Of a DNA stretch of 64,000 nt, positions 1 to 64,000 are shown in pieces; the stretch's first letter is position 1, and every line of letters starts with the position of its first letter. Below the pieces are notes generated by a model. The model worked only from the letters and a program-made list of their open reading frames with translations. It was not told the origin of the DNA and did not search any database. The position numbers and the translations under genes were made by a program. Location of the stretch: positions 2,267 through 66,266 of the forward strand of contig NZ_LTAQ01000010.1 in NCBI RefSeq assembly GCF_001590835.1, in the 5' to 3' direction. The DNA comes from Bacillus gaemokensis (GTDB taxonomy: Bacteria > Bacillota > Bacilli > Bacillales > Bacillaceae_G).

Positions 1-431
1 CCATCGCATATAATGTGATGAATTTTAATATTATAGCCATATTCCTCATCATTAATTTTAAATATCATAATTTCATATAATTCAGAATTATACAACTCCA
101 TAGAGGTTCTATTATGAGAATCTAGCCAATTTTCTACATCATCTCGCATTGATGTCTCAGAAAAATCAATATATTTTATTTCTTTATATGTATATGGTTC
201 AACATACTGCTTCGCTTCACCATTCTCAAAAGTTAATTTTATTCGAAAAGAATCATTTTCTTTAATAACAGATTGAAAAGATTGTTGTAAAACATCTATA
301 TCTATCTGGTTTTGCATTTTTATTGTCCCTGAGAGAATACAGGCAGTTGTGTTCGGATAAAGTAATTCTGTATACCATATTCTTTTTTGCGCTTGGGTTA
401 AAGGCAATAATTCAATCGTTTTTGTCTTCAT
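1..431 (-). CDS. Nonribosomal peptide synthetase, N-terminal condensation domain (3' end outside window)
   Basis: The minus strand is open from an ATG at 429-431 to the window edge, giving about 143 residues. The protein starts MKTKTIELLPLTQAQKRIWY, the usual opening of an NRPS condensation (C) domain. At the window edge it reads IHHIICDG, the HHxxxDG catalytic motif of C domains; the second His is the expected catalytic base. A C domain at the N-terminus suggests either an elongation-type subunit or a lipo-initiation module; the rest of the protein is off-window, so the product is unknown. The start is fixed by a GGTGGAG ribosome site a few bases upstream. The upstream region is a 166-bp tandem duplication. 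Family assignment is secure; the pathway is not. Confidence 0.85.
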   Translation of the reverse strand, partial: MKTKTIELLPLTQAQKRIWYTELLYPNTTACILSGTIKMQNQIDIDVLQQSFQSVIKENDSFRIKLTFENGEAKQYVEPYTYKEIKYIDFSETSMRDDVENWLDSHNRTSMELYNSELYEIMIFKINDEEYGYNIKIHHIICD

Positions 432-590
432 TTCTGCTCCACCTTCAATATATGATTTAAATTATATACGCAGTACAATGGATGTTAATAAACTACAAAA
501 TATATCGAGCATGGGTATAAACATAGTACCAACTTAATTCAAAATCATGAACTCTCGATACAAGCCGAAGGAATATGCTATTTAAAACAT
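425..590. repeat. 166-bp tandem direct repeat, copy 1 (NRPS leader)
   Basis: This block is repeated immediately at 591-755 with no mismatch that I can see. It contains the NRPS ribosome binding site and first codons at its lower end. Confidence 0.9.
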
Positions 591-597
591 TCTTCAT
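493..597 (-). CDS. 34-aa upstream ORF created by the leader duplication
   Basis: The ATG in repeat copy 2 has the same ribosome site as the NRPS gene. It opens a 34-codon frame beginning MKNVLNSIFLRL and ending at a TAG at 493-495, before the true NRPS start at 431. Only the first two codons match the NRPS N-terminus. It is probably a by-product of the duplication rather than a conserved gene, but it could be translated and affect expression of the synthetase. Confidence 0.35.
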   Translation of the reverse strand: MKNVLNSIFLRLVSRVHDFELSWYYVYTHARYIL

Positions 598-755
598 TTC
601 TGCTCCACCTTCAATATATGATTTAAATTATATACGCAGTACAATGGATGTTAATAAACTACAAAATATATCGAGCATGGGTATAAACATAGTACCAACT
701 TAATTCAAAATCATGAACTCTCGATACAAGCCGAAGGAATATGCTATTTAAAACA
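591..755. repeat. 166-bp tandem direct repeat, copy 2
   Basis: Second copy of the block at 425-590. It carries its own copy of the NRPS ribosome site and ATG (595-597), so translation starting here runs into copy 1 in a different frame. The identity of the copies suggests a recent duplication. Confidence 0.9.
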
Positions 756-1100
756 ATCTAACCAAAAAACCAAACTAACTCTAGGTATATTCTTTAAATA
801 TATCCCTCCCACTACAAGATTCTAAAATTTGATACACAGTAGCAAATAACTCCTTCGAAAGAGAATCACTCAAAAAAGAGCATTAAAGAAATAACCACCC
901 TACATGATGGACATATGTACTTTGACAACAGTTAAACATCCATAAATCACCTTACCTTTTGTCAAACCTGTAACAAATAATTTTCTCTCAATTCAGTATT
1001 TTTGCGTTTTCTGTATTTTAAAAACTAAACAACCTTATATTACATTTTTTTCTATAAAATTACAACTAAACAAATGTAGAATATTCAGTAAAAGTGTTTT
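756..1100. other. Intergenic region upstream of the NRPS gene
   Basis: No gene was found here. On the minus strand there is a TTGACA at about 957-963 in an AT-rich context that could belong to the NRPS promoter, but no well-spaced -10 stands out. The upper end abuts the IS6 relic. Confidence 0.3.
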
Positions 1101-1346
1101 TCAAGTTTCATTGACTCTCCACGAGTCATTTGTTGATTTAAGATGATGTCGTACTTTCTCTTCTAATTGAGATCCCTATTGATGAACCCATCGCATAATC
1201 GTTGTGTGAGCAATTGATAATCCTCTTTCCTCCATCATTTCTACCAGGTTACGAAAGCTCAAATTGTACCGTAGGTACCACCTTACTGTTAATAAGATTA
1301 GTTCAGGCTGATAATGCTTCCATTTCAACAAATTTTCCTTCTCCAT
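1101..1346 (-). pseudogene. IS6-family (IS240-like) transposase relic
   Basis: Reading from the ATG at 1344-1346, the minus strand gives MEKENLLKWKHYQPELILLT and then a WYLRYNLSFRNLVEMM-type stretch, the N-terminal zinc-finger/HTH part of IS6/IS240 transposases. A TAG interrupts the frame after RWVHQ. The frame resumes with KSTNDSWRVNET, which matches the region just before the first catalytic Asp, and then ends at TGA. The DDE catalytic core is absent, so the element is dead. It lies between the NRPS gene and the aco operon. Confidence 0.8.
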
Positions 1347-1416
1347 ACTGATCACGCACCTTTTTTAGAGTCATACTATCAGTATGGAGAAGTTTAGGAG
1401 ATTACTTGCAAGATTC

Positions 1417-1440
1417 TTGGAATTTTTGCACCAGAACCCA
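1417..1440. repeat. Probable IS6-family terminal inverted repeat
   Basis: The sequence read on the minus strand is GGGTTCTGGTGCAAAAATTC, the typical IS240-type end. It sits about 70 bp upstream of the transposase start, as in intact elements. The matching right end was not found. Confidence 0.7.
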
Positions 1441-1457
1441 ATTTGATCATACAATAA

Positions 1458-1492
1458 AAAAGAACAAGTTTGATATCAAACTTGTTCTTTTC
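1458..1492 (-). terminator. Terminator after acoL
   Basis: A perfect GAACAAGTTTGATATCAAACTTGTTC palindrome flanked by A and T runs lies just beyond the acoL stop and would work in both directions. Confidence 0.85.
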
Positions 1493-1504
1493 CAACCATA
1501 TTAT

Positions 1505-2884
1505 TCACGCATGCACAGCATGTCCTATCGCCTGTAACACTGCTTCATGAATCGCTTCTGATAATGTCGGATGCGCTGCGATAAAATCTCTCATTATATC
1601 AGCCGTTACCTCTGTATATAACATTACCGTTCCTTGTCCAATCAGTTCTGTTGCACGAGGTCCCACAATGGAAATTCCAACAATCTCTTGATACTTTGGC
1701 TCAACAATTACTTTCACTTTCCCAATTTGTTCTCCTAAAATAAGTGCTTTTCCATTCGCGGTAAATGGAAATTCTCCAACGAGAATATCTCCATATTGCT
1801 CACGCGCTGTCTTTTCTGTTAAACCCACACTTGCAATTTCTGGTGCTGTATATATGCATCTCGGTACTGCGTGATAATTCACTTTCGCTTCTTCACCACA
1901 CGCATGTAGCGCAGCTGTAGCCCCTTCATGAAAGGCTACATGAGCGAGTTGTATTCCACCAATAATATCACCTGCAGCGTAAATATGTGAAACATTCGTT
2001 TGCATGTGCTCATTTACTGGAATGCCTTTACTTAAAAAATCTACTCCTGCTGTTTCAAGCCCCAATTCATTCACACGTGGTTTTCTGCCAACTGAAACTA
2101 GAACATACTCTGGGTTTAACTCATGAGAACCATCCTTATTTTCAAACAATGCTTGTTTCTTATGATTATTCAAACCTTTTAAGCTTGTTTCAGTAAAAAT
2201 TTGAACACCATCACTCTCTAGTTTCCCTCTTAAAATACTTGCGATATCTTCATCTTCACCAGGAAGAAGCTGAGGCGCCATTTCCACAATCGTTACTTTT
2301 GTCCCAAGACGACTATAAATACTTGCAAATTCACATCCTATTACTCCCCCACCAACAATGAGTAATGATGCCGGTATATTTTTAAGCGACATTGTATGAC
2401 TACTACTTAAAATCCATTCCCCATCAAACGGCGCAAACGGTAGTTCAGTTGGTTCTGATCCAGCTGCGATAATAAATTGATTCGTATCTAAAGTTTCTTC
2501 CTTACCCTTTTGTATAATTTGTAAGCGATGATCCGTTTGAAAACGAGCTTTTCCTTTTATCACCTTAATTTTATTTTTCTTCATCAAATATTGAATGCCT
2601 TGTACTAGCTGAGTGACAATGTTCTTTTTCCGGTTCTGCATTTGCTGCCAATCAATTAGAACATCATCTTGAGGAAGTCTTATCCCAAATTCCTTTGCAT
2701 GTTTCACTATATCGTGTACTTCCGTACTTTCTAGTAACGATTTCGTTGGCATACATCCAACATTTAAACATGTGCCCCCAAGTTCTCCTTCATCAACAAG
2801 AATAACATCTTTCCCATTTTGAGCAGCCGTAATTGCTGCGACATATCCAGCTGGTCCCCCGCCGATTACAACTAATTTACTCAT
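1505..2884 (-). CDS. acoL: Dihydrolipoamide dehydrogenase of the acetoin dehydrogenase complex (E3)
   Basis: This is the flavoprotein that reoxidises the dihydrolipoyl groups of AcoC using NAD+. At 459 aa it has the family's full length. It shows an N-terminal FAD fold (VIGGGPAGY, residues 6-14) and the redox disulfide GGTCLNVGC with Cys39 and Cys44. A second dinucleotide fold (VGGGVIGCEFAS) is near residue 177, and the C-terminal HPTLSE carries the His-Glu pair. It is the last gene of acoABCL, 15 bp after acoC and followed by a strong terminator. Its position with acoABC assigns it to acetoin catabolism rather than to pyruvate dehydrogenase. Confidence 0.95.
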   Translation of the reverse strand: MSKLVVIGGGPAGYVAAITAAQNGKDVILVDEGELGGTCLNVGCMPTKSLLESTEVHDIVKHAKEFGIRLPQDDVLIDWQQMQNRKKNIVTQLVQGIQYLMKKNKIKVIKGKARFQTDHRLQIIQKGKEETLDTNQFIIAAGSEPTELPFAPFDGEWILSSSHTMSLKNIPASLLIVGGGVIGCEFASIYSRLGTKVTIVEMAPQLLPGEDEDIASILRGKLESDGVQIFTETSLKGLNNHKKQALFENKDGSHELNPEYVLVSVGRKPRVNELGLETAGVDFLSKGIPVNEHMQTNVSHIYAAGDIIGGIQLAHVAFHEGATAALHACGEEAKVNYHAVPRCIYTAPEIASVGLTEKTAREQYGDILVGEFPFTANGKALILGEQIGKVKVIVEPKYQEIVGISIVGPRATELIGQGTVMLYTEVTADIMRDFIAAHPTLSEAIHEAVLQAIGHAVHA

Positions 2885-2899
2885 TCTCTCACCTTCTTT

Positions 2900-4105
2900 T
2901 TATAAAAGAATTGTCACTGGCTCTTCTAAATATTGTTTAATCGTACGTAAAAACGCAGCAGCTGGTGCACCGTCTAATACGCGATGATCAAATGTTAAGC
3001 TTAAAGGTAGGATGCTACCTTTTTGTAATTCTTCCCCTCTATATACAGGAATATGTTCAATCGCTCCTACACCAAGAATACCTGTTTCCGGTGTATTTAA
3101 TACAGGTGTGAAATATTCGATTCCGTATGCACCTAAATTACTAATTGTAAATGTCATTCCTTGCATATCATCACTACCTAGAATACCTTCTCTTGCTTTT
3201 GCTGCAACGTTTTTAATTTCTTTAGACAATTGCACAAGCGATAAATTATTCGCAAAGCGGATTGCTGGTACAACTAGGCCATTTTCTAACGCAACTGCCA
3301 TACCTAAGTGCACATGTTCAAATTGATGGATTGTATCATCAATATAAGCACTATTCATCCCTTTGTGCTCCTGCAGTGCTAAAACAACAGCTCGAGAAAT
3401 AAAATCTGTAATCGTTAATTTATTTTCATATCGTTTTTGAACAACTTCTGTCATTTGCTTATGTAGGACGATTAAATCTGTCACATCCACTTTCATTGTT
3501 AAGGTTAATTGCGCACTATTTTGTAAGCTTGCGTGCATACGACTCGCAATCGCTTTACGCATACCAGTAACAGGAATTTGTTTACTTTGTTCTTGCTCAG
3601 CTACTTTTGAAATTGCAGCTTTTTCTTCTACCACTTTTAGAACATCAACCTTCGTAATTCTTCCCCCAGGTCCTGTTCCTACTAGTTTAGTAATATCAAG
3701 ATTTTCAGCTTTGGCAATTTTCCGAGCTACTGGCGAAATTTTAATTCTTTGTTTTGTTCCTTCTTTCGCATATGGTTCTGGATGTTGTACATTTTCAATA
3801 GGCAGTTCTATTTTAAGCGCTGGATATTCTGAAGCAGAATTCTCTTCATGCTGCGGTACCGATTCATTTGGTTTACCAATATAACAAATAACAGTACCTG
3901 GAGGAACCCCTTGATCTTCTCCTACAGCTATATCTAAAACAGTTCCATCTGCCGGGGCTTCAATTTCCATTTCAATTTTTTCGGAGTTAATACTTGCGAT
4001 TGATTCACCTTTCGTAACATTATCGCCTGTTTTTATATTCCAAGCTGTTACAATTCCTTCTTTCATTGCCATTCCTAGTTTCGGCATTACAACCTCTACA
4101 GCCAT
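2900..4105 (-). CDS. acoC: Acetoin dehydrogenase E2, dihydrolipoyllysine acetyltransferase
   Basis: This E2 core accepts the acetyl group released from acetoin and passes it to CoA. At 401 aa the domain order is an N-terminal lipoyl domain with Lys43 in SEKIEME as the lipoylation site, a linker, a peripheral subunit binding domain (ISPVARKIAKAENLD, about 125-160), and the acyltransferase domain ending in FDHRVLDGAP with the HxxxDG active site. The linker is short and there is a single lipoyl domain. The start has a GGGAG site eight bases upstream. It lies 27 bp after acoB in the same operon. Confidence 0.95.
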   Translation of the reverse strand: MAVEVVMPKLGMAMKEGIVTAWNIKTGDNVTKGESIASINSEKIEMEIEAPADGTVLDIAVGEDQGVPPGTVICYIGKPNESVPQHEENSASEYPALKIELPIENVQHPEPYAKEGTKQRIKISPVARKIAKAENLDITKLVGTGPGGRITKVDVLKVVEEKAAISKVAEQEQSKQIPVTGMRKAIASRMHASLQNSAQLTLTMKVDVTDLIVLHKQMTEVVQKRYENKLTITDFISRAVVLALQEHKGMNSAYIDDTIHQFEHVHLGMAVALENGLVVPAIRFANNLSLVQLSKEIKNVAAKAREGILGSDDMQGMTFTISNLGAYGIEYFTPVLNTPETGILGVGAIEHIPVYRGEELQKGSILPLSLTFDHRVLDGAPAAAFLRTIKQYLEEPVTILL

Positions 4106-4132
4106 TCTTATCTCTCCCTTCGCATCGTTTCG

Positions 4133-5167
4133 TTACACATTTAATAATGAACGGTCCCCAATCATTTCCGATACTGTTTCAATTACTTTTTCAGGCGTTG
4201 GTAAATATAATTTTTCAAGTGGTGGTGAGAATGGAACTGGTGTATGCGGCGCTGTAATTCGCTTAATTGGTGCGTCTAATAAATCGAATCCTTTATCCGC
4301 AACAATTGCCGCAATATCTGTTGCGATGCTACATCTTGGATTCGCTTCATCGATAACAATGAGGCGATTTGTTTTTTCAACAGATGCCAAAATTGTATCT
4401 TCATCAAGTGGTGATAAAGAGCGTGGATCAATCACTTCTACTTCAAATCCTTTTTTCGTTAACTGCTCAGCAGCTGCCAGTGCTGTATGAACTTGTTTCC
4501 CGATTGCCACAATCGTCACGTCAGATCCTTCTCGTTTTACATCAGCTTTTCCTAATGGAATTGTGTAGTAATCTTCAGGCACTTCGCCTTTCATATTGTA
4601 AAGTGTTTTATCTTCAAAGAAGATAACAGGATCATCATCTTCAATTGACGCTAGTAATAGCCCTTTTGCATCATATGGAGTTGATGGAACGACCACTTTA
4701 ATACCAGGAATACTTGTAAATAATGCATATAAACTTTGAGAATGCTGCGCTGCTGCACTAAATCCAGCGCCGTGCATCGTGCGAATCGTAACAGGTACTT
4801 TCGCTTTTCCGCCAAACATATAACGGAATTTCGCACCTTGGTTTAACACTTGATCTAGACAGCTACCAATAAAGTCATTAAACATTAATTCGGCAATAGG
4901 ACGTAATCCTGTTGCAGCTGCTGCCATCGCGGCTCCCATATAGCCGGCTTCAGAAATCGGTGTATCTAAAATACGATTACGACCAAATTCTTGCACGAGC
5001 CCCTTTGTAACCCCAAGAACACCGCCCCAGGCTTCATCATCTTGCAAGTGATCAACTTGCGCACCACCCGCAACATCTTCCCCTATTAAAATGACATTTT
5101 CATCACATCGCATCGCTAATTTCATCGCTTCATTAATTGCACTTGACATACTTACTGTTCTAGTCAT
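4133..5167 (-). CDS. acoB: Acetoin dehydrogenase E1 beta subunit
   Basis: This is the beta subunit of the thiamine-diphosphate-dependent E1 that cleaves acetoin. At 344 aa it has the transketolase pyrimidine-binding domain first (IGEDVAGGAQ, about residue 27; DTPISEAGYMGAA) and the C-terminal transketolase domain (IDPRSLSPLDEDT). It lies 17 bp downstream of acoA with a GAGGAGGGTG ribosome site, so the pair is co-translated. The order acoA-B-C-L matches the acetoin operon of other bacilli. Confidence 0.95.
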   Translation of the reverse strand: MTRTVSMSSAINEAMKLAMRCDENVILIGEDVAGGAQVDHLQDDEAWGGVLGVTKGLVQEFGRNRILDTPISEAGYMGAAMAAAATGLRPIAELMFNDFIGSCLDQVLNQGAKFRYMFGGKAKVPVTIRTMHGAGFSAAAQHSQSLYALFTSIPGIKVVVPSTPYDAKGLLLASIEDDDPVIFFEDKTLYNMKGEVPEDYYTIPLGKADVKREGSDVTIVAIGKQVHTALAAAEQLTKKGFEVEVIDPRSLSPLDEDTILASVEKTNRLIVIDEANPRCSIATDIAAIVADKGFDLLDAPIKRITAPHTPVPFSPPLEKLYLPTPEKVIETVSEMIGDRSLLNV

Positions 5168-5184
5168 TATTTTTCACCCTCCTC

Positions 5185-6183
5185 TTATTTGTAAGAAACA
5201 TACACGTCTGTTAATAGTTCTTCATCAGCTGGATACTGACTATTTTCACTAAATTCAATTGCTTTTTGTACTGCTTCATCCACTGCTTTTTCCATATCGA
5301 CAAGCTCAGTTTCTGTAAGGAATCCTTCATTGATTAAATGTTTGCGGAAATTCACAATCGCATCTTTTTCATTTAAATGTTCTTCTTTTTCTTCCGCTGT
5401 TTTATATGTTTGTGCCTCACCTTCGAAATGACCATAATTACGATATGTCATACATTCAATTAAAGTTGGCCCTTCTCCATTACGTGCACGTTCAACCGCT
5501 TCTTCCGCTGCTTTATATACTGCTAAAAGGTCTTTTCCATCTACTTGAACACCTGGGATATTATAAGCTTTTGCACGATCCGCAATAGAATTACAACTTG
5601 AAGCGTATTCAAATGTAGTTGCTTCACCATATCCGTTATTTTCAGCAATAAAAATAACTGGTAGCTTCCAAATTGCTGCTAAATTCACACCTTCATGGAA
5701 TGTTCCTTCATTGTTTGCACCATCCCCAAAGAAACAAACGCTTACATCTTTTGTCCCTTTATACTTTGCTGTTAATGCTGAACCGCAAGCAAGTGGAAAT
5801 CCTCCTCCTACAATACCATTTGCTCCAAGCATCCCTTTATCTAAATCGGCAATATGCATTGATCCGCCTTTTCCTTTACATAATCCAGTGGCTTTTCCAA
5901 AAAGTTCAGCCATCATACCATCTAAATCACAACCTTTTGCGATACAATGACCGTGACCTCTATGTGTACTTGTAATACTATCGTTATCTGTTAAGTGGGC
6001 ACATACACCAACTGCTACTGCCTCTTCTCCAGCATATAAATGAACGAAACCTGGTAAAACACCTTGTGCAAATAATTCATGTACTTTATCTTCAAATTTA
6101 CGAATCTCTAACATTTTTTCGTACATCCAACGCGCTTGCTCTTTTGTCATTTCATTCCCTTTACTTTCAGTTGTTTTCAACAT
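5185..6183 (-). CDS. acoA: Acetoin dehydrogenase E1 alpha subunit
   Basis: This 332-aa subunit binds thiamine diphosphate through the motif GDGANNEG starting at residue 153 and ending at ENN (181-183). The phosphorylation-loop-like STHRGHGHCIAKG is near 72. The start at 6183 is chosen because AGGAGGG lies eight bases upstream; a later ATG at residue 12 has a poorer site. It is the first gene of the operon, with a sigma-54 promoter at 6221-6236. With AcoB it forms the heterotetrameric E1 that converts acetoin to acetaldehyde and an acetyl group on AcoC. Confidence 0.95.
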   Translation of the reverse strand: MLKTTESKGNEMTKEQARWMYEKMLEIRKFEDKVHELFAQGVLPGFVHLYAGEEAVAVGVCAHLTDNDSITSTHRGHGHCIAKGCDLDGMMAELFGKATGLCKGKGGSMHIADLDKGMLGANGIVGGGFPLACGSALTAKYKGTKDVSVCFFGDGANNEGTFHEGVNLAAIWKLPVIFIAENNGYGEATTFEYASSCNSIADRAKAYNIPGVQVDGKDLLAVYKAAEEAVERARNGEGPTLIECMTYRNYGHFEGEAQTYKTAEEKEEHLNEKDAIVNFRKHLINEGFLTETELVDMEKAVDEAVQKAIEFSENSQYPADEELLTDVYVSYK

Positions 6184-6220
6184 GTTTCAGCCCTCCTATT
6201 TTCTTGTTCGACCTTTATAT

Positions 6221-6236
6221 TGCAAATACCATGCCA
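6221..6236 (-). promoter_or_regulatory. Sigma-54 (-24/-12) promoter of acoABCL
   Basis: The minus strand reads TGGCATGGTATTTGCA, an exact fit to TGGCAYR-N4-TTGCW with GG and GC ten bases apart. It lies 38 bp from the acoA start. Acetoin operons of bacilli are known to use SigL with the enhancer-binding activator AcoR. Confidence 0.88.
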
Positions 6237-6283
6237 GTTTTAAACCCTTAGAATGATAGGCTTTTTTTCTTCTTAAAAGAGAA

Positions 6284-6327
6284 AAAAGTGGACATAACGA
6301 GACAGATGTCTCATTATGTCCACTTTT
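6284..6327 (-). terminator. Long hairpin, terminator of the upstream DUF2268 unit
   Basis: A 21-bp stem with one mismatch and a two-base loop (AAAAGTGGACATAACGAGACA and its partner), followed by a T run on the minus strand. It ends the merR-like/DUF2268 transcript. It lies about 50-90 bp upstream of the sigma-54 promoter, where activator sites usually sit, so a dual role cannot be excluded. Confidence 0.75.
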
Positions 6328-6373
6328 GTTCATGGTGTTAGAAAACAATAACGTTATTTAAAATACTCTTTCC

Positions 6374-7267
6374 TTAGAAAACTCCACATCCTGTAATAAT
6401 TTCTTCTGCACTTAACAATGTAGCTTCCTGAATTGTAACGTTATTCTTTTTCATAAAAGATTGTACAGCATGATAACCTACGGCGTAACCTGCGCCAGAT
6501 GATAAACCTACTGGTGAATAGCCTTCCTTTTTAGCAATTTCATCCCCAAACATGTAACTATTAACTTCATCAAATCCTCTTAAATGAAAACCTTCCCGAA
6601 CAACATGAAGCGAATATTCGAGCTCTTCCTCATCAATTGAGATAACCCAAGGACCTAAATGTTCCTCACGGTACAACTCAGTAGCAAATGAATCCGCAAG
6701 CCCTTCAATGACTAAATACTCACCCAATGTCACGTCTCCATGATTCCAATTAAAATAAGAAAAACGGAGGTTGTGATGATATTCATGAGCAATAAGCGCA
6801 GGTATTCTTGGAACGTTATACTCATTTGGGTGAATGGTTATGGTGACATACCCAGGTATTCCTCCAAAACCACAGTAGCCCTTTTGATTTTTAAGTTTTT
6901 CAGGATCAGCAATATACATTCCAAACTTTAATTCTTCTGCAGCTACTTCTAAGTTAGCAGCTTTCGAAAACTCTATGCATTTTTTTAGTGCTTTTTGAGC
7001 AATGTCTGAAGCCTCTATTATTTTTAAATCATTCAATGCTTTTCTTGCTATATCACTTTCTTTTATATCCAGATATCCTAACATTTGAGTTGCCATCATA
7101 ACATCATAACCATTTTTTTGTTTAGCTTTAAGTGGTACATTGATTGTATTCCACATACCCTCAAAAGACTTCATCATCGTGTATCTAAAGAAATTTTCTC
7201 TCTTTTCGAGAGGTAATGAAAGTAAAGTTTCATATTGATTTAAAGTATCTTCCATATAGATTTTCAT
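6374..7267 (-). CDS. DUF2268-type putative zinc metalloprotease
   Basis: This 297-aa protein has HEYHH at residues 161-165, an HExxH zinc site, followed about 30 residues later by VIEGLADSFATE, whose Glu would be the third zinc ligand. No signal peptide or membrane segment is visible, so it is probably cytoplasmic. This architecture is that of the DUF2268 family of predicted Zn-dependent proteases; substrates are unknown. It lies 5 bp downstream of a MerR-family regulator and so is probably its target. A second DUF2268 protein with HECHH occurs at 36309-37163. Confidence 0.8.
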   Translation of the reverse strand: MKIYMEDTLNQYETLLSLPLEKRENFFRYTMMKSFEGMWNTINVPLKAKQKNGYDVMMATQMLGYLDIKESDIARKALNDLKIIEASDIAQKALKKCIEFSKAANLEVAAEELKFGMYIADPEKLKNQKGYCGFGGIPGYVTITIHPNEYNVPRIPALIAHEYHHNLRFSYFNWNHGDVTLGEYLVIEGLADSFATELYREEHLGPWVISIDEEELEYSLHVVREGFHLRGFDEVNSYMFGDEIAKKEGYSPVGLSSGAGYAVGYHAVQSFMKKNNVTIQEATLLSAEEIITGCGVF

Positions 7268-7272
7268 TTTAG

Positions 7273-7647
7273 TTACCTCTTGTTTATATATTTTTCATTA
7301 AATTCATAAAACAGTTTAAGAGTATTTAATACGACAGCTTCATTTTTAACACACTCTAATTGGTTTAAAGATAAAAGTAAGTACTCTATATAAGTATACA
7401 TTTCATCAAGCTGAATTCTTATTTCTCTAATACCAAGTTCATGTAATTGAAAAGACGCTATAGATTTTAACCTTTTGCCTAATATTTTTAGAGTTAGAAC
7501 TTTAATTAAGTCTAGCAAATCCTCATTTGATAAATTTATTTGCCCTATTTCGTTTTTCTTTGGAGTAATCAAATTTAAATCACAATAATATCTTATTGCT
7601 CTTTCGGTCAAACCTGTAGTTTTTTCGACATACCCCGTCGTTACCAG
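7273..7647 (-). CDS. MerR-family transcriptional regulator, probable CTG start
   Basis: The frame encodes a MerR-type winged helix (GYVEKTTGLTERAIRYYCDL, then LNLITPKK) followed by a long helix and an acidic C-terminus with no clear ligand domain. An ATG/GTG/TTG search finds only a TTG inside the DNA-binding helix. Extending to the CTG at 7645-7647 restores the complete N-terminus VTTGYVEK and places the start nine bases after AAGGAGGTG. There is an in-frame TGA just upstream, so CTG is the only start that keeps the whole domain; 124 aa result. It probably controls the adjacent DUF2268 gene. Confidence 0.7.
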   Translation of the reverse strand: MVTTGYVEKTTGLTERAIRYYCDLNLITPKKNEIGQINLSNEDLLDLIKVLTLKILGKRLKSIASFQLHELGIREIRIQLDEMYTYIEYLLLSLNQLECVKNEAVVLNTLKLFYEFNEKYINKR

Positions 7648-7716
7648 TTGAATTCACCTCCTTCGATCAAATTAATCTATCACGTTGCGTTAGAGTCAAG
7701 CTGATTTTTGATATAA

Positions 7717-7750
7717 AAACAGCTCCCTTCAGTACTGAAGGGAGCTGTTT
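7717..7750 (-). terminator. Terminator after the DinB-like gene
   Basis: A perfect stem, AAACAGCTCCCTTCAG and its complement, is followed by a T run on the minus strand. Confidence 0.85.
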
Positions 7751-7839
7751 CATCCTTTATCTAATAAACTTCAAATAACTTTATTAAATTTATTATTGCC
7801 AATCAAAGGGCTTTATTCCCATATAAACTTGCAAAATTC

Positions 7840-8325
7840 TCATTTATTTCTTCGATACCAGCTCTTCTGCAGCTTCCGAATATAAATGATTTGACCAATG
7901 TGATGTGCGTTATGAGTTGTTACGTTTGCTAGTACCTCCCACCACTTCGCAGACATAGGAAGCCCATTTACATCACTTTCAACTTTTTCTTCAGTTAATA
8001 GATTTTGCCATTGTAACAGTACCTCTAATAGCCGATCTCTCAAATTATCAAATGTTTGATTATCCGGAACGATAAAGCTTTTACTATTATCTCCGATTAA
8101 AGGTACGGCATTAACATGCGATTCGTTATATCTAGTTTGCCATGTTATATTCCAATAAAGTAGATGCTGCACAATTTCAGCAATGCTATTACAATCTTCA
8201 TTAGGCTTCCAAAACGCTTCTTCTTCAGACAAATTCTTAACTGCGTCTGAGAATGGAAGATACCAACTAGGGTCATTCGCATTTGCTAACAACTGATCAG
8301 ATAAAACATCTTTGGCATGAAACAA
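7840..8325 (-). CDS. DinB-superfamily protein
   Basis: This is a four-helix DinB/YfiT-like protein of about 161 aa. Its metal-site histidines are visible as IVQHLLYWN and THNAHHIGQ. Such proteins bind a divalent metal and some act as thiol or glutathione-like S-transferases; the function here is unknown. The open frame extends upstream to 8400, but GGAGGAG lies eight bases before a TTG at 8323-8325 that gives the usual family start (L)FHAKDVLSDQLL, so that start is preferred. It is a single-gene unit. Confidence 0.75.
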   Translation of the reverse strand: MFHAKDVLSDQLLANANDPSWYLPFSDAVKNLSEEEAFWKPNEDCNSIAEIVQHLLYWNITWQTRYNESHVNAVPLIGDNSKSFIVPDNQTFDNLRDRLLEVLLQWQNLLTEEKVESDVNGLPMSAKWWEVLANVTTHNAHHIGQIIYIRKLQKSWYRRNK

Positions 8326-8600
8326 CTCTCCACACTCCTCCATAAAAAGCTTTAGATGTATTGCGATGAAAATAAAAGAAAAATCTAACACCAGTTTCAA
8401 ACATCCTACATCTTTATCTCTATCAAATGCGGCACATACAATTTTTGTTGCATTCTCCTATTTCGTTACCGAACTGATACAACCCTCTTTTTTCGGTCAG
8501 TAAAGAAACAATATCTATGTCAAACTGCTTAATATAGGAGAATGATAGATTTTCTACATAGAACTCGTTATTATGTAAGAAAAAAGAAAGTGAGTTCACG

Positions 8601-9446
8601 ATGAATAGAAAAATCGCAATTATTACAGGTGCATCCAGTGGATTCGGACTTTTAACTACCCTTGAGCTTGCGAAAAAAGATTATTTCGTTATCGCTACAA
8701 TGCGGAATCTTGATAAACAAGCTGAATTATCGTCTCAAGCCACTGCACTACACTTACAACAAAATATTAGGATTCATCAACTAGATGTAACAAATCAAGA
8801 ATCTATACAGGCATTCCAATTATTTTTAAAAGAATTAAAACGAATTGACCTTCTCGTTAATAACGCAGGATATGCAAACGGTGGGTTTGTAGAGGAAATT
8901 CCCAGTGAAGAATATCGCAAACAATTTGAAACAAATGTATTTGGAGCTATATCGATAACTCAAACTGTATTACCTTATATGAGAACGCAAAAAAGTGGAA
9001 AAATTATTAACGTAAGCAGTATTAGTGGCCAAGTTGGATTCCCAGGTCTGTCCCCTTATGTTTCTTCAAAATACGCACTAGAAGGATGGAGCGAATCACT
9101 TCGCCTAGAAGTAAAACCATTCGGGATAGATGTTTCATTAGTTGAACCAGGTTCCTATAATACAAACATATGGGAAGTCGGGAAAACACTTGCAGAAAAT
9201 TATTCAGAAACCGCCTCTCCCTATAAAGAATATATGGATAAAATACAAAATCATATTAATAGTGGTAGTGATTCATTTGGTAACCCTATAGATGTTGCTC
9301 AAAAGATCGTAGCGATTGCTGAAACAACAAACACAACCCTTCGATACCCAATTGGAAAAGGCGTAAAATTGATGATAGTTGCGAAAAAAATTCTTCCGTG
9401 GAGATTGTGGGAGTTCCTTGTTCTTAGAAGCTTTAAGAAAATGTAA
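8601..9446 (+). CDS. Short-chain dehydrogenase/reductase
   Basis: This is a classical SDR oxidoreductase of 281 aa. It has the cofactor motif TGASSGFG at residues 9-16 and NNAG at 87-90. The catalytic Ser lies in INVSSISG (136-143), with Tyr153 and Lys157 in YVSSK. The Arg-rich segment after the first glycine loop (ATMRNLDK) suggests NADP(H) preference. The C-terminal extension of about 30 residues after the Rossmann fold is typical of the larger extended-classical group. The substrate is not predictable. It stands alone with its own promoter region and a terminator at 9461. Confidence 0.88.
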   Translation: MNRKIAIITGASSGFGLLTTLELAKKDYFVIATMRNLDKQAELSSQATALHLQQNIRIHQLDVTNQESIQAFQLFLKELKRIDLLVNNAGYANGGFVEEIPSEEYRKQFETNVFGAISITQTVLPYMRTQKSGKIINVSSISGQVGFPGLSPYVSSKYALEGWSESLRLEVKPFGIDVSLVEPGSYNTNIWEVGKTLAENYSETASPYKEYMDKIQNHINSGSDSFGNPIDVAQKIVAIAETTNTTLRYPIGKGVKLMIVAKKILPWRLWEFLVLRSFKKM

Positions 9447-9460
9447 TGTCAAATAAAATA

Positions 9461-9512
9461 ACAAGAGTAGTTACATATATTCAAATATAAGGAGACTACT
9501 CTTGTTTTTATT
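9461..9512 (+). terminator. Terminator after the SDR gene
   Basis: ACAAGAGTAGT pairs with ACTACTCTTGT across a 23-base loop, followed by TTTTTATTT on the plus strand. Confidence 0.75.
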
Positions 9513-9518
9513 TATACT

Positions 9519-9878
9519 TTAAAACAAATAAATTGCAACACTGAATGAAATCGTTAAACATATAGCCCCCAAAAAAGAAATTACGTATTCCTTTGATTCT
9601 TTATCATATTTCCATTCCATAACTGTTCGAAAAACATTTAATACAACTAAAAATGCAAAAATTAAGTAGCCTATATTTATATAATCAAACTTCACTATCA
9701 AAATGAAGCTAGTTATTAGGTAAATAGTAAAGATACTAATTTCTCCCCATTTATGAAGATCATTTACAGGTTTATATATAAAGCTATTTTTCCTAGGTAT
9801 ATGTAATTTTTTTCTTAACAAATTCTCTAAAAGAAACAGTATGGCAATGATCACAACTATTACTGAAAATTTCCACAA
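9519..9878 (-). CDS. Small membrane protein, DUF4181-like
   Basis: This 119-aa protein has about four hydrophobic segments (residues 3-18, 45-63, 68-84 and 98-118). A charged stretch, EWKYDKESKEYVIS, precedes the last one. This pattern matches the DUF4181 family common in bacilli; the function is unknown. It lies downstream of a broken NUDIX gene whose tail resembles the C-terminus of this family, so the area probably once held tandem DUF4181 copies. Confidence 0.65.
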   Translation of the reverse strand: MWKFSVIVVIIAILFLLENLLRKKLHIPRKNSFIYKPVNDLHKWGEISIFTIYLITSFILIVKFDYINIGYLIFAFLVVLNVFRTVMEWKYDKESKEYVISFLGAICLTISFSVAIYLF

Positions 9879-9926
9879 TACAAAATCACCTCATCTCTTG
9901 ATTACGTTCAGCACTGTGCAGATATA

Positions 9927-10160
9927 TTAAGGTAAAAAATATAGAACAAGAATGCACATCAGATAAAACAAAATACACAAGATAGAAATTACATATTCCT
10001 CAAGTAACTCCCGAATAATCGCTTCACGTGCCGTTTCACCAAATTCAATGGATCCACCTGGAAAACGATAGAATGTTTCTTGGTCGTCACACTGAACAAG
10101 AGCTTTGGAATAATCTTCATTCATAATAATAGCTTCCACACGTAACAAAGGTCTTCTCAT
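9927..10160 (-). pseudogene. NUDIX hydrolase fragment fused to a DUF4181-like tail
   Basis: Residues 1-57 are the first half of a NUDIX hydrolase, including most of the Nudix box (GGSIEFGETAREAIIRELLE). After RELLEEY the sequence changes to VISILCILFYLMCILVLYFL, a transmembrane helix not seen in NUDIX enzymes. At DNA level the join matches the same spot in the neighbouring DUF4181-like gene (GAAATTAC-TATTCCT on the plus strand at 9578-9593 and 9985-10000). The Nudix box is incomplete, so the 77-aa product should be inactive. It lies 12 bp after the phosphatase gene. Confidence 0.75.
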
Positions 10161-10171
10161 CTCAGTCCTAC

Positions 10172-11023
10172 TTATTTTACTGAATGTGAAGATTGTATTT
10201 TCTCCGGTTGGTCACTCGGATAAGTAGCATACCCACAATTCTCATAGTCCCAACTAATCACTGTCGCACTATCTCGCCCAAGTTGATGATGAACATGCTC
10301 TAGTACATTTTGAACACATTCTGTTAGCTCCGCTTTATTTTCATACATATCTTTATACAAATGAAGTGGATTTTCATAACATCGTTCTCCGCACTCTAGG
10401 ACACCATCTGTTACCATTACGATTCTGTTTTTACCTGTACGTAATTCCCGAATTCCTGAGGAGTAACAAGGAACTGGTAAAGAAAATGTATTCACATGCC
10501 CAATCCATTCATAAAAATGACGTTGATTCAACATATGTTGCCCTAGTTTATGTAAGTCTTCATGAAATAAATAAACGAGACAATCCCCTATAGAAAACCA
10601 CCAAATATAATTTTCTTTTCTTACACAAATTAAGCAAGCTGTTTCACCTTTTACTTGCTTACAAGCCTGCTTGAATGAATTGGATTGAAAAATTGTAAGT
10701 ATATGATTTTCAACAGAACGAAATACTGTTTCAATTGGTTCCTCTAATAACACTTTTATATTTTCATATTCATTTTGTAGTGTATGTACGACCAAAGTGA
10801 CACTTTCTGCACTATGGTGACCATCTAATATCATCGCAAATTCCCAATTTTCATTTGACCAAACGAAAGCACCGTCTTCATTCTTCTTTGCGCCTGCACT
10901 CGTATTTCCACCATATCTGCCAAGTGTTATTTCACCATACTGCTTAACTGAAATTTCCCCTAAACACATTTCATCGCTACCACTCCATGAATATTGTGTA
11001 TTATTTGTTGTATGCATACTCAT
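10172..11023 (-). CDS. PP2C-like (PPM) protein phosphatase
   Basis: This 283-aa protein has the PPM layout. GNTSAGAKKNEDGAFVW carries the first acidic metal ligand. WEFAMILDGHHSAES carries the DGHH variant of the DGxxG metal motif, WWFSIGDCLVYLF is the GD motif, and IVMVTDGVLE is the TDG motif. A Ser/Thr phosphatase role is therefore likely, but DGHH in place of DGHGG is unusual and may alter activity. No membrane segment is visible. It starts directly after the HIT gene stop with no gap and is followed by the NUDIX remnant, forming one operon. Confidence 0.7.
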   Translation of the reverse strand: MSMHTTNNTQYSWSGSDEMCLGEISVKQYGEITLGRYGGNTSAGAKKNEDGAFVWSNENWEFAMILDGHHSAESVTLVVHTLQNEYENIKVLLEEPIETVFRSVENHILTIFQSNSFKQACKQVKGETACLICVRKENYIWWFSIGDCLVYLFHEDLHKLGQHMLNQRHFYEWIGHVNTFSLPVPCYSSGIRELRTGKNRIVMVTDGVLECGERCYENPLHLYKDMYENKAELTECVQNVLEHVHHQLGRDSATVISWDYENCGYATYPSDQPEKIQSSHSVK

Positions 11024-11479
11024 TCACCATATACGTTTGTATTCTTTCACATAGTTTTGTATTTGTTCTGCTTGTCCATAAGGCGCGTCTTCCCAATCTG
11101 CTATCTTAGTTGGCGACCAAAATTCCTTCGGCGTATTTGGATAGCGCGGAATAATATGCATGTGCATATGAGAAACTCCATTTCCAGAAACAAAAATATA
11201 TATATGTTCTGCCCCTTCGCACTCTTTCAGTGCTCGGCTTACTCTACTCGTAATTAAGCCGAAAGTTTTCGCCTCTTCTTCTGTTAATTCTGCCAGTCCA
11301 GGCGTATGTCTTTTCACATCAATCATTACATATCCAAGATATGTTTCCTCTTCTTCCCAATGAACATGTCCGACATATACAAGATCATCTTCATAGATTG
11401 CACCACCTGGTACTTTAATGTCCCCTTTAAGTTTTTGACAAATAAAACAGTGTTCTTCAGATTGACTTTGTGTCGACAT
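11024..11479 (-). CDS. HIT-family hydrolase
   Basis: This 151-aa protein carries the histidine triad HMHMHIIPRY near its C-terminal third. An N-terminal HCFICQKLKGD contains the CxxC half of a zinc site common in bacterial HIT proteins. Family members hydrolyse nucleotide phosphoramidates or dinucleotide polyphosphates. The ATG at 11477-11479 follows GAGGTG by six bases and is preferred to an in-frame GTG three codons upstream that lies inside the ribosome site. It is the first gene of a unit with the PP2C-like phosphatase. Confidence 0.88.
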   Translation of the reverse strand: MSTQSQSEEHCFICQKLKGDIKVPGGAIYEDDLVYVGHVHWEEEETYLGYVMIDVKRHTPGLAELTEEEAKTFGLITSRVSRALKECEGAEHIYIFVSGNGVSHMHMHIIPRYPNTPKEFWSPTKIADWEDAPYGQAEQIQNYVKEYKRIW

Positions 11480-11766
11480 ACATATCACCTCATTCCTTAA
11501 ATTTACAATTTATAATACCATAAAATGAATAATTAGTGCGATTTTTCAGAAATGACAGATTTCTGATTCGAGAATTATAGCCAGGTCATTATTGTTCAGA
11601 AATAACTTCTCATTAAAATATCAAATACTTAGTTGAAAAATAATCACAAAAAACAATCAATTGATAAAATCAATGGAACAACAACAGAATCAAGTTTGTA
11701 TACCGGCTGATGGTTCTGTAATTGTTCGTATGTGATACATTTGTCTTTTTGCACTTTTATCAGAAC
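11480..11766. other. Intergenic region without a recognised gene
   Basis: AT-rich spacer between the HIT gene and the glycine betaine transporter terminator. A 20-codon plus-strand ORF (MEQQQNQVCIPADGSVIVRM) starting near 11672 has no ribosome site and may be a gene relic. Confidence 0.4.
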
Positions 11767-11814
11767 AAAAAACACGCATCGTAATAAAATCCTTACATAC
11801 GAAGCGTGTTTTTT
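11767..11814 (-). terminator. Terminator of the glycine betaine transporter operon
   Basis: AAAAAACACGC and GCGTGTTTTTT, with extra pairing TCGTA/TACGA, lie just after the permease stop. Confidence 0.8.
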
Positions 11815-11818
11815 CTTT

Positions 11819-12658
11819 TCATCCTCTTCTTTTTCTATGAAACCCTTGCGTAATTCGATCTAATACAATCGCAATCACTACGATAGCTAGTCCAGCTTCA
11901 AACCCCATTCCAATGTTAACTTGCGTTACAGAACGATATACATCTACCCCAAGTCCTGGTGCACCTACAAGCGAAGCTGTGACAACCATTGATAAAGATA
12001 GCATGATGCTTTGATTTACGCCGGCCATAATGGTTCCTGTTGCGAGCGGCAATTGTACTTTAAATAGCTTTTGCGATGCGGTAGAACCAAATGCATTTGC
12101 AGCTTCAATTAAATCCTCTGGTACTTGTCTAATCCCTAAATCCGTAAATCGAATTGTCGGTGGCATTGCAAAAATAACAGATGCGATAATACCTGGCACA
12201 ACACCTACTCCAAAGAATGTAATGGCTGGAATTAAGTACACGAAAGCCGGCATTGTCTGCATAAAGTCTAATGTTGGTTTTAATATTTTTGAAAATCTTT
12301 CGTTTTGTGATGCTAAAATACCAATTGGAATTCCGACAATAATAGAAATAATAACGGATGTGAGAACAAGTGCTAATGTTTGCATCGTTTGTCCCCAGTA
12401 GTTAATGTTTAGAATGAATAATAAACCAATTAACGTAAAAATAACTAAAGATATTTTCCGCGTTGTATACCAAACGAGAAAACATACGATTATGATCATT
12501 AAAAATGCTGGAATTACTGTTAAGAAATTGGTAAGTAAATCAACAAAACCACCAATTATATATGAAAATCCTCTAAATAGTCCTTCAAAATTTGCATATA
12601 AACTAGCAACAAATGCATCTACCCATTCACCTAAAGGAATACGTGGAATACTATTCAT
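11819..12658 (-). CDS. opuAB: Glycine betaine/proline-type ABC transporter permease
   Basis: This 279-aa integral membrane permease belongs to the BPD_transp_1 fold. It has several hydrophobic helices and the EAA loop (LIEAANAFGSTASQKLFKVQLP) that contacts the ATPase. N-terminal PRIPLGEWVDAFV is typical of OpuAB/ProW proteins. It overlaps the ATPase gene. The ATG at 12656-12658 lies seven bases after GAGGTG and is preferred to the ATG two codons upstream, which almost touches that site. With OpuAA and the divergent binding protein it forms an osmoprotectant uptake system at the membrane. Confidence 0.9.
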   Translation of the reverse strand: MNSIPRIPLGEWVDAFVASLYANFEGLFRGFSYIIGGFVDLLTNFLTVIPAFLMIIIVCFLVWYTTRKISLVIFTLIGLLFILNINYWGQTMQTLALVLTSVIISIIVGIPIGILASQNERFSKILKPTLDFMQTMPAFVYLIPAITFFGVGVVPGIIASVIFAMPPTIRFTDLGIRQVPEDLIEAANAFGSTASQKLFKVQLPLATGTIMAGVNQSIMLSLSMVVTASLVGAPGLGVDVYRSVTQVNIGMGFEAGLAIVVIAIVLDRITQGFHRKRRG

Positions 12659-13856
12659 TGTCATTCACCTCTTCTTCAATATTTCCTGCAAGGGCTTGAA
12701 TGACACTTTCTCGTTTTATTATGCCTCTTAACCTTTTTTTCTCATCAATAACGGGTAATGGAAGCTTCATTTCCGCCATTTTCGCATACGTTTCTTCCAG
12801 TAATGTATCTAAATAAACATGCGGAATATCCTTCAGTAATAAATCAGCAATTGGCCACTGTCTTTGAACTGCTTTACTTGCATCGTCAGCCGTTAATATA
12901 CCTAAAAACTCATGTTTTTTATTTACAACATATACGGTAGAAACACCCGCATTTCTCATAATTTGCAGTGCCACACGTGGCCCACGATCAATTAATAATG
13001 TTTCTGGTCTTTTTAGAATAGATTCTGCGGTAATGACTTTTCCTAAATTTACATCTGCGACGAACTTTTCTACGAATTCATTCGCAGGGCTCATCATAAT
13101 TTCTTCTGGTGTTCCAATTTGCACGATTTCTCCATCTTTCATTAATGCGATGCGATCGCCAATTCGAAGCGCCTCATCTAAATCATGCGTAATAAAAATA
13201 ATTGTTTTTTCCATTTTATCTTGCAGTTCTAACAATTCATCTTGCATTTCTTTTCGGATAAGCGGATCTAATGCGCTAAATGACTCGTCCATAAGAAGAA
13301 CATCTGGATCGTTTGTAAGAGCTCTTGCAATCCCAACGCGCTGCTGCATCCCACCACTTAATTGTCCTGGAAAACTATCTTTATGATGATCCAATCCTAC
13401 TAGCTTAAGCGACTCTAGAGCCTTCGCTTCTCTTTCTTCTACCGGAACTCCTTGAATTTCCAAACCGTAAGCTACATTTTGCAAGACCGTACGATGAGGA
13501 AATAGCGCAAACTTTTGAAAAACCATACTCATTTTCGTTCTTCGGACCTTCCGCAATGCTTCTTTCCCCATCGTTGCGATGTCTTCCCCGTCTATATATA
13601 TATGGCCTGCCGTTGGTTTTATTAGTTGGTTTAACATTCGAACTAGAGTCGACTTACCACTTCCGGACAATCCCATAATCACAAATATTTCTCCTGTATA
13701 TACTTCAAACGTCGCTTTTTTTACCCCAACGTTCATTCCGGTTTCTTTTAATATTTCTGATTTACTTTTTCCTTCTTTCAATAAAGCAACTGCTTTATGA
13801 GGGTTTTTTCCAAATACTTTTGTTACGTTTTCAACACGTACTTTTGTATTTTCCAT
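12651..13856 (-). CDS. opuAA: Glycine betaine ABC transporter ATP-binding protein
   Basis: This 401-aa ATPase has Walker A GLSGSGKST (62-70), the Q-loop, signature LSGGMQQR, Walker B VLLMDES and the switch His in FITHDLDEA. A C-terminal tandem CBS pair (about 280-395) follows; in OpuA/ProV-type transporters this senses ionic strength. It is the first gene of the opuAA-AB unit, and its end overlaps the permease by a few bases. The spacing from the divergent binding protein gene, about 220 bp, leaves room for two promoters. Confidence 0.93.
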   Translation of the reverse strand: MENTKVRVENVTKVFGKNPHKAVALLKEGKSKSEILKETGMNVGVKKATFEVYTGEIFVIMGLSGSGKSTLVRMLNQLIKPTAGHIYIDGEDIATMGKEALRKVRRTKMSMVFQKFALFPHRTVLQNVAYGLEIQGVPVEEREAKALESLKLVGLDHHKDSFPGQLSGGMQQRVGIARALTNDPDVLLMDESFSALDPLIRKEMQDELLELQDKMEKTIIFITHDLDEALRIGDRIALMKDGEIVQIGTPEEIMMSPANEFVEKFVADVNLGKVITAESILKRPETLLIDRGPRVALQIMRNAGVSTVYVVNKKHEFLGILTADDASKAVQRQWPIADLLLKDIPHVYLDTLLEETYAKMAEMKLPLPVIDEKKRLRGIIKRESVIQALAGNIEEEVNDNE

Positions 13857-14076
13857 ACAACTACTCCTTTTCTGCCCATCTATTCACATAGTGTAACGAT
13901 TTTAAACAGAAATATTACATAGAAATTACATAAAGAAGCTTTTTTTAAAATTCTTGTTTCCGTTCATAATAAGAAGGTTCACTTATAGACTTACTTATAG
14001 CAGCAATACTATACAAAACGAAATAAACAAAATCACATACAGAACAGTTTTCTATCTATGAAACGGGAGGATTGTA

Positions 14077-14934
14077 ATGAAACAAAAAATATGGCTTATA
14101 AGCATTTTGCTATTCATCAGTATGATCATCACCTCTTGTAATGCAACAAATGCAAATACAAAAGGAAAAATTAAACTTGGTGTAACAAGCTGGAAAGAAA
14201 ATATTGCGACCGCAAATATGTGGAAAGTTTTATTAGAACAAAAAGGCTATAAAGTTGAACTCATGTATTTAGAAAAAGCAGCAATTTGGACCGGTGTAGC
14301 TCGCGGCGACGTTGATGCGAACCTAGAAGTATGGCTTCCAGTTACCGATAAGCCCTTAAATGATCGGTATAAAAATGACATGGCCCTGAAGTCAAAATGG
14401 TACGAAGGAACTGGACTTGGTTTAGTTGTCCCTTCTTATATGAAGGATATAAACAGCATCGAAGATTTGAACGCTCATAAAGATGAATTCGATAGTAAAA
14501 TTGTTGGTATCGAACCTGGTAGCAGCCTTATGAATTTAACCGATAAAGCAATGAAGGAATATGATATAAAGTTAAAACTTGTCCAATCTTCAGAAGCAGC
14601 AATGATGAGCGAGTTAAAAAAGGCATATACACAAAAAAAACCAATTGCTGTAACGCTTTGGAATCCACACTGGGGTTTTTCAGAATTTGATTTAAAATAT
14701 TTAAAAGACCCTAAGAAAGTATATGGTGAAAAAGACGACATTTATTACTCTGTACGAAAAGGTTTTGAAAAAGATTATCCAGAAATTGTGAAATACTTCA
14801 ATAGATGGAAAATGAAGGATGAACAACTTGGTACGCTTATGGTTATGTTAAATAAAATAAAAGATCCTGAAGAGGCTGCACGGAAATGGATTAAACAAAA
14901 TCAAAAATTAGTGGATGGATGGATAAAAGATTAA
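14077..14934 (+). CDS. opuAC: Glycine betaine-binding lipoprotein
   Basis: This 285-aa substrate-binding lipoprotein has a signal peptide ending in the lipobox IITSC, with Cys21 as the lipidation site. The mature part is an OpuAC-like solute-binding domain. Trp residues in TSWKEN, VWLPV and LWNPHWG would build the aromatic box for quaternary amines. It reads divergently from opuAA-opuAB instead of following the permease as in the usual order, and starts nine bases after GGGAGG. It may have its own osmotic control. Choline or another betaine is also possible as ligand. Confidence 0.88.
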   Translation: MKQKIWLISILLFISMIITSCNATNANTKGKIKLGVTSWKENIATANMWKVLLEQKGYKVELMYLEKAAIWTGVARGDVDANLEVWLPVTDKPLNDRYKNDMALKSKWYEGTGLGLVVPSYMKDINSIEDLNAHKDEFDSKIVGIEPGSSLMNLTDKAMKEYDIKLKLVQSSEAAMMSELKKAYTQKKPIAVTLWNPHWGFSEFDLKYLKDPKKVYGEKDDIYYSVRKGFEKDYPEIVKYFNRWKMKDEQLGTLMVMLNKIKDPEEAARKWIKQNQKLVDGWIKD

Positions 14935-14954
14935 CTTACGACTCAAATGAAAAA

Positions 14955-14986
14955 TAGGCTAGTGAACATTTCTGTTCACTAGCCTA
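14955..14986 (-). terminator. Terminator after clpP
   Basis: A 13-bp perfect stem, TAGGCTAGTGAAC and its complement, has a six-base loop and a TTTTTC tail on the minus strand. It also separates the convergent opuAC gene. Confidence 0.85.
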
Positions 14987-14993
14987 CTCTAAA

Positions 14994-15575
14994 TCACTTC
15001 TTGTTAATAACAGCATCAATAATACCATATGTTCTCGCTTCTTCCGCTGTCATAAAGTAATCTCTTTCTGTATCATGCGCTACCTTTTCAATTGGCTGAC
15101 CTGTTCGATCAGATATGATTTTGTTAATATCTTGTTTTAGCTTTAATATTCGTTTTGCGGTAATTTCAATTTCTGTTGCTTGCCCTTTCACCCCACCAAG
15201 CGGCTGATGAATCATGATTTCACTATTTGGAAGCGCAAACCTTTTCCCTTTGGCTCCTCCAAGCAACAAGAGTGCTCCAAATGACGCTGCGAATCCCATA
15301 CAAAGCGTTTGAACATCTGGTTTAATAAGGTTCATTGTGTCCAATATCGCAAACCCTGCTGTGGTCGAACCGCCTGGGCTATTAATATAAAGAAAGATAT
15401 CCTTCTCCGCATCTTCTGCTTCTAAAAATAATAACTGTGCTACTACACTACTTGCAACTTGATCATTAATTTCTGATCCAATCATGACGATGCGATCTTT
15501 TAACAATCTTGAATATATATCATAGGAGCGTTCTCCTAGCTTTGTTTGTTCTACAACATAAGGAATTGTATTCAT
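14994..15575 (-). CDS. clpP: ATP-dependent Clp protease proteolytic subunit (ClpP paralog)
   Basis: This 193-aa serine peptidase has the full triad at the canonical positions: Ser98 (GFAASFG), His123 (MIHQP) and Asp172 (RDYFM). It would form the tetradecameric chamber served by ClpC/ClpX ATPases. No Clp ATPase gene is adjacent; it stands with an ECF-like sigma gene. [13 protein letters not shown] differs from the highly conserved MAASMGAFLL of housekeeping ClpP, which suggests this is a second, accessory ClpP of the B. cereus group. Confidence 0.92.
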
Positions 15576-15602
15576 GAAAATCCCTCCATCTATTTTTTAG
15601 GT

Positions 15603-16298
15603 TTAAGCTACGCATAACATGTAACCGTAAGAAGAAGATTTTTTCGTATTGAATAATAGCATTGGCTGCTTGGATGATAGATGTGTAAATTGGATGGTTG
15701 GGAGTAGTTTTGTTAGCAATTCTGGTTTTTGCTCACTTATCGCTGTGACCACTACCTCGACATCATCTTCCTGTCCAGCTAATTCAACACCTTCTTCACT
15801 TATTGTTTTCAAGCGGTTTCTACTACGAAAAAGTGACGCTTTTACTGCCCCTTCTGATATTCCACATATTTTTGCAATATCGGATAAGCTATATTGAAAA
15901 ACATCCTTTAATAAGAAAATAACGGATTGCTGTGCATTTAACGAAGATAACATTTTTTCTACCATCGCGTGCAAATCAGCAATTTTTTCATGTGGTTCTT
16001 CAACTGTCATTTGCTGCTCTAATTTTTCCTGAACTGATTTTACTTTCATCTGATCCAGCCATTGATTCCGAGCGATTTTATATAGAAGTGTAATACAAAT
16101 TTCTTTATGTTCTGCACCTACATATTTTTGAAGTGCTTTGCAAACAGTCTCTTGGGCTAGATCTTCACCGTCCCATTTGTTTTTTGTTAAAAATGTACAG
16201 TACCTTTTTAACTCAGTATAATTTTCAATTAAAAAGTCTATATTTGAATGACTCATATCGATATGCTTCTTAAATAATTGAGTTACTTTTGTGCACAA
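15603..16298 (-). CDS. ECF-like RNA polymerase sigma factor
   Basis: This roughly 231-aa protein has sigma region 2 (WDGEDLAQETVCKALQKY, about 40-75) and region 4 with an HTH (SLSDIAKICGISEGAVKASL). A C-terminal extension of about 65 residues, rich in Gln, Lys and Ser, is not part of the ECF core. The open frame begins at a GTG inside the ribosome site; TTG at 16296-16298, eight bases after AAGGAG, is a better start. No anti-sigma gene is adjacent, so the extension may have a regulatory role. A possible autoregulatory ECF promoter lies upstream. Confidence 0.8.
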   Translation of the reverse strand: MCTKVTQLFKKHIDMSHSNIDFLIENYTELKRYCTFLTKNKWDGEDLAQETVCKALQKYVGAEHKEICITLLYKIARNQWLDQMKVKSVQEKLEQQMTVEEPHEKIADLHAMVEKMLSSLNAQQSVIFLLKDVFQYSLSDIAKICGISEGAVKASLFRSRNRLKTISEEGVELAGQEDDVEVVVTAISEQKPELLTKLLPTIQFTHLSSKQPMLLFNTKKSSSYGYMLCVA

Positions 16299-16330
16299 AA
16301 TAACCACTCCTTTTCAGCGCTTACTTAATT

Positions 16331-16356
16331 AACGATCGAACCAATAAAAAAGTTAC
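16331..16356 (-). promoter_or_regulatory. Candidate ECF-type promoter of the sigma gene
   Basis: On the minus strand CCGTAAC is followed 17 bases later by CGTT, resembling the AAC / CGT elements used by ECF sigma factors. This is a weak pattern match only. Confidence 0.3.
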
Positions 16357-16444
16357 GGGTCGAATAAAAAAATTTTTATGTTTATGTTTATAAATGTGAG
16401 GTCATAAATATGTTATGTAGAATTTTACATGAGGAGGCAATAAT

Positions 16445-16765
16445 ATGCCAAAATTAACCGTTATAGGAAATGGTACGTTTGATGTAAAAGAAGGAACAAA
16501 ATTAGTGTTAGCACTTGAAGATAACGGCATTCAAATTCTTCATCGCTGCGGTGGGAAAGCTCGCTGTACGACTTGCCGAGTTGAAATAGTAGCTGGTGAT
16601 TTTTGTGAACCTAGCCGTGATGAAAAAAATGCAATTACGGAAAAAGGAATTGAAGATCATTTACGATTATCATGCCAAATGCGTGTACATAAAGATTTAA
16701 CCGTAAGACCCATCTTAACAGTTGAAAATTCAGGATTAGACGCTGGGCCTAGACCCGCAGAATAA
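16445..16765 (+). CDS. 2Fe-2S ferredoxin
   Basis: This 106-aa plant-type ferredoxin has cluster ligands Cys35, Cys41 and Cys44 (CGGKARCTTC) and Cys77 (LSCQM), the C-x5-C-x2-C...C pattern of adrenodoxin-like or Isc-type proteins. It would transfer single electrons in the cytoplasm; the partner is not evident. The start follows AGGAGGC with normal spacing. It is 12 bp ahead of rpiA, so the two are likely cotranscribed, although no functional link is known. Confidence 0.9.
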   Translation: MPKLTVIGNGTFDVKEGTKLVLALEDNGIQILHRCGGKARCTTCRVEIVAGDFCEPSRDEKNAITEKGIEDHLRLSCQMRVHKDLTVRPILTVENSGLDAGPRPAE

Positions 16766-16777
16766 ATTAGGAGAATC

Positions 16778-17458
16778 ATGATGATGGATTTAAAACGTTT
16801 AGCTGGTGAATATGCTGCTGACTTTGTGAAAGATGGAATGAAAATCGGACTTGGCACTGGTTCCACTGCATATTGGACAATACAAAAGTTAGGAGCGCTA
16901 GTAAATGAAGGCTTATCTATTCAAGCGGTTCCAACATCAATAGAAACTGCACAGTTGGCCAAAAGACTGTCTATCCCCTTAATTTCTTTAGATGACGTGG
17001 ACGATCTCGACCTCACGATTGATGGCGCAGATGAGATTGACACCGACTTACAGTTAATCAAGGGCGGGGGCGGCGCTCTTCTTCGTGAAAAGATAGTTGC
17101 TACTTCATCTAAAAAACTTATCATAATCGCTGATGAGTCAAAACTCGTTAAACGTTTAGGTTCCTTCCCGCTACCAATTGAAATTGTACCATTCGCTTGG
17201 GAACAAACTGCAAAAAGAATTCAATCATTTGATTGCCAGACCGTTTTACGCATCCAAAACCATAAACCATTCATAACAGACAACGGCAATATGATCTTAG
17301 ACTGTGTTTTTCCTAACCGAATAACCAAGCCAATTGAAGCACATCAGCATTTGAAGATGCTAACTGGTGTTATTGAAACTGGTTTGTTTATTCATATGGT
17401 AGATAAAGCGATTATTACAACCACGAATGGCATAAAAGAATTACTACCATTTCAATAA
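16778..17458 (+). CDS. rpiA: Ribose-5-phosphate isomerase A
   Basis: This 226-aa enzyme interconverts ribose 5-phosphate and ribulose 5-phosphate in the pentose phosphate pathway. Visible motifs are GLGTGSTA (29-36), DGADEID, and KGGGGALLREK with the catalytic acid and Lys region. Three consecutive ATG-like codons (MMMDL) follow AGGAG; the second or third ATG has better spacing than the first. Length and motifs are standard. Confidence 0.95.
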   Translation: MMMDLKRLAGEYAADFVKDGMKIGLGTGSTAYWTIQKLGALVNEGLSIQAVPTSIETAQLAKRLSIPLISLDDVDDLDLTIDGADEIDTDLQLIKGGGGALLREKIVATSSKKLIIIADESKLVKRLGSFPLPIEIVPFAWEQTAKRIQSFDCQTVLRIQNHKPFITDNGNMILDCVFPNRITKPIEAHQHLKMLTGVIETGLFIHMVDKAIITTTNGIKELLPFQ

Positions 17459-17474
17459 TAACAATCTCTATGAG

Positions 17475-17520
17475 AAGGCTGACTCTAATTCATTTAACAT
17501 ACTTTAGATCAGCCTTTTTC
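17475..17520 (+). terminator. Terminator after rpiA
   Basis: AAGGCTGA pairs with TCAGCCTT, followed by TTTC; it also faces the convergent MarR gene. Confidence 0.65.
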
Positions 17521-17522
17521 AC

Positions 17523-17975
17523 TTAATAGCTCCTTTTATTCCCTTTCTTTACATACTCCCAATCTACTTCTACATTTTTTCTAGTCCGCTGCAATAACTG
17601 AAACAATGTGTCAATTTCCTCTTCAGAAAACCCTTCTAATGCAGCGTAGTGTGAATATTGCTCTTCTCTCTTTAAAAGTGGATATACCTGTTCTCCTTTT
17701 GATGTTGGGAATAAATTTTTATTCTTTTTGTTTTCCTTATCATTTCGTTTTTCAATCAAACCTTGTGTTTCTAATTTTTGAATAGCCCGCGCAGCTGTGG
17801 TTCGATCAACTTTAATTAATTCAGCTAATTTCTCTTGAATAATCCCCGGATTCTCACAAATACGAACAAGATATAAATATTGTCCTTTCGAAAGATTCAT
17901 TTCTTTAAACTCAATATTACTTATAGAATCTAAGCACCTAGCAATCATTCCGATTTCTCGAAGTATTTCTTTCAT
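17523..17975 (-). CDS. MarR-family transcriptional regulator
   Basis: This 150-aa winged-helix regulator has the recognition region NPGIIQEKLAELIKVDRTTAARAI and the wing LIEKRNDKENKKNKN. The start at 17975 (MKEILREIG) follows GGGGTG by eight bases; the open frame extends seven codons further without a better site. A GNAT gene lies divergently about 110 bp away and is a plausible target. The ligand is unknown. Confidence 0.85.
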   Translation of the reverse strand: MKEILREIGMIARCLDSISNIEFKEMNLSKGQYLYLVRICENPGIIQEKLAELIKVDRTTAARAIQKLETQGLIEKRNDKENKKNKNLFPTSKGEQVYPLLKREEQYSHYAALEGFSEEEIDTLFQLLQRTRKNVEVDWEYVKKGNKRSY

Positions 17976-18086
17976 TATTATCACACCCCAAAACATTTTG
18001 TTGTATTTACAGCAAAAATTCTATGTTATATACTATGTAAAAACATTATCTTTATATTCACATCATACCAGAAGGGATTGAATAAA

Positions 18087-18539
18087 TTGGAGTCAAAACA
18101 AATAAAAGCAATAAATGATTTAGAAATCGCCTTTCAAATTCGAAAAGATGTATTTGTTAAAGAACAAGGTGTTCCTTTAGAAGATGAATTTGATACCTTC
18201 GATAAACTAAGCGATTTATGTCATCATATTTTAGTCTATTTTAACGAAATGCCAGTTGGAACTGGGCGTATACGATATGTTGATGGAATAGGTAAACTAG
18301 AAAGAATCTGTATATTAAAGCCTTATCGCAAATATGGTTTAGGCAAAGTAATTATTCAAACATTAGAAGAAATCGCTAGAGAACATGGGATATATAAAGT
18401 CAAATTACATGGTCAAACACATGCAGAAGGCTTTTACACGAAACTAGGTTATCACACTTCTTCAGATGTATTTATGGAAGACGATATTCCACATATTCTT
18501 ATGACAAGAGATTTATCTATTAAAAAAGTTATAAAGTAA
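18087..18539 (+). CDS. GNAT-family N-acetyltransferase (YjcF/ElaA type)
   Basis: This 150-aa acetyltransferase has the acetyl-CoA loop in KPYRKYGLGKVI and begins with AINDLEIAFQIRKDVFVKEQGVP, the conserved opening of the YjcF/ElaA subgroup. The TTG at 18087 is nine bases after AAGGG; the TTG three codons earlier touches that site. The gene is divergent from the MarR regulator. The substrate is unknown. Confidence 0.85.
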   Translation: MESKQIKAINDLEIAFQIRKDVFVKEQGVPLEDEFDTFDKLSDLCHHILVYFNEMPVGTGRIRYVDGIGKLERICILKPYRKYGLGKVIIQTLEEIAREHGIYKVKLHGQTHAEGFYTKLGYHTSSDVFMEDDIPHILMTRDLSIKKVIK

Positions 18540-18545
18540 TATAAC

Positions 18546-18580
18546 AAAATCCCCTTTTCCTATCATGTAAAGGGGATTTT
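18546..18580. terminator. Bidirectional terminator
   Basis: AAAATCCCCTTT and AAAGGGGATTTT form a perfect 12-bp stem between the GNAT and the phosphotransferase genes, which converge. Confidence 0.85.
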
Positions 18581-18592
18581 GAAATTATGTCT

Positions 18593-19510
18593 TTATACTT
18601 CTCTTACACTTTTTTCAATGACTTCCCTTGTTGTTAGTATCCAAAAGAACATCTCTTCATTTAACTTTAACATTTCTGTTGATTGAACAAAGTAAGTAAT
18701 GAAGATAACTTGAATGCCTAGCATTACATACCAAATCGCTTGAATTTCTGCTTCTGTTAAAGGATTCTGTTTATGGTATCCCTCGAAAATATTTCCAACA
18801 ATATGTAACCAGTTACTTCTTAATTGCTCATCAGAAAATAATTCGCTTAGAATACTAGTGAAACAATAGCATAAATCAAACACTCTCACATTTATTTCTG
18901 CAAGTTCAAAATCTATAAATCCTTGAAACTCATTTTCCTTAAAAATTAAGTTAGATAAATGCATATCTCGATGAATGAGTTGCCTTGGTAACAACGTAAC
19001 GTAGTCTTTAAAATCTTTTTGCAGCTGGTCCATAGTTTGAATCAGCTCAGGATGAACTTGCTCACTACTTTTCAAAATAGGTGTGGCCCACTCGTAAATT
19101 ACATTGTAAAAATTACGTTCCACAAATTTACCTGCATGATTTGATGAACAAAGTACCTGATGTAACTTAGCAACTTCATTTCCAATAGTATTACTTAGCA
19201 CTTTAAGATTTTCAACACGTTTTACTTCTACAACATTTCCCTCTACATACTCATACATACAGTAATATTTATCATCTTTTAAAATATAGCTTTCATTACC
19301 TCTCGTCTTCAAAAGCCTTTGTACTTTAATTCCTTTTTGTGCAAGTTGGTTTAATACATTTATCTCAGCCAACAACTGCTTTATCGAACCTTTTTCTTTT
19401 AATATATATTGCTTATTCCTTATAATCTTCGTTACTTTCGGTTGAATGGCTTCTGCTGTTACTTGTTCGTCTTGAAACCAAAAATTTGTAATTTCTAATA
19501 TGTGCTCCAT
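18593..19510 (-). CDS. Aminoglycoside phosphotransferase (APH)/choline kinase-like protein
   Basis: This 305-aa kinase-fold protein has the Brenner motif LIHRDMHLSNLIF with its catalytic Asp. The metal site IDFELAEINVRVFDLCY (DxE/DxD-like) lies about 20 residues later. KYYCMYEYVEGN is the hinge segment. Enzymes of this fold phosphorylate aminoglycosides, homoserine, choline or spectinomycin, so resistance should not be assumed. It is a single gene with ribosome site AAAGGG. Confidence 0.8.
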   Translation of the reverse strand: MEHILEITNFWFQDEQVTAEAIQPKVTKIIRNKQYILKEKGSIKQLLAEINVLNQLAQKGIKVQRLLKTRGNESYILKDDKYYCMYEYVEGNVVEVKRVENLKVLSNTIGNEVAKLHQVLCSSNHAGKFVERNFYNVIYEWATPILKSSEQVHPELIQTMDQLQKDFKDYVTLLPRQLIHRDMHLSNLIFKENEFQGFIDFELAEINVRVFDLCYCFTSILSELFSDEQLRSNWLHIVGNIFEGYHKQNPLTEAEIQAIWYVMLGIQVIFITYFVQSTEMLKLNEEMFFWILTTREVIEKSVREV

Positions 19511-19544
19511 TGTATAAATATCCCTTTGTTCAATTAAAAGTCTT

Positions 19545-19931
19545 TTATATTTTCCGAAACACTAATTCACATAACCCACCAATTCCAATTCCAATCGCAT
19601 AAGCCAATAAATCACTCCACAAAAATCCATACCCTAATACAAGCCCTCCTAAAGTCGTTGCTCGAATACTATCAATCCATTCCGCATGATATAATTGGCT
19701 GATTTCGATAGCATAGCAAAATAGTAAACTTATGAATGCCACTTTTTTAGTCTCCATTTTATTGCAAAGGAAGCCAAAACCAATAAAAATCATCAGCGCC
19801 CATAATGCATCGCCTAAGTAGGCATTCAATAAATCCGGTAAAGCATGTGCAAACTTTCTTGATCCCAATCCTAAAACAATTACGATTATAGTAAAAATTG
19901 CATATAGTATTCTATTTCGTTTATAATTCAT
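19545..19931 (-). CDS. DUF2809 membrane protein
   Basis: This 128-aa protein has four hydrophobic segments and the family patterns GLGSRKF, YLGDALWALM and EISQLY, matching DUF2809. The function is unknown. It starts ten bases after AAGGGG and lies between the phosphotransferase gene and a broken GNAT gene on the same strand. Confidence 0.75.
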   Translation of the reverse strand: MNYKRNRILYAIFTIIVIVLGLGSRKFAHALPDLLNAYLGDALWALMIFIGFGFLCNKMETKKVAFISLLFCYAIEISQLYHAEWIDSIRATTLGGLVLGYGFLWSDLLAYAIGIGIGGLCELVFRKI

Positions 19932-19948
19932 TATAAATCCCCTTCTTA

Positions 19949-20280
19949 TTACACTAAACTTTTCACAAACCCTGTACTTTTTTCAACATATCCCATGTAT
20001 TTAAAAAATTGACACGCATGTTCTCTTTCAGCACAGTTCCCACTATTTAATCCAATTGAATCTACCCCTTGCTCAATCGCCCATTTTTCCGCTGCTTCTA
20101 TTAATCTTTTTCCAATTCCTTGATTCCGAAAATCTTCATCTACAAGCAACGCAATAATACGAACGTATATTCCGCCTTCAGTATAAAGAATGCCTGTTCA
20201 TAAACCAATCATACCAATAACACGCTCATTGTATTCTGCTACTAATGTACGATACTCTGGATGTGAGAAAATGGAAGTTC
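19949..20280 (-). pseudogene. GNAT acetyltransferase pseudogene
   Basis: The 3' part is an intact GNAT C-terminal half (LLVDEDFRNQGIGKRLIEAA, with the Q/RxxGxG/A acetyl-CoA loop). In the same frame upstream, SHPEYRTLVAEYNERVIGMIGL is interrupted by a TGA at about 20198, and before that the N-terminus is not recognisable. The gene therefore has a nonsense mutation plus 5' decay. A downstream ATG-less fragment of 66 aa could be translated but would lack half of the fold. Confidence 0.8.
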
Positions 20281-20464
20281 CTAGTAATCATAGCAACCAG
20301 AGACTTATTTTTCAATCAATTAGACAATCAACCTGGCTCTGGCGCGTAGTCATTATTTCAAGCAAACTGCAGTAACATTTGTTGAGAAACATTTAATTTA
20401 TCTGAATATTATTTATATTAATTTCAATTTAAAGTAAAATATATGTATATAAGGAGGAATATAT

Positions 20465-21733
20465 ATGAGCTTTTGGTCCATGCATCAAAATATAAAAATT
20501 AGAATTATCACATCATTTTTCACAAGAACTGTGTATACGATGATTTTTCCGTTTATGGCTATTTATTTCTCGACAACTCTGGGGAGTAGCTTAGCCGGTA
20601 CATTGTTATTAATTAATGTATGTGCCTCTATCATCGTAGGCTTGTACGGTGGCTATATCGCTGATCAACTAGGAAGAAAGAAAATTATGCTTGTTGGACA
20701 AGCGATGCAGTTCACTGGTGTCGTTTCCATGGGGATTTGTATCTCTCCATACGTAAATTCTCCTTGGCTAACATTTTGCTTTATGCTCGTACATAGCCTT
20801 GGTACCGGTTTAATGAGCCCAGCAATAGAAGCAATGTTAATTGATGTTAGTACACCAGAAAATCGAAAAATGATGTATGCAATCAACTATTGGTGTATCA
20901 ATTTATCTATGGCGATTGGGGCACTTTTAGGTGGCTTGTTATATGAACAATATCGTACACAATTGTTCATCACGTTAAGTATTGTTTCAGCTCTGACATT
21001 TATCATGCTTGCTTTATGCATTGAAGAAGTTTATGTAGCAGAAAAAAAGGTACAACAAAAAAACATTTTAAAGAACATTGCTTCAAGCTATAAAGTCGTT
21101 ATAAAAGATCGAGCATATATCTGTTTTTGTCTCGCATTTTTATGTACGCTTGGGTTAGAATTTCAAGTTACAAACTATATTGGGATTCGGTTGGAACAAG
21201 AATTTCAAACCCTTCAATTTACTTTGTGGAACGGTACTACATTTGATTTAACTGGTATCCGTATGCTGAGCTGGATTTCAGCTGAAAACACATTATTAAT
21301 CGTCTTGTTCTCTGTTTTAGCAGTAAAAATAGTAAAAGGGTTTAAAGAAGAAAATGTATTATTTGTAGGTGTTTTTATATTTACACTTGGATTTGCGATT
21401 GTTGGCTCTAGTAACAATGTATGGATTTTATTACTTGCCGTTTTCTTATACACAATAGGAGAAATGATGTATGCACCGGTAAGACAATCTATTTTAGCAG
21501 CACATGTACCAGAAAATGCTAGAAGTTCATATATGGCAATAGGTGGCTTAATCTTTCATGGTGCAGGAATCATGGGTGCTTTAGGGGTATTACTTGGTTC
21601 TATTATTCCTTCTTTTGGTATGAGTATTGTCTATTTTGTAATTGGTGTGGTAGGCATGTTGTTATTTATGAAGGGCGTACAATTATATAAACAAAAAGAT
21701 GCAAATACTGAAAATATGGTAAAGAGTATTTAG
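20465..21733 (+). CDS. MFS transporter
   Basis: This 422-aa major facilitator protein has 11-12 predicted helices. The loop 2-3 signature GGYIADQLGRKKIM is near residue 64, and a large central loop follows residue 187. It resembles bacillar multidrug MFS pumps, but the substrate is unknown. The ribosome site AAGGAGG is eight bases upstream. It is followed by a strong terminator. Confidence 0.88.
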   Translation: MSFWSMHQNIKIRIITSFFTRTVYTMIFPFMAIYFSTTLGSSLAGTLLLINVCASIIVGLYGGYIADQLGRKKIMLVGQAMQFTGVVSMGICISPYVNSPWLTFCFMLVHSLGTGLMSPAIEAMLIDVSTPENRKMMYAINYWCINLSMAIGALLGGLLYEQYRTQLFITLSIVSALTFIMLALCIEEVYVAEKKVQQKNILKNIASSYKVVIKDRAYICFCLAFLCTLGLEFQVTNYIGIRLEQEFQTLQFTLWNGTTFDLTGIRMLSWISAENTLLIVLFSVLAVKIVKGFKEENVLFVGVFIFTLGFAIVGSSNNVWILLLAVFLYTIGEMMYAPVRQSILAAHVPENARSSYMAIGGLIFHGAGIMGALGVLLGSIIPSFGMSIVYFVIGVVGMLLFMKGVQLYKQKDANTENMVKSI

Positions 21734-21970
21734 TATAGAAATAGCCTCCAAAACCTGTTCATTTTGGAGGCTATTTTTCTCTCTCAATGTGTAAAAGAAA
21801 AAAATATCTTTTATACCATTATTAATTCCGTCCTTAATCTTCCTCATATACCACTTAAAATCAGTGACAAGTGAAACAATTTTACCTAAAGTAACTTTCA
21901 AATACTCTAATACTTCGGGACGCAGAGCCTCATTACTCGGTTTAGATAATTCACGTAATAGTTTTGACAT
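21683..21970 (-). CDS. Unrecognised small ORF
   Basis: This 95-codon frame starts at an ATG after AAGGA. Residues 1-65 (MSKLLRELSKPSNEALRPEV onward) look protein-like, with VLEYLKVTLGKIVSLVTDFKWYMRK resembling an amphipathic helix. The last 30 residues run through the MFS terminator and 3' end, so they are probably not authentic. It may be a truncated gene; I do not recognise the family. Confidence 0.35.
   Translation of the reverse strand: MSKLLRELSKPSNEALRPEVLEYLKVTLGKIVSLVTDFKWYMRKIKDGINNGIKDIFFFYTLREKNSLQNEQVLEAISILNTLYHIFSICIFLFI
21741..21774 (+). terminator. Terminator after the MFS gene
   Basis: ATAGCCTCCAAAA and TTTTGGAGGCTAT form a perfect stem followed by TTTTT. Confidence 0.9.
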
Positions 21971-22095
21971 AATGTCCTTGTCCCCCTCAGTCTCTTATTA
22001 GTAGGCTATATTAAGTATACTATTGATAGTGAAATAAAGGGAAAACCAATTAAAAAGGTTTCCTTGTCCTTGTCCTTGTCCTACTAACGCATCTG

Positions 22096-22579
22096 TTAGT
22101 AAAGTGAGCTAGACGAAAACCAGTTTTCCTTAGTTATTCCATACCTGTCGATTACAGGCGAGACGAAGAACTCAGTTTCTTTTGGAAATTCTGCTTGATA
22201 ACATAATAATGCCCGGCGCGAGTGTCCTGCTTTACAGACAATTATAACTTTTTTAGGGTGTATGCCTGTTTTTTGTAGAACTTCCAACGATAAGCGTGCA
22301 TTTTCTAAAGTATGTTGTGCTTTATCTTCTTTTAAAATGGCTTCTTCAGACTCCGTTTGCAATACCAATATTTCTTAAGAAATCCCATTCAGTCGTTCCT
22401 ACGTGTGGTTTATATCCGCCAGATGGAAGTATGTAAGGTGCTAGTCCCTGTTTATACAAGGAAACAGCGCTTTCCATGAGCGGAGGATGATTAGCACCAG
22501 GAACTAAAATTACATCTGCTGGGGCAATTTCAGTTTCGACGAAAATAAAATTTGTAATGCAATCGAATGGGTATGACAT
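22096..22579 (-). pseudogene. DUF218 (YdcF/SanA-like) pseudogene, frameshifted
   Basis: Two overlapping frames together make one DUF218 protein. The first (from 22579) has ADVILVPGANHPP and YILPSGGYKPH and ends at ...IANGV. The second continues with SEEAILKEDKAQHTLENARL and VIIVCKAGHSRRALL. Deletion of one base near 22352 separates them. The C-terminus after GITKENWF is replaced by a few unrelated residues, so the gene is also truncated. DUF218 proteins are thought to act in cell-envelope metabolism; this copy should be inactive unless the shift is a sequencing error. Confidence 0.8.
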
Positions 22580-22607
22580 TACTGATTTCTCCTAATATAA
22601 ATAATCT

Positions 22608-22961
22608 CTAACCCAAAATCTCTTCCTGCTTCTTTTTTGAAAAAGATTGCAGGACTAAATCATACGACCAATCTATCATTTTATACATTTCTTCTTGCCT
22701 TAACTCTTTATGTATATACACCGTATTCCAATGCTTTTTATTCATATGATAGCCAGGGATAATTGCATCAGGATATTCTTCTCTAACCCGCAATGCTATA
22801 TTTGGATCACATTTCAATGTAATAGCGGCTTTATCCCCTTTTTCATGATTTAAAATCGCAAAAATCTTATTGTGAATTCTCATACAAGTTGCATTCCACC
22901 CGTCTGGAGAATCTTCTGTTGCTTTTCTTTTTGAAAGGCAGTATGCGCGTATTGCGTCCAT
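22608..22961 (-). CDS. MmcQ/YjbR-family protein
   Basis: This 117-aa protein has the YjbR fold signature: IRAYCLSKRKATEDSP, a KIFAILN strand, ITLKCDP, and PGYHMNKKHWNTVYI. Such proteins have a double-wing fold and are proposed to bind DNA; the role is unknown. The start ATG at 22959-22961 follows GAGGTG at good distance and is preferred over an upstream GTG that is part of the ribosome site. Confidence 0.85.
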   Translation of the reverse strand: MDAIRAYCLSKRKATEDSPDGWNATCMRIHNKIFAILNHEKGDKAAITLKCDPNIALRVREEYPDAIIPGYHMNKKHWNTVYIHKELRQEEMYKMIDWSYDLVLQSFSKKKQEEILG

Positions 22962-23016
22962 TATTCCATTCACCTCTTACATTCTTTTAAAGTTACATAA
23001 TATAATTATTTTATAC

Positions 23017-23427
23017 TTATAAATGCTTCTCTAAAAAGTGCTGGCTATATCCTTTAGGATGGTCCTCAACTACGCCAAATTCCTTGTAACCATGCTTCTT
23101 ATAAAATTCTGGTGCTTGGAAACTAAATGAATCAAGTATGATAAGCCTGCACCCTTTTTCTTTTGCAAATTCCTCAATTTTATTTAACAATTGACTACCA
23201 TAACCATCATGACGTACCGTTTCATCCACCCATAAGAAATCAATATGAAGATGATAAAAATACATCGTTCCAGTTATACCTCCAAATATTTTTCCTACAT
23301 CATCTTTCAATACAAAGCTTATATGTTCCATAGGTTGCTTTACTTCATCTGTTAAAATGGACATGTTGTATTGAATTACTTTATTTTTTATGTACTCACT
23401 TGCGTTATTTTGTTGTATGAGTTTCAA
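23017..23427 (-). CDS. GNAT-family N-acetyltransferase
   Basis: This 136-aa protein has the acetyl-CoA loop RHDGYGSQLLNKIEEFA and the C-terminal FYKKHGYKEFG typical of GNATs. The start is TTG, eight bases after GAGG. Its acceptor is unknown. The layout with neighbouring single genes suggests an independent unit. Confidence 0.88.
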   Translation of the reverse strand: MKLIQQNNASEYIKNKVIQYNMSILTDEVKQPMEHISFVLKDDVGKIFGGITGTMYFYHLHIDFLWVDETVRHDGYGSQLLNKIEEFAKEKGCRLIILDSFSFQAPEFYKKHGYKEFGVVEDHPKGYSQHFLEKHL

Positions 23428-23504
23428 CAGACATTCCTCTTTTCAATTTCTTTTTACCACTTTCCAAAATTCGATAATAATCTCATAAATTCCTTTTATT
23501 TGTT

Positions 23505-23843
23505 TTACACTTCTCCTTTTGGTAAAGCAAATAATCCTGCTTCTTTATAAAATGGAACAACTTTCACAATAGCACCTACATTTAAAGCACCGTATATATG
23601 CGGATATTTCTGGCCATTTGACGCAATTTCATACTTGATCTCTTCCTTAACAAGAGCTGTATCCATAATTAGTAAGACTAAATCCATTTCATTACTAAAA
23701 TGTTTATTTGCGACTTGAAGAGATTGTTCTAAAAAAGAACAATGAATAAATCCTTCTTGCATGAGTGAGGCTTCAATTATTTCCCCTTTTGTTTTTCCTA
23801 CTTCCCATTCTCTTTTTCGTATAACCTTTGTAATAATCTTCAA
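23505..23843 (-). CDS. DUF952 family protein
   Basis: This 112-aa protein shows the DUF952 pattern GFIHCSFLEQSLQVAN and KYPHIYGALNVGAIV. The family is fused to or found near ADP-ribosyl-related enzymes in some genomes, but the function is unproven. It starts at TTG eight bases after GGGGAG. bcr1 copy 1 lies just upstream of its start. Confidence 0.8.
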   Translation of the reverse strand: MKIITKVIRKREWEVGKTKGEIIEASLMQEGFIHCSFLEQSLQVANKHFSNEMDLVLLIMDTALVKEEIKYEIASNGQKYPHIYGALNVGAIVKVVPFYKEAGLFALPKGEV

Positions 23844-23864
23844 TTTTCTTCTCCCCTTTTCTTT

Positions 23865-24023
23865 TTTATCCCGCTATTTTTGGGCAGTAAGACCCCCACC
23901 TCAAAATTCAGCGAAAGTAAAGAAGTTAGGTGAGGGATCAACTACCCGTAAAAGCCCGATTCGTGAGGGCTAATAATCAGTGAGGGATGAAGAAACCCCC
24001 CACTGATTAAAGTTTCACTTTAT
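23865..24023 (+). repeat. bcr1 element, copy 1
   Basis: A 159-bp element flanked by TTTAT at both ends. The body begins CCCGCTATTT-TGGGCAGTAAG and ends CACTGATTAAAGTTTCAC, the bcr1 repeat described in the B. cereus group. It carries long self-complementary stretches (GGGCAGT/ACTACCC and AATCAGTG/CACTGATT). Confidence 0.9.
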
Positions 24024-24031
24024 AGAAAAAC

Positions 24032-24068
24032 AAGAGGATTTTCTCGCTTATCACTTGAAAACCCTCTT
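24032..24068 (-). terminator. Probable terminator after the HelD-like gene
   Basis: AAGAGGATTTTC and GAAAACCCTCTT form an imperfect stem just beyond the stop codon. Confidence 0.55.
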
Positions 24069-24078
24069 TAAACATCCA

Positions 24079-26175
24079 TTATTTACTCCCATAAAACTCC
24101 TTTGGTATGCCTTTAATTAAAGGTGATGCTTCTCCAGAATAAAAAATCCGTAAATCATGGAGAGATCTCGTGCAGCCAACGTATAATAGTTTCGCATCAT
24201 GCTTTGTATCCTTATAATGTACTTCATCAACATCTATAAGCAATACTGCATCGAATTCTAAACCTTTTGCTAAATAGACAGGTACAACTGAAATACCGCC
24301 TTCATATTTACTTTGATTCGCTTCAATAACATTAACAGTGATTCCTGTAGCTGTTAACTTCTCATAAATACTGCGGCACTCATCATCTGTTCTTCCTATT
24401 ATAGCAATCGTCTTCACATTTTCATTTTGCATATTTTGTAATGTCTTTACAATTGTGGCAAACTGATCGTCTGTAGAAATGACCTTTACTTTCTCACCAC
24501 TACGGAAAACAGGCGTTGCAAGGCCTACTGGAATTTCAGCATTTTTAATGACTTCATTTGCAAATTCAATGATTTCCTTTGTTGAACGATAACTTCTCGT
24601 GAGTTCATAATAACCAGTTTCTTGGAACACTTCTTTAAAATCATTCCAGTCTTCAATTCCTTGATAATCGTATATAGCCTGAGATAAATCACCTAAAATC
24701 GTAAAAGAGTTACCCATTGTAATTTCTTTTAATATATAGATTTGGAATGGTGAAAAGTCTTGCGCTTCATCAATAACAACATGATGAAATTTTTGTCCAA
24801 TTTCGATTCCTGTTATTTGATGATGAATATAAATAAGAGGTGGTAAGTCTTCTATATACACTTCTTTTTTACGGCAATTCTTTTCTGTTTCTTGAACAAG
24901 TTCTTCAGGCAATACGTCCAATATTTCCGTTTGCTTCATCATCGAACCGTACAGTGATAACGGACTCATTTTCGGCCAAAACTTCATATAGGCATTTAAT
25001 CTCTTTGTCGCTTCTTTTTTTAATTCTTTTTTCTCATTTGTTCCTTCAAACTTTTTAAGTTCAATCTCAATCCAGCGCTTTATCCGGCCAACCAATCGTT
25101 CTCTACGCTTCTTTAATGGATAATGCTTATATTCTACTTGCATCCATTTTTTGATTTCTTCTACTGTGATAACAGCTTTATCCCATGCCTCAAAATCTTT
25201 TGTTGGTACTAAATTCTTCTCAAATTGAATCATACTTTCTTCAATGAAAGATTTAAATTTCATCGTTCCTTTTAATTTACCGAGCATCACTTTGTTATCA
25301 TCACGATCGATTGAAAAAGCTTCTTTCAACTTTTCTTCTGTATGCTTTAATTTCATCGCATCATCTAATGTGCGCAGCGCCCACTCTTGAAATGTTGTTT
25401 GCTTAATATTACCTACACCAAGCTCAGGAAGTACACTCGAAATATAATCTAAAAACAAACTGTTTGGAGCAAATACAATCATTCTCTCTGCCTCTAGCTG
25501 CTGGCGATATTCATAAATTAAAAAAGCAAGGCGATGTAAAGCGATTGTTGTTTTTCCGCTTCCTGCAACCCCTTGAATCAATAGTGGCATATTTTTCTCT
25601 GCACGAATAATATCATTTTGCTCAGATTGTATCGTTGAGACAATATCTTTTAATTTGTTATCCTTATTTTCACCTAATCGATATAGAAGAAAATCATCTG
25701 CAAGTGATACATCCTCACTTCCTCTTACATATGTATCAACAACACGTTCTAGTTCCCTTTTGCGAATGGCAATGTTTCTTTTTAAATAAACATCCCCTTC
25801 TACTAACCCATCTGGCGAATGATAAAAAGCCGGCTCTTCACCACCAGTAAATGAATAAAACATACTAGCAACAGGTGCACGCCAGTCAATAACAATTGGC
25901 TTCATTGCTTCTTCATCTGAAATACCGACCTTACCAATATAAATTGGATTTAGTTCTGACTGTCCATCCTCCTGAAAATCTAATCGTCCAAAGTATGGTT
26001 CTTGCACACCAATACGTAGGTTTTGTCGACTCGACTCCCTCATACTTTCAAGGATTTGCTCTTTAAAATCATCCCCATAATAAACAGGGATTTTTTCCAG
26101 TTTATCTAGTTGGTCATCCATTGTAGATAAAGTATTTTTCATCCTTTGTAATTCTTCTTCAAATATAGTGCTCAT
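24079..26175 (-). CDS. helD: HelD-like superfamily 1 helicase
   Basis: This 698-aa protein has Walker A GVAGSGKTT, DEAQDF (motif II), GDLSQAIYDYQG (motif III), and the C-terminal motifs SYRSTKEI and LYVGCTRSLHDL. The long coiled N-terminal arm (EEELQRMKNTLSTMDDQLDK) and the insertion between motifs Ia and II match HelD, the factor that removes and recycles stalled RNA polymerase. It is somewhat shorter than B. subtilis HelD (about 770 aa). The ATG at 26173-26175 follows GGAGGG; an upstream in-frame start lacks a site. Confidence 0.85.
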   Translation of the reverse strand: MSTIFEEELQRMKNTLSTMDDQLDKLEKIPVYYGDDFKEQILESMRESSRQNLRIGVQEPYFGRLDFQEDGQSELNPIYIGKVGISDEEAMKPIVIDWRAPVASMFYSFTGGEEPAFYHSPDGLVEGDVYLKRNIAIRKRELERVVDTYVRGSEDVSLADDFLLYRLGENKDNKLKDIVSTIQSEQNDIIRAEKNMPLLIQGVAGSGKTTIALHRLAFLIYEYRQQLEAERMIVFAPNSLFLDYISSVLPELGVGNIKQTTFQEWALRTLDDAMKLKHTEEKLKEAFSIDRDDNKVMLGKLKGTMKFKSFIEESMIQFEKNLVPTKDFEAWDKAVITVEEIKKWMQVEYKHYPLKKRRERLVGRIKRWIEIELKKFEGTNEKKELKKEATKRLNAYMKFWPKMSPLSLYGSMMKQTEILDVLPEELVQETEKNCRKKEVYIEDLPPLIYIHHQITGIEIGQKFHHVVIDEAQDFSPFQIYILKEITMGNSFTILGDLSQAIYDYQGIEDWNDFKEVFQETGYYELTRSYRSTKEIIEFANEVIKNAEIPVGLATPVFRSGEKVKVISTDDQFATIVKTLQNMQNENVKTIAIIGRTDDECRSIYEKLTATGITVNVIEANQSKYEGGISVVPVYLAKGLEFDAVLLIDVDEVHYKDTKHDAKLLYVGCTRSLHDLRIFYSGEASPLIKGIPKEFYGSK

Positions 26176-26280
26176 AATGATGATTCCCTCCTGTCCGTTC
26201 GAAATTTTCAGTCGAGACACAATTGTATAAAAAATACATTTATAAAGTCAATAGTTTGAGTAAAAACTTTCTAAAATATA

Positions 26281-26312
26281 AAAAAGACAAGGAATTCTCC
26301 CTGCCTTTTTCT
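26281..26312 (-). terminator. Candidate terminator after the TPR gene
   Basis: AAAGACAAGGAA pairs imperfectly with TCCCTGCCTTTTT downstream of the TPR protein stop. Confidence 0.45.
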
Positions 26313-26369
26313 ATATTTCTCATTCGCTTAAGTACATAAATACTCGTTTAACCATAGAAAGATTCTATT

Positions 26370-27623
26370 CTATGTGGTTATTAAATAGCTCTTATGCTCT
26401 TCATCTAATAGATTTTCTTTTTCCCATGTTTCGAGATATTTTTTAAACACTTGTTGTAGATCATGATTTATTTCCTTTGCTATGTTAAACCCATTTATCC
26501 CTGCTGATATATTAGTAGAATCTAGTTTTAGTGTTTGAAGAAATTCATTAAGCGACTCTTCTTTCCTTCCCACCAGGTTGAGGCAATACCCTAACATGAA
26601 GTGTGTGAAAGTCACTCTTGGTAAGCCAATTTCTTTAGCTTTTTCAAACATTGAAAGTGCTTTTTCTGGCTTATTCATTTTCAAATAAAATTCAGCCATT
26701 TCATGATAAGATATACTCCAATTAGGATCCGTGGCTATTAAGTCATATCCAGCACGTTCTGCTTGATTATGGTTTTTCGATAAATAAAGATGTTCCTTCA
26801 GTTCTGATTCATAGCATGTTTTAATAGCATCTAATTTTCGGCATTCCTCTAAATCATTAGTGGCTTGAGCCAAATTAGCATAATATAGTGCTTTTTGCAT
26901 CTCTTCTCTTGTTTCATTTTCCTCTTTCTTTTCAGCTGGTATCATTGCAAATGCTCGATGAAAAGAAGAAACTGCAATATGTTCACTAAAGTTATTTCCT
27001 TCTTTAATTTTTCTACGTGAGCTTATCCCTTGGTCTATATACCATTGAAAGAGCTCATTTCCTATCCTTTTTTGTTTTAATTCCCATACTATTGCTTGAG
27101 TAGCTATTTTTAACCTTATGGTTTCTGGAAAGTTGTTTCCCTCTAACAACTCTTTCATTTTATTAAATTCTAGTTCATAAGACATTTCATCTAAGCGATT
27201 TTTCAAAAGAAATCTTAGATAATAATAACGAAGTTTTTCTTGAACTGAAAATTGCTCTGGATTAATTAGTTGGAGAATATGTGAAGTATATTCATAACGT
27301 GATATTGATAAAAGGTTATGGGCAAGGTTCAATTTTTCTAATGGAGATAATTCATTAATGACTGATAAACGATTTTGTATCCGTTGAATAGGGCCTTCTG
27401 AAACATAATCTAATTTCACTAATTTTTCTATAGGAATCTTTGTAACCTCAGATACTTCAAATAAAATGGATGGTTCTAGTATTTGCCCTAACGTGTATGA
27501 TGGATCATCAAGTGCATGAAACTTGAAAGAACGACAAACAGTCTTTGACCAAATATTAGAATTTTCATCAGTTTCCTTTAAATGTATAATTGCTGATAAA
27601 AATGCGTTCTCACCCATAAACAT
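26370..27623 (-). CDS. Tetratricopeptide-repeat protein of unknown function
   Basis: This 417-aa, almost wholly alpha-helical protein has clear TPR units near the C-terminus (SISYHEMAEFYLKMNKPEKA, then HFMLGYCLNLVGRKEESLNE). Weaker helical pairs run from about residue 110. No HTH, signal peptide or catalytic motif is visible, so it is not a standard RRNPP regulator, although a Rap-like fold is possible. The ATG at 27621-27623 is six bases after GGAGGT. Upstream on the same strand lies a 17-codon ORF with an excellent ribosome site, and an MFS transporter is divergent. A peptide-binding role is an inference only. Confidence 0.75.
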   Translation of the reverse strand: MFMGENAFLSAIIHLKETDENSNIWSKTVCRSFKFHALDDPSYTLGQILEPSILFEVSEVTKIPIEKLVKLDYVSEGPIQRIQNRLSVINELSPLEKLNLAHNLLSISRYEYTSHILQLINPEQFSVQEKLRYYYLRFLLKNRLDEMSYELEFNKMKELLEGNNFPETIRLKIATQAIVWELKQKRIGNELFQWYIDQGISSRRKIKEGNNFSEHIAVSSFHRAFAMIPAEKKEENETREEMQKALYYANLAQATNDLEECRKLDAIKTCYESELKEHLYLSKNHNQAERAGYDLIATDPNWSISYHEMAEFYLKMNKPEKALSMFEKAKEIGLPRVTFTHFMLGYCLNLVGRKEESLNEFLQTLKLDSTNISAGINGFNIAKEINHDLQQVFKKYLETWEKENLLDEEHKSYLITT

Positions 27624-27714
27624 TGCTACCTCCTTCAAATAAAACAATAAATTTTTCCGCTGTATATTATTAGGAATATGTATATATTATAATTTTAGTA
27701 AAATTATTTAGGGG

Positions 27715-27752
27715 GAAAATAGTGAACCCTTAAAATACGATTCACTATTTTC
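27715..27752 (-). promoter_or_regulatory. Hairpin between the 17-aa ORF and the TPR gene
   Basis: GAAAATAGTGAA and TTCACTATTTTC form a perfect 12-bp stem with a 14-base loop. It lacks a T tail on the minus strand, so it may be an attenuator, an RNA-processing site or a weak terminator rather than a full stop. Confidence 0.55.
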
Positions 27753-27761
27753 AAAGTGTTA

Positions 27762-27815
27762 TTAGTTAAATAGTCCAGATAACATGTTGATTTTTTTGCT
27801 TGAGAATTTCACCAT
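27762..27815 (-). CDS. 17-aa small peptide, candidate signalling or leader peptide
   Basis: The frame encodes MVKFSSKKINMLSGLFN and a TAA stop. Its start is seven bases after GAGGAGGTG, one of the best ribosome sites in the window. A promoter with TTGAAT and TATAAC 18 bases apart lies just upstream on the minus strand. The peptide is cationic in the first half and hydrophobic at the end, with no signal peptide. It precedes the TPR gene by 139 bp and is separated from it by a hairpin. It could be a leaderless signalling peptide, a regulatory leader or a toxin-like peptide. It is unrecognised. Confidence 0.55.
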   Translation of the reverse strand: MVKFSSKKINMLSGLFN

Positions 27816-27905
27816 ATTTCTCACCTCCTCAAAACTTATAGTTATGTTATACTATAGAAAATATATAAAATTCAATATTTTCAGAAAATTTTAGGGGGAG
27901 ATATA

Positions 27906-29108
27906 TTGAGAAAAAAATTATGGACAAAAAGTTTTATCTTTCTTTCTCTTAGTAATTTTTTTACTTTTGTAAGTTTTTATATGCTACTTCCTACATTACC
28001 TGTATTTTTATTAGAAGTTTTAAAGGGAAAAGAAGAGCAAATTGGACTCATTATTGGCTTTTTCACATCAGCACAAATATTTTCTCGTCCTCTATCTGGT
28101 AAATGGCTAGATGAATTTGGGAGAAAAAAAGTTTTTTTAATTGGAAGACTTTTATTTTTTTTCTTGATGTTTTTTTATTTAAAAATTATGGGGTTCATAT
28201 TATTTCTTCTTCTTCGCTTTATACATGGCTTTAGTTTTGGGGTTGCATCTACTGCAGCAGGGACAATTATCGCAGATATCATACCAGAAGAAAGACGTGC
28301 GGAAGGAATCGGATATTACAGCGGATTTACTAGTTTAGCTTTAGTTATAGGACCTTCTATCGGATTATTAATAATGAATAACTACGACTATAACATACTA
28401 TTTACATCTTGTTTCATACTAGCTGGGATTAGTGTACTATTAGGTTATCTTGTAGACTTTAAAGATCCACCAAAGTCTAACAAAACACTTGATAACAAAA
28501 CATTTGTTGAAAAATATATTGAGCCTAAAGCAATCCCGATTTCTATCGTATCTATATTACTAGTAGCTGTTTATGGAGGTATAGTTTCCTTTATTTCTTT
28601 ATACGCTATGGAATTAGGTGTAGTATCGGCAGCAGGTTATTTTTTCTCTGTTTATTCAATCGCACTTTTAATTTCCAGACCAATAACAGGTAAAATATCT
28701 GATCGATTTGGTCCCAATTATGTTATTTATCCAGGCATGATTATTTGTATTATTGGAATCATTTTACTAAGTCAAGCATACTCAACCATATCATTTTTAA
28801 TATCTGCATTAATGATTGGGATAGGGTTAGGTTCTCTTCAACCTACTTTAAATGCTATGGTCATTCAATCAGTTTCTCCAGAAAGAAGAGGCGCAGCAAC
28901 TGCCACATATTTTATGTCTGTTGATATTGGGATTGCACTCGGAGCATTTATCCTAGGCTTTATTGCAAAATATATAGGATACAACGGAGCTTTTTTATCT
29001 TCAGCATTTTTTGTTGGCTTAAGCTTACTCTTTTATTATCTATATCAAATAAAGCAATCGAAAAAGCTAAGCAATTCTAATAGTGAAGTAACAAAAACAT
29101 CTTTATAA
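27906..29108 (+). CDS. MFS transporter divergent from the TPR gene
   Basis: This 400-aa major facilitator protein has 12 predicted helices, the loop 2-3 motif GKWLDEFGRKKVFL (about 63-76), and GKISDRFG in the second half. It belongs to the YwoG/TCR-like drug exporter group by overall look. The TTG start follows GGGGGAG by five bases. The short divergent region toward the 17-aa ORF could hold a shared operator. The substrate may be a drug or, by inference, the neighbouring peptide. A terminator follows. Confidence 0.85.
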   Translation: MRKKLWTKSFIFLSLSNFFTFVSFYMLLPTLPVFLLEVLKGKEEQIGLIIGFFTSAQIFSRPLSGKWLDEFGRKKVFLIGRLLFFFLMFFYLKIMGFILFLLLRFIHGFSFGVASTAAGTIIADIIPEERRAEGIGYYSGFTSLALVIGPSIGLLIMNNYDYNILFTSCFILAGISVLLGYLVDFKDPPKSNKTLDNKTFVEKYIEPKAIPISIVSILLVAVYGGIVSFISLYAMELGVVSAAGYFFSVYSIALLISRPITGKISDRFGPNYVIYPGMIICIIGIILLSQAYSTISFLISALMIGIGLGSLQPTLNAMVIQSVSPERRGAATATYFMSVDIGIALGAFILGFIAKYIGYNGAFLSSAFFVGLSLLFYYLYQIKQSKKLSNSNSEVTKTSL

Positions 29109-29109
29109 C

Positions 29110-29143
29110 AAAAAAACGTTCATTTCTTTTGAACGTTTTTTTG
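29110..29143 (+). terminator. Terminator after the MFS gene
   Basis: AAAAAACGTTCA and TGAACGTTTTTTT form a strong stem with a T tail, usable from both sides. Confidence 0.85.
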
Positions 29144-29155
29144 TTGAGAAAAATA

Positions 29156-29554
29156 TTATATTTTATGTTGATTAGATACTTTTAGATAATCCACCCAATC
29201 ACCCGAAAGTATAGACTTCTGTAACATAACATTACTATGGGCAATATATACATACGCTGTAATCGTTTTATCTCCTAAGTAAACTGGTCGAATTATCCTG
29301 TTATACAAATCTTCTTCCGCGTTCCCGGTATATTCCTCTAATTCGTCTAATTTTTCTAGAATCGCATCACTTACTTCGTACACTTCTCCATATACCTTAT
29401 TATCACTCGAAAGAATCATTGCTGGATAGCCTTCGTTTGTATCAAATAACTGCCCATAAGTCCATGCTTCTAGCGCAATACATATTCCCCCATATAAGTA
29501 ATGAGCATTTACTTGTTGTTTTCTTAATGTGCCATAAACAAAAACATAGTGCAT
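29156..29554 (-). CDS. Gamma-glutamylcyclotransferase-like (AIG2/BtrG fold) protein
   Basis: This 132-aa protein has the fold's signature VFVYGTLRKQQVNAHYL at the N-terminus and a conserved acidic segment VYEVSDAILEKLDELEEYTG. Family members release 5-oxoproline from gamma-glutamyl amines. The ATG at 29552-29554 lies eight bases after AAGGGG. It is 25 bp upstream of a convergent-free recQ gene on the same strand order (recQ lies upstream), so both may share a transcript. Confidence 0.8.
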   Translation of the reverse strand: MHYVFVYGTLRKQQVNAHYLYGGICIALEAWTYGQLFDTNEGYPAMILSSDNKVYGEVYEVSDAILEKLDELEEYTGNAEEDLYNRIIRPVYLGDKTITAYVYIAHSNVMLQKSILSGDWVDYLKVSNQHKI

Positions 29555-29578
29555 GTTCACTATCCCCTTAGTACTTCT

Positions 29579-31696
29579 CTATTTTCTAATTTGTAAATAA
29601 GCACGAATCATAAAGTAACTCACTTCATCTGGAAGTTGTTCTTTAATAGACTTTAATCCACCTTCTGCATTTTGTACTGCTGATTCAATAAGAGATTCAT
29701 ATTCAGCCGGAACAAAGCTTGGCCAATCCACTTCCATTCCTTCTTCATAACAACGAATCAAGTGATTTTCAACAGTTTGACGTGATAATCCTCGTTCTTT
29801 TGCAATCGTACTTAACTCAATACCTTGTTTATACATTTCATACGTTTCTAAGTGAGAATTTGCCGATGCTTTTCCTGATTTCTTACGCTCAGTAACAACT
29901 TCTGTTTTAATCGTATCAGCGTAATCTGGATTTTGTTCAACAAAATCAATCACTGCTTGTAAAAATTGAGAACCATACTTCGCAAGCTTATGTTCTCCAA
30001 TCCCTTTTACTTGTAGTAACTCGGTTTCACTTCGTGGCATTTTCGCACACATATCTTTTAATGTTTGATCAGAGAAGATAACAAATGGCGGTACCCCTTC
30101 CCCTTGTGCAATTTCTTTCCGTACGTCACGCAGCACCTCAAACAGTGGATGATCTTGAACAATTTGTCTTGTTTCTACTCTTTCTTTACGTAGTACATTT
30201 TCATTTCCAACTAATACTGCTTTCCCTTTTGTTGTTACTTTTAAAGTTGGATACGTTCCATGTTCCACCGCAATACATTCTTCTGAAATTAAAAACTCAA
30301 TAAATTCACTTACTTCTTTTACGCTACGATTTGATAAAAGACCGTAAGTTGGTAATGTATGGAAGTTGAATTCGATTACTTTTTTATTTTTTGATCCCGT
30401 CAACACTTGTGCGATCATTTGCTTTCCAAATCGTTGGTTTGTTCGAATCATACAAGATAATACCATTTGCGATTCTCTCGTAACATCGATGCTTTCACGT
30501 TCATCTGTACAATTCCCACAACGACCACAATCTTCTTGCGGTTCTTCCCCAAAGTACTCTAGAATAAACGATTGTAAACATTGTTCTGTATGGCAGTAAT
30601 CTGTCATATGTTGTAGTTTTTCAAGTTCATTTGAGAATCTAGATTCTCCAGTAGATTGATCAATTAAAAAGCGCTGTACTTGCACATCCTGCGAAGAATA
30701 TAACAAAATACACTCACTATCTAATCCGTCACGACCAGCACGTCCTGCTTCTTGATAATAGCTTTCCATATTTTTCGGAAGTTGAAAATGAATCACATAA
30801 CGAATATTTGATTTGTCAATACCCATACCAAATGCAGATGTCGCTACCATTACACTCACTTCATCACGTAAAAATCGTTCTTGCTGTTCATTGCGATCAT
30901 GATCACTCATGCCGGCATGATAGCGTGCAACTGAAACACCTGCTTTATATAAATCTTCATATAACTGATCGACAACTTTTCTTGTTGCTGCATAAATAAT
31001 TCCAGATTCTTTTTTATTTTGACGAATATAATCCGCTAAATATGCATTTCGATCCTGTCCTTTGATCACTGAAAATGATAAATTTTCCCGTTCAAAGGTC
31101 GTCATAATGGTATTCTTTTGATCGATTTCTAGCGTACGACAAATATCTTCACACACTTGCGGTGTTGCTGTTGCTGTTAATGCAAGCACAAGTGGTTTTT
31201 CTGGAAGATAATCTAAAATTCGATGTATATGTAAATAACTTGGACGGAAGTCATGTCCCCACTGCGAAATACAGTGTGCTTCATCAATTGCTATCATCGG
31301 TATCTTCATATCAATTAATTGATCCACAAATTCCATTGAATCAAGACGCTCTGGCGCTACATATAGCAGCTTATAATGACCTTGTTTCGCTAATTGAATT
31401 CGTTGATTTGCTTCTGTAATTGAAATAGAACTATTAATATATGTAGCTGAAATCCCGTTTTGTACTAATGTATCTACTTGATCCTTCATAAGTGAAATTA
31501 GAGGCGAGATAACTAATGTCGTCCCCTCAAATACTAATGCTGGAATTTGATAACAAATCGATTTACCACCGCCTGTTGGCATAATACAAACGGTATCTTT
31601 TCCATCCAGTACATTTTTTATTGTTTCATCTTGTCCTCTGCGGAATGACGAGTAACCAAAATAGGACGCTAAAAGTTCTTGTGCTTTTGTAAACAA
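29579..31696 (-). CDS. recQ: ATP-dependent DNA helicase RecQ
   Basis: This 705-aa 3'-5' helicase acts in recombination and fork repair. It shows MPTGGGKSICYQ (Walker A), DEAHCISQWGHDFRP (motif II plus aromatic loop), and QEAGRAGRDG (motif VI). A zinc-binding cysteine set (CLQSF...CGRCGNC) marks the RecQ-Ct domain. An HRDC domain near 520-600 (LRDVRKEIAQ...LLQVKGIGEHKLAKYG) is followed by a C-terminal helix-turn-helix extension. It starts at TTG eight bases after AGGTG. B. cereus has more than one RecQ; this is a full-length one. Confidence 0.95.
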   Translation of the reverse strand: MFTKAQELLASYFGYSSFRRGQDETIKNVLDGKDTVCIMPTGGGKSICYQIPALVFEGTTLVISPLISLMKDQVDTLVQNGISATYINSSISITEANQRIQLAKQGHYKLLYVAPERLDSMEFVDQLIDMKIPMIAIDEAHCISQWGHDFRPSYLHIHRILDYLPEKPLVLALTATATPQVCEDICRTLEIDQKNTIMTTFERENLSFSVIKGQDRNAYLADYIRQNKKESGIIYAATRKVVDQLYEDLYKAGVSVARYHAGMSDHDRNEQQERFLRDEVSVMVATSAFGMGIDKSNIRYVIHFQLPKNMESYYQEAGRAGRDGLDSECILLYSSQDVQVQRFLIDQSTGESRFSNELEKLQHMTDYCHTEQCLQSFILEYFGEEPQEDCGRCGNCTDERESIDVTRESQMVLSCMIRTNQRFGKQMIAQVLTGSKNKKVIEFNFHTLPTYGLLSNRSVKEVSEFIEFLISEECIAVEHGTYPTLKVTTKGKAVLVGNENVLRKERVETRQIVQDHPLFEVLRDVRKEIAQGEGVPPFVIFSDQTLKDMCAKMPRSETELLQVKGIGEHKLAKYGSQFLQAVIDFVEQNPDYADTIKTEVVTERKKSGKASANSHLETYEMYKQGIELSTIAKERGLSRQTVENHLIRCYEEGMEVDWPSFVPAEYESLIESAVQNAEGGLKSIKEQLPDEVSYFMIRAYLQIRK

Positions 31697-31795
31697 AAAA
31701 GATTCACCTGCTTTTCTTATTCTTTCATCTACTAGTATTATATCATTACTTGAACATCATTAAAGAGATGATTCCGATAGATAGGGTATCCACTT

Positions 31796-32710
31796 TCAAT
31801 TTTTTATAAATTCATTGTATCCCTCTCTCCATTCTTTCGCATGCTTACGAATAATCATTAAAAGCTCGTATAAAGCCGGAGAAATCCATTTATTTTTATG
31901 ATAGGCAAGTTGTGTTGCAAACCTTGTTTCATTTGAAATCACAGCGTGTAATTTCTTGTCTTCCTGCTCTTGCTCAATTGTAATGATTGGTAATAAAGAA
32001 ATTCCTAATCCGCACATTACACATTGTTTGATTGCCTCAATGCTCCAGAATTCAAATGTACTTTCATGCTGAATCCCTTGCTTTTGCAAGTAATGTTCAA
32101 AAAAAGATCGGTAACTGCACCCACGTTCTGTGTACAAAAAGGTTTCCTCTTGAGAAAATTGGACATCCCGCGAATCTGTTTGTGTGACAATGTAATCTTT
32201 CGGAAAAACAAATGCCATTTGCTCCATTACAAGTTGCTCGATATGTAAATCCTGTTCATGGCGCTCAGTATCTAACAGAAAAGCAATATCTATATTTCCG
32301 CTCTTCAAATCATTGCGTAATTCCCAACAAGTTGAAGCTTTTAATGTAATCTTCACTTTTGGATACTTCTTTTTATATTCATGCAGAATCGCGGGCAATC
32401 GATAAATTGTTAATGATTCTGGAGCGCCAATGACAATTTTTCCAGAAATCTCATTATCTACGCTCGGGAGTTGTTTTGCTTTTTCGGACAAATTGATCAT
32501 CTCATTCGCATAAGGCAATAAATGCTTTCCTACATCCGTTAAAACCATTCTTTTCCCTAACCGATTGAATAAAGGCTGTCCCATTTCTTGTTCAATTGCT
32601 TGAATATGCCCTGTCACAGTAGACTGAGCATAGCCTAAATAATCGGCTGCCCGTGTGTACCCTCCTAACTCAACAATTGTTTTGAAAGTTTTTAAATGCC
32701 GAATCTCCAC
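31796..32710 (-). CDS. LysR-family transcriptional regulator
   Basis: This 304-aa regulator has an N-terminal winged helix (FKTIVELGGYTRAADYLGYAQSTVTGHI, residues 9-36) and a periplasmic-binding-like effector domain. It is divergent from an APC-family permease with about 125 bp between, the usual arrangement for LysR control of its neighbour. The effector is unknown; an amino acid or amine is plausible because of the permease. Confidence 0.9.
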   Translation of the reverse strand: MEIRHLKTFKTIVELGGYTRAADYLGYAQSTVTGHIQAIEQEMGQPLFNRLGKRMVLTDVGKHLLPYANEMINLSEKAKQLPSVDNEISGKIVIGAPESLTIYRLPAILHEYKKKYPKVKITLKASTCWELRNDLKSGNIDIAFLLDTERHEQDLHIEQLVMEQMAFVFPKDYIVTQTDSRDVQFSQEETFLYTERGCSYRSFFEHYLQKQGIQHESTFEFWSIEAIKQCVMCGLGISLLPIITIEQEQEDKKLHAVISNETRFATQLAYHKNKWISPALYELLMIIRKHAKEWREGYNEFIKN

Positions 32711-32837
32711 TTCAACCTCTCCCTTCTAACATCGTGTTTTCCGATTATTAACTTCATATATATCTATTTTACTGATAAATAAACTCGATTTACAATAAAA
32801 GAAACAAAATTTTAAAACTTTTCAAAAGGAGATGTAT

Positions 32838-34106
32838 GTGAGTATGAGAGAGAAGAAATTAGGTCCCGTACTTCTTAGTGGTTTAATTATTGGCCCCATT
32901 TTAGGATCAGGAATCATTTTACTCCCCCCGCTTATTTACAAAACAGCTGGAGATTATGCCATTATTGCTTGGCTACTTATTATGGGAGTTGGATTTCTTT
33001 TTGCTTCACTGTTTGGTAAGTTAAGCATTCACTTTCCAAGTGAATCTGGCGTTTCATATGCAGTAGATCAAGCTTTTGGACCTTCTATGAAACAATTAAC
33101 TTCTATTTTCTTTATCATAGCCGGATGTTTAGGGCCTACTGCTGTTCTCATGACAGCTAGTCAATATATAACTGCTGTATTTCCAAACTCTAAAATACCA
33201 TTAGAAGGAATAGGTTTTCTTTTAATGAGTCTTTGCGTATTGATTTTATTGTTAGACATATCATCTATTGGGAAAGTATCATTTGTTTTTTCAACAGCTG
33301 CCACTGTTCTTTTATTAAGCGGAGGAATCAGTTCTATTCCTCATTTTCGATCAGAAGCGTTATTTCAAACAGCTTTTTCTTTTGATGACTTTGGATATAG
33401 TATCTTATTGCTCTTTTGGGCTTTAGTAGGTTGGGAGATTATCGGGAATTATAGTATGGATGTTACAAATCGAAAGAAAACAATTCCGCAAGCTATCGCT
33501 ATAAGTGCGATTACGGTAACGATTGTTTGTCTTGTCGTAGCAAGCGCTACACAGTGGATTGAAATCCCTAATTCAAATCAAGAAAATTTACGAATAACAG
33601 TCGTTTTAGCTACTTTATTTGGGGACTTTTCAGTTCCTCTCATAGCCTTTATTACTACTATTCTTTGCATGAGTACATATTTATTAGTTGTTGGCGGGGT
33701 CTCACGTCTCATCGCTTCTGAAGCAAAATATATAAAGAAATTATCTAAACTTTCCTATCGTACAAAATCGAATGTACCAAGCTTTTCTTTACTTTTATTA
33801 ATCAGTATACATACCGCTGTATTCATTTGCTTATATCATAATTTCATTACTGTGGAACAAATCGTAGCCATTGCAAATGCTTTTTTTATTTGTAATGCCA
33901 TTTGTGGAATTTTTGCTGCATATAAATTATTACCAGGTCTGCTTAATAAAGTTCTTTCTTTCAGTTTAATAATTTGCTTCCTTATCATTCTTTCCTTCTC
34001 TTCTATTTGGATTTTAATCAGTATTGGGGGATTAGTTGCTTTCTATGGACTACAGCACGTTAAAAATAAACAAAATACTTATGAGAAAGAAATTTCAATA
34101 AGATAA
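32838..34106 (+). CDS. APC-family amino acid permease
   Basis: This 422-aa transporter has about 11-12 helices and an N-terminal GPILGSGIILLPPL, the unwound TM1 motif of the APC superfamily; it resembles the YjeH branch of amino acid exporters. GTG at 32838 lies six bases after AAGGAG and is preferred to the ATG two codons earlier or later. Divergent LysR control is likely. The substrate is unknown. Confidence 0.85.
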   Translation: MSMREKKLGPVLLSGLIIGPILGSGIILLPPLIYKTAGDYAIIAWLLIMGVGFLFASLFGKLSIHFPSESGVSYAVDQAFGPSMKQLTSIFFIIAGCLGPTAVLMTASQYITAVFPNSKIPLEGIGFLLMSLCVLILLLDISSIGKVSFVFSTAATVLLLSGGISSIPHFRSEALFQTAFSFDDFGYSILLLFWALVGWEIIGNYSMDVTNRKKTIPQAIAISAITVTIVCLVVASATQWIEIPNSNQENLRITVVLATLFGDFSVPLIAFITTILCMSTYLLVVGGVSRLIASEAKYIKKLSKLSYRTKSNVPSFSLLLLISIHTAVFICLYHNFITVEQIVAIANAFFICNAICGIFAAYKLLPGLLNKVLSFSLIICFLIILSFSSIWILISIGGLVAFYGLQHVKNKQNTYEKEISIR

Positions 34107-34199
34107 TGAAAAGAAAATAGATTCATTAAAACTATTGATGACACAAATTATACATTCATTCCCATAAGATATAAGCATCAAATTAAGGAAGGTTTATTT

Positions 34200-34370
34200 A
34201 TGAAACATAACAACAATCTAATGGGTTTTCGCGATTTAAATGAACAACTCAAAGTTTCTAATCGTGATGCTTGGAAATATGAATCTCTTTATAAGTATCG
34301 GCCTTTATTTTCGTATAAGAAGATTTTTAAATCCCTTTTCCAAATCTTTTTGAAAGAAACAAAACATTAA
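34200..34370 (+). CDS. 56-aa hypothetical basic protein
   Basis: This ORF begins MKHNNNLMGFRDLNEQLKVS and ends IFLKETKH. AAGGAAGG is seven bases upstream. The product is strongly basic with an aromatic-rich middle (WKYESLYKYRPLFSYKK). No family is recognised. It lies 93 bp downstream of the permease, separate from it, and is followed by two terminators. Confidence 0.55.
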   Translation: MKHNNNLMGFRDLNEQLKVSNRDAWKYESLYKYRPLFSYKKIFKSLFQIFLKETKH

Positions 34371-34506
34371 TCTCTTTCATTCTTAAAAAATATCGTCTAA
34401 CTACATTGCTGCTCTAACATAAATTTTCTCAATATATAACCTATAGACTTCGTTCGTAGCGATTGTTACTATTTAGGTAATCTGTTGGATTAGAACCCCT
34501 TCTTAC

Positions 34507-34537
34507 GACCTGTTTTGTACTTGCAGGTCTTTTTTTA
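34507..34537 (+). terminator. Terminator-like hairpin 1
   Basis: GACCTG pairs with CAGGTC across 11 bases, then seven or more Ts. It is similar to hairpin 2 about 110 bp downstream. Confidence 0.65.
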
Positions 34538-34617
34538 TTTTCTCAATATACATCATATAGATTCAATCAACTATATCTGTTAATATATACGCATAGCCGA
34601 TATGTGCAATGCGATGT

Positions 34618-34647
34618 GACCTGTACCAACGTACAGGTCTTTTTTTA
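34618..34647 (+). terminator. Terminator-like hairpin 2
   Basis: GACCTGTAC-CAAC-GTACAGGTC followed by TTTTTTT, a strong intrinsic terminator. No gene lies directly upstream except the 56-aa ORF, so the two hairpins may be remains of a lost gene. Confidence 0.8.
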
Positions 34648-34660
34648 CATACAAGTAATA

Positions 34661-34840
34661 TCAAGTACGAAAATTCAGCGAAAGCATAGAAATTTGATAT
34701 GTATGATACCATTTCATCCTTGTTTTGGTTTGACTAACATTTTTAATGCCTAACGTCTCCATAATCGCTCGGTTGGAATAACCTTCTTTCTTCATTTCAA
34801 TTACTTTCCACTTCACTTCTTTCGGATACTACACTCTTTT
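34661..34840 (-). pseudogene. IS3-family OrfA relic
   Basis: The minus strand encodes YPKEVKWKVIEMKKEGYSNR, then AIMETLGIKNVSQTKTRMKW, the HTH of an IS150-type OrfA. A TAG precedes it where a Tyr is expected, and the frame ends soon after TYQIS. No OrfB or terminal repeat is visible. The last part includes TATGCTTTCGCTGAATTTT, close to an internal bcr1 segment, so the relic may be cut by a bcr1 fragment. Confidence 0.75.
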
Positions 34841-34942
34841 CTTTAAATAAAAAAGACGAAAAGAAAAATTTCTATATAAGTCTAATACAACCTATATATA
34901 CATACGTTAACCTATGTACATATATTTTTCACAACGCCACTA

Positions 34943-35101
34943 ATAAAGTGAAACTTTAATCATTGGGGGTTTTCTTCATCCCCCAATGATTATTAGCCTT
35001 CACCAATCGAGCTTTTACGGGCAGTTGATCCCCCATCTAACTTCTTTGCTTTTGTTGAATTTTGAGGCGGGGATCTTACTGCCCACAAATAGCGAGATAA
35101 A
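34943..35101 (-). repeat. bcr1 element, copy 2
   Basis: A 159-bp element in reverse orientation, flanked by ATAAA (TTTAT on the minus strand) at both ends. The internal sequence matches copy 1 with scattered differences. It lies 32 bp upstream of the methyltransferase start. Confidence 0.9.
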
Positions 35102-35133
35102 TTAAATATTTATATAAAGGTGAGGATAAAACA

Positions 35134-35943
35134 ATGAAAAATATTGATATGGAGAAAGCAGATTTAATTCGTAAGTATGGTGAATGGACAGCTTATGATA
35201 TTAAATTAACAGATGATGTATATACAAAAGATGTGCGACAGCCCAATCCAGCATTAAAAAAAATTGTGACCATGATTCAAGATATTACACAATGTGATTT
35301 TAAAAACCTTCGAATTTTAGATTTAGCTTGTTTAGAAGGACATTATGCCATTGAATTTGCTATGCAAGGCGCAGAAGTTGTAGGTATAGAAGGAAGAGAA
35401 TCAAATATACAAAAAGCTATATTCGCTAAAAAGATATTAAATTTAAAAAAATTAAACTTTTATCAAGATGATGTGAGAAATTTAAGTATTGAAAAGTATG
35501 GTCAATTTGATATAGTTTTATGTTCTGGTATTTTGTATCATTTAGAAAGTTCAGATGTATTCCCTTTTTTAGAAAAAGTGTATGAAGTGTGTAAAAGGTT
35601 TGTAATCATAGATACTCATATTGCACGTAATGCTAATATATCAGTGCTATATAAAAATTATGAATATAAAGGGCAAACAACAATAGAGCATCCTTCAAAT
35701 TCCTCATTAGAAGAACGTTTACAATCAAAGTGGGCTTCATTAGATAACATTAGTAGCTTTTGGATGACAAAACCTTCTCTATACAACTTTTTAACGCGAA
35801 CAGGTTTTTCTTCCATAAATGAATCTAGAAGTCTAGTTCAAGGTGATAGAGTTACTGTTGTAGCTTTTAAGAAGTGCCCTATAGAAATTAAGAGCTCGCC
35901 TGAAACAGAAAGATATATCGAACCTGACTATTTAGAAGATTAA
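35134..35943 (+). CDS. Class I SAM-dependent methyltransferase
   Basis: This 269-aa protein has the SAM-binding motif ILDLACLEGHYAIEFA (about 63-78), the acidic GIEGRESNI at the end of strand 2, and FYQDDVRNL. The motif I variant LACLEGHY and the later LCSGILYHLES resemble DUF1698/CmoB-like proteins. The substrate is not predictable. bcr1 copy 2 lies just upstream, so its promoter may lie within or beyond that repeat. Nothing suggests an operon. Confidence 0.82.
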   Translation: MKNIDMEKADLIRKYGEWTAYDIKLTDDVYTKDVRQPNPALKKIVTMIQDITQCDFKNLRILDLACLEGHYAIEFAMQGAEVVGIEGRESNIQKAIFAKKILNLKKLNFYQDDVRNLSIEKYGQFDIVLCSGILYHLESSDVFPFLEKVYEVCKRFVIIDTHIARNANISVLYKNYEYKGQTTIEHPSNSSLEERLQSKWASLDNISSFWMTKPSLYNFLTRTGFSSINESRSLVQGDRVTVVAFKKCPIEIKSSPETERYIEPDYLED

Positions 35944-36036
35944 GTTCTATTATTTTTTTCTCAATACACAAGATCCATTCTATTTGTTACTATAAAAGTA
36001 CTCCAGATGAGTTATTACTCATCAACATTATCTAGA

Positions 36037-36075
36037 AAAAGGGGCCTGCTCTCGGGAAGCAAGCCCTTTTTTCTC
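36037..36075 (+). terminator. Probable terminator after the methyltransferase
   Basis: AAAAGGGGCCTGCT pairs with AGCAAGCCCTTTT with one mismatch, followed by TTTTCTC. Confidence 0.6.
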
Positions 36076-36308
36076 TGTTTAAAAATATCCTCGTTAACTC
36101 TTCATTCATTTGGACGTATTTACCAGGTTTCTTTCCAAGAAATTCATGTTACGATTACTTTGTCGAGCCCGACATTCTCGACATACCCTTACGAAGCCCT
36201 GCTACTTCCCTGCAGGGCTTCACTTATTATTAATGCTTAATTCGTTTTCCATACTGTTAATTGTATACAAACCTATCAATAGAAAAATTACAGAGTATGA
36301 ATTGATAA
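36076..36308. other. Spacer with inverted repeats
   Basis: No gene was found. GAAGCCCTGC at 36193-36202 pairs with GCAGGGCTTC at 36212-36221, and GTCGAG pairs with CTCGAC at 36161-36182. These look like small structured relics rather than a clear terminator. Confidence 0.4.
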
Positions 36309-37163
36309 TCATAGCGGCGATACTTTCGGGAAAATTATTCCTTCCCAATTCATCCCCTTTAAATCAATACAATCTTTATTTAGTTTTTCCTTATAATCTT
36401 TTACTTTTAAATATCCGTAAACATAGCCAACCCTCGGTGGCATATTTGCTATTAATTGTTTTTCAGGAGTTCTTGAAAACAAACTCGATGTAAGAGTATC
36501 TTCTTTTACATTTTGCAAGATTAGATGATCAAGCTGAGATATATTTTCCAAAGTCCACTCTACTGTACTCTCAGGAACAAAACAATAATCACATATGCTA
36601 TGACCCGGAACCAACTCCTCAGTAAAGCACGAAGCCAATCCCTCCGTTATAATTCGTTCGCCGATAGAATCTTCAAAAAGATTGTATGTAAAGAATAACT
36701 GTCTGATCCAATGATGACATTCATGTGAGAGAAGCAACTTTAACCCTTCCAAGCTTCCTTGTACAAATTCTAGACAAATTACCGTAACTATTTTATCTTT
36801 ATACTCAACTGAATATATATTCATACACTCTAAACCTACAATAACAAAAACTTCTTGTTCTACCGTTGTATTATGGAGCTTCTTTAAAATATCTTCAGTA
36901 ATTGAAACAATTTTAGCTTCATAGTCTATTGTATTTTCAATTTCTAACACCATCTCTTGGAAATAATCTTTTCCGAGCTCGCTTATCCTAGATAGAGAAT
37001 TCGCTTCATTCAGAAAACCTTTCGGATCAAAATGAAGGTCTTCCAGTTCGTTTTGATGTGGTTTTAAATATAATTCTTTATAATCTTTTATCCAATCACT
37101 CTCTAACTCACTGTTTTTAAACGCATTCAAAAAATCTCGATATAACCAGTTCCATTTAATCAC
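36309..37163 (-). CDS. DUF2268-type putative zinc metalloprotease, second copy
   Basis: This 284-aa protein has SHECHHWIRQ with the zinc motif at residues 147-151. The segment ITEGLASCFTEEL, carrying the third ligand Glu, follows some 30 residues later. It shares this layout with the gene at 6374-7267 but is otherwise divergent, so the two are old paralogs. The GTG start lies seven bases after AAAGGGG. No regulator gene is adjacent. Confidence 0.78.
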   Translation of the reverse strand: MIKWNWLYRDFLNAFKNSELESDWIKDYKELYLKPHQNELEDLHFDPKGFLNEANSLSRISELGKDYFQEMVLEIENTIDYEAKIVSITEDILKKLHNTTVEQEVFVIVGLECMNIYSVEYKDKIVTVICLEFVQGSLEGLKLLLSHECHHWIRQLFFTYNLFEDSIGERIITEGLASCFTEELVPGHSICDYCFVPESTVEWTLENISQLDHLILQNVKEDTLTSSLFSRTPEKQLIANMPPRVGYVYGYLKVKDYKEKLNKDCIDLKGMNWEGIIFPKVSPL

Positions 37164-37265
37164 TCATCAACACCCCTTTTACATTAATATATGCACATAT
37201 ACTTCTTCAAGGGGGCAGGAAACACCTTTATTCTTTTCCTCGTTTGCCTTTATTGAAAATAGTTT

Positions 37266-37406
37266 CTAAATTTCCCTTCGACTCTCTACGGCATCCTTCA
37301 ATTTCTGCAACATATATTCAGTTCCCTTACACCCTTTTAACGGATAAGACGGTAGAACGTGCATATCTTCTCCAACAATAATTAACAGATTCTTCTCTAA
37401 ATCCAC
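37266..37406 (-). pseudogene. DUF6884-like C-terminal fragment
   Basis: A 46-codon frame encodes LPSYPLKGCKGTEYMLQKLK, nearly the same as the C-terminus of the full gene at 38421 (YPLEGCKGIGYMLQKLK). The N-terminal two-thirds are missing. A GTG with a GAGGTGAG overlap could start it, but the product would lack the core fold. Best read as the remnant of a duplicated gene. Confidence 0.65.
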
Positions 37407-37480
37407 CTCACCTCTTTACATTTAGCATATCTCGATATATTTTATTAATATCTTTGTTTATATTTGTAGGAGGAAATAGA

Positions 37481-37840
37481 TTGATTAACGCAATAGGTCT
37501 CGCTTTTATTCTTTCTAATAAGCCTGAAAAGAAGAAAAAAGTTTATCTTAATGATAGATTTGCACTAATAGACATTATTGAATTTAAAGATGTATATGAT
37601 TCTGAAGGTAACCCATTAGTAGAATTAACATGTAAATATAGTATTTATTTGGATGAAAAATACTATTGTAAATCTCTTGAAGACTACACTGGACAAGTAT
37701 TTCCTTTCCTAAGTGCAAAAATTGGAAAAGGTCTTGTTAGAAATTTAAATTATTCTTTTTCATATATTGACGTGTATGATAAAAAACCACCAGTTAAAGA
37801 AATAAGAAACCTTATGGAGCAAGTAATAAATTATAAATAA
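37481..37840 (+). CDS. Hypothetical protein, 119 aa
   Basis: I do not recognise the family. The TTG start lies seven bases after AGGAGG. The N-terminus (MINAIGLAFILSNKPEKKKK) is weakly hydrophobic, then mixed alpha/beta follows with VYDSEGNPLVELTCKYSIYL and a basic tail. Nothing indicates secretion with certainty. A terminator follows. It sits in a patchwork region next to a SUKH-like gene; a link is not established. Confidence 0.6.
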   Translation: MINAIGLAFILSNKPEKKKKVYLNDRFALIDIIEFKDVYDSEGNPLVELTCKYSIYLDEKYYCKSLEDYTGQVFPFLSAKIGKGLVRNLNYSFSYIDVYDKKPPVKEIRNLMEQVINYK

Positions 37841-37877
37841 CATGTCCTAAATCTTAAATGAAACTTATCTTTACAAT

Positions 37878-37908
37878 AATAGGGGGCTTTCTACAGCCCC
37901 TATTTTTC
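37878..37908 (+). terminator. Terminator
   Basis: AATAGGGGGCT pairs with AGCCCCTATTTTT between convergent genes. Confidence 0.8.
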
Positions 37909-37920
37909 AATAACTCATTA

Positions 37921-38301
37921 TTAATCTTCATCTCGATATGTTAATTCAGCTAAAAATTCTTCTAGTGAATCACTATGTAAAAGGGGCTCCCACTCACCCA
38001 TGCCATGTTCAGCTGTATACACTGGGAATTTAACATCCTTTACATCAACAAAAAATGGATCTCCCATTACCTCCTCATATCCAATAACAAACCAGCTATC
38101 TTGCCAATCCCCTTTTTCATTTCCAATAAGAGATTCATTATCTTTCCCTATACTATAACCTAATTGGCCTTCTTCAAACTCATCCCTAGAAAATATATAA
38201 ACAGGCATCATTTCTTCTGTAATATCTAAAATTTCCACCTCATGATTTTTTAACCGCTCGAGCATACATAGCAATTTATCAATTTCATTCTTGTAGGACA
38301 T
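37921..38301 (-). CDS. SMI1/KNR4 (SUKH)-like protein
   Basis: This 126-aa acidic protein has the SUKH layout: an N-terminal helix, then GDWQDSWFVIGYEEVMGDPFFVD and FPVYTAEHGMGEWEPL. In bacteria SUKH proteins are often immunity factors for contact-dependent or secreted toxins. No toxin gene is adjacent, so it may be an orphan immunity gene or serve another role. Confidence 0.75.
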   Translation of the reverse strand: MSYKNEIDKLLCMLERLKNHEVEILDITEEMMPVYIFSRDEFEEGQLGYSIGKDNESLIGNEKGDWQDSWFVIGYEEVMGDPFFVDVKDVKFPVYTAEHGMGEWEPLLHSDSLEEFLAELTYRDED

Positions 38302-38420
38302 TTTAATATCTCCTCATCTAGCTTTTTTTATTGAGCTTCAGATTTTTTTGCATTATAAGCCTATATTGCTAACAATACATAACCCCCTCATTTACAATAT
38401 AAATTGAGTTCTTTTAACTT

Positions 38421-38873
38421 TTACTGAATCTCTTTATGATTTTCAACCGCACACTTCAACTTCTGCAACATATACCCAATTCCCTTACATCCCTCTAATG
38501 GATACGAAATGGTTTCTTCCGGATATAACTTTGTCACTACTTTTTTATGTTTCTTTCCTGCAAGTAAAACAATTTCATCAAAGTCTATTAATCCTTTATC
38601 AATCATCTGTTCTTTTAATTGTTCTATACGAATAATCTCATTACTTTTCGAATTAAAGGCCAGATTATAGTTTTCTTTCACTCTATCAGTTGGAAGTAAA
38701 AAACCATGCTTTGCGGATAAAATAACCCAGTATGTAAAAAATTGTGCAGCATACGCTTGGCACGATTTTCCGAATGGACTAATGTATACATCCTTCGCTT
38801 CCGTTGGCCCCTTATCGGGGTACTTATCCCAAATTTTCTTTTTCCCACATGGAATAATGCATAATCTTTTCAT
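38421..38873 (-). CDS. DUF6884-like protein
   Basis: This roughly 150-aa protein begins KRLCIIPCGKKKIWDK and contains WVILSAKHGFLLPTDRV and EIVLLAGKKHKKVV, the pattern of the DUF6884 group, related to the YaaA-like/TGT-type fold. The function is unknown; relatives are found with DNA modification loci. The ATG at 38873 is chosen because the protein core starts there. A truncated copy of its C-terminus lies at 37266-37406. Confidence 0.65.
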   Translation of the reverse strand: MKRLCIIPCGKKKIWDKYPDKGPTEAKDVYISPFGKSCQAYAAQFFTYWVILSAKHGFLLPTDRVKENYNLAFNSKSNEIIRIEQLKEQMIDKGLIDFDEIVLLAGKKHKKVVTKLYPEETISYPLEGCKGIGYMLQKLKCAVENHKEIQ

Positions 38874-39115
38874 TGTTATGTTCTTACCTCTTTTCTCTTT
38901 CAATCCTATATATAATCTACTTCACGGTTGCTTAAATTTACACTCTTATAATTACTTGCAAAGTATGACCTAGTATTTCTAGATAAAATCATAACATTTT
39001 TAATTCATATCTAAAAATAACAAGTTTCTCTTTTCTTCCTGCGTACTTTCTATTTCTTCTCTATAAAATACTCAAATAACAGACCATAATATCTGAAATG
39101 TGATTCTTGCTAAAA

Positions 39116-39155
39116 ACAAAAAGGACAAGCAGACTGTTTATCTGCTTGCCCTTTT
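39116..39155 (-). terminator. Terminator after ppaC
   Basis: AAAAAGGACAAGCAGA pairs with TCTGCTTGCCCTTTT with one mismatch. Confidence 0.8.
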
Positions 39156-39175
39156 CATTTCATCCAACTCTACTC

Positions 39176-40108
39176 TTATAGAGTTTGGAACGTTTCTGTT
39201 AATACAGGAACGATTTGTTTTTTACGAGATACAACACCTTTTAAAGTAGCTGTATTATTCTCTAATGATACGTTGTATGCTTTCTCAACAGCTACTGCTG
39301 TTTTACCGATTGCAAGAGCAACAGAATCATTAGTTAAGATATCAGTTACAACGAATAAGAATAGGTCTAAACCTTTTTCTTCAACTACTGCAGAGATTAC
39401 TTTTTCTAATTCCGCTTGATGTACAAGAACGTCGTTTGTATCAACAGCGTTTACTTGTGCGATTTCAACTTTTGCATTGCCCATTTGGAATTCTTTTGCG
39501 TCAAGAGAGATTAATTGCTCCATTGTTTTACCGCTTAGATCAGCGCCAGCTTTTAACATTTCTAAACCATAGCTATCTGCATCAACACCAGCGATTTCCG
39601 CTAATTCACGAGCTGCAACTACGTCTTGTTCTGTACAAGTTGGAGATTTAAACAGTAAAGAATCTGAAATAATTGCAGATAACATTAAACCTGCAACTTC
39701 TTTACGAATTGCAACGCCGTTTTCTTTGTACATTTTGTTTAAAATTGTAGCTGTACAACCAACTGGCTCACAACGATAGTATAAAGGATCGCTTGTCTCA
39801 AAGTTAGCAATACGGTGATGATCAATCACTTCTAACACACGAACAGATTCGATATCGTTAGCACTTTGTTGACGTTCGTTATGGTCAACTAAAATAACGT
39901 TGTCCACCTCGTTTGCTACTGTATCAACAAAACGCGGTCCTTCTACTTTAAAATGATCTAACGCAAATTGAGTTTCACCGCTGATTTCACCTAAACGTAC
40001 AGGCTCAACATTCATTCCTAATTCTTTTTTCAGCTCTGCGTAAGCAATCGCAGAACAAATTGCATCTGTATCTGGGTTTTTATGCCCGAAAACTAGTACT
40101 TTTTCCAT
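39176..40108 (-). CDS. ppaC: Manganese-dependent inorganic pyrophosphatase
   Basis: This 310-aa DHH-family enzyme hydrolyses pyrophosphate to drive biosynthesis. It has the N-terminal [13 protein letters not shown] (metal-binding His and Asp), DHNE (motif II), and the DHH motif in [10 protein letters not shown]. The C-terminal DHHA2 domain has [10 protein letters not shown] with the substrate-binding SRKKQ. ATG at 40106-40108 follows GAGGTG by six bases; an ATG three codons upstream overlaps that site. Confidence 0.95.
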
Positions 40109-40234
40109 GATTTCCACCTCTTCATGAAAAGGATATCTTAAAGAAGCAAATATGACAATATTTTAAACACATTTTTTTATAAATAATTGTACTTTCTTCT
40201 AAATTTCCCGTTCATATATCCTCTCAGAAAAAAA

Positions 40235-40260
40235 GATCATCTAAGTTTATTTAGATGATC
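40235..40260 (-). terminator. Terminator after the LPMO gene
   Basis: GATCATCTAA and TTAGATGATC form a perfect stem with a TTTTTTT tail on the minus strand. Confidence 0.85.
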
Positions 40261-40291
40261 CACAATTTTGCTTCTCATATACAACATATTA

Positions 40292-40963
40292 CTAAAATCG
40301 AAGTGGAAAATGAATATTACTATTAAATTCCATTTTTCCCTCTAAACCATTATTCACAAGATTCACATCAATTACTTGATAAAAAGCATTTCCTGTATCA
40401 GCAATTTCCCAAACAGCTAAAATAAGATGATAGCCACTGCGATCAGTCGGTACATTCGCTTCATGAATAACCGTTGTCCCTGGTCTTACCCCACCGTCAT
40501 TCTTTACATAAAAAGGTACTAAATCCAAATCAAAACGAGTCAACGGCTTATTTGGATTCCAATCTTTTTTCGTAATATAATATTTCCATTCTTTTGTGCT
40601 ATGTGGTGCTGTTAATTTCCATTGAAATTTATTTTTCCCGCCACTTAATGTTACCTTCTTCCACCTATCCACCGTTTGCACATCTAAATCTGGAAAATGT
40701 CCAGCCCCTGCAATTTTACCATCAGATGGTCCTAATTGTGGAAATAATCCAGGCCCTTCTACACTTTGCGGTTCATATTGAATTGGCCCACAGTTTAGAT
40801 TTACTCCTTGTTTACACAAATAAGAACGGCTCGCTGGTGACTCTACATATCCATGTGCTGAAGCTTTTTGTGCGAATCCGAATGAAACTAAACTCACCAT
40901 ACACATCCCGCATAACAAAGAATATCGAATAGAATTTTTCAGTTTTCTTCTGCTTCTTTTCAC
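40292..40963 (-). CDS. Chitin-active lytic polysaccharide monooxygenase (AA10)
   Basis: This secreted copper enzyme oxidatively cleaves chitin. The 223-aa precursor has a Sec signal peptide ending ASA at residues 34-36, so mature His1 (HGYVESPASR) is the N-terminal copper ligand. The second ligand lies in TAPHSTKEW. Cys pairs and the C-terminal FYQVIDVNL strand fit a single-domain CBP21-like AA10. There is no extra chitin-binding domain. GTG at 40961-40963 lies eight bases after GGGGG and is preferred to the ATG five codons upstream. Confidence 0.9.
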   Translation of the reverse strand: MKRSRRKLKNSIRYSLLCGMCMVSLVSFGFAQKASAHGYVESPASRSYLCKQGVNLNCGPIQYEPQSVEGPGLFPQLGPSDGKIAGAGHFPDLDVQTVDRWKKVTLSGGKNKFQWKLTAPHSTKEWKYYITKKDWNPNKPLTRFDLDLVPFYVKNDGGVRPGTTVIHEANVPTDRSGYHLILAVWEIADTGNAFYQVIDVNLVNNGLEGKMEFNSNIHFPLRF

Positions 40964-41212
40964 TTTCCATTCCCCCATTTCTAATATAAAGAGATGACAC
41001 CTATAAGTTGCCTAGTCATCTTCTCAACATTATAGAAGAAATAGGACATTATATGTATGCGTTTTCAGTTTTCTCAAATTATAAAATAACTTTTTCAATA
41101 CGATTTCTAGTAATAAGTTACATACACTTTTCATTCTTTTGTTTTTCTTCGTTAATGAATAAACCTATTTTTGACAGCAAGATTGTATGCAGCATTATTA
41201 GATGAAGCCATA

Positions 41213-41265
41213 TTGAGCTATCATAGTACAAAAAAACTTTCATCTCTTGTTCTATGATAGCTCAA
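41213..41265. repeat. 14-bp perfect inverted repeat with a 25-base spacer
   Basis: TTGAGCTATCATAG pairs with CTATGATAGCTCAA. The long spacer and lack of a T tail argue against an ordinary terminator. It could be a structured RNA or the ends of a decayed element. Confidence 0.5.
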
Positions 41266-41270
41266 CATAA

Positions 41271-41304
41271 AAAGAAACAAAGAAGATTACATCTTTGTTT
41301 CTTT
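41271..41304 (-). terminator. Terminator after the alanine symporter gene
   Basis: AAAGAAACAAAGA pairs with TCTTTGTTTCTTT; on the minus strand a short T-rich tail follows. Confidence 0.7.
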
Positions 41305-41340
41305 TACCTTGTCTATAAATAAAAGTTAGAATTTTCAGAA

Positions 41341-42831
41341 TCAAAATTTTACACTTTGATCAATCTCGACTCTTTCATTTGTAGCTTTCTTTTTTAGTTC
41401 TTCACACTTTTCTTCCCAAAATTCAATATCATCAAACCCCGCTTCTCTCGGATTAAAAACCGGATCCTTCCCTGCTTTTTTCTGACTTTCATAATCCTTC
41501 AACACCTTTAAAGCTGGCTTTGTTAAGAATAATATTGCAATCAGGTTAAGCCAAGCCATACTTCCTATTCCTAAATCTCCTAGATTCCATAAAAAAGAAG
41601 CAGATTCTACACTTCCAATGTAAACCATAATTAGAAATCCAATCTTCAAAACCGTTTTTAACCAATTTAGCTTTAATTTATGGTCAAGATAAACCAGTGT
41701 AGTCTCAGCAATATAGTAATAGGCTAACAATGTGGTAAATGCAAAGAAAAAGATGGCAATAGATATAAACAACGGTCCAAATCCTGAAAATACAGTTTCA
41801 ACAGCTTGTTGCGTATATATTGGACCTGGTTCGATATTTCCCATTGTTTGTACAATCGGTTCTTTTCCTTCCGGAGCTACATTATACATCCCTGTTATAA
41901 GAATCATAAGTGCCGTTGATGTACACACAACAATTGTATCAATATAAACAGAAAATGCTTGTACCAATCCTTGTTTAGCAGGGTGTGATACTTCAGCTGC
42001 TGCAGAACTATACGTTGCTTCTCCAACTCCAGCAACATTTGAAAACACAGCTCTTTTTACACCCCAAGCAATCGCCGCTCCAACAATGCCCCCGAAAGCT
42101 TGGTTCGTACCAAGTGCACTAGAAAAAATAAGGACAAACATACTTGGAAATTCAGTAACATTTGCGATTAACACTATACATGTTACTACAACATACCCAA
42201 TCGCCATAAATGGAACCAACGCTTGTGAAACAACAGCAATTCTCTTTACCCCACCAAAAATAATCGCCGCAAGTAATACAACTAAAAGAATACCGGTAAC
42301 ATTCTTGCTAATAGCAGATGAATTTTCAAATCCAACTGCTATACTACTCGATTGAATACCCGGCAATAAAACACCGTATGAAAGAGTAACTACAATAGCA
42401 ACAAGTACAGCAAACCATTTTAACTTTAATCCTTTTTCAATAAAATATGGGGTCCCTCCTCGGTATTCATTCCCCACTTTGCTCTTATATAATTGTGCAA
42501 GAGTAGATTCAACAAACGCACTTGCTCCCCCTAGTAATGCCATGACCCACATCCAGAAAACGGCTCCCGGTCCTCCAAAGGCAATTGCTGTGGCTACACC
42601 AGCGATATTTCCAATCCCAACACGTCCTGACAGTGCTAAACAAAAAGCTTGAAAAGAAGATATTCCTGTCTCTGAAGTTTTTCCTTCAAACAATAATTTT
42701 ATCATTTCTTTAAAATATCTAATTTGTAAAAAACGAGTAGCGATCGAGAAAAATATCCCTGCCCCTAATGCAAAAACAACTAACCCAATACTCCAAACTT
42801 GTCCAACTAACCACTCTACTAATTTCTCCAT
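41341..42831 (-). CDS. Sodium/alanine symporter (AGCS family)
   Basis: This 496-aa membrane protein has about 10-11 helices. Its AGCS signature lies at SGRVGIGNIAGVATAIAFGGPGAVFWMW (about 69-96), followed by PFMAIGYV and GVGEATYSSAAAEVSHP. It imports alanine or glycine with Na+. The start is five bases after GGGGGG. It is a single-gene unit. Confidence 0.93.
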   Translation of the reverse strand: MEKLVEWLVGQVWSIGLVVFALGAGIFFSIATRFLQIRYFKEMIKLLFEGKTSETGISSFQAFCLALSGRVGIGNIAGVATAIAFGGPGAVFWMWVMALLGGASAFVESTLAQLYKSKVGNEYRGGTPYFIEKGLKLKWFAVLVAIVVTLSYGVLLPGIQSSSIAVGFENSSAISKNVTGILLVVLLAAIIFGGVKRIAVVSQALVPFMAIGYVVVTCIVLIANVTEFPSMFVLIFSSALGTNQAFGGIVGAAIAWGVKRAVFSNVAGVGEATYSSAAAEVSHPAKQGLVQAFSVYIDTIVVCTSTALMILITGMYNVAPEGKEPIVQTMGNIEPGPIYTQQAVETVFSGFGPLFISIAIFFFAFTTLLAYYYIAETTLVYLDHKLKLNWLKTVLKIGFLIMVYIGSVESASFLWNLGDLGIGSMAWLNLIAILFLTKPALKVLKDYESQKKAGKDPVFNPREAGFDDIEFWEEKCEELKKKATNERVEIDQSVKF

Positions 42832-43059
42832 TCAATCCCCCCTAAATAAATTCACCCATTCATCATGCAATTCACATACCAACCTATAGTGAATCTTTGA
42901 ATATTTACTTGAGGACAATGAATGTATATCCATTAGATAGAATGTTTTTACACACTTGTGTAAATATTTTTTGAATTGTTGTTACTTTTTTTACATATAG
43001 GTTCTATGCAATCATAAAATATAAACTTTTCCCTATCCCATTCAAGGTTGTACATACTA

Positions 43060-43096
43060 AAAAGAGCTGTTGAGATTTCTCTCAACAGCTCTTTTT
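43060..43096 (-). terminator. Terminator after the DUF2653 gene
   Basis: AAAAAGAGCTGTTGAGA and its complement form a near-perfect stem flanked by T and A runs. Confidence 0.85.
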
Positions 43097-43098
43097 CA

Positions 43099-43407
43099 CT
43101 ACTCATCTGAGCTATTAAAATTCACTAACGCGATAATACCTTCTTCATCATCTAATTCAAGCTGTAACCTTGCAGCAAATGGATTGACATTATATTCCCT
43201 ATCAAGCCATAAACGAAGTGCTTCAATTAGATTTGCTTGAATTAAAATTTGCCCGCGACCATTGACTTCTACTTCAGCAGAAAAACCATAGTCATCATCA
43301 TACATCAGCTCAACTGAAACTTCTTCTGGACCAACTTGTCTCTTTTCTGCGATATACACACATAGTGCGTTTATAAGCTCTTGCTCGGAAATTTTTATCG
43401 TTTCCAT
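43099..43407 (-). CDS. DUF2653 (YxcD-like) protein
   Basis: This 102-aa acidic protein has INALCVYIAEKRQVGPEEV and VEVNGRGQILIQANLIEALRLWL, the pattern of DUF2653. The function is unknown. Its start overlaps the end of the upstream membrane-protein gene by 13 bp, so the two are translationally coupled. Confidence 0.8.
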   Translation of the reverse strand: METIKISEQELINALCVYIAEKRQVGPEEVSVELMYDDDYGFSAEVEVNGRGQILIQANLIEALRLWLDREYNVNPFAARLQLELDDEEGIIALVNFNSSDE

Positions 43408-43844
43408 GCTGCTTCTTCCGCCTGTTTCTTACGTTGGTCTTTGAAATATTTAAATGCACGGACTGCTAACATTACAATCCCAACCATTACTAACATATTT
43501 ACCATGAACGCTAATACAGAACCAAGCGCTCCCATGTTTGCGAATAAGCTTCCCATTAGTAAACCACCAAGACCACCTAGTAATAAGCCTTTCATAAAGC
43601 TTCCTTTATTACTTTTTGGCGCTGTATTTGATGCTTTTGTTTTTGTATCAGGGTTTGTTTTCTGTGCATTCACATTAGAATCTTTTTTGTTCAAATCAAC
43701 TTTTGACTTTTGACCTGAACTTGGAGTAAATGATTTTTTACCAGATTTGTAACTTTTCGCTGCTGCATGATCTACGAAAACAAAACTGCTAGCCCCAAAT
43801 ATAACCATAAATGCAGTCATTACTGTAACGAGTTTTTTCAACAT
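43395..43844 (-). CDS. Exported, membrane-anchored Tim44-like protein
   Basis: This 149-aa protein has a signal peptide (residues 1-28, ending HAAA). A low-complexity Lys/Ser/Asn-rich linker follows, then a glycine-rich hydrophobic segment GSFMKGLLLGGLGGLLMGSLF and a second membrane helix. The C-terminal basic tail is RAFKYFKDQRKKQAEEAAWKR without a domain. This resembles the short Tim44-like/YxcE-type proteins found with DUF2653. The role is unknown. Its promoter carries an AAGTTC-N4-GAACTT palindrome shared with the divergent DUF1836 gene. Confidence 0.7.
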   Translation of the reverse strand: MLKKLVTVMTAFMVIFGASSFVFVDHAAAKSYKSGKKSFTPSSGQKSKVDLNKKDSNVNAQKTNPDTKTKASNTAPKSNKGSFMKGLLLGGLGGLLMGSLFANMGALGSVLAFMVNMLVMVGIVMLAVRAFKYFKDQRKKQAEEAAWKR

Positions 43845-43934
43845 ATTATATCCATTCTCCTTTTACTATAGATATATGTGAAATCTATCTTTCTTTAAAA
43901 TAAGAGTGATAGATTTATTTTAAAGCTAAACAAA

Positions 43935-43950
43935 AAGTTCTTATGAACTT
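43935..43950 (-). promoter_or_regulatory. Operator palindrome downstream of the minus-strand promoter
   Basis: AAGTTCTTATGAACTT on the plus strand, just after the minus-strand -10 ATTATA (TATAAT) at 43951-43956. The -35 TTGCTT is at 43974-43979 (17-bp spacer). The site would overlap the transcription start. An extra half-site GAACTT is at 43958-43963. Confidence 0.75.
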
Positions 43951-44040
43951 ATTATATGAACTTTTATTATAATAAGCAAGTATTATTTATTTAATGATAT
44001 TAACCATTTGAAAATACAGGAAAAATAAAGAAAAACAGAA

Positions 44041-44069
44041 TTGACTTTATACGTAATAAAACATATTAT
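44041..44069 (+). promoter_or_regulatory. Sigma-A promoter of the DUF1836 gene
   Basis: TTGACT at 44041-44046 and TATTAT at 44064-44069 are separated by exactly 17 bases. Confidence 0.8.
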
Positions 44070-44085
44070 AAGTTCACAAGAACTT
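44070..44085 (+). promoter_or_regulatory. Operator palindrome downstream of the plus-strand promoter
   Basis: AAGTTCACAAGAACTT directly follows the -10 of the DUF1836 promoter, the same position as the palindrome at the divergent promoter. A repressor bound here would block initiation. Confidence 0.75.
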
Positions 44086-44107
44086 TTATAATTTTGGAGG
44101 TGAAAAG

Positions 44108-44869
44108 ATGGAAACATTTCATCTCACACGAAACGAAATGGCAGCGCTCCTCCTTTCACTTAGAGGATGGAATACAAAAAAGCCTCTCGGTATTTTACAA
44201 GAAGCTTGGGCAAAGTCACATAAAAAAGATATTGAATGCGGACAAAGTGTTACAGCTTTTATTACAACCGCGCTTTCACCTATTTTTGAAAAACTGATTA
44301 AAATTGAAGATACAGATATCGGTTTTTCTTTAAACGAAATCGTTGCACTTGGTAATCAAATTGAAAATACTAGTTTTTCTGTAACAGCTATGCAAAATTG
44401 GGTTAAACGGGATATAAAAGAAATGATTGGTTCACCGCAAAAAGGAAAAAAATATTCCATCGAACAAGCAGCATTACTATTTATCGTAGAAGATTTAAAA
44501 ACCGCACTGGATTTTGAATCTATACGTAAGTTGTTAAGACTGATTGTAAATGACCCCGCTGATCGTAGTGATGATTTAATTAACCCTGTTCATCTATACG
44601 TCGCCTATTCTTCTTTATTTGAAGAATTAAATCAAGAAGGTTGTTTACAATTAAACGCAACGGATACCATTCATACAATTGAAAATATTGTAAAAGAAAA
44701 AGCAGATAAAATTGCAAGTAAGCTTGATCAAATAAATAATAACCAACGAGAAGCTATTCGCAATGCAATTATTATCGCGACACTCTCTGTACATACAGCA
44801 TATGTACAAATGTTAGCGAAACGTTATGTTTCAGCCACTTTATTCTTACAGCATCTCGACATAAAATAG
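44108..44869 (+). CDS. DUF1836 protein, probable DNA-binding regulator
   Basis: This 253-aa protein has a MerR-like winged HTH in residues 90-135 (FSVTAMQNWVKRDIKEMIGS and KKYSIEQAALLFIVEDLK), the core of DUF1836, followed by a helical C-terminus. It is divergent from the Tim44-like/DUF2653 operon. Identical palindromes at both promoters suggest autoregulation and control of the neighbours. The ATG is five bases after TGGAGG. Its TAG stop lies inside the terminator stem. Confidence 0.78.
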   Translation: METFHLTRNEMAALLLSLRGWNTKKPLGILQEAWAKSHKKDIECGQSVTAFITTALSPIFEKLIKIEDTDIGFSLNEIVALGNQIENTSFSVTAMQNWVKRDIKEMIGSPQKGKKYSIEQAALLFIVEDLKTALDFESIRKLLRLIVNDPADRSDDLINPVHLYVAYSSLFEELNQEGCLQLNATDTIHTIENIVKEKADKIASKLDQINNNQREAIRNAIIIATLSVHTAYVQMLAKRYVSATLFLQHLDIK

Positions 44870-44893
44870 GAGCATAAAATGCTCCTATTTTTC
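44863..44893 (+). terminator. Terminator of the DUF1836 gene
   Basis: AAAATAGGAGCAT pairs with ATGCTCCTATTTT plus a T tail; the same 12-base arms recur at 45506-45533. Confidence 0.9.
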
Positions 44894-45182
44894 ATTACAC
44901 AAAAGTATACGTAGCAATCCAAACCTACCATTACAACTATATTGTACAATCAAAAGTTCGAACGAATAATCAGTCTCCTTCTAACCACTCTGCAATAAAT
45001 ACATATTTATACTCAGTAATCCCTGTTTTTTCAGTTCATATTTTATCCCATTCTTTAAATTTTACCAAAACAAATAAGATACCTCTAGGTATAATGGAAA
45101 AAAAAGTAAAGATAAATGCTACATATTATCCTCTTTCCAAGTAAATATTAATGGCAGTCTGATAAAAAGGAGGAAACATTCC
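44894..45182. promoter_or_regulatory. Upstream region of the small lipoprotein gene
   Basis: No gene lies here. A TATAAT is at 45090-45095, overlapping an ATACCT-CT-AGGTAT palindrome at 45079-45092 that could be an operator. Confidence 0.4.
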
Positions 45183-45359
45183 ATGAAAAAGAAAAAATAT
45201 TTATTTGCTCTAATGGCTACAGTTTTATCGACTGGACTGTTATTTGGTTGCAATAATGGTGTAAAGGATGAACAAGAACCAGATCCAACAGAAGAGCCTT
45301 CTGAACAAAAACAGCAAGATGAAAGACAAAATGAAAATAATACAAATAACAATCAATAA
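45183..45359 (+). CDS. 58-aa small lipoprotein
   Basis: This short gene encodes a lipoprotein with a basic N-terminus (MKKKKYLFALMATV), a hydrophobic core and lipobox LLFGC with Cys23. The rest is a low-complexity acidic/Asn/Gln tail (DEQEPDPTEEPSEQ). The start is eight bases after AGGAGG. Such small lipoproteins are common in bacilli with unknown roles. Confidence 0.8.
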   Translation: MKKKKYLFALMATVLSTGLLFGCNNGVKDEQEPDPTEEPSEQKQQDERQNENNTNNNQ

Positions 45360-45505
45360 TTGATTATCGCAGTACAACTATTTCTGACATTAGTCTGATA
45401 TAAGTTAGAAAACTGTATTTGAAATTATATTCTATAATTTTCATTACCAGTTACAGATTGTATCTACTTTTGGGATAGCTTTCTCATTTCTCTGTGAGAC
45501 CATAA

Positions 45506-45533
45506 AAAATAGGAGCAAATTATGCTCCTATTT
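45506..45533 (-). terminator. Terminator of the dltD-linked gene
   Basis: AAAATAGGAGCA and TGCTCCTATTTT form a perfect stem that overlaps the stop codon of the gene at 45528. Confidence 0.85.
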
Positions 45534-46283
45534 TTCCACGGATATCCCAGCCTTTTCCAAGAAATAAGTATGTTCTTTAAATGGTAGGCTAGCTATTTCT
45601 CTAATATAACTTGAGCGTTCTCTAATATCGTATAGACTATCTTCTTTTTTTACAAAGATACCACCTGTATAAGAACTATAATTTTTCTTTTCAATGATAA
45701 CGTCTAAAATTGAAACATCTTCTCTATTCATTTTATAGTTAATGGCCTTACTTTCAATCCATTGTAAACTACTCGATGGGGAAAGATATATATGAGCTAA
45801 ATCCGCTATTTCTGTCCCTTTATTCCTTGAGAGTATTTTTATCTCATTGCATATGGTCTCGTCATTTAAAACTAAGAAATTTGTTATAAGCCTTTCTCCT
45901 TCATTCTTACTAAAGAACACTTTTAATTCAGAAGTAACAAATGGAATCTTTTCTTCTTGCATCATGCGGAAAATCTCTTGTAATAACAAATCTTTCCCAA
46001 CAACAAAAGGATGGCCAAATCCTGTATCATATAGATTTTTCTTTACTTTCACTAAATGCTCAATATAGGGAATCCCTTTTTCTTCTATAACTAATCGATC
46101 ACCCCTATAGCGCATCGTCAATATAATGTTATCAATTGAGATTGGTTCCAGCTGCAATGATGAATAATATAAATCCCTGTTCCAATAATCTAATTGATCA
46201 ATGCCAAGCCATGAATACATAATTTCTTCAATAACTTGAAATTCCCCTTCTCCTTTTAGTACCTTCACAACATCTTCTAACAA
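45528..46283 (-). CDS. Hypothetical protein downstream of dltD
   Basis: I do not recognise this 251-aa family. There is no signal peptide or membrane helix. It is rich in Ile, Tyr and acidic residues, with SWLGIDQLDYWNRDLYYSSL at the N-terminus and EKKNYSSYTGGIFVKKEDS near the C-terminus. The 15-bp gap to dltD indicates one operon, so it may act with the D-alanylation-type enzyme. The start is uncertain: a TTG gives the full frame but has a weak ribosome site; an ATG at residue 22 is an alternative. Confidence 0.6.
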   Translation of the reverse strand: MLEDVVKVLKGEGEFQVIEEIMYSWLGIDQLDYWNRDLYYSSLQLEPISIDNIILTMRYRGDRLVIEEKGIPYIEHLVKVKKNLYDTGFGHPFVVGKDLLLQEIFRMMQEEKIPFVTSELKVFFSKNEGERLITNFLVLNDETICNEIKILSRNKGTEIADLAHIYLSPSSSLQWIESKAINYKMNREDVSILDVIIEKKNYSSYTGGIFVKKEDSLYDIRERSSYIREIASLPFKEHTYFLEKAGISVEK

Positions 46284-46298
46284 GTTACATTTTCTATA

Positions 46299-47480
46299 TT
46301 ATTGTCCAGCATAAAATTTCTGCAACGCTTCATCCACATATACCCAGCCTTTCCATCCTAAATGGATGGTATCTTTTAAGAAGTACTTATCATATTCATG
46401 ACTCGTAAAGTCTGCAACTGGAAATCCAGCTTTCTCGACTTGTTCCCGAATTTTTTTATAATATACATCACGACGTTCTTTTGGGAATCCTGCGTAATCA
46501 TACCATGGACCATGTACAGGTACAGAAATGAAAAGTGGTTTAACGTTCTTTTGCTTAAAAATATCTAAAACAATTTGTAAATCTTCATATTCTGGCGATT
46601 CATTATAGGATTCTTTTTCCTTAAATCCTTTTAGCCCCTGTAATTTTTTTTGAAGTTTATGTTTAACGTAGTATGGATTTTCAATTCCAAATGTATTGGA
46701 TGTAGATTCCACTTTCCCAGATTGTTCAGCATGTTTTCGTGCTTCTTCCCAAGAAAGTGAACGCAATCCCACATTTTTTTGTTCTGTCGTCGGTTTAATG
46801 TTAAATAAAGATTTCACTAAATCTTTATGATCAGAGATATTTCGATTTATATAAGCGATAGGTTTAGATACTCTCGCTTTAATCTTATAAGTTGTATCAT
46901 TGTATACAATACCTTCTAATGAATTCTTTAATATAAGATCTTTGCGGACGATATCAAAATCTAGTAACCTCTTAGCAATTTTCTTTTTCATTTCAGGTTT
47001 TATTGCATCATTAAAAATAAAATGATATGTCTGTTGTTTAGAGAAGTTACTACTAAAATCCCCTTCAGTTACTCCCTGTTTCTTAAACCACTGTGGTGAA
47101 AGAATAAACACTACTTTCTTCCCTTCTAATTGATCCATTGTTGAAGTCATATTTAAAATATGAGCAAGGCTCTGCGTTCCACCAGTCCCTATTAGAAATG
47201 GTGTAAACCCTTCAGGATTTACTTTAAAATAGTTAGACGGATGATACGCATCCATACGAGAAAATTCAGACGAACCATACATAGGTAAATACTTAGAATT
47301 CTCTAACATTTTCTGTTGCAAAAAAACACCTTGTAGCTTTTCTTTTTGTAATGAAGTTGCCGCATCTTCAACCTTTTCATTACTAATTAATGATACTAGC
47401 GTTCTAGATGGAATAAGTAAAACAATTATAAAGATCAAACAAGCTACTATAATTGGACCAAAAGTGTGTTTGATTTTCAT
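46299..47480 (-). CDS. dltD: DltD-family protein (D-alanyl transfer), orphan
   Basis: This 393-aa protein has an N-terminal membrane anchor (residues 9-25) and an extracytoplasmic SGNH-like domain. The Ser is in YGSSEFSRMD (about 69) and the Asp/His dyad is in KDTIHLGWKGW near the end. DltD proteins finish the transfer of D-alanine to teichoic acids outside the cell. dltA, dltB and dltC are absent here, so this is probably a second, orphan copy. Its own ribosome site is poor, but a 33-codon ORF just upstream overlaps its ATG, implying translational coupling. Confidence 0.85.
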   Translation of the reverse strand: MKIKHTFGPIIVACLIFIIVLLIPSRTLVSLISNEKVEDAATSLQKEKLQGVFLQQKMLENSKYLPMYGSSEFSRMDAYHPSNYFKVNPEGFTPFLIGTGGTQSLAHILNMTSTMDQLEGKKVVFILSPQWFKKQGVTEGDFSSNFSKQQTYHFIFNDAIKPEMKKKIAKRLLDFDIVRKDLILKNSLEGIVYNDTTYKIKARVSKPIAYINRNISDHKDLVKSLFNIKPTTEQKNVGLRSLSWEEARKHAEQSGKVESTSNTFGIENPYYVKHKLQKKLQGLKGFKEKESYNESPEYEDLQIVLDIFKQKNVKPLFISVPVHGPWYDYAGFPKERRDVYYKKIREQVEKAGFPVADFTSHEYDKYFLKDTIHLGWKGWVYVDEALQKFYAGQ

Positions 47481-47578
47481 ATATTAGCCCACTTTCTTAC
47501 ACAAATAAAATTACACGTATACAATCCCTTACTCATTTGATATTGAGCTTCTAACCCTTGTTTATGACACGTCATCAT
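47477..47578 (-). CDS. 33-aa ORF overlapping the dltD start
   Basis: MMTCHKQGLEAQYQMSKGLY plus a CNFIC-containing tail, preceded by AAAGGAG at about ten bases. Its TGA stop overlaps the dltD ATG (ATGA). It could be a true small protein or a translational-coupling leader. Three Cys are present. It does not resemble DltX as far as I can tell. Confidence 0.4.
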   Translation of the reverse strand: MMTCHKQGLEAQYQMSKGLYTCNFICVRKWANI

Positions 47579-47876
47579 TCTTTCTGTTCTCCTTTAGTAC
47601 GTAATGATAATCCATTCTATTATTTACCTTCTATATTCTCCCCCTCTTTTAACAGCTCATTTCCCCATCTATTGTAGAAAATGTTTCCGGAGAAACAATT
47701 TAATTATACAAGATCTTCTGCTGATTTTGCATTCTAAATGTATAAAAAAATAATCATATTTTTAAAAGAAATGAAGTAAAAATAAAAGTCTTTTTTCCTT
47801 ACTAATCACATGAACATAATATACCAAAAAAACATTTTATATAACAAATCAAAAATCTCGATATTTACAATTACAT
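47579..47876. other. Spacer between the dltD unit and the GNAT gene
   Basis: AT-rich; no gene seen. TCCGGAGA-type small inverted repeats are present but no clear terminator. Confidence 0.4.
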
Positions 47877-48407
47877 TCACCTTATAATGAACTCTTTGCA
47901 TTCATAGTATGATAATTGATGTCCTTCATGATTAACATCTTGCGTATATTTAAATCCGGATTTTTCTAATACATTTTTTGATTTATCATTTGCACTTCTG
48001 ATTCGTGCAATTAATCTATTTATCTTCATCGTATGAAAAGCATATTGAATTGCTGCCTGTGCTGCTTCTGTAGCATATCCATTTCCCCAAAACTTCAGAT
48101 CAAGAAGGTACATAATTTCAACATCCTTTGTTCCATCAATATATCTTAAACCACAATGCCCCATCATTTCTCCAGTAGTAGTATTAAATACTAACCACAC
48201 ACCAAAACCGTTTTGATTCCAATGCTCTATGAGCTTTCCAACGTATTGTTCAGCTTCTTCCCGGGACATACCTCTAGATACGGCAAGCCACTTATCGACT
48301 TCATTGTTTTTCACTATTTCATAGAATTCATCAATATCTTCTATACTAGGTTTTCTCATAAAAAGTCTTTCTGTACGAATTAATTTTTCATTCGTATCAA
48401 TTAACAT
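47877..48407 (-). CDS. GNAT acetyltransferase (RimJ/RimL type)
   Basis: This 176-aa protein starts ERLFMRKPSIEDIDEFYEI and has the acetyl-CoA loop FWGNGYATEAAQAAI, matching the RimJ/RimL group that acetylates N-termini or small molecules. AAAGGAGAGG is ideally placed before the ATG. It is a single gene. Confidence 0.88.
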   Translation of the reverse strand: MLIDTNEKLIRTERLFMRKPSIEDIDEFYEIVKNNEVDKWLAVSRGMSREEAEQYVGKLIEHWNQNGFGVWLVFNTTTGEMMGHCGLRYIDGTKDVEIMYLLDLKFWGNGYATEAAQAAIQYAFHTMKINRLIARIRSANDKSKNVLEKSGFKYTQDVNHEGHQLSYYECKEFIIR

Positions 48408-48485
48408 AGAAACCTCTCCTTTATAAAAAAATACATTTTATACCAAAAGATTATATCATGAAATCTGCTGATCTCTCCCTAAATA

Positions 48486-48520
48486 AAAACAGACTATCGC
48501 TTAAACGAAGTCTGTTTTTA
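48486..48520 (-). terminator. Terminator after the oppA-like gene
   Basis: AAAACAGACT(A)TCG pairs with CGAAGTCTGTTTT and a T tail. Confidence 0.8.
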
Positions 48521-48534
48521 TATTTATATTCATT

Positions 48535-50157
48535 TTATTTTTTCATATCCGCCCATTTCAAACTTGTCGCTGGTCCAAATTGATGCACGTATAAATCTTT
48601 CACATATGGTTTTTGCAAATAAGATAATCCACGTTGGAACACCGGTGCAATAACAGCATCATCAAGCAGCATTTTTTCTGCATCTTGCATCGCCTTCCAG
48701 CGTGCTTTTTCATCATTTCCTAACTCCATTTTTGTCTTTTTAATTAATGCATCATATTCAGGGTTCGCATACCCCGTATTATTAACCCCATTTTCTGAAA
48801 TAAAGACTTCTAAGTATGTCATTGGATCAGGGTAATCTGGTAACCAACGTGATAACGACATTTCATACTCTTTCTTTTTCTCTAATGCTAGTTTTTGAGA
48901 GTGTGGCTGTAATTTTATTTTCACTGTCAGTCCTGGAAGGTTCTTTTCTAATTGTTCTTTAATATACTCTCCTACTTTTTTAAAGTTTTCTAAATCATAG
49001 TTTAACATTTCCAATGTAACTTCATTTGTTCCTGTTTCTTGCTTCGCCTTTTCCCAATATTCCTTCGCCTGATTCACATTCGTTTTATTAAACTCTGCCC
49101 CAGTCTCTCTAAAATCTTTTTTATTTGGTCCTTTTAAAAATCCCTTTGGAACATAGTAATTAGCAGGTACTGATCCGTCATTTAAAAATGATGTTGCTAA
49201 GCTCTTTTTGTCAAAAGCCATACTAAGCGCAAGACGAGCATTTTTATTTTTCAAAATCGGCACATTTTCATTAAATCGGAAGAAATACATAACAGGATCT
49301 GTATATTGTTTTAATTCTTTATCATTTTTATATTTATCAACAAATTCTGTTGAAATCACAGCGCGGTCAATTTTATCTGTTTGATATAAATTTACAACAG
49401 TCGAAATATCTTTTACAATTTGATAATTTACTTCATCTAATTTCACTTCTTTTTTATCCCAATATTGATTGTTTTTCTTCATTGTAAAACTCGCTTCATG
49501 CTTCCATTCTGATAATGTAAAAGGTCCATTATATACTGTTTTATTTGCTTCTAACCCATATTTATTTCCCTGTTCTTTCGCATACTTTTCATTAATTGGA
49601 TAAAAGGATGGTAAACAAAGTATTTTTGTAAAATAAGGTACAGGGTGATCTAATTCCACAACAAAAATTTTATCATCTTGGGCCTTTACGCCTAATTCTT
49701 CCAGTCCCATTTGCTTTTTATTTATCTTTTCTGCATTTTTCACATCATACATGATATATGCATATTCAGAAGCTGTGTCTGGATTAACAAGTTGCTTCCA
49801 AGCATATACAAAATCATGAGCCGTCACTGGATCACCGTTAGACCATTTTGCATCACGCAAATGGAATGTATATGTTTTTCCGTCTTTACTAATTTCATAT
49901 TTTTGGGCAATACCAGGAATTACTTCATCATCCTTCGATAATCTAAACAATCCTTCCATTACGTTATTTAAAACGTTAAATGAAACGGCATCTGTGACCT
50001 TTAAGGAGTTTAATGATGGGATTTCTCCCGTCTCTGTTAACTGCAATATTTTCTTCTCTTCTTTAGGTTTTGTAGTCGTTTTTTCTTTTCCACAACCAAC
50101 TAAAAATGAAGAAACAAGTAGCGTACTAACCAATGAAAAGCGGACGACCTTATTCAT
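48535..50157 (-). CDS. Oligopeptide-binding lipoprotein (OppA family)
   Basis: This 540-aa solute-binding lipoprotein has a signal peptide with lipobox FLVGC (Cys22). The mature part has the SBP_bac_5 motifs AKWSNGDPVTAHDFVYAWKQ and NGPFTLSEWKH. It lies 24 bp downstream of the YkfC-like endopeptidase. In this context it probably binds murein tripeptides or other cell-wall peptides for import by a general Opp permease; no permease is encoded here. Confidence 0.9.
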   Translation of the reverse strand: MNKVVRFSLVSTLLVSSFLVGCGKEKTTTKPKEEKKILQLTETGEIPSLNSLKVTDAVSFNVLNNVMEGLFRLSKDDEVIPGIAQKYEISKDGKTYTFHLRDAKWSNGDPVTAHDFVYAWKQLVNPDTASEYAYIMYDVKNAEKINKKQMGLEELGVKAQDDKIFVVELDHPVPYFTKILCLPSFYPINEKYAKEQGNKYGLEANKTVYNGPFTLSEWKHEASFTMKKNNQYWDKKEVKLDEVNYQIVKDISTVVNLYQTDKIDRAVISTEFVDKYKNDKELKQYTDPVMYFFRFNENVPILKNKNARLALSMAFDKKSLATSFLNDGSVPANYYVPKGFLKGPNKKDFRETGAEFNKTNVNQAKEYWEKAKQETGTNEVTLEMLNYDLENFKKVGEYIKEQLEKNLPGLTVKIKLQPHSQKLALEKKKEYEMSLSRWLPDYPDPMTYLEVFISENGVNNTGYANPEYDALIKKTKMELGNDEKARWKAMQDAEKMLLDDAVIAPVFQRGLSYLQKPYVKDLYVHQFGPATSLKWADMKK

Positions 50158-50181
50158 TTAAAAACCCCCCTATCTTTTCTA

Positions 50182-51183
50182 TTAAGGTAAATAGCGACGA
50201 GCACCAGCGTATTCTTCTATATATCCCGGTGTGTCTATTGGAATAATTTCAACAGTTCTTTCTGCTTTTGGAGAGTGAATCATCTTTCCATCCCCAATAT
50301 ACATACCAACGTGATGTACACTTCCTTTGCCTTGATTATAGGCAAAGAAGATTAAATCGCCTTTTTGTAAATTTTCTTTCTCAACAGCGATACCCGCTTT
50401 TGACTGTGGACCTGAATCACGTGGAATCGTGATACCATGCGATTTATAAATTGTATGTGTAAAGCCAGAACAATCAAACCCAAAACCACTTGTTCCAGCC
50501 CATATATATGGTAATCCTAAAAATAACTTTCCAGTGTTCACTAAATCATCACCTGTTGGAACAGGTATTTCATTTTGAGAAGTATAAACAGCGCCATCTT
50601 GTTTCCGTAACCATGCTTTTTGTCCATTCGGTAACAGCACACGATAAGAAATAGTATCCTCGCTCAAAAGTGGTAGGCGTGTATTATAACTCACCTCTAA
50701 AGACTTATATTTATCAGAAGGATTTATATATAAAATAGCCGTTGGTTTTGTAATTAAAACGAATGGTTGACTATTTTTATCTGCAAACTCTTGATTGTAC
50801 GTTAATTGTTTTGCAGGCATCCACCCTGGATAACCTTCAGCATTTCTCGGTGTTGGTTGCCCATGTACAACTACTTTTACCCATTCACCTTGCTCCTCAA
50901 CAATCGTTACTTCCTGACCTAGTAAAGCTTGTGTTTCTAGTTTATTTGTATTTGTTAACCAAAGTTTTTCATCAATCGTCATTGATTTGGTCCATTTCCA
51001 TAGATCAACAGGATTCGTTGCACTTGGTCCATCAATTGGGCGAAGTAAATTTGGTCCAGTCCAGAGTGTTGCAGCTGCAACATCTACAAATGCTTTATTC
51101 CCCTTTTGTTCTTCAGCACTTGCGACCGATAAAGATGAAAAAATGAATAGAGTCGTTAATAATGCAGTCCCCATTTTTTTCAT
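50182..51183 (-). CDS. ykfC: Gamma-D-glutamyl-L-diamino acid endopeptidase (NlpC/P60)
   Basis: This 333-aa secreted peptidase cuts the L-Ala-gamma-D-Glu-(L)-diamino acid stem released from peptidoglycan. The signal peptide ends at ASA (21-23), SH3b domains fill residues 30-210, and the NlpC/P60 domain follows. The catalytic residues Cys238 (FDCSGF), His291 (VHHVG) and His303 (IHSP) match those of the structurally known B. cereus YkfC. The ATG at 51183 follows AGGAGG by six bases. It is part of a murein-recycling cluster with ykfB and an oppA-like gene. Confidence 0.93.
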   Translation of the reverse strand: MKKMGTALLTTLFIFSSLSVASAEEQKGNKAFVDVAAATLWTGPNLLRPIDGPSATNPVDLWKWTKSMTIDEKLWLTNTNKLETQALLGQEVTIVEEQGEWVKVVVHGQPTPRNAEGYPGWMPAKQLTYNQEFADKNSQPFVLITKPTAILYINPSDKYKSLEVSYNTRLPLLSEDTISYRVLLPNGQKAWLRKQDGAVYTSQNEIPVPTGDDLVNTGKLFLGLPYIWAGTSGFGFDCSGFTHTIYKSHGITIPRDSGPQSKAGIAVEKENLQKGDLIFFAYNQGKGSVHHVGMYIGDGKMIHSPKAERTVEIIPIDTPGYIEEYAGARRYLP

Positions 51184-51244
51184 AAGCATCCTCCTTAAGT
51201 GATAGTTTGCTAGATGAATACGTTCTTTAAAAATAACAATTCTT

Positions 51245-52297
51245 CTAAGATTTTATATTCATTGCATGATGCAAGTTTACCTTTGGTCCGCTATAAGTAA
51301 TTCCAGTTGGTTCTTCCATTAACCATAGCGGTGCATCCAGATCAAAATAATGAATATTCGGATGAGCAGCAGCTAGATGAGCAACTGCTGCTACTGAAAG
51401 CGATGGCTCCATCATGCTACCAACCATGCATTTCACACCAGCAGCTTCAGCAATATCAGCAATTTTCCAAGCCTCACGTATGCCACCACATTTCATTAAT
51501 TTAATATTTAGTAAATCAGCATACTGTCCTTGAACAAGTTTTAAAGCATCTTGCGCTGAGAAAACACTTTCATCCGCCATGATTGGTGTTTGTACATGAT
51601 CTTTTACATACTTCAATCCCTCCCAATCTTTCGCATGAACCGGTTGCTCAACAAATTCTATATTTAAATTTCTATTTTCCATTTCTCGAATAATTGCAAC
51701 AGCTTCTTTTGGCTGCCATCCTTGATTTGCATCTAACCGAAGAGTGGTTTCTTTTGGAACAATATTTCTGATTGCTTCAATACGCTCCAAATCTAAAACT
51801 GCGGATTTACCCACTTTAATTTTCAATGTACGAAATCCTTTTTCTACATGATTTTTTGCTTCTTTTGCCATTAATAAGGGATCATCAACACTTACTGTAA
51901 TGTCTGTTTGAACCTCTTTCTTTCCGCCTAATAATGCATACAAGGGAATATTATAAAATTGACAATACGCATCATATAAAGCCATATCTACCGCTGCCTT
52001 TGCGCTTAGATTTCCTACACAACACATTTGAATGTGTAACAATAATGTCTGGAAATGCACCATGTCTTTTCCAATTAATACAGATCGAATGGATCCTAAA
52101 ATTGCCTCTTCAATCCCATTAGCAAAGTCCCCTGTAATAACCGGAGTGGCTGTCGCAGCTCCTTTCCCTATAATACCTTCATCTGTATGAACAAAGACAT
52201 CAATACTTTCAATCTCAGTTACAGTTCGCAAGGCCGTTTTAAATGGTGTATGAAGCTTAATATAGCGACGCTTGACTATTAGATCCATAATTTTCAT
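51245..52297 (-). CDS. ykfB: L-Ala-D/L-Glu epimerase
   Basis: This roughly 350-aa enolase-superfamily enzyme epimerises the L-Ala-D-Glu dipeptide so that it can be degraded. It shows LKIKVG with the catalytic Lys pair (KIK), LDANQGW (metal Asp), VEQPV, and MADESV with the second Lys later in NIKLMKCGGI. The ATG at 52297 follows AAAGGATG; the long open frame upstream lacks a ribosome site and extends through a terminator. It is the first gene of the ykfB-ykfC-oppA cluster. Confidence 0.9.
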   Translation of the reverse strand: MKIMDLIVKRRYIKLHTPFKTALRTVTEIESIDVFVHTDEGIIGKGAATATPVITGDFANGIEEAILGSIRSVLIGKDMVHFQTLLLHIQMCCVGNLSAKAAVDMALYDAYCQFYNIPLYALLGGKKEVQTDITVSVDDPLLMAKEAKNHVEKGFRTLKIKVGKSAVLDLERIEAIRNIVPKETTLRLDANQGWQPKEAVAIIREMENRNLNIEFVEQPVHAKDWEGLKYVKDHVQTPIMADESVFSAQDALKLVQGQYADLLNIKLMKCGGIREAWKIADIAEAAGVKCMVGSMMEPSLSVAAVAHLAAAHPNIHYFDLDAPLWLMEEPTGITYSGPKVNLHHAMNIKS

Positions 52298-52323
52298 TTT
52301 ATTCATCCTTTCTGTCCAATAAA

Positions 52324-52362
52324 AAAATCCAGCTATAAGATACATTCTTATAGCTGGATTTT
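52324..52362 (-). terminator. Terminator after the DUF3870 gene
   Basis: AAAATCCAGCTATAAG and its complement form a perfect stem and T tail between the DUF3870 gene and ykfB. Confidence 0.9.
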
Positions 52363-52364
52363 GT

Positions 52365-52691
52365 CTATGAATGTGTAGACAAAGCAGCAATTTGATTATA
52401 TTTTTTTTGCGCATCTTTTAACGCTACAAGCAATGCTTTTTGAGACGATCCAAAATAACGACTTTTAATTTCTTCTACTAATTGCGAATCATTAATGTTT
52501 TTATGTAGAAATAAATACTTTACAAATTGGCTAGTTAGCGAAATGGTTGCTGAGCAATCCGAATCCACAATTTTTCCTGTATCCTTTTCAATCACAAATG
52601 CTACAAAATAACTTTTAAACTTTTCTGTAATCGGATTATTTTGAGGTGCTTTCGCATCCCCTACGATATATATCGTATTAGAAGCATACAC
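52365..52691 (-). CDS. DUF3870 protein
   Basis: This 108-aa protein has TIYIVGDAKAPQNNPIT and VIEKDTGKIVDSDCSATISLTSQFV, characteristic of DUF3870. The function is unknown; in other bacteria this family lies near amino acid catabolic genes. It ends just before a terminator, separate from ykfB. Confidence 0.75.
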   Translation of the reverse strand: MYASNTIYIVGDAKAPQNNPITEKFKSYFVAFVIEKDTGKIVDSDCSATISLTSQFVKYLFLHKNINDSQLVEEIKSRYFGSSQKALLVALKDAQKKYNQIAALSTHS

Positions 52692-52820
52692 ATATATCTT
52701 CCTTTCTTATACGAGGATAACGGTTTTCTTAACAGACGAATGAGCGGAAAACCCATCGTTGATTAAAAAATGTATCCGCTTACTATATATTATATATATT
52801 TGACAGAATTTTAACAATAT

Positions 52821-53564
52821 TTATTTTAATATATATTCATTAACTAAATAACCAATCTCTGAAAATATATAATTCGTATAACTTACACATTCTACATTTG
52901 AACTTAGCGCCGCTATATACAAGGTTTGATCATTTACTTTTAATCTTACTGCATCATGTGTAACATTCTTTCGTTCTCCTGTTTTACTTGCTATTTCTAT
53001 TCCTTCTAACTTCCCACATAATTTATACGTGAACTGCTGATTTTGAAGTGGCTTGTAAAACTTCCCTTCTTTATCGTGATGGTATAGTAAAGATACAATA
53101 TCCTCAGCCGTCGTAAGATTATCTTTATTTTCTCCTTGAGGTTCCTGCATCATATATCGTTGTATTTGTGTTCCACTCATCCCTAATGAATCAATATGTT
53201 GTTGAATATCTTTCATCGTTAAACGATTAATAAGCCAATTCGTTGCAGCGTTATCAGAAACTGTAATCATAAGTGTAAGTAAATCCTGTATCGTTACATT
53301 TGGCGTATGCAAAGAAGATACAATCCCGCTCCCTCCCGTTCTTGGAATAGACGAAACGGGTATTAGCTCATACGGATTTAACATTACCCGCTTTATTTTT
53401 TCTATGGCACATGAAAGAATTGCTAGTTTAATAAGACTAGCTGATGGATGCACAAATTGTTCATTGTAACGATATGTAATTGCCCCTTGTATCATGACAC
53501 TTATATCTCCATTTACACTTTCAATTCGATTCTCTAATTCATAAATAAAGTCCTCTTTCTGCAT
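52821..53564 (-). CDS. Class A beta-lactamase-like serine hydrolase
   Basis: This 247-aa protein has SxxK at 43-46 (SLIK), SDN at 103-105 and KTG at 194-196, the three penicillin-recognising motifs. E141 may correspond to Glu166, in QEPQGEN, but the usual Asn after it is missing. It has no signal peptide, so a cytoplasmic role differing from secreted lactamases is likely; beta-lactam resistance should not be assumed. The ATG follows AAAGGAG. Confidence 0.8.
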   Translation of the reverse strand: MQKEDFIYELENRIESVNGDISVMIQGAITYRYNEQFVHPSASLIKLAILSCAIEKIKRVMLNPYELIPVSSIPRTGGSGIVSSLHTPNVTIQDLLTLMITVSDNAATNWLINRLTMKDIQQHIDSLGMSGTQIQRYMMQEPQGENKDNLTTAEDIVSLLYHHDKEGKFYKPLQNQQFTYKLCGKLEGIEIASKTGERKNVTHDAVRLKVNDQTLYIAALSSNVECVSYTNYIFSEIGYLVNEYILK

Positions 53565-53623
53565 GCGACCTACTCCTTTCTATACATTATAATACCTAAT
53601 CATTACATCGCTTCCCCAAATAA

Positions 53624-53653
53624 AAAAACAGTCAGCACTTGCTAACTGTTTTT
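53624..53653 (-). terminator. Terminator after the DivIC-like gene
   Basis: AAAAACAGTCAGCA and TGCTAACTGTTTTT pair with one mismatch. Confidence 0.75.
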
Positions 53654-53692
53654 AAAAATTATATTACCTTCTACTTCAAACTAACACACCAT

Positions 53693-54049
53693 CTATTTAG
53701 GCAGTATAAATATCGTTTCATTCGGCTTAGAAAATTGATACTCTTTCCTTGCAAATTTTAAAATTTCTTCCTCATTATCTGTTAAATTTCCAACTTCATT
53801 CTTTAAATAATACTCTGCTTTCTCTAAAGAAGTTAATTGTTTTTGCTGACTTTTAATTGTACTTTGTTTTTCCTGAATCATTTCTTGTTGCTTATTAAGA
53901 ATACACTGGATATACACAGTAGCTGAAAATAGAAAAATAAAAGCTAAGACAAAGCGTCGAATTTTTCTTTTATTTATTGTTCGATATTTATTAGGCTGTG
54001 ATTGAAACTTTGGTTCATTAGGAACATTTACTTTCTTGAGTCTCCTCAT
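53693..54049 (-). CDS. DivIC/FtsB-family septum formation initiator paralog
   Basis: This 118-aa bitopic protein has a basic cytoplasmic N-terminus, one membrane helix (FVLAFIFLFSATVYIQCIL, about 33-51) and a coiled coil (residues 54-85). The end KFARKEYQFSKPNETIFILP is the typical DivIC C-terminus. It lies alone, unlike the main divIC. It may be a second septal protein. GGGGG is located ahead of the ATG. Confidence 0.8.
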   Translation of the reverse strand: MRRLKKVNVPNEPKFQSQPNKYRTINKRKIRRFVLAFIFLFSATVYIQCILNKQQEMIQEKQSTIKSQQKQLTSLEKAEYYLKNEVGNLTDNEEEILKFARKEYQFSKPNETIFILPK

Positions 54050-54378
54050 TTTTCAAATCCCCCTAACCCATTGTATTTATTTCACTTCCACAGGCATAAT
54101 CTCTTAGTAATCTTAATTCTCTTCACACAAAATAAGCTCCTCCATAAAGAAATCTTGTAAATCAATCAATTAGAGATAGCTTTCGACGGCATCCCTATAT
54201 TTCAGATTAAATATTTATTTTTTGTGCTATAAAATCGTATTTTATGCTTTTAATAGCAATGTCGTTTCAGATATCATAAATTTCAAATTGAATATAAATA
54301 AACGCAGCTATCTAGGAAACATATTACTCTTCTTGCTGAATAATTTATTAAAGATTGCTTTAATGAGGAGGGACATAC
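54050..54378. promoter_or_regulatory. Divergent intergenic region before the aldo/keto reductase
   Basis: No additional gene supported. It should hold the promoters of both flanking genes, but no confident -35/-10 pair was defined. Confidence 0.35.
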
Positions 54379-55305
54379 ATGAAATATCGCACATTAGGGA
54401 GAACAGATTTGACTGTTTCTGAAATCGGATTTGGCGCCTGGGCAATTGGCGGTGACGAATGGGGCCCTGTAAATGACGAAAACTCAATTGCAGCTATGAA
54501 AAAAGCGTTAGAACATGGAGTGAATTTCTTTGATACGGCTGATGTTTACGGGTTAGGACATAGTGAGAAATTAGTAGCACAAGTAATAAAAAAGCATCGA
54601 AATGATATCGTTCTTTCCACAAAAGGCGGTTTAATTGGTCATCATTATGACCCCAATGGGGAACCTGTCTATAATACAGCCGAAAAAGTAATTGCAGTAT
54701 TTGAAACTAGCTTACTCCGCCTACAAACAGATTATATTGATGTTTACTTTTGCCATATTTGGTGGGATAAAAAAGAAGAAACTGAAGCATTTCTTCGCGC
54801 ATTTGAAGTTTTAAAACGGGATGGAAAAGTAAGAGCAGTGGGTGTTTCTACACATGACTTACAGTATATAAAAAATTTTAATAGAAACGATGAAATCGAT
54901 GTTGTACAGCTCGACTATAACATACTAAATCGCGAGCCAGAACAGGATATACTACCTTATTTACACGAAAAAAATTTAGGAGCCGTTATACGTGGACCGT
55001 TAAAAATGGGGATATTAACTGGGAAATTTACAAATCAAACAACATTTCCAGATGGTGATATACGCCAAGAATGGCCAAAGGAATCATGGTTTCAAGAGGA
55101 TCTGCAAAAAGTCGAAAAGCTAAGATTACTTTCTAACGAAAACCGAAGTCTAGGCCAACTTGCACTTCAGTATGTACTCTCTCACCCAGCAGTGTCTGTC
55201 GCGATTCCCGGCGCAAAAACAAAAATACAAGCGCAAGAAAATGCAGCGGCGTCTATACGCCCTCTCCTATCAAATGAAGAATTAGCATATATAACAGAAC
55301 TCTAA
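54379..55305 (+). CDS. Aldo/keto reductase
   Basis: This 308-aa TIM-barrel oxidoreductase has GFGAWAIGG, the catalytic Asp/Tyr in FFDTADVYGLGHSE (about 50-64), Lys in LSTKGG, and His in FCHIWW. NADPH binding is suggested by the C-terminal IPGAKTKIQAQENAA. It resembles YhdN/IolS proteins of bacilli. The start is seven bases after GGAGGG. A single gene with a terminator. Confidence 0.92.
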   Translation: MKYRTLGRTDLTVSEIGFGAWAIGGDEWGPVNDENSIAAMKKALEHGVNFFDTADVYGLGHSEKLVAQVIKKHRNDIVLSTKGGLIGHHYDPNGEPVYNTAEKVIAVFETSLLRLQTDYIDVYFCHIWWDKKEETEAFLRAFEVLKRDGKVRAVGVSTHDLQYIKNFNRNDEIDVVQLDYNILNREPEQDILPYLHEKNLGAVIRGPLKMGILTGKFTNQTTFPDGDIRQEWPKESWFQEDLQKVEKLRLLSNENRSLGQLALQYVLSHPAVSVAIPGAKTKIQAQENAAASIRPLLSNEELAYITEL

Positions 55306-55310
55306 AACAA

Positions 55311-55345
55311 AACCAGCAGTTGCCAAAATCCACTGCTGGTTTTAT
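55311..55345 (+). terminator. Terminator after the aldo/keto reductase gene
   Basis: AAAACCAGCAGT and ACTGCTGGTTTT form a perfect 12-bp stem with an 11-base loop, between convergent genes. Confidence 0.9.
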
Positions 55346-55374
55346 TTTTTATATAATCTAATTTTGAGTATAAA

Positions 55375-55971
55375 TTAATAACGTAGATTAATATCATACT
55401 CCATTCTTTTAGCAGTTGCTTCCGCAATGTCGATACCTAATAAATTTTTCACAATATGGAACGACATATTAATACCCGCTGAAATTCCTCCAGAGGTAAT
55501 AATATGACCTTCATCAACAAACTTTACATTCTCTAATACTTCTACATTCGGAAACTCAGCTCTAAAACTTTCAATACTTGCCCAATGTGTCGTTGCTTTT
55601 CGCTGATCAAGTAAACCAGCTTTCGCAAGGAGTAATGCCCCTGTACATACAGAAGCCATTAATTTTACTTCTTTCATTTGCTTACGAATCCAGTTTATAA
55701 TCACCTCATTTTTCATTTCATATTCCCTAGCGCCTAATCCACCTGGAATGATTAAAATATCAACCGGTGGTAGTTCTTTAATACTAAAATCTGGTTGTAC
55801 TTTTAATCCATTTCTCGCTGTAATCATATTTTCATCTTGGCTGACAGTATGGACAGTAAACGGATGGTTTTCATTTATAGTTGTAACTGAAAAAACTTCA
55901 AACGGCCCCGCGAAATCCAATACTTCTACTTCATTGAACAATAAAATTCCCACGTTCCAGTGGTTTACCAT
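55375..55971 (-). CDS. DJ-1/PfpI family protein
   Basis: This 198-aa protein has ILIIPGGLGA and the nucleophile elbow ASVCTGALLLAKAGLL, with the conserved Cys. ATTHWASIE supplies the partner residues. The pattern is that of the DJ-1/PfpI subgroup related to isonitrile hydratase and the N-terminus of GATase1-like AraC regulators. The activity is unknown. Confidence 0.85.
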   Translation of the reverse strand: MVNHWNVGILLFNEVEVLDFAGPFEVFSVTTINENHPFTVHTVSQDENMITARNGLKVQPDFSIKELPPVDILIIPGGLGAREYEMKNEVIINWIRKQMKEVKLMASVCTGALLLAKAGLLDQRKATTHWASIESFRAEFPNVEVLENVKFVDEGHIITSGGISAGINMSFHIVKNLLGIDIAEATAKRMEYDINLRY

Positions 55972-56425
55972 ATGATCACTTCCCTTTATAGATATGTATT
56001 TTCTAATTCCCTTTTACTTAAAGTGATTTCATCTTATTATCTAACTATAAAGTAATTCTATTAAATATGAAAAATCCCTTTTCAATCTAACGAAGTTTAC
56101 ATAACATTATTATCACTTTCATTTTTATCTCATTCTTATTATTTTATTTAAAAACTAATTTTTCCTAATAAAAAAAACATCTCATTTTTACAATGGGATG
56201 TTTTTAGGGTTATATTTTTTATTTTCATTTTTGCAAATATTTTTATAAGGAAATTCAAGAATCTTGTGTGACCTAGCAAATTCGTTACTAATTTTTTATT
56301 TTAAATATCTTTTTTATAAACACAAAAACAACCATTAATACAAAAATGATTTGTTCTTGTATTTTAATTTTCTCTTTTTTTCAAATGAGATACAAAAATC
56401 ATTTTTATATTTCATTTGAAAAATA
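55972..56425. other. AT-rich intergenic region with a terminator-like hairpin
   Basis: No gene was found. AAAAACATCTCATT pairs with AATGGGATGTTTTT at about 56169-56205. The area from 56220 on is extremely AT-rich, with inverted pieces such as AAAAATGATTT / AAAATCATTTTT at 56342-56412. Confidence 0.5.
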
Positions 56426-56457
56426 ATCAGTTTTTGCTTATATATTAAAACTGATTT
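56426..56457 (-). terminator. Terminator after the small HTH gene
   Basis: AATCAGTTTT and AAAACTGATT pair across 12 bases, with a TATTTTTC tail on the minus strand. Confidence 0.65.
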
Positions 56458-56688
56458 TCACATTAACCGATAACAATTTTGTTTTCTTCCCTTCCCGGTC
56501 TCTTTTAGTACATATGATTTTACTACAAGTTCCGTTAACGAATCCGTTAATGTTTTATATGATAAATTTGATAATGCTAGCAAATCATTTGTATACAAAA
56601 TTCTATGTTTTTCTAATAATAATAATACCAATCGTTCAGATGGCTTTAGTGTTTCATCACTTTCTAGTATGAAATCTACATCTTTCAT
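56458..56688 (-). CDS. Small winged-helix DNA-binding protein
   Basis: This 76-aa protein consists of little more than one winged helix: LKPSERLVLLLLEKHRILYT, NDLLALSNLSYKTLTDSL (helix-turn-helix) and a wing KETGKGRKQNCYRL. It resembles a stripped MarR or GntR-like fold. No ligand domain is present. The target is unknown. Confidence 0.65.
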   Translation of the reverse strand: MKDVDFILESDETLKPSERLVLLLLEKHRILYTNDLLALSNLSYKTLTDSLTELVVKSYVLKETGKGRKQNCYRLM

Positions 56689-56818
56689 ATATATCCATTC
56701 CTTATATAAAAATTTATATTACTAATTATCCATTATTAATACGAAAATATTATATAATAAATATGTCATTATATCAAAATAACATGCCTAATTTTATATA
56801 TAACTGAACAATACAAAC

Positions 56819-56843
56819 AAGCACTTCCTTAATTGGAAGTGCT
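56819..56843 (-). terminator. Terminator after the X-prolyl dipeptidyl peptidase gene
   Basis: AGCACTTCC-TTAATT-GGAAGTGCT, a perfect stem; on the minus strand a TTGTTTG tail follows. Confidence 0.75.
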
Positions 56844-56875
56844 CTTCTTCTAAATAATTAACTACTCGCGAATTT

Positions 56876-58678
56876 CTATTTTACAATTGGTAATATGACT
56901 TCACTTAATTTTACTGTAAGTTTCGTTCCCGATTTTGGACGAATCGTATAATCGTAATCACTCGCAATTAATACTACTCCTATTTTGTGCCCCGCTTGGA
57001 ATACATAATCATCTGGCTGCATGTCCCATGTAAACGTATAATCTTTTCCTGGTGTGATTGTTGTTGATTGTTCGTTTCCGTTCAAGTTTTGCGGGTCCAT
57101 CCATCCTCTCGTTACAATTTCTGGTTTTACTCCGCCATAATCAACAAGTAACGCCGTTAAATTGGATACCGGTCGATCAATATTCCCTTTGAATGAAATT
57201 TTTGGCGTACCACTTATTCGCATTTCTTTTTCTAATGTAGGCATCATATATACTAAGCGGTTTGGCACTTCTAAATTAGGATTTTCTATCAATTGATTTG
57301 ATTTAATTTTCGCATCATCTAGTAGTGACGTCACTTGTTGCACTGCCCCCATTCTCAGTGGTAAATCTACTGCTTTACTACTGAGAAGCATACGTATTTT
57401 AGATGGAGCTGCTTCAGGGTCTGGCCAATTTTTTAATTTTTGCCACGTTTTATTTTCTCGTTGTACATCTACCATTGGTTCATTCATAATTCCGTTTTCA
57501 ATACCATATAACCAATAATCAAACCATTTGTTTTGTGTTTGCTGCCAATTGTTACTAGATGTTCCACCATGTCCTCCTTGATGTAACCACATTTTTCTTG
57601 GGATATTATTTTCCCCAAGAGCTTCCCACCATTGTGAAAATTGTTTTGTCTTTACATTCCAATCGTTTAAACCATGTACAACAAATACACTTGCCTTCAC
57701 ATTTCCAGCATCCTTTACGTAGTTACGCTTATCCCAGAAATCATTATAATCTCCTGTTTTTCGATCTTGACCATCGGTAAGTTCCTTAATGATTTTCTTA
57801 CAAACTTCAGGATTTTCTCTTGTTAATACTGCTTCAGCCATGTTGTCTGTATCTTCCCCTTGATAACCACCTGGTGCAATAATAGCTCCGTTTGCCCGGT
57901 AGTAATCATACCAACTACTGATTGCCGCAATTGGGATAATTGTTTTTAATCCGTCAATCCCTGTCGTTGCGACGGCATTTGGCAAAGTTCCATTATATGA
58001 AACACCTGTCATCCCTACATTTCCAGTAGACCACTCAGCTTGTACCTCTTGCCCCTTTTCTGTATATGCTTTCGCTCGCCCATTCACCCAATCAATGACG
58101 GATTTGGTACCAAGAATTTCTTGCTCATCTCCAGTGGTTGGGCATCCATCTGATTTTCCGGTACCAATGCTTTCACCTAGAATAACCGCATACCCCCGAG
58201 GAACATAATAATTCCCGTATGAACCAAGATTAACTGGTTCTGCATAAGGTTTGCCACCAATAGCATGTAATTCTTCGTCTACATTATAGACCGGTACATC
58301 TTTCAGACCAGCTCGGTATGGACTCATTTCATAAATAACTGGAATTTTTACACCAGGTTCTGTTTTTGGACGCATGACCTTTATCGATACACGATCTTTC
58401 TTACCATCTCGATCACTATCAACCTCTGTTTCTACGAATAAATTCTCCACAATTGCTTCATCAAGCGAATAAATTGGTGTTGTCATTCCATTTTCTAACT
58501 TAATCTTTGTCGATTGAGCTAACGTTTCTAACACTTTGCCATTTAGCGGTAAAGTGTTAGAAAATTCCATTGAACTTTCTTCATTTTTTTCTGCATGTAC
58601 TGTATTACTAGAGATTCCTGCTGTAAGTGTTAAAGAAAACACCGCTGAAAGTGCAACTGCTAGTTTCTTTTTCTTCAA
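56876..58678 (-). CDS. Secreted Xaa-Pro dipeptidyl-peptidase (S15 family)
   Basis: This 600-aa serine peptidase releases X-Pro dipeptides. It has a Sec signal peptide (residues 1-30, AVFSLTLTAG...VHA). The alpha/beta-hydrolase domain has the nucleophile in GMTGVSYNGTLPNA, Asp in HGLNDWNVKTKQF and His in LHQGGHGGT. The C-terminal jelly-roll domain is present (about 430-600). The TTG at 58676-58678 follows GGGGGAAGGG and is preferred to an upstream frame with no site. Confidence 0.92.
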   Translation of the reverse strand: MKKKKLAVALSAVFSLTLTAGISSNTVHAEKNEESSMEFSNTLPLNGKVLETLAQSTKIKLENGMTTPIYSLDEAIVENLFVETEVDSDRDGKKDRVSIKVMRPKTEPGVKIPVIYEMSPYRAGLKDVPVYNVDEELHAIGGKPYAEPVNLGSYGNYYVPRGYAVILGESIGTGKSDGCPTTGDEQEILGTKSVIDWVNGRAKAYTEKGQEVQAEWSTGNVGMTGVSYNGTLPNAVATTGIDGLKTIIPIAAISSWYDYYRANGAIIAPGGYQGEDTDNMAEAVLTRENPEVCKKIIKELTDGQDRKTGDYNDFWDKRNYVKDAGNVKASVFVVHGLNDWNVKTKQFSQWWEALGENNIPRKMWLHQGGHGGTSSNNWQQTQNKWFDYWLYGIENGIMNEPMVDVQRENKTWQKLKNWPDPEAAPSKIRMLLSSKAVDLPLRMGAVQQVTSLLDDAKIKSNQLIENPNLEVPNRLVYMMPTLEKEMRISGTPKISFKGNIDRPVSNLTALLVDYGGVKPEIVTRGWMDPQNLNGNEQSTTITPGKDYTFTWDMQPDDYVFQAGHKIGVVLIASDYDYTIRPKSGTKLTVKLSEVILPIVK

Positions 58679-58778
58679 ATCCCTTCCCCCTTTTTCTATT
58701 ATTTCTCCCACTATATAATAAAATAACAGAAAATTCAGTTTTGATAAAGCGATAAGAATTTGAGAAATTTGTAGAATA

Positions 58779-59273
58779 TTACCCCTTCTTATATGATTTA
58801 TAAGACCGCTCTAATCCTTCATTATATTTCGTATTATTATCTGTCCAATCTCCCCCTAAATTCCCAGGCCATCCCGATGTATTTGCGACATATTTAAGCA
58901 AATCCCAATTTGTTAACCCTTTTTTCACACCTTTTTTATATGAATTTACCATATTTGAAATCGCTATAGTTGCATTCATTTTTGCATCTTTTAAATTTTC
59001 TTCGGATAGTTGTGCAGGTGCTAATCCACCGCGGTGTAATTGAAATAATCCAAAAGATGTACCTTTGTCACCTACTGCTTTTCCATTAAATTTTGTTTCA
59101 TGATCGGCAATTGTAAGTGGTATCCATTCTGGAATGCCATATTGCTTCGAGACTTCACGAATTACCAATTTATTATTTTCAATTTCCTTTTGTTTTTCAT
59201 ACTTTACATACGCTGCATAACACAAAAATGTCAAAGTACAAATGATTGTTATATATTTTAATAGTTGTTTCAT
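58779..59273 (-). CDS. Lytic transglycosylase-like (SLT) exported protein
   Basis: This 164-aa protein has an N-terminal membrane anchor or signal (residues 5-22) and an SLT/lysozyme-like fold: YGIPEWIPLTIADHETKFNG with the catalytic Glu in DHETKFN. GTSFGLFQLHRGG and YVANTSGWPGNLG follow. It probably cleaves peptidoglycan at the cell surface. GGAGAC lies ahead of the ATG. bcr1 copy 3 is about 180 bp upstream. Confidence 0.82.
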   Translation of the reverse strand: MKQLLKYITIICTLTFLCYAAYVKYEKQKEIENNKLVIREVSKQYGIPEWIPLTIADHETKFNGKAVGDKGTSFGLFQLHRGGLAPAQLSEENLKDAKMNATIAISNMVNSYKKGVKKGLTNWDLLKYVANTSGWPGNLGGDWTDNNTKYNEGLERSYKSYKKG

Positions 59274-59368
59274 AAGTTCGTCTCCTATATCTTTTATATT
59301 TCCTCTTACATGCCTATACTATAAAATGTTTGTGTGACATCTATTTGACAGAATGGGATTTTTAAAAA

Positions 59369-59413
59369 TAAAAAGCTCTCACATATTAGAAATAACTAAT
59401 TTGTGAGAGCTTT
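59369..59413. terminator. Long bidirectional hairpin
   Basis: AAAAGCTCTCACA and TGTGAGAGCTTTT with further pairing TTAG/CTAA. It lies upstream of the transglycosylase gene with no intact gene to terminate, so it may be left from a lost gene. Confidence 0.7.
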
Positions 59414-59451
59414 TACTCTTTTTATTGTCGTTTTGAAACAAAGATGCATCG

Positions 59452-59597
59452 TTTACCCCGCTATTCGCGGGCAGTAATACTCCCACCTCAAAATTCGGCG
59501 GAAGCAAAGAAGTTAGATGGGAGATAAACTGCCCGTAAAAGCCCGATTGGTGAAGGCTAATAATCAGTGGGCCCCACTGATTAAAGTTTCACTTTAT
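59452..59597 (+). repeat. bcr1 element, copy 3
   Basis: A 146-bp version flanked by TTTAC and TTTAT. Compared with copies 1 and 2 it lacks the GATGAAGAAA-type segment near its end (CAGTGGGCCCCACTGATT), which shortens the terminal hairpin. Confidence 0.88.
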
Positions 59598-59761
59598 CGA
59601 CATATACAACGTTAATGACTCTTTTGTGCTAACGAGGGCTTTAATTGAACAATCCAATCTTAAAAAGTCGGTCCCTTAGCGTACAAAATTTCTGAAATGT
59701 TGGCGGTACACCATTGTCACTTAATATCAGTAGCAGAAAATCGAGATCCACATAACAGAAA
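59598..59761. other. Unassigned spacer
   Basis: No ORF of note. TTGTGCTAACGAGGGCTTTA and GTCGGTCCCTTAGCG look less AT-rich than the surroundings and may be relics of a mobile element, but I cannot name it. Confidence 0.3.
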
Positions 59762-59802
59762 AAAGAGGATTTACGCCCCTATATTGGACATAGTATCCTC
59801 TT
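59762..59802 (-). terminator. Terminator after the duplicated kinase tail
   Basis: AAGAGGAT and ATCCTCTT close a long loop directly after copy 1 of the 188-bp repeat. Confidence 0.5.
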
Positions 59803-59990
59803 CAAATTATAGTATGTTTAACTTTCGTAAGTTCTTTTCTATATACATATAAAATTGTATTTCATCTTTTATAATGGAGACACCATATTCAAATCCATGT
59901 CTTTCTAAGATGCTCTTCACAATCGCTAACCCTAATCCAGTTCCTGATATTTCTTTATTACGTGAAGCTTCTAATACATAAAATGGTTCC
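59803..59990 (-). repeat. 188-bp tandem repeat, copy 1 (kinase 3' relic)
   Basis: This block repeats 59991-60178 with a number of substitutions. It encodes a second copy of the kinase C-terminus (EPFYVLEASRNKEISGTGLG onward) that is cut off from the kinase by the TGA at 60016. Codons remain open. Confidence 0.9.
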
Positions 59991-60178
59991 CAAATTATAG
60001 TATGTTTAACTTTCGTCAGCTCTTTTCCATATACACATAAAATTGTATTTCATCTTTTATAATGGAGACACCATATTCAAATCCATGTCTTTCTAAGATG
60101 CTTTTCACAATCGCTAATCCTAATCCAGTTCCTGATATTTCTTTATTACGTGAAGCTTCTAATACATAAAATGCTTCC
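59991..60178 (-). repeat. 188-bp tandem repeat, copy 2 (inside the kinase gene)
   Basis: This is the functional 3' end of the histidine kinase gene, repeated as 59803-59990 downstream. Confidence 0.9.
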
Positions 60179-61392
60179 CAAATTTTTCCAATATCTTTAC
60201 TTGCTTCAGAATCAATTCCATTTTGGATACTAAAATACACACGATCATTTCTTTCTTCCAACACAATCTTGATATTTTGATTTGCTGTATATTTGATTGC
60301 ATTTGAAATTAAATTATTAAATACCATTTTCATTTTATCCAAATCTACATAAATACTAGCATCTCTCGCGCGGCAATCCATTTGCAAATGTATACCTTTT
60401 GCGTGGAATTCAATTTCATGTTTATCAATTACACTTTGGATAAGGGGTTCTATCTGCATTTCTTCTTTTTGTAACAGATCTCTTTCTAATTTTGAAAAAC
60501 GTAACAACTCTTCTATTAAATTTGTGATTTGATCTGTTTGTTTAATAATTGTATCTAAATATGTCCCGTCATCAAGACCATCTTTGATTCCCATAGAGTA
60601 TGCCTTTACTAAAGCGATAGGTGTTTTTAACTCATGAGTAATATCCCCCATAAATCGCTTTAAATGTTCATTTCTATTCGTTAAATCTTGATGAGCTTCA
60701 TATAATTTATCACTCATAATATTAATGCTGTTAGCTAATTCACCAATTTCATCATTTGTTTTTACATTTGTTCTCTTAAAATCAAGATGGGAAATATCTT
60801 CTGCAACATCGCTTAATTCTTTTAACGGTGTCGTAATCGTTTTTGATAATATCCAAACAAGTACAATGACAAGAAATATTGAAAAACCAAAAATATATAT
60901 ATTAAATGTATTAAGTGTCTCAATAAGTTCATTCGAGTGAGCAATAGATACCCCTACTAAAATTAACATATCATTTTTTGCAATAAATTTTGAAAAAAAG
61001 CTCGCTTTTAACTTCTCTTGATCATATAATTCGTTCGCCTGTCCAGAGCTCTTCACTTTCATTATTTTTTCTTTTGTAATCCAAAACTTATTTAATGTTA
61101 CTTTCTTTTTTATAAGTTGCGAACGCAACAACTCATTAATTTCACCTTCTGAATTATTGAGTGAGGTATAAACAATAGTTACGTTATTTTTATTCTCAAT
61201 TCGATTCATAACATCCATTAATTCTTCATTAGACGCAGATTGTATTTCACTTGTAATTTCATTTAAATTTTCTCGCGTTTTATATATGTTGTATTTTGGT
61301 AAAAAATAATTCATCAACAATAATGAAATAGTGAATATAAGAACGATCGTTAACGATATACTAACAAAAAGTTTTTTACCAAGCTTATTCAC
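60016..61392 (-). CDS. Sensor histidine kinase
   Basis: This 458-aa membrane kinase has TM1 (9-30), an extracytoplasmic sensing region of about 115 residues, TM2 (162-182), and a HAMP domain (183-235). The HisKA domain has His253 in MGDITHELKTP, and the HATPase domain has GTGLGLAIV. GTG at 61392 follows GGAGG and overlaps the response regulator by 8 bp. Its 3' end is tandemly duplicated downstream. The signal is unknown. Confidence 0.93.
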   Translation of the reverse strand: MNKLGKKLFVSISLTIVLIFTISLLLMNYFLPKYNIYKTRENLNEITSEIQSASNEELMDVMNRIENKNNVTIVYTSLNNSEGEINELLRSQLIKKKVTLNKFWITKEKIMKVKSSGQANELYDQEKLKASFFSKFIAKNDMLILVGVSIAHSNELIETLNTFNIYIFGFSIFLVIVLVWILSKTITTPLKELSDVAEDISHLDFKRTNVKTNDEIGELANSINIMSDKLYEAHQDLTNRNEHLKRFMGDITHELKTPIALVKAYSMGIKDGLDDGTYLDTIIKQTDQITNLIEELLRFSKLERDLLQKEEMQIEPLIQSVIDKHEIEFHAKGIHLQMDCRARDASIYVDLDKMKMVFNNLISNAIKYTANQNIKIVLEERNDRVYFSIQNGIDSEASKDIGKIWEAFYVLEASRNKEISGTGLGLAIVKSILERHGFEYGVSIIKDEIQFYVYMEKS

Positions 61393-62032
61393 GTTTATCC
61401 TCCAGACTGTAACCTAAACCACGATGCGTTTTAATAACATTCTCACCAATTTTTTTCCGCAACCTTCTAACATGTGTGTCAACTGTCCGCTCATCTCCGA
61501 AATAATCAAAGCCCCATACAATATCTAATAACTTTTTACGTGTTAAAATTGTACCTTTATGATTTAAAAAGCATTTAATTAATTCTAACTCTGTTTTCGT
61601 AATTTCTAATTCTTTATCACTTTTATATACTTTACTCTTTATCAAATCTATTTTAAGATCTTGAACCTGTATCACGTCATCTTGACCCAGTAGCTTTTTA
61701 GCTCGTGTAATTAAAATACCTGGATGAAATGGCTTTTTCACATATTCATCTGCCCCACTTTGCAAAGCTGCAAGCTCGTCTTCATTTTCACTTTTAGCAG
61801 TAAGCATCAATACTTTCACACTTGAGTTCTTTTTTATTTCCTGACATACACTCAGTCCATTACTTTTTGGCATCATCCAGTCTAAAATAGCTAAATCTAT
61901 TTTTTCTTCATAAAACAATTGAAGTGCTTCCTCTCCATCCTTTGCTAAAAAGACTTGGAATCCTTCTTTTTCAAAATAGGCTTTTAAAATTTTAAGCATA
62001 TCCTGCTCATCATCTGCGATTAAAACTTTCAT
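61385..62032 (-). CDS. OmpR-family response regulator
   Basis: This 215-aa regulator has the receiver acid cluster ADDEQD, the phosphoacceptor Asp51 (ILDWMMP), KKPF with the conserved Lys, and a C-terminal winged helix (FDYFGDERTVDTHVRRLRKKI). It pairs with the adjacent kinase. The divergent secreted-protein gene at 62203 is a plausible target. Confidence 0.93.
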   Translation of the reverse strand: MKVLIADDEQDMLKILKAYFEKEGFQVFLAKDGEEALQLFYEEKIDLAILDWMMPKSNGLSVCQEIKKNSSVKVLMLTAKSENEDELAALQSGADEYVKKPFHPGILITRAKKLLGQDDVIQVQDLKIDLIKSKVYKSDKELEITKTELELIKCFLNHKGTILTRKKLLDIVWGFDYFGDERTVDTHVRRLRKKIGENVIKTHRGLGYSLEDKRE

Positions 62033-62202
62033 TCATTCGTTCCTTCCTTCATTAACTATCTATATAAATTGTTATCCTTATCATATCAAAGTAAAACGAG
62101 AAATTCATTTTCCTTTGATATGATACAACTTTTTTGTTACATGAATGTGACAGAAAAATATTTACGGGGTTTGAGGGTATAGTAAGTATGAGGTGTTGTC
62201 GT

Positions 62203-62619
62203 ATGTTAAAAAAAATAGGCTTTATTTTTCTATTTTCATTTTTATTAACAACCAATATTTTCGCAGAAACAAATAAACAAATTGAAGTGTTTGATTGTCA
62301 GAAGGAAATGGTCGTACAAAAACAATCTCTAAACGCAGAAATTCAAAAAGAAGCGATACAATACGCAAAATCAATTACTGGAGCATTTAAAAATCTAAAT
62401 GTGGTCCCTAAAACTGGTCATATGGTAAAAATCCCTTTATCTAAACCGGTTACCATCACAAATCAATGGATACACTCAACGATAGATGAAGTGCTCGTAC
62501 TGCTTCCTCTTAACGAAAAACCATATATCATGATTTACGATGATGAAAACAATCCACACTTTTATTATGTCAAAGGTCATCCGGAACATTTATTGGAGCA
62601 TTTAAAAGTTAAATCATAA
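62203..62619 (+). CDS. Secreted protein of unknown function
   Basis: This 138-aa protein has a signal peptide (MLKKIGFIFLFSFLLTTNIF, cleavage near AETN). The mature part has IQKEAIQYAKSITGAFKNL and IYDDENNPHFYYVKGHPEHL. I do not recognise the family. ATG at 62203 lies seven bases after GAGGTG; an in-frame upstream extension is not supported. It is divergent from the two-component system, 170 bp away. Confidence 0.7.
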   Translation: MLKKIGFIFLFSFLLTTNIFAETNKQIEVFDCQKEMVVQKQSLNAEIQKEAIQYAKSITGAFKNLNVVPKTGHMVKIPLSKPVTITNQWIHSTIDEVLVLLPLNEKPYIMIYDDENNPHFYYVKGHPEHLLEHLKVKS

Positions 62620-62631
62620 TTACTTATATAA

Positions 62632-62677
62632 CGAAAAAGATCCCATAAAATATCGTCTATGGAATCTTTTTCGTTAT
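62632..62677 (+). terminator. Terminator after the secreted-protein gene
   Basis: AACGAAAAAGATCCCATA pairs with TCTATGGAATCTTTTTCGTT with one mismatch. Confidence 0.8.
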
Positions 62678-62789
62678 AACTTTAAATCAAGATGCTTTAA
62701 TTTTTATTTTCATTTAAAAAACGAATGTTCCTTTCGAAATCGTAAAAAAAGACTTCCCTATATAAAGAAAGCCTTTCTTTTAAAGGACA

Positions 62790-63491
62790 TTAAACTATTG
62801 TTTCACCTATCATATTCTTAATCATTTCAATAATAATCTTTGAAGATTGATTCGCTGCAATTTTTGCAAAGCTTTCATAAGACATAGTTGCTTCATCATC
62901 CGCAGTGTCAGAAATACATCGAATAACAAGAAATGGTACATCATTTATATACGCAACATGACCAATTGCCGCGCCTTCCATTTCAACGCAGTGCGGCGTA
63001 TATTCAGCAATTAATTTCTCTTTGAGCTTCGCATCTTCAACAAAGCATTCCCCACTGACAATTCTTCCTTCATAAATGTTTGCTTCTAGCCCACTCGTAT
63101 TACATGATTTTAATGCAAGCTCTCTTAATTCTTTGTTTGCACTGAAGGTTGCTTGAAATGGAAATAAGTTCTTCATTTTTCCTTTATCTACATCATGATG
63201 TGTAACGTTCGTAGAAATGACCAAATCACCAACTTTAACATTCGGATGTAAACCACCTGCGACACCTGTATTAATAATACAATCTACTTCGAATTTATTT
63301 ATTAAAATTTGTGTACATGCGGCTGCATTGACCTTTCCAACCCCACATCGAGTAAAAATAATCTCTTTATCCATGAAAACGCCTCGATAAAAAGGCATTT
63401 TGGCAATCATAAATTCTTCATGAATCTCTAGTTTTTCTAAAAGTAAGTCTATTTCAATTTGCATAGCTCCAATAATACCGATTTTTTTCAT
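62790..63491 (-). CDS. mtnN: 5'-methylthioadenosine/S-adenosylhomocysteine nucleosidase
   Basis: This 233-aa nucleoside phosphorylase-fold enzyme hydrolyses MTA and SAH, removing SAM by-products. It has KKIGIIGAMQIEI at the N-terminus, NTGVAGGL, CVEMEGAAIGHVA with the catalytic Glu, and ISDTADDEA with the catalytic Asp. ATG at 63489-63491 is preferred because the conserved MKKIGIIGAM begins there. A second, metabolic-operon mtnN probably exists elsewhere. Confidence 0.92.
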   Translation of the reverse strand: MKKIGIIGAMQIEIDLLLEKLEIHEEFMIAKMPFYRGVFMDKEIIFTRCGVGKVNAAACTQILINKFEVDCIINTGVAGGLHPNVKVGDLVISTNVTHHDVDKGKMKNLFPFQATFSANKELRELALKSCNTSGLEANIYEGRIVSGECFVEDAKLKEKLIAEYTPHCVEMEGAAIGHVAYINDVPFLVIRCISDTADDEATMSYESFAKIAANQSSKIIIEMIKNMIGETIV

Positions 63492-63535
63492 TTGTCTTTT
63501 GCCTCTTCTCTTTATATACAAGTTTTTCAAAAGAA

Positions 63536-64000
63536 TTAATGAGTTATTTTTCGAACCCTCTCCGTCATAACTGATACTAAAAATTTTGGAAGTATCAACT
63601 GTCTTTTTATTCTTTTTGGTTGTGTTACCAATCTATATAACCATTCTATACCAGTATCCCTCATTAGTTTTGGAGCCCTTTTTACCGTGCCGGATAAAAT
63701 ATCAATCATTCCTCCAATACCAATGGATAAAGGTACATTTAATTTTTGAAGATTTTCATAGATAAATAGCTCCTGCTTAGGAGATCCTAAGCCTACTAAA
63801 AGTAAATGTGGCTCGAATTGTTGTATTTGATCTTTAACTGATTCTAATTGCTCATCATTTACAAAACCATGTTTCCCTTGGAAAGTCGCATGTGGAAAAC
63901 GTATTTTTAAATTTTCTAACGCTTTCTCATTACTTTCTGATGCAGCTCCAAAAAGAAATACTCGGTATCCCTTTTCATTACAATATGTTATTAAATCATG
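63536..64000 (-). CDS. WecG/TagA/CpsF-family glycosyltransferase, 3' part (5' end outside window)
   Basis: This is an open minus-strand frame of 154 codons to the window edge. It has VFLFGAASESNEKALENL, VGLGSPKQELF (the GxGSPKQE motif), IGIGGMIDILSGTVKRAPKL and GIEWLYRLVTQPKR, the classic C-terminal pattern of the family. Such enzymes transfer N-acetylmannosamine or related sugars to undecaprenyl-linked glycans in teichoic acid or exopolysaccharide synthesis. It ends 45 bp before the mtnN start on the same strand. Confidence 0.92.
   Translation of the reverse strand, partial: HDLITYCNEKGYRVFLFGAASESNEKALENLKIRFPHATFQGKHGFVNDEQLESVKDQIQQFEPHLLLVGLGSPKQELFIYENLQKLNVPLSIGIGGMIDILSGTVKRAPKLMRDTGIEWLYRLVTQPKRIKRQLILPKFLVSVMTERVRKITH

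What the first reader, a model, noticed from the sequence alone, without database searches (positions are those of the whole stretch)
26370..29108. Candidate peptide-signalling module: 17-aa ORF, TPR protein, divergent MFS exporter
Seen: MVKFSSKKINMLSGLFN behind GAGGAGGTG, its own promoter, a 12-bp hairpin, then a 417-aa TPR protein; an MFS transporter starts about 90 bp away in the other direction. Known: TPR proteins are receptors for short peptides in Gram-positive signalling (Rap, NprR, PlcR). Inference: a leaderless peptide sensed by the TPR protein and perhaps exported by the MFS pump. The TPR protein has no HTH, so it would act by protein interaction.
Basis: partly seen in the sequence, partly recalled or inferred. 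Interest (0 to 1): 0.75.

Follow-up and report, generated by a model that had tools for sequence, protein, structure and literature searches.

The report
Conserved micro-peptide, TPR partner, divergent pump
A 17-amino-acid peptide gene, a helical-repeat protein and an export pump form a small module that recurs in other bacteria, with a similar peptide on a Rhizobium plasmid; it is probably a new kind of secreted-peptide system.

Summary
The 17-aa ORF, its start site, promoter position and hairpin recur beside the same TPR gene and a divergent MFS gene in four other genomes. A profile of these five peptides picks, among the other 15-24-aa ORFs of a 393-kb pool, one on a Rhizobium rhizogenes plasmid, one gene downstream of its TPR homologue: MVEFTSTKMEILSSLFII, score 25.9 against 13.8 for the best of 5,716 other ORFs. 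More distant TPR homologues sit beside other micro-ORFs: six tandem copies in one genome, four in a RiPP-like cluster; these do not match the profile. So the peptide is almost certainly a translated gene functionally tied to the TPR protein. That the TPR protein binds it and the MFS pump exports it are inferences; signalling and a microcin-C-like product are both open. An attenuator is disfavoured. The protein folds as a TPR superhelix (pLDDT 85), but RRNPPA membership is not shown: no match to those families, no HTH recognised.

The parts
27762..27815 (-). 17-aa leaderless peptide gene, MVKFSSKKINMLSGLFN
   Evidence: ORF with SD; like peptides at the same place in 4 further loci and on a Rhizobium plasmid, held-out profile test
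27822..27830 (-). Shine-Dalgarno GAGGAGGTG of the peptide gene
   Evidence: read from sequence
27846..27875 (-). Sigma-A-like promoter of the peptide gene, TTGAAT-18-TATAAC
   Evidence: loose scan; 9 to 11 of 12 matches 30-34 nt before the ATG in the window and 4 of 4 close relatives (no shuffle control); not listed by the stricter scan
27715..27752 (-). Hairpin after the peptide stop, terminator-like, weak T-run here
   Evidence: RNAfold -17.4 kcal/mol; a hairpin follows the ORF in 7 of 7 loci folded; not listed by the terminator scan
26370..27623 (-). TPR superhelix protein, 417 aa, proposed partner of the peptide
   Evidence: Pfam TPR models, best 26 bits, just under the gathering cut-off in this protein, in 7 of 7 homologues at E <= 0.01; AlphaFold2 pLDDT 85.0, pTM 0.83; homologues 42-54% in 4 loci with the same neighbours
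27906..29108 (+). MFS exporter-like transporter, 400 aa, divergent
   Evidence: MFS_1 E 4.8e-73; orthologues at 53, 58 and 45% at the same place, plus one split over three frames
26280..26311 (-). Terminator-like hairpin after the TPR gene

Best explanation
A self-contained peptide module. The promoter drives a short mRNA for a 17-18-aa peptide without leader; the hairpin ends many transcripts, so peptide is made in excess, and read-through (or a second weak promoter) gives the TPR protein (inferred). The TPR protein holds the peptide, or the C-terminal piece of it (consensus L-S-A-L-F-P), in its groove as a dedicated receptor; the divergent MFS pump exports the peptide; the bound TPR protein changes its interaction with an unknown partner, as Rap proteins do, having no recognised HTH of its own. 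Shown: the genes, their conservation and co-occurrence. Inferred: binding (I put 0.75), export by the pump (0.5), signalling rather than product (0.5).
Against: No binding or export evidence. Signal peptides usually diverge fast (recalled), whereas this one is alike from Bacillota to Rhizobium at both ends. Rhizobium, a Gram-negative, is outside the known range of RRNPPA signalling (recalled). No import gene or regulated target is linked. Helical repeats match one another widely, so the structural hits do not discriminate; the lean of invariant residues to inner helices is mild, 36 of 132 against 20 of 112. Distant homologues lie in RiPP-like or phosphonate clusters, which fits a product as well as a signal. 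The MFS control covers 4 of 91 plasmid records with an MFS match.
Confidence: 0.45

Rival explanations
1. Microcin-C-like or RiPP-like secreted product: the peptide is a leaderless precursor or finished bioactive peptide, the TPR protein a dedicated chaperone, maturation or immunity partner, and the MFS pump its exporter.
For: Same layout as E. coli microcin C: tiny ORF, terminator, partner gene, pump, with peptide in large excess (passages of PMC6495379). The distant TPR homologue in L028 lies among four tandem 30-aa ORFs, an aKG-HExxH peptide hydroxylase (90.9 bits, cut-off 40), an MslH-like epimerase (266 bits, cut-off 700) and an MFS gene. Rhizobium and two Bacillota homologues sit with VOC proteins and a PQQ-like propeller and, in Rhizobium, phosphonate genes. 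Multi-copy peptide genes.
Against: No gene besides TPR and MFS is shared among the five close stretches, so no conserved modifying enzyme. The peptides have net charge -1 to +3 and moderate hydropathy, not typical of membrane-active bacteriocins (recalled).
Confidence: 0.33
2. Leader-peptide attenuator: translation of the small ORF (for instance drug-stalled) controls the hairpin and so the TPR gene.
For: Small ORF followed by a hairpin before the TPR gene in the close loci.
Against: Crude test: ORF-to-5'-arm pairing beats shuffled ORFs in only 1 of 7 loci (fraction 0.03 in L015, 0.26-0.87 elsewhere). Tandem ORFs in L017, with no hairpin at each seen by eye (not folded). In Rhizobium the ORF lies after TPR and VOC with a terminator of its own, so it cannot attenuate the TPR gene.
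Confidence: 0.06
3. Purely intracellular pair: the peptide tunes the TPR protein, which controls the pump against some drug; nothing peptidic is exported.
For: Efflux or resistance-like genes are usual neighbours: MFS in the close loci, VOC plus MATE in L017 and L002, a TetM-like protein in the Rhizobium cluster. The Streptomyces locus lists none within the 11 kb shown.
Against: No induction data; would need a reason for multi-copy peptide genes.
Confidence: 0.14
4. Chance ORF with no function.
For: Very short; a similar SD-ORF appears in 16 of 2000 shuffles of the spacer.
Against: Conservation test.
Confidence: 0.02

Closest known systems
RRNPPA peptide-receptor systems (Rap-Phr, NprR-NprX, PlcR-PapR, AimR-AimP)
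   Same: TPR superhelix of about 400 aa with an adjacent small peptide gene; Rap also lacks an HTH (recalled); Bacillota; propeptides with several pheromones are known (abstract of PMC11343458)
   Different: No family-level sequence match; peptide has no usual secretion signal and lies upstream of the receptor with its own promoter and hairpin; MFS neighbour in the close loci; a Gram-negative member
Leaderless communication peptides, SIP-RopB (passages of PMC10518010)
   Same: Leaderless ultrasmall ORF beside a TPR-containing receptor; neighbours include BGCs and transporters
   Different: RopB is a DNA-binding activator; SIP is 8 aa; no Rgg-type or HTH model matches here
Microcin C, mccA-mccB-mccC (passages of PMC6495379)
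   Same: Tiny leaderless precursor ORF, terminator after it, partner protein, export pump; peptide in excess
   Different: TPR protein in place of the adenylating MccB; 17-18 aa instead of 7
RRNPP_detector 'loose' class (passages of PMC10075063)
   Same: TPR protein beside an RBS-preceded peptide without secretion tag would be listed there
   Different: A computational category; whether this family was listed was not checked (supplements not available)
BipC/PbsE 'TPR' proteins of biphenomycin clusters (passages of PMC12707348 and PMC12257519)
   Same: Annotated TPR, near an MFS gene and precursor peptides
   Different: BipC is a UPF0489 arginase with metal motifs EEHxE, DxHxD and DIDLD; no arginase family matched here

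Membership tests
RRNPPA receptors | C-terminal TPR superhelix | tested here: met
RRNPPA receptors | Sequence membership in a known subfamily (Rap, Rgg, NprR, PlcR, PrgX, AimR) | tested here: not met
   No such model in Pfam or NCBIfam up to E 1 (also 114); profile search of PDB sequences lists only generic TPR or PPR proteins in the 60 rows shown of 167
RRNPPA receptors | N-terminal HTH or Rap-type bundle | tested here: inconclusive
   No HTH model hit; residues 1-80 partly helical but low pLDDT, block means 40-74
RRNPPA receptors | Adjacent cognate peptide gene | tested here: met
   Small conserved ORF beside the TPR gene in the window and 4 of 4 close loci, plus Rhizobium; cognate binding itself untested
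RRNPPA receptors | Propeptide with secretion signal | tested here: not met
   Only 17-18 aa long; best 9-residue hydropathy 0.96 in the window peptide, up to 2.09 in the family; no dedicated signal predictor was available
RRNPPA receptors | Direct binding of the mature peptide | not testable with these tools
   needs a binding assay
Leaderless communication peptide (RopB-LCP) | Receptor is a RopB/Rgg-like HTH-TPR activator | tested here: not met
   no HTH or Rgg model matched
Microcin C | MccB-type adenylating (ThiF-like) enzyme | tested here: not met
   no gene besides TPR and MFS is shared among the five close stretches; a ThiF gene lies about 7 kb from the Macrococcus peptide
Microcin C | Tiny leaderless ORF, terminator, partner, pump | tested here: met
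   layout; terminator weak in the window; compared with passages
RiPP cluster | Precursor plus modifying enzyme | tested here: not met
   no shared enzyme beside the close loci; met only for the distant homologue L028
Ribosome-mediated attenuator | Antiterminator between ORF and hairpin arm | tested here: not met
   1 of 7 loci below 0.05 in a crude duplex test

The most novel reading that the evidence does not exclude
A new class of micro-peptide system, defined by a 17-20-aa leaderless peptide and a dedicated TPR partner without HTH, usually with an MFS or MATE pump nearby. It spans Bacillota and Alphaproteobacteria (and, with diverged micro-ORFs, perhaps Actinomycetota), occurs on plasmids and within gene clusters, and would give Gram-negative bacteria a peptide-TPR system.
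Probability: 0.4. Interest if true: 0.85.

Novelty: new variant of a known kind. Interest (0 to 1): 0.7.

Why it matters
Peptide-TPR pairs control sporulation, virulence and phage decisions, but the known ones are Gram-positive and most use signal-bearing propeptides (recalled; passages). A leaderless 17-mer alike across phyla, with its own partner and pump, is easy to test and would either extend peptide signalling beyond Gram-positives or give a minimal three-gene peptide-export system. The micro-genes are not in the listed annotation of the Rhizobium and Macrococcus plasmids, so such systems can be found by co-occurrence where annotation passes them over.

Tried and rejected
Family libraries gave TPR and MFS models but no specific family: Pfam, NCBIfam, PHROGs (best E 0.0058), PADLOC (none). 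Phage records had no match to the TPR or to the DNA; three scans of viral contigs found no relative. The first genome-contig scan, with the TPR, found no relative; the second, with the neighbouring helicase, found 8 loci. Of 4 of those 8 genomes searched, none has a homologue of this TPR, one only a weak match at 1.9e-5.

Whole-genome searches show rarity; the broad ones scored at most 4 candidates per genome, so they are lower bounds: 2 of 397 (overlapping draws, same two positives), 1 of 398, 3 of 398. Small groups: 1 of 2, 1 of 1, 1 of 10, 1 of 7, 2 of 42. These sets overlap.

Peptide profile failures: the micro-ORFs of Macrococcus (L002), L017, L028, Kitasatospora (L031) and Streptomyces (L032) do not match the profile; the best ORFs in those loci are others, at 0.7-11.4. 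They are assigned by position, SD, tandem copies or hairpin only, and those of the two Actinomycetota are guesses. The TPR of L028 is only 20% identical to the window's.

The MFS control is imperfect: 4 of 91 plasmid records, 34-39% identical, weaker than the 45-58% of the trio loci. Inner and outer helices were assigned by order in the model, without coordinates, and no significance test was made.

Rejected: BipC/PbsE kinship (UPF0489 arginase). Attenuator, see rivals. PSM-like toxin, from charge and hydropathy (PSM traits recalled). Literature: six fragments of the peptides (not the Rhizobium one) are in 0 papers of the library. Topic searches (20 of 39 listed) listed no paper that I recognised as describing this trio, judged by titles and abstract starts except for the papers named with passages. 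Foldseek tables against PDB and viral structures were not obtained because the queue was full.

Full report
What is in the window. On the minus strand lie a 17-aa ORF (27815..27762) with a strong Shine-Dalgarno, a hairpin (27752..27715) and a 417-aa TPR gene (27623..26370). On the plus strand an MFS gene starts about 90 bp from the peptide start. The stricter promoter and terminator scan listed neither the peptide promoter nor the hairpin, and the whole spacer folds no better than shuffles. A looser scan finds TTGAAT-18-TATAAC 30 nt before the ATG.

Conservation of the trio. Searches with the TPR protein or alignments of it reached four genomes with the same arrangement: L015, L016, L026 and L027 (TPR 42-54% identical to the window's). 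In all four a short SD-preceded ORF sits at the same place: MMTFESPVVDRLSALFPA, MMKFTTSTVDKLLALFP, MIKFSSENMVILTAAFPA and MKFESKNVKSLSALFPA. A promoter-like match lies 30-34 nt before the ATG in the window and all four, and a hairpin of similar stem sequence follows. The MFS gene is divergent in all; in L016 it is split over three frames. TPR and MFS identities move in step over the 6 pairs of loci with an intact pump, apart from one near-tie. No other gene is shared among the five stretches at E 1e-6.

Statistical test. In a pool of 20 fetched sequences (392,528 bases; 5,725 ORFs of 15-24 aa, both strands, nested starts counted apart) I scored every ORF with a profile of the five peptides, each left out in turn. 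Held-out scores were 23.3, 32.3, 28.5, 23.8 and 35.7; the best of 5,716 other ORFs scored 11.5-15.6. Nine ORFs (the peptides, their alternative starts and the Rhizobium ORF) were set aside as family before that count. With all five in training, the best ORF outside the training set was MVEFTSTKMEILSSLFII at L001 7818, Rhizobium rhizogenes plasmid pC5.7d, score 25.9; the next was 13.8. It lies after VOC-TPR-VOC, where the TPR is 33% identical to the window's. I had first seen it by eye in a spacer scan, but it took no part in that profile. Of 300 dinucleotide shuffles of that region none reached 25.9, the highest being 14.7. The ORF has a Shine-Dalgarno and is followed by a terminator. A later profile that includes it finds no second copy in the window, and none in 6 kb around each of four weaker MFS relatives whose plasmids have no TPR match.

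The wider family. In L017 (second TPR of the genome of L015, 41%) the TPR operon is preceded by six tandem ORFs ending in NYEVSQPSFFPSVQPV, plus a degenerate seventh. Among the five most alike, the three variable sites within the ORF are all synonymous while the spacers vary more. The cluster there is VOC-TPR-VOC-MATE-PQQ propeller-aminotransferase. The Macrococcus plasmid has MKSFSTGKVRAALFPSPTT, a hairpin, then VOC-TPR-VOC-MATE-propeller, with an in-frame stop in the TPR gene. The Rhizobium cluster has the same second VOC (68% identical to L017's), TPR and propeller, plus phosphonate genes. A distant homologue, L028, has four tandem 30-aa ORFs, an aKG-HExxH hydroxylase, an MslH-like epimerase (below its cut-off) and an MFS gene. 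Kitasatospora and Streptomyces plasmids hold further distant TPRs with possible micro-ORFs; the Kitasatospora one has an MFS gene near, the Streptomyces one lists none in the stretch shown. These diverged micro-ORFs do not match the peptide profile.

Mechanism. The layout suggests a peptide made in excess of its partner, as in microcin C, where a terminator after mccA gives peptide in large excess over the downstream enzymes and a pump exports the product (passages of PMC6495379). With no shared modifying enzyme in the close loci and a receptor-like TPR superhelix, I favour a peptide-receptor module with its own exporter, at 0.45. A secreted product or precursor model is close behind at 0.33. 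Attenuation is unlikely: antiterminator pairing stands out in 1 of 7 loci in a crude test, there are tandem copies in L017, and in Rhizobium the ORF follows the TPR.

Known or new. The protein matches no named receptor family. It plausibly works like a Rap-type or LCP-type receptor, but membership is not claimed: sequence membership and a secretion signal were tested and not met. The RRNPP_detector paper describes a 'loose' output for just such pairs (passages of PMC10075063), so the idea of tagless peptide-TPR pairs is in print; whether this family is among its hits I could not check. Six fragments of the peptides are in none of the library's papers.

Host. From gene content I guess the Bacillus cereus group; this is recall, no call names the species.

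Noticed in passing
L016:5604-6869: The divergent MFS gene of this relative is split over three frames while its TPR and peptide are open; pseudogene or assembly error.
   Followed up: partly
L002:5992-7245: Macrococcus armenti plasmid TPR homologue is interrupted by an in-frame stop, annotated as two hypothetical proteins.
   Followed up: partly
L034:8506-29351: R. rhizogenes plasmid pC5.7d: the peptide and TPR lie among phosphonate genes (PEP mutase, phosphonopyruvate decarboxylase), LicD, M28 peptidase, a TetM-like protein and an MFS gene; no literature search was made on it.
   Followed up: partly
L028:3969-9619: RiPP-like cluster: four tandem ORFs METNNIVATEQELNAEFGIVMGMDEGQYCD with aKG-HExxH hydroxylase, MslH-like epimerase, TPR and MFS genes.
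   Followed up: partly
L037:7179-8939 and L036:2659-6710: The L017 VOC-TPR-VOC-MATE cluster has recombinase-like genes on both sides (similar to an annotated recombinase family protein in L035), as in a mobile element.
   Followed up: no
L035:7086-11195: ThiF-family adenylyltransferase, arginase and isochorismatase genes upstream of the Macrococcus peptide, perhaps another peptide-modifying cluster.
   Followed up: no
window:36309-37163: ORF with an HECHH motif, metalloprotease-like by eye, unrelated to this finding.
   Followed up: no
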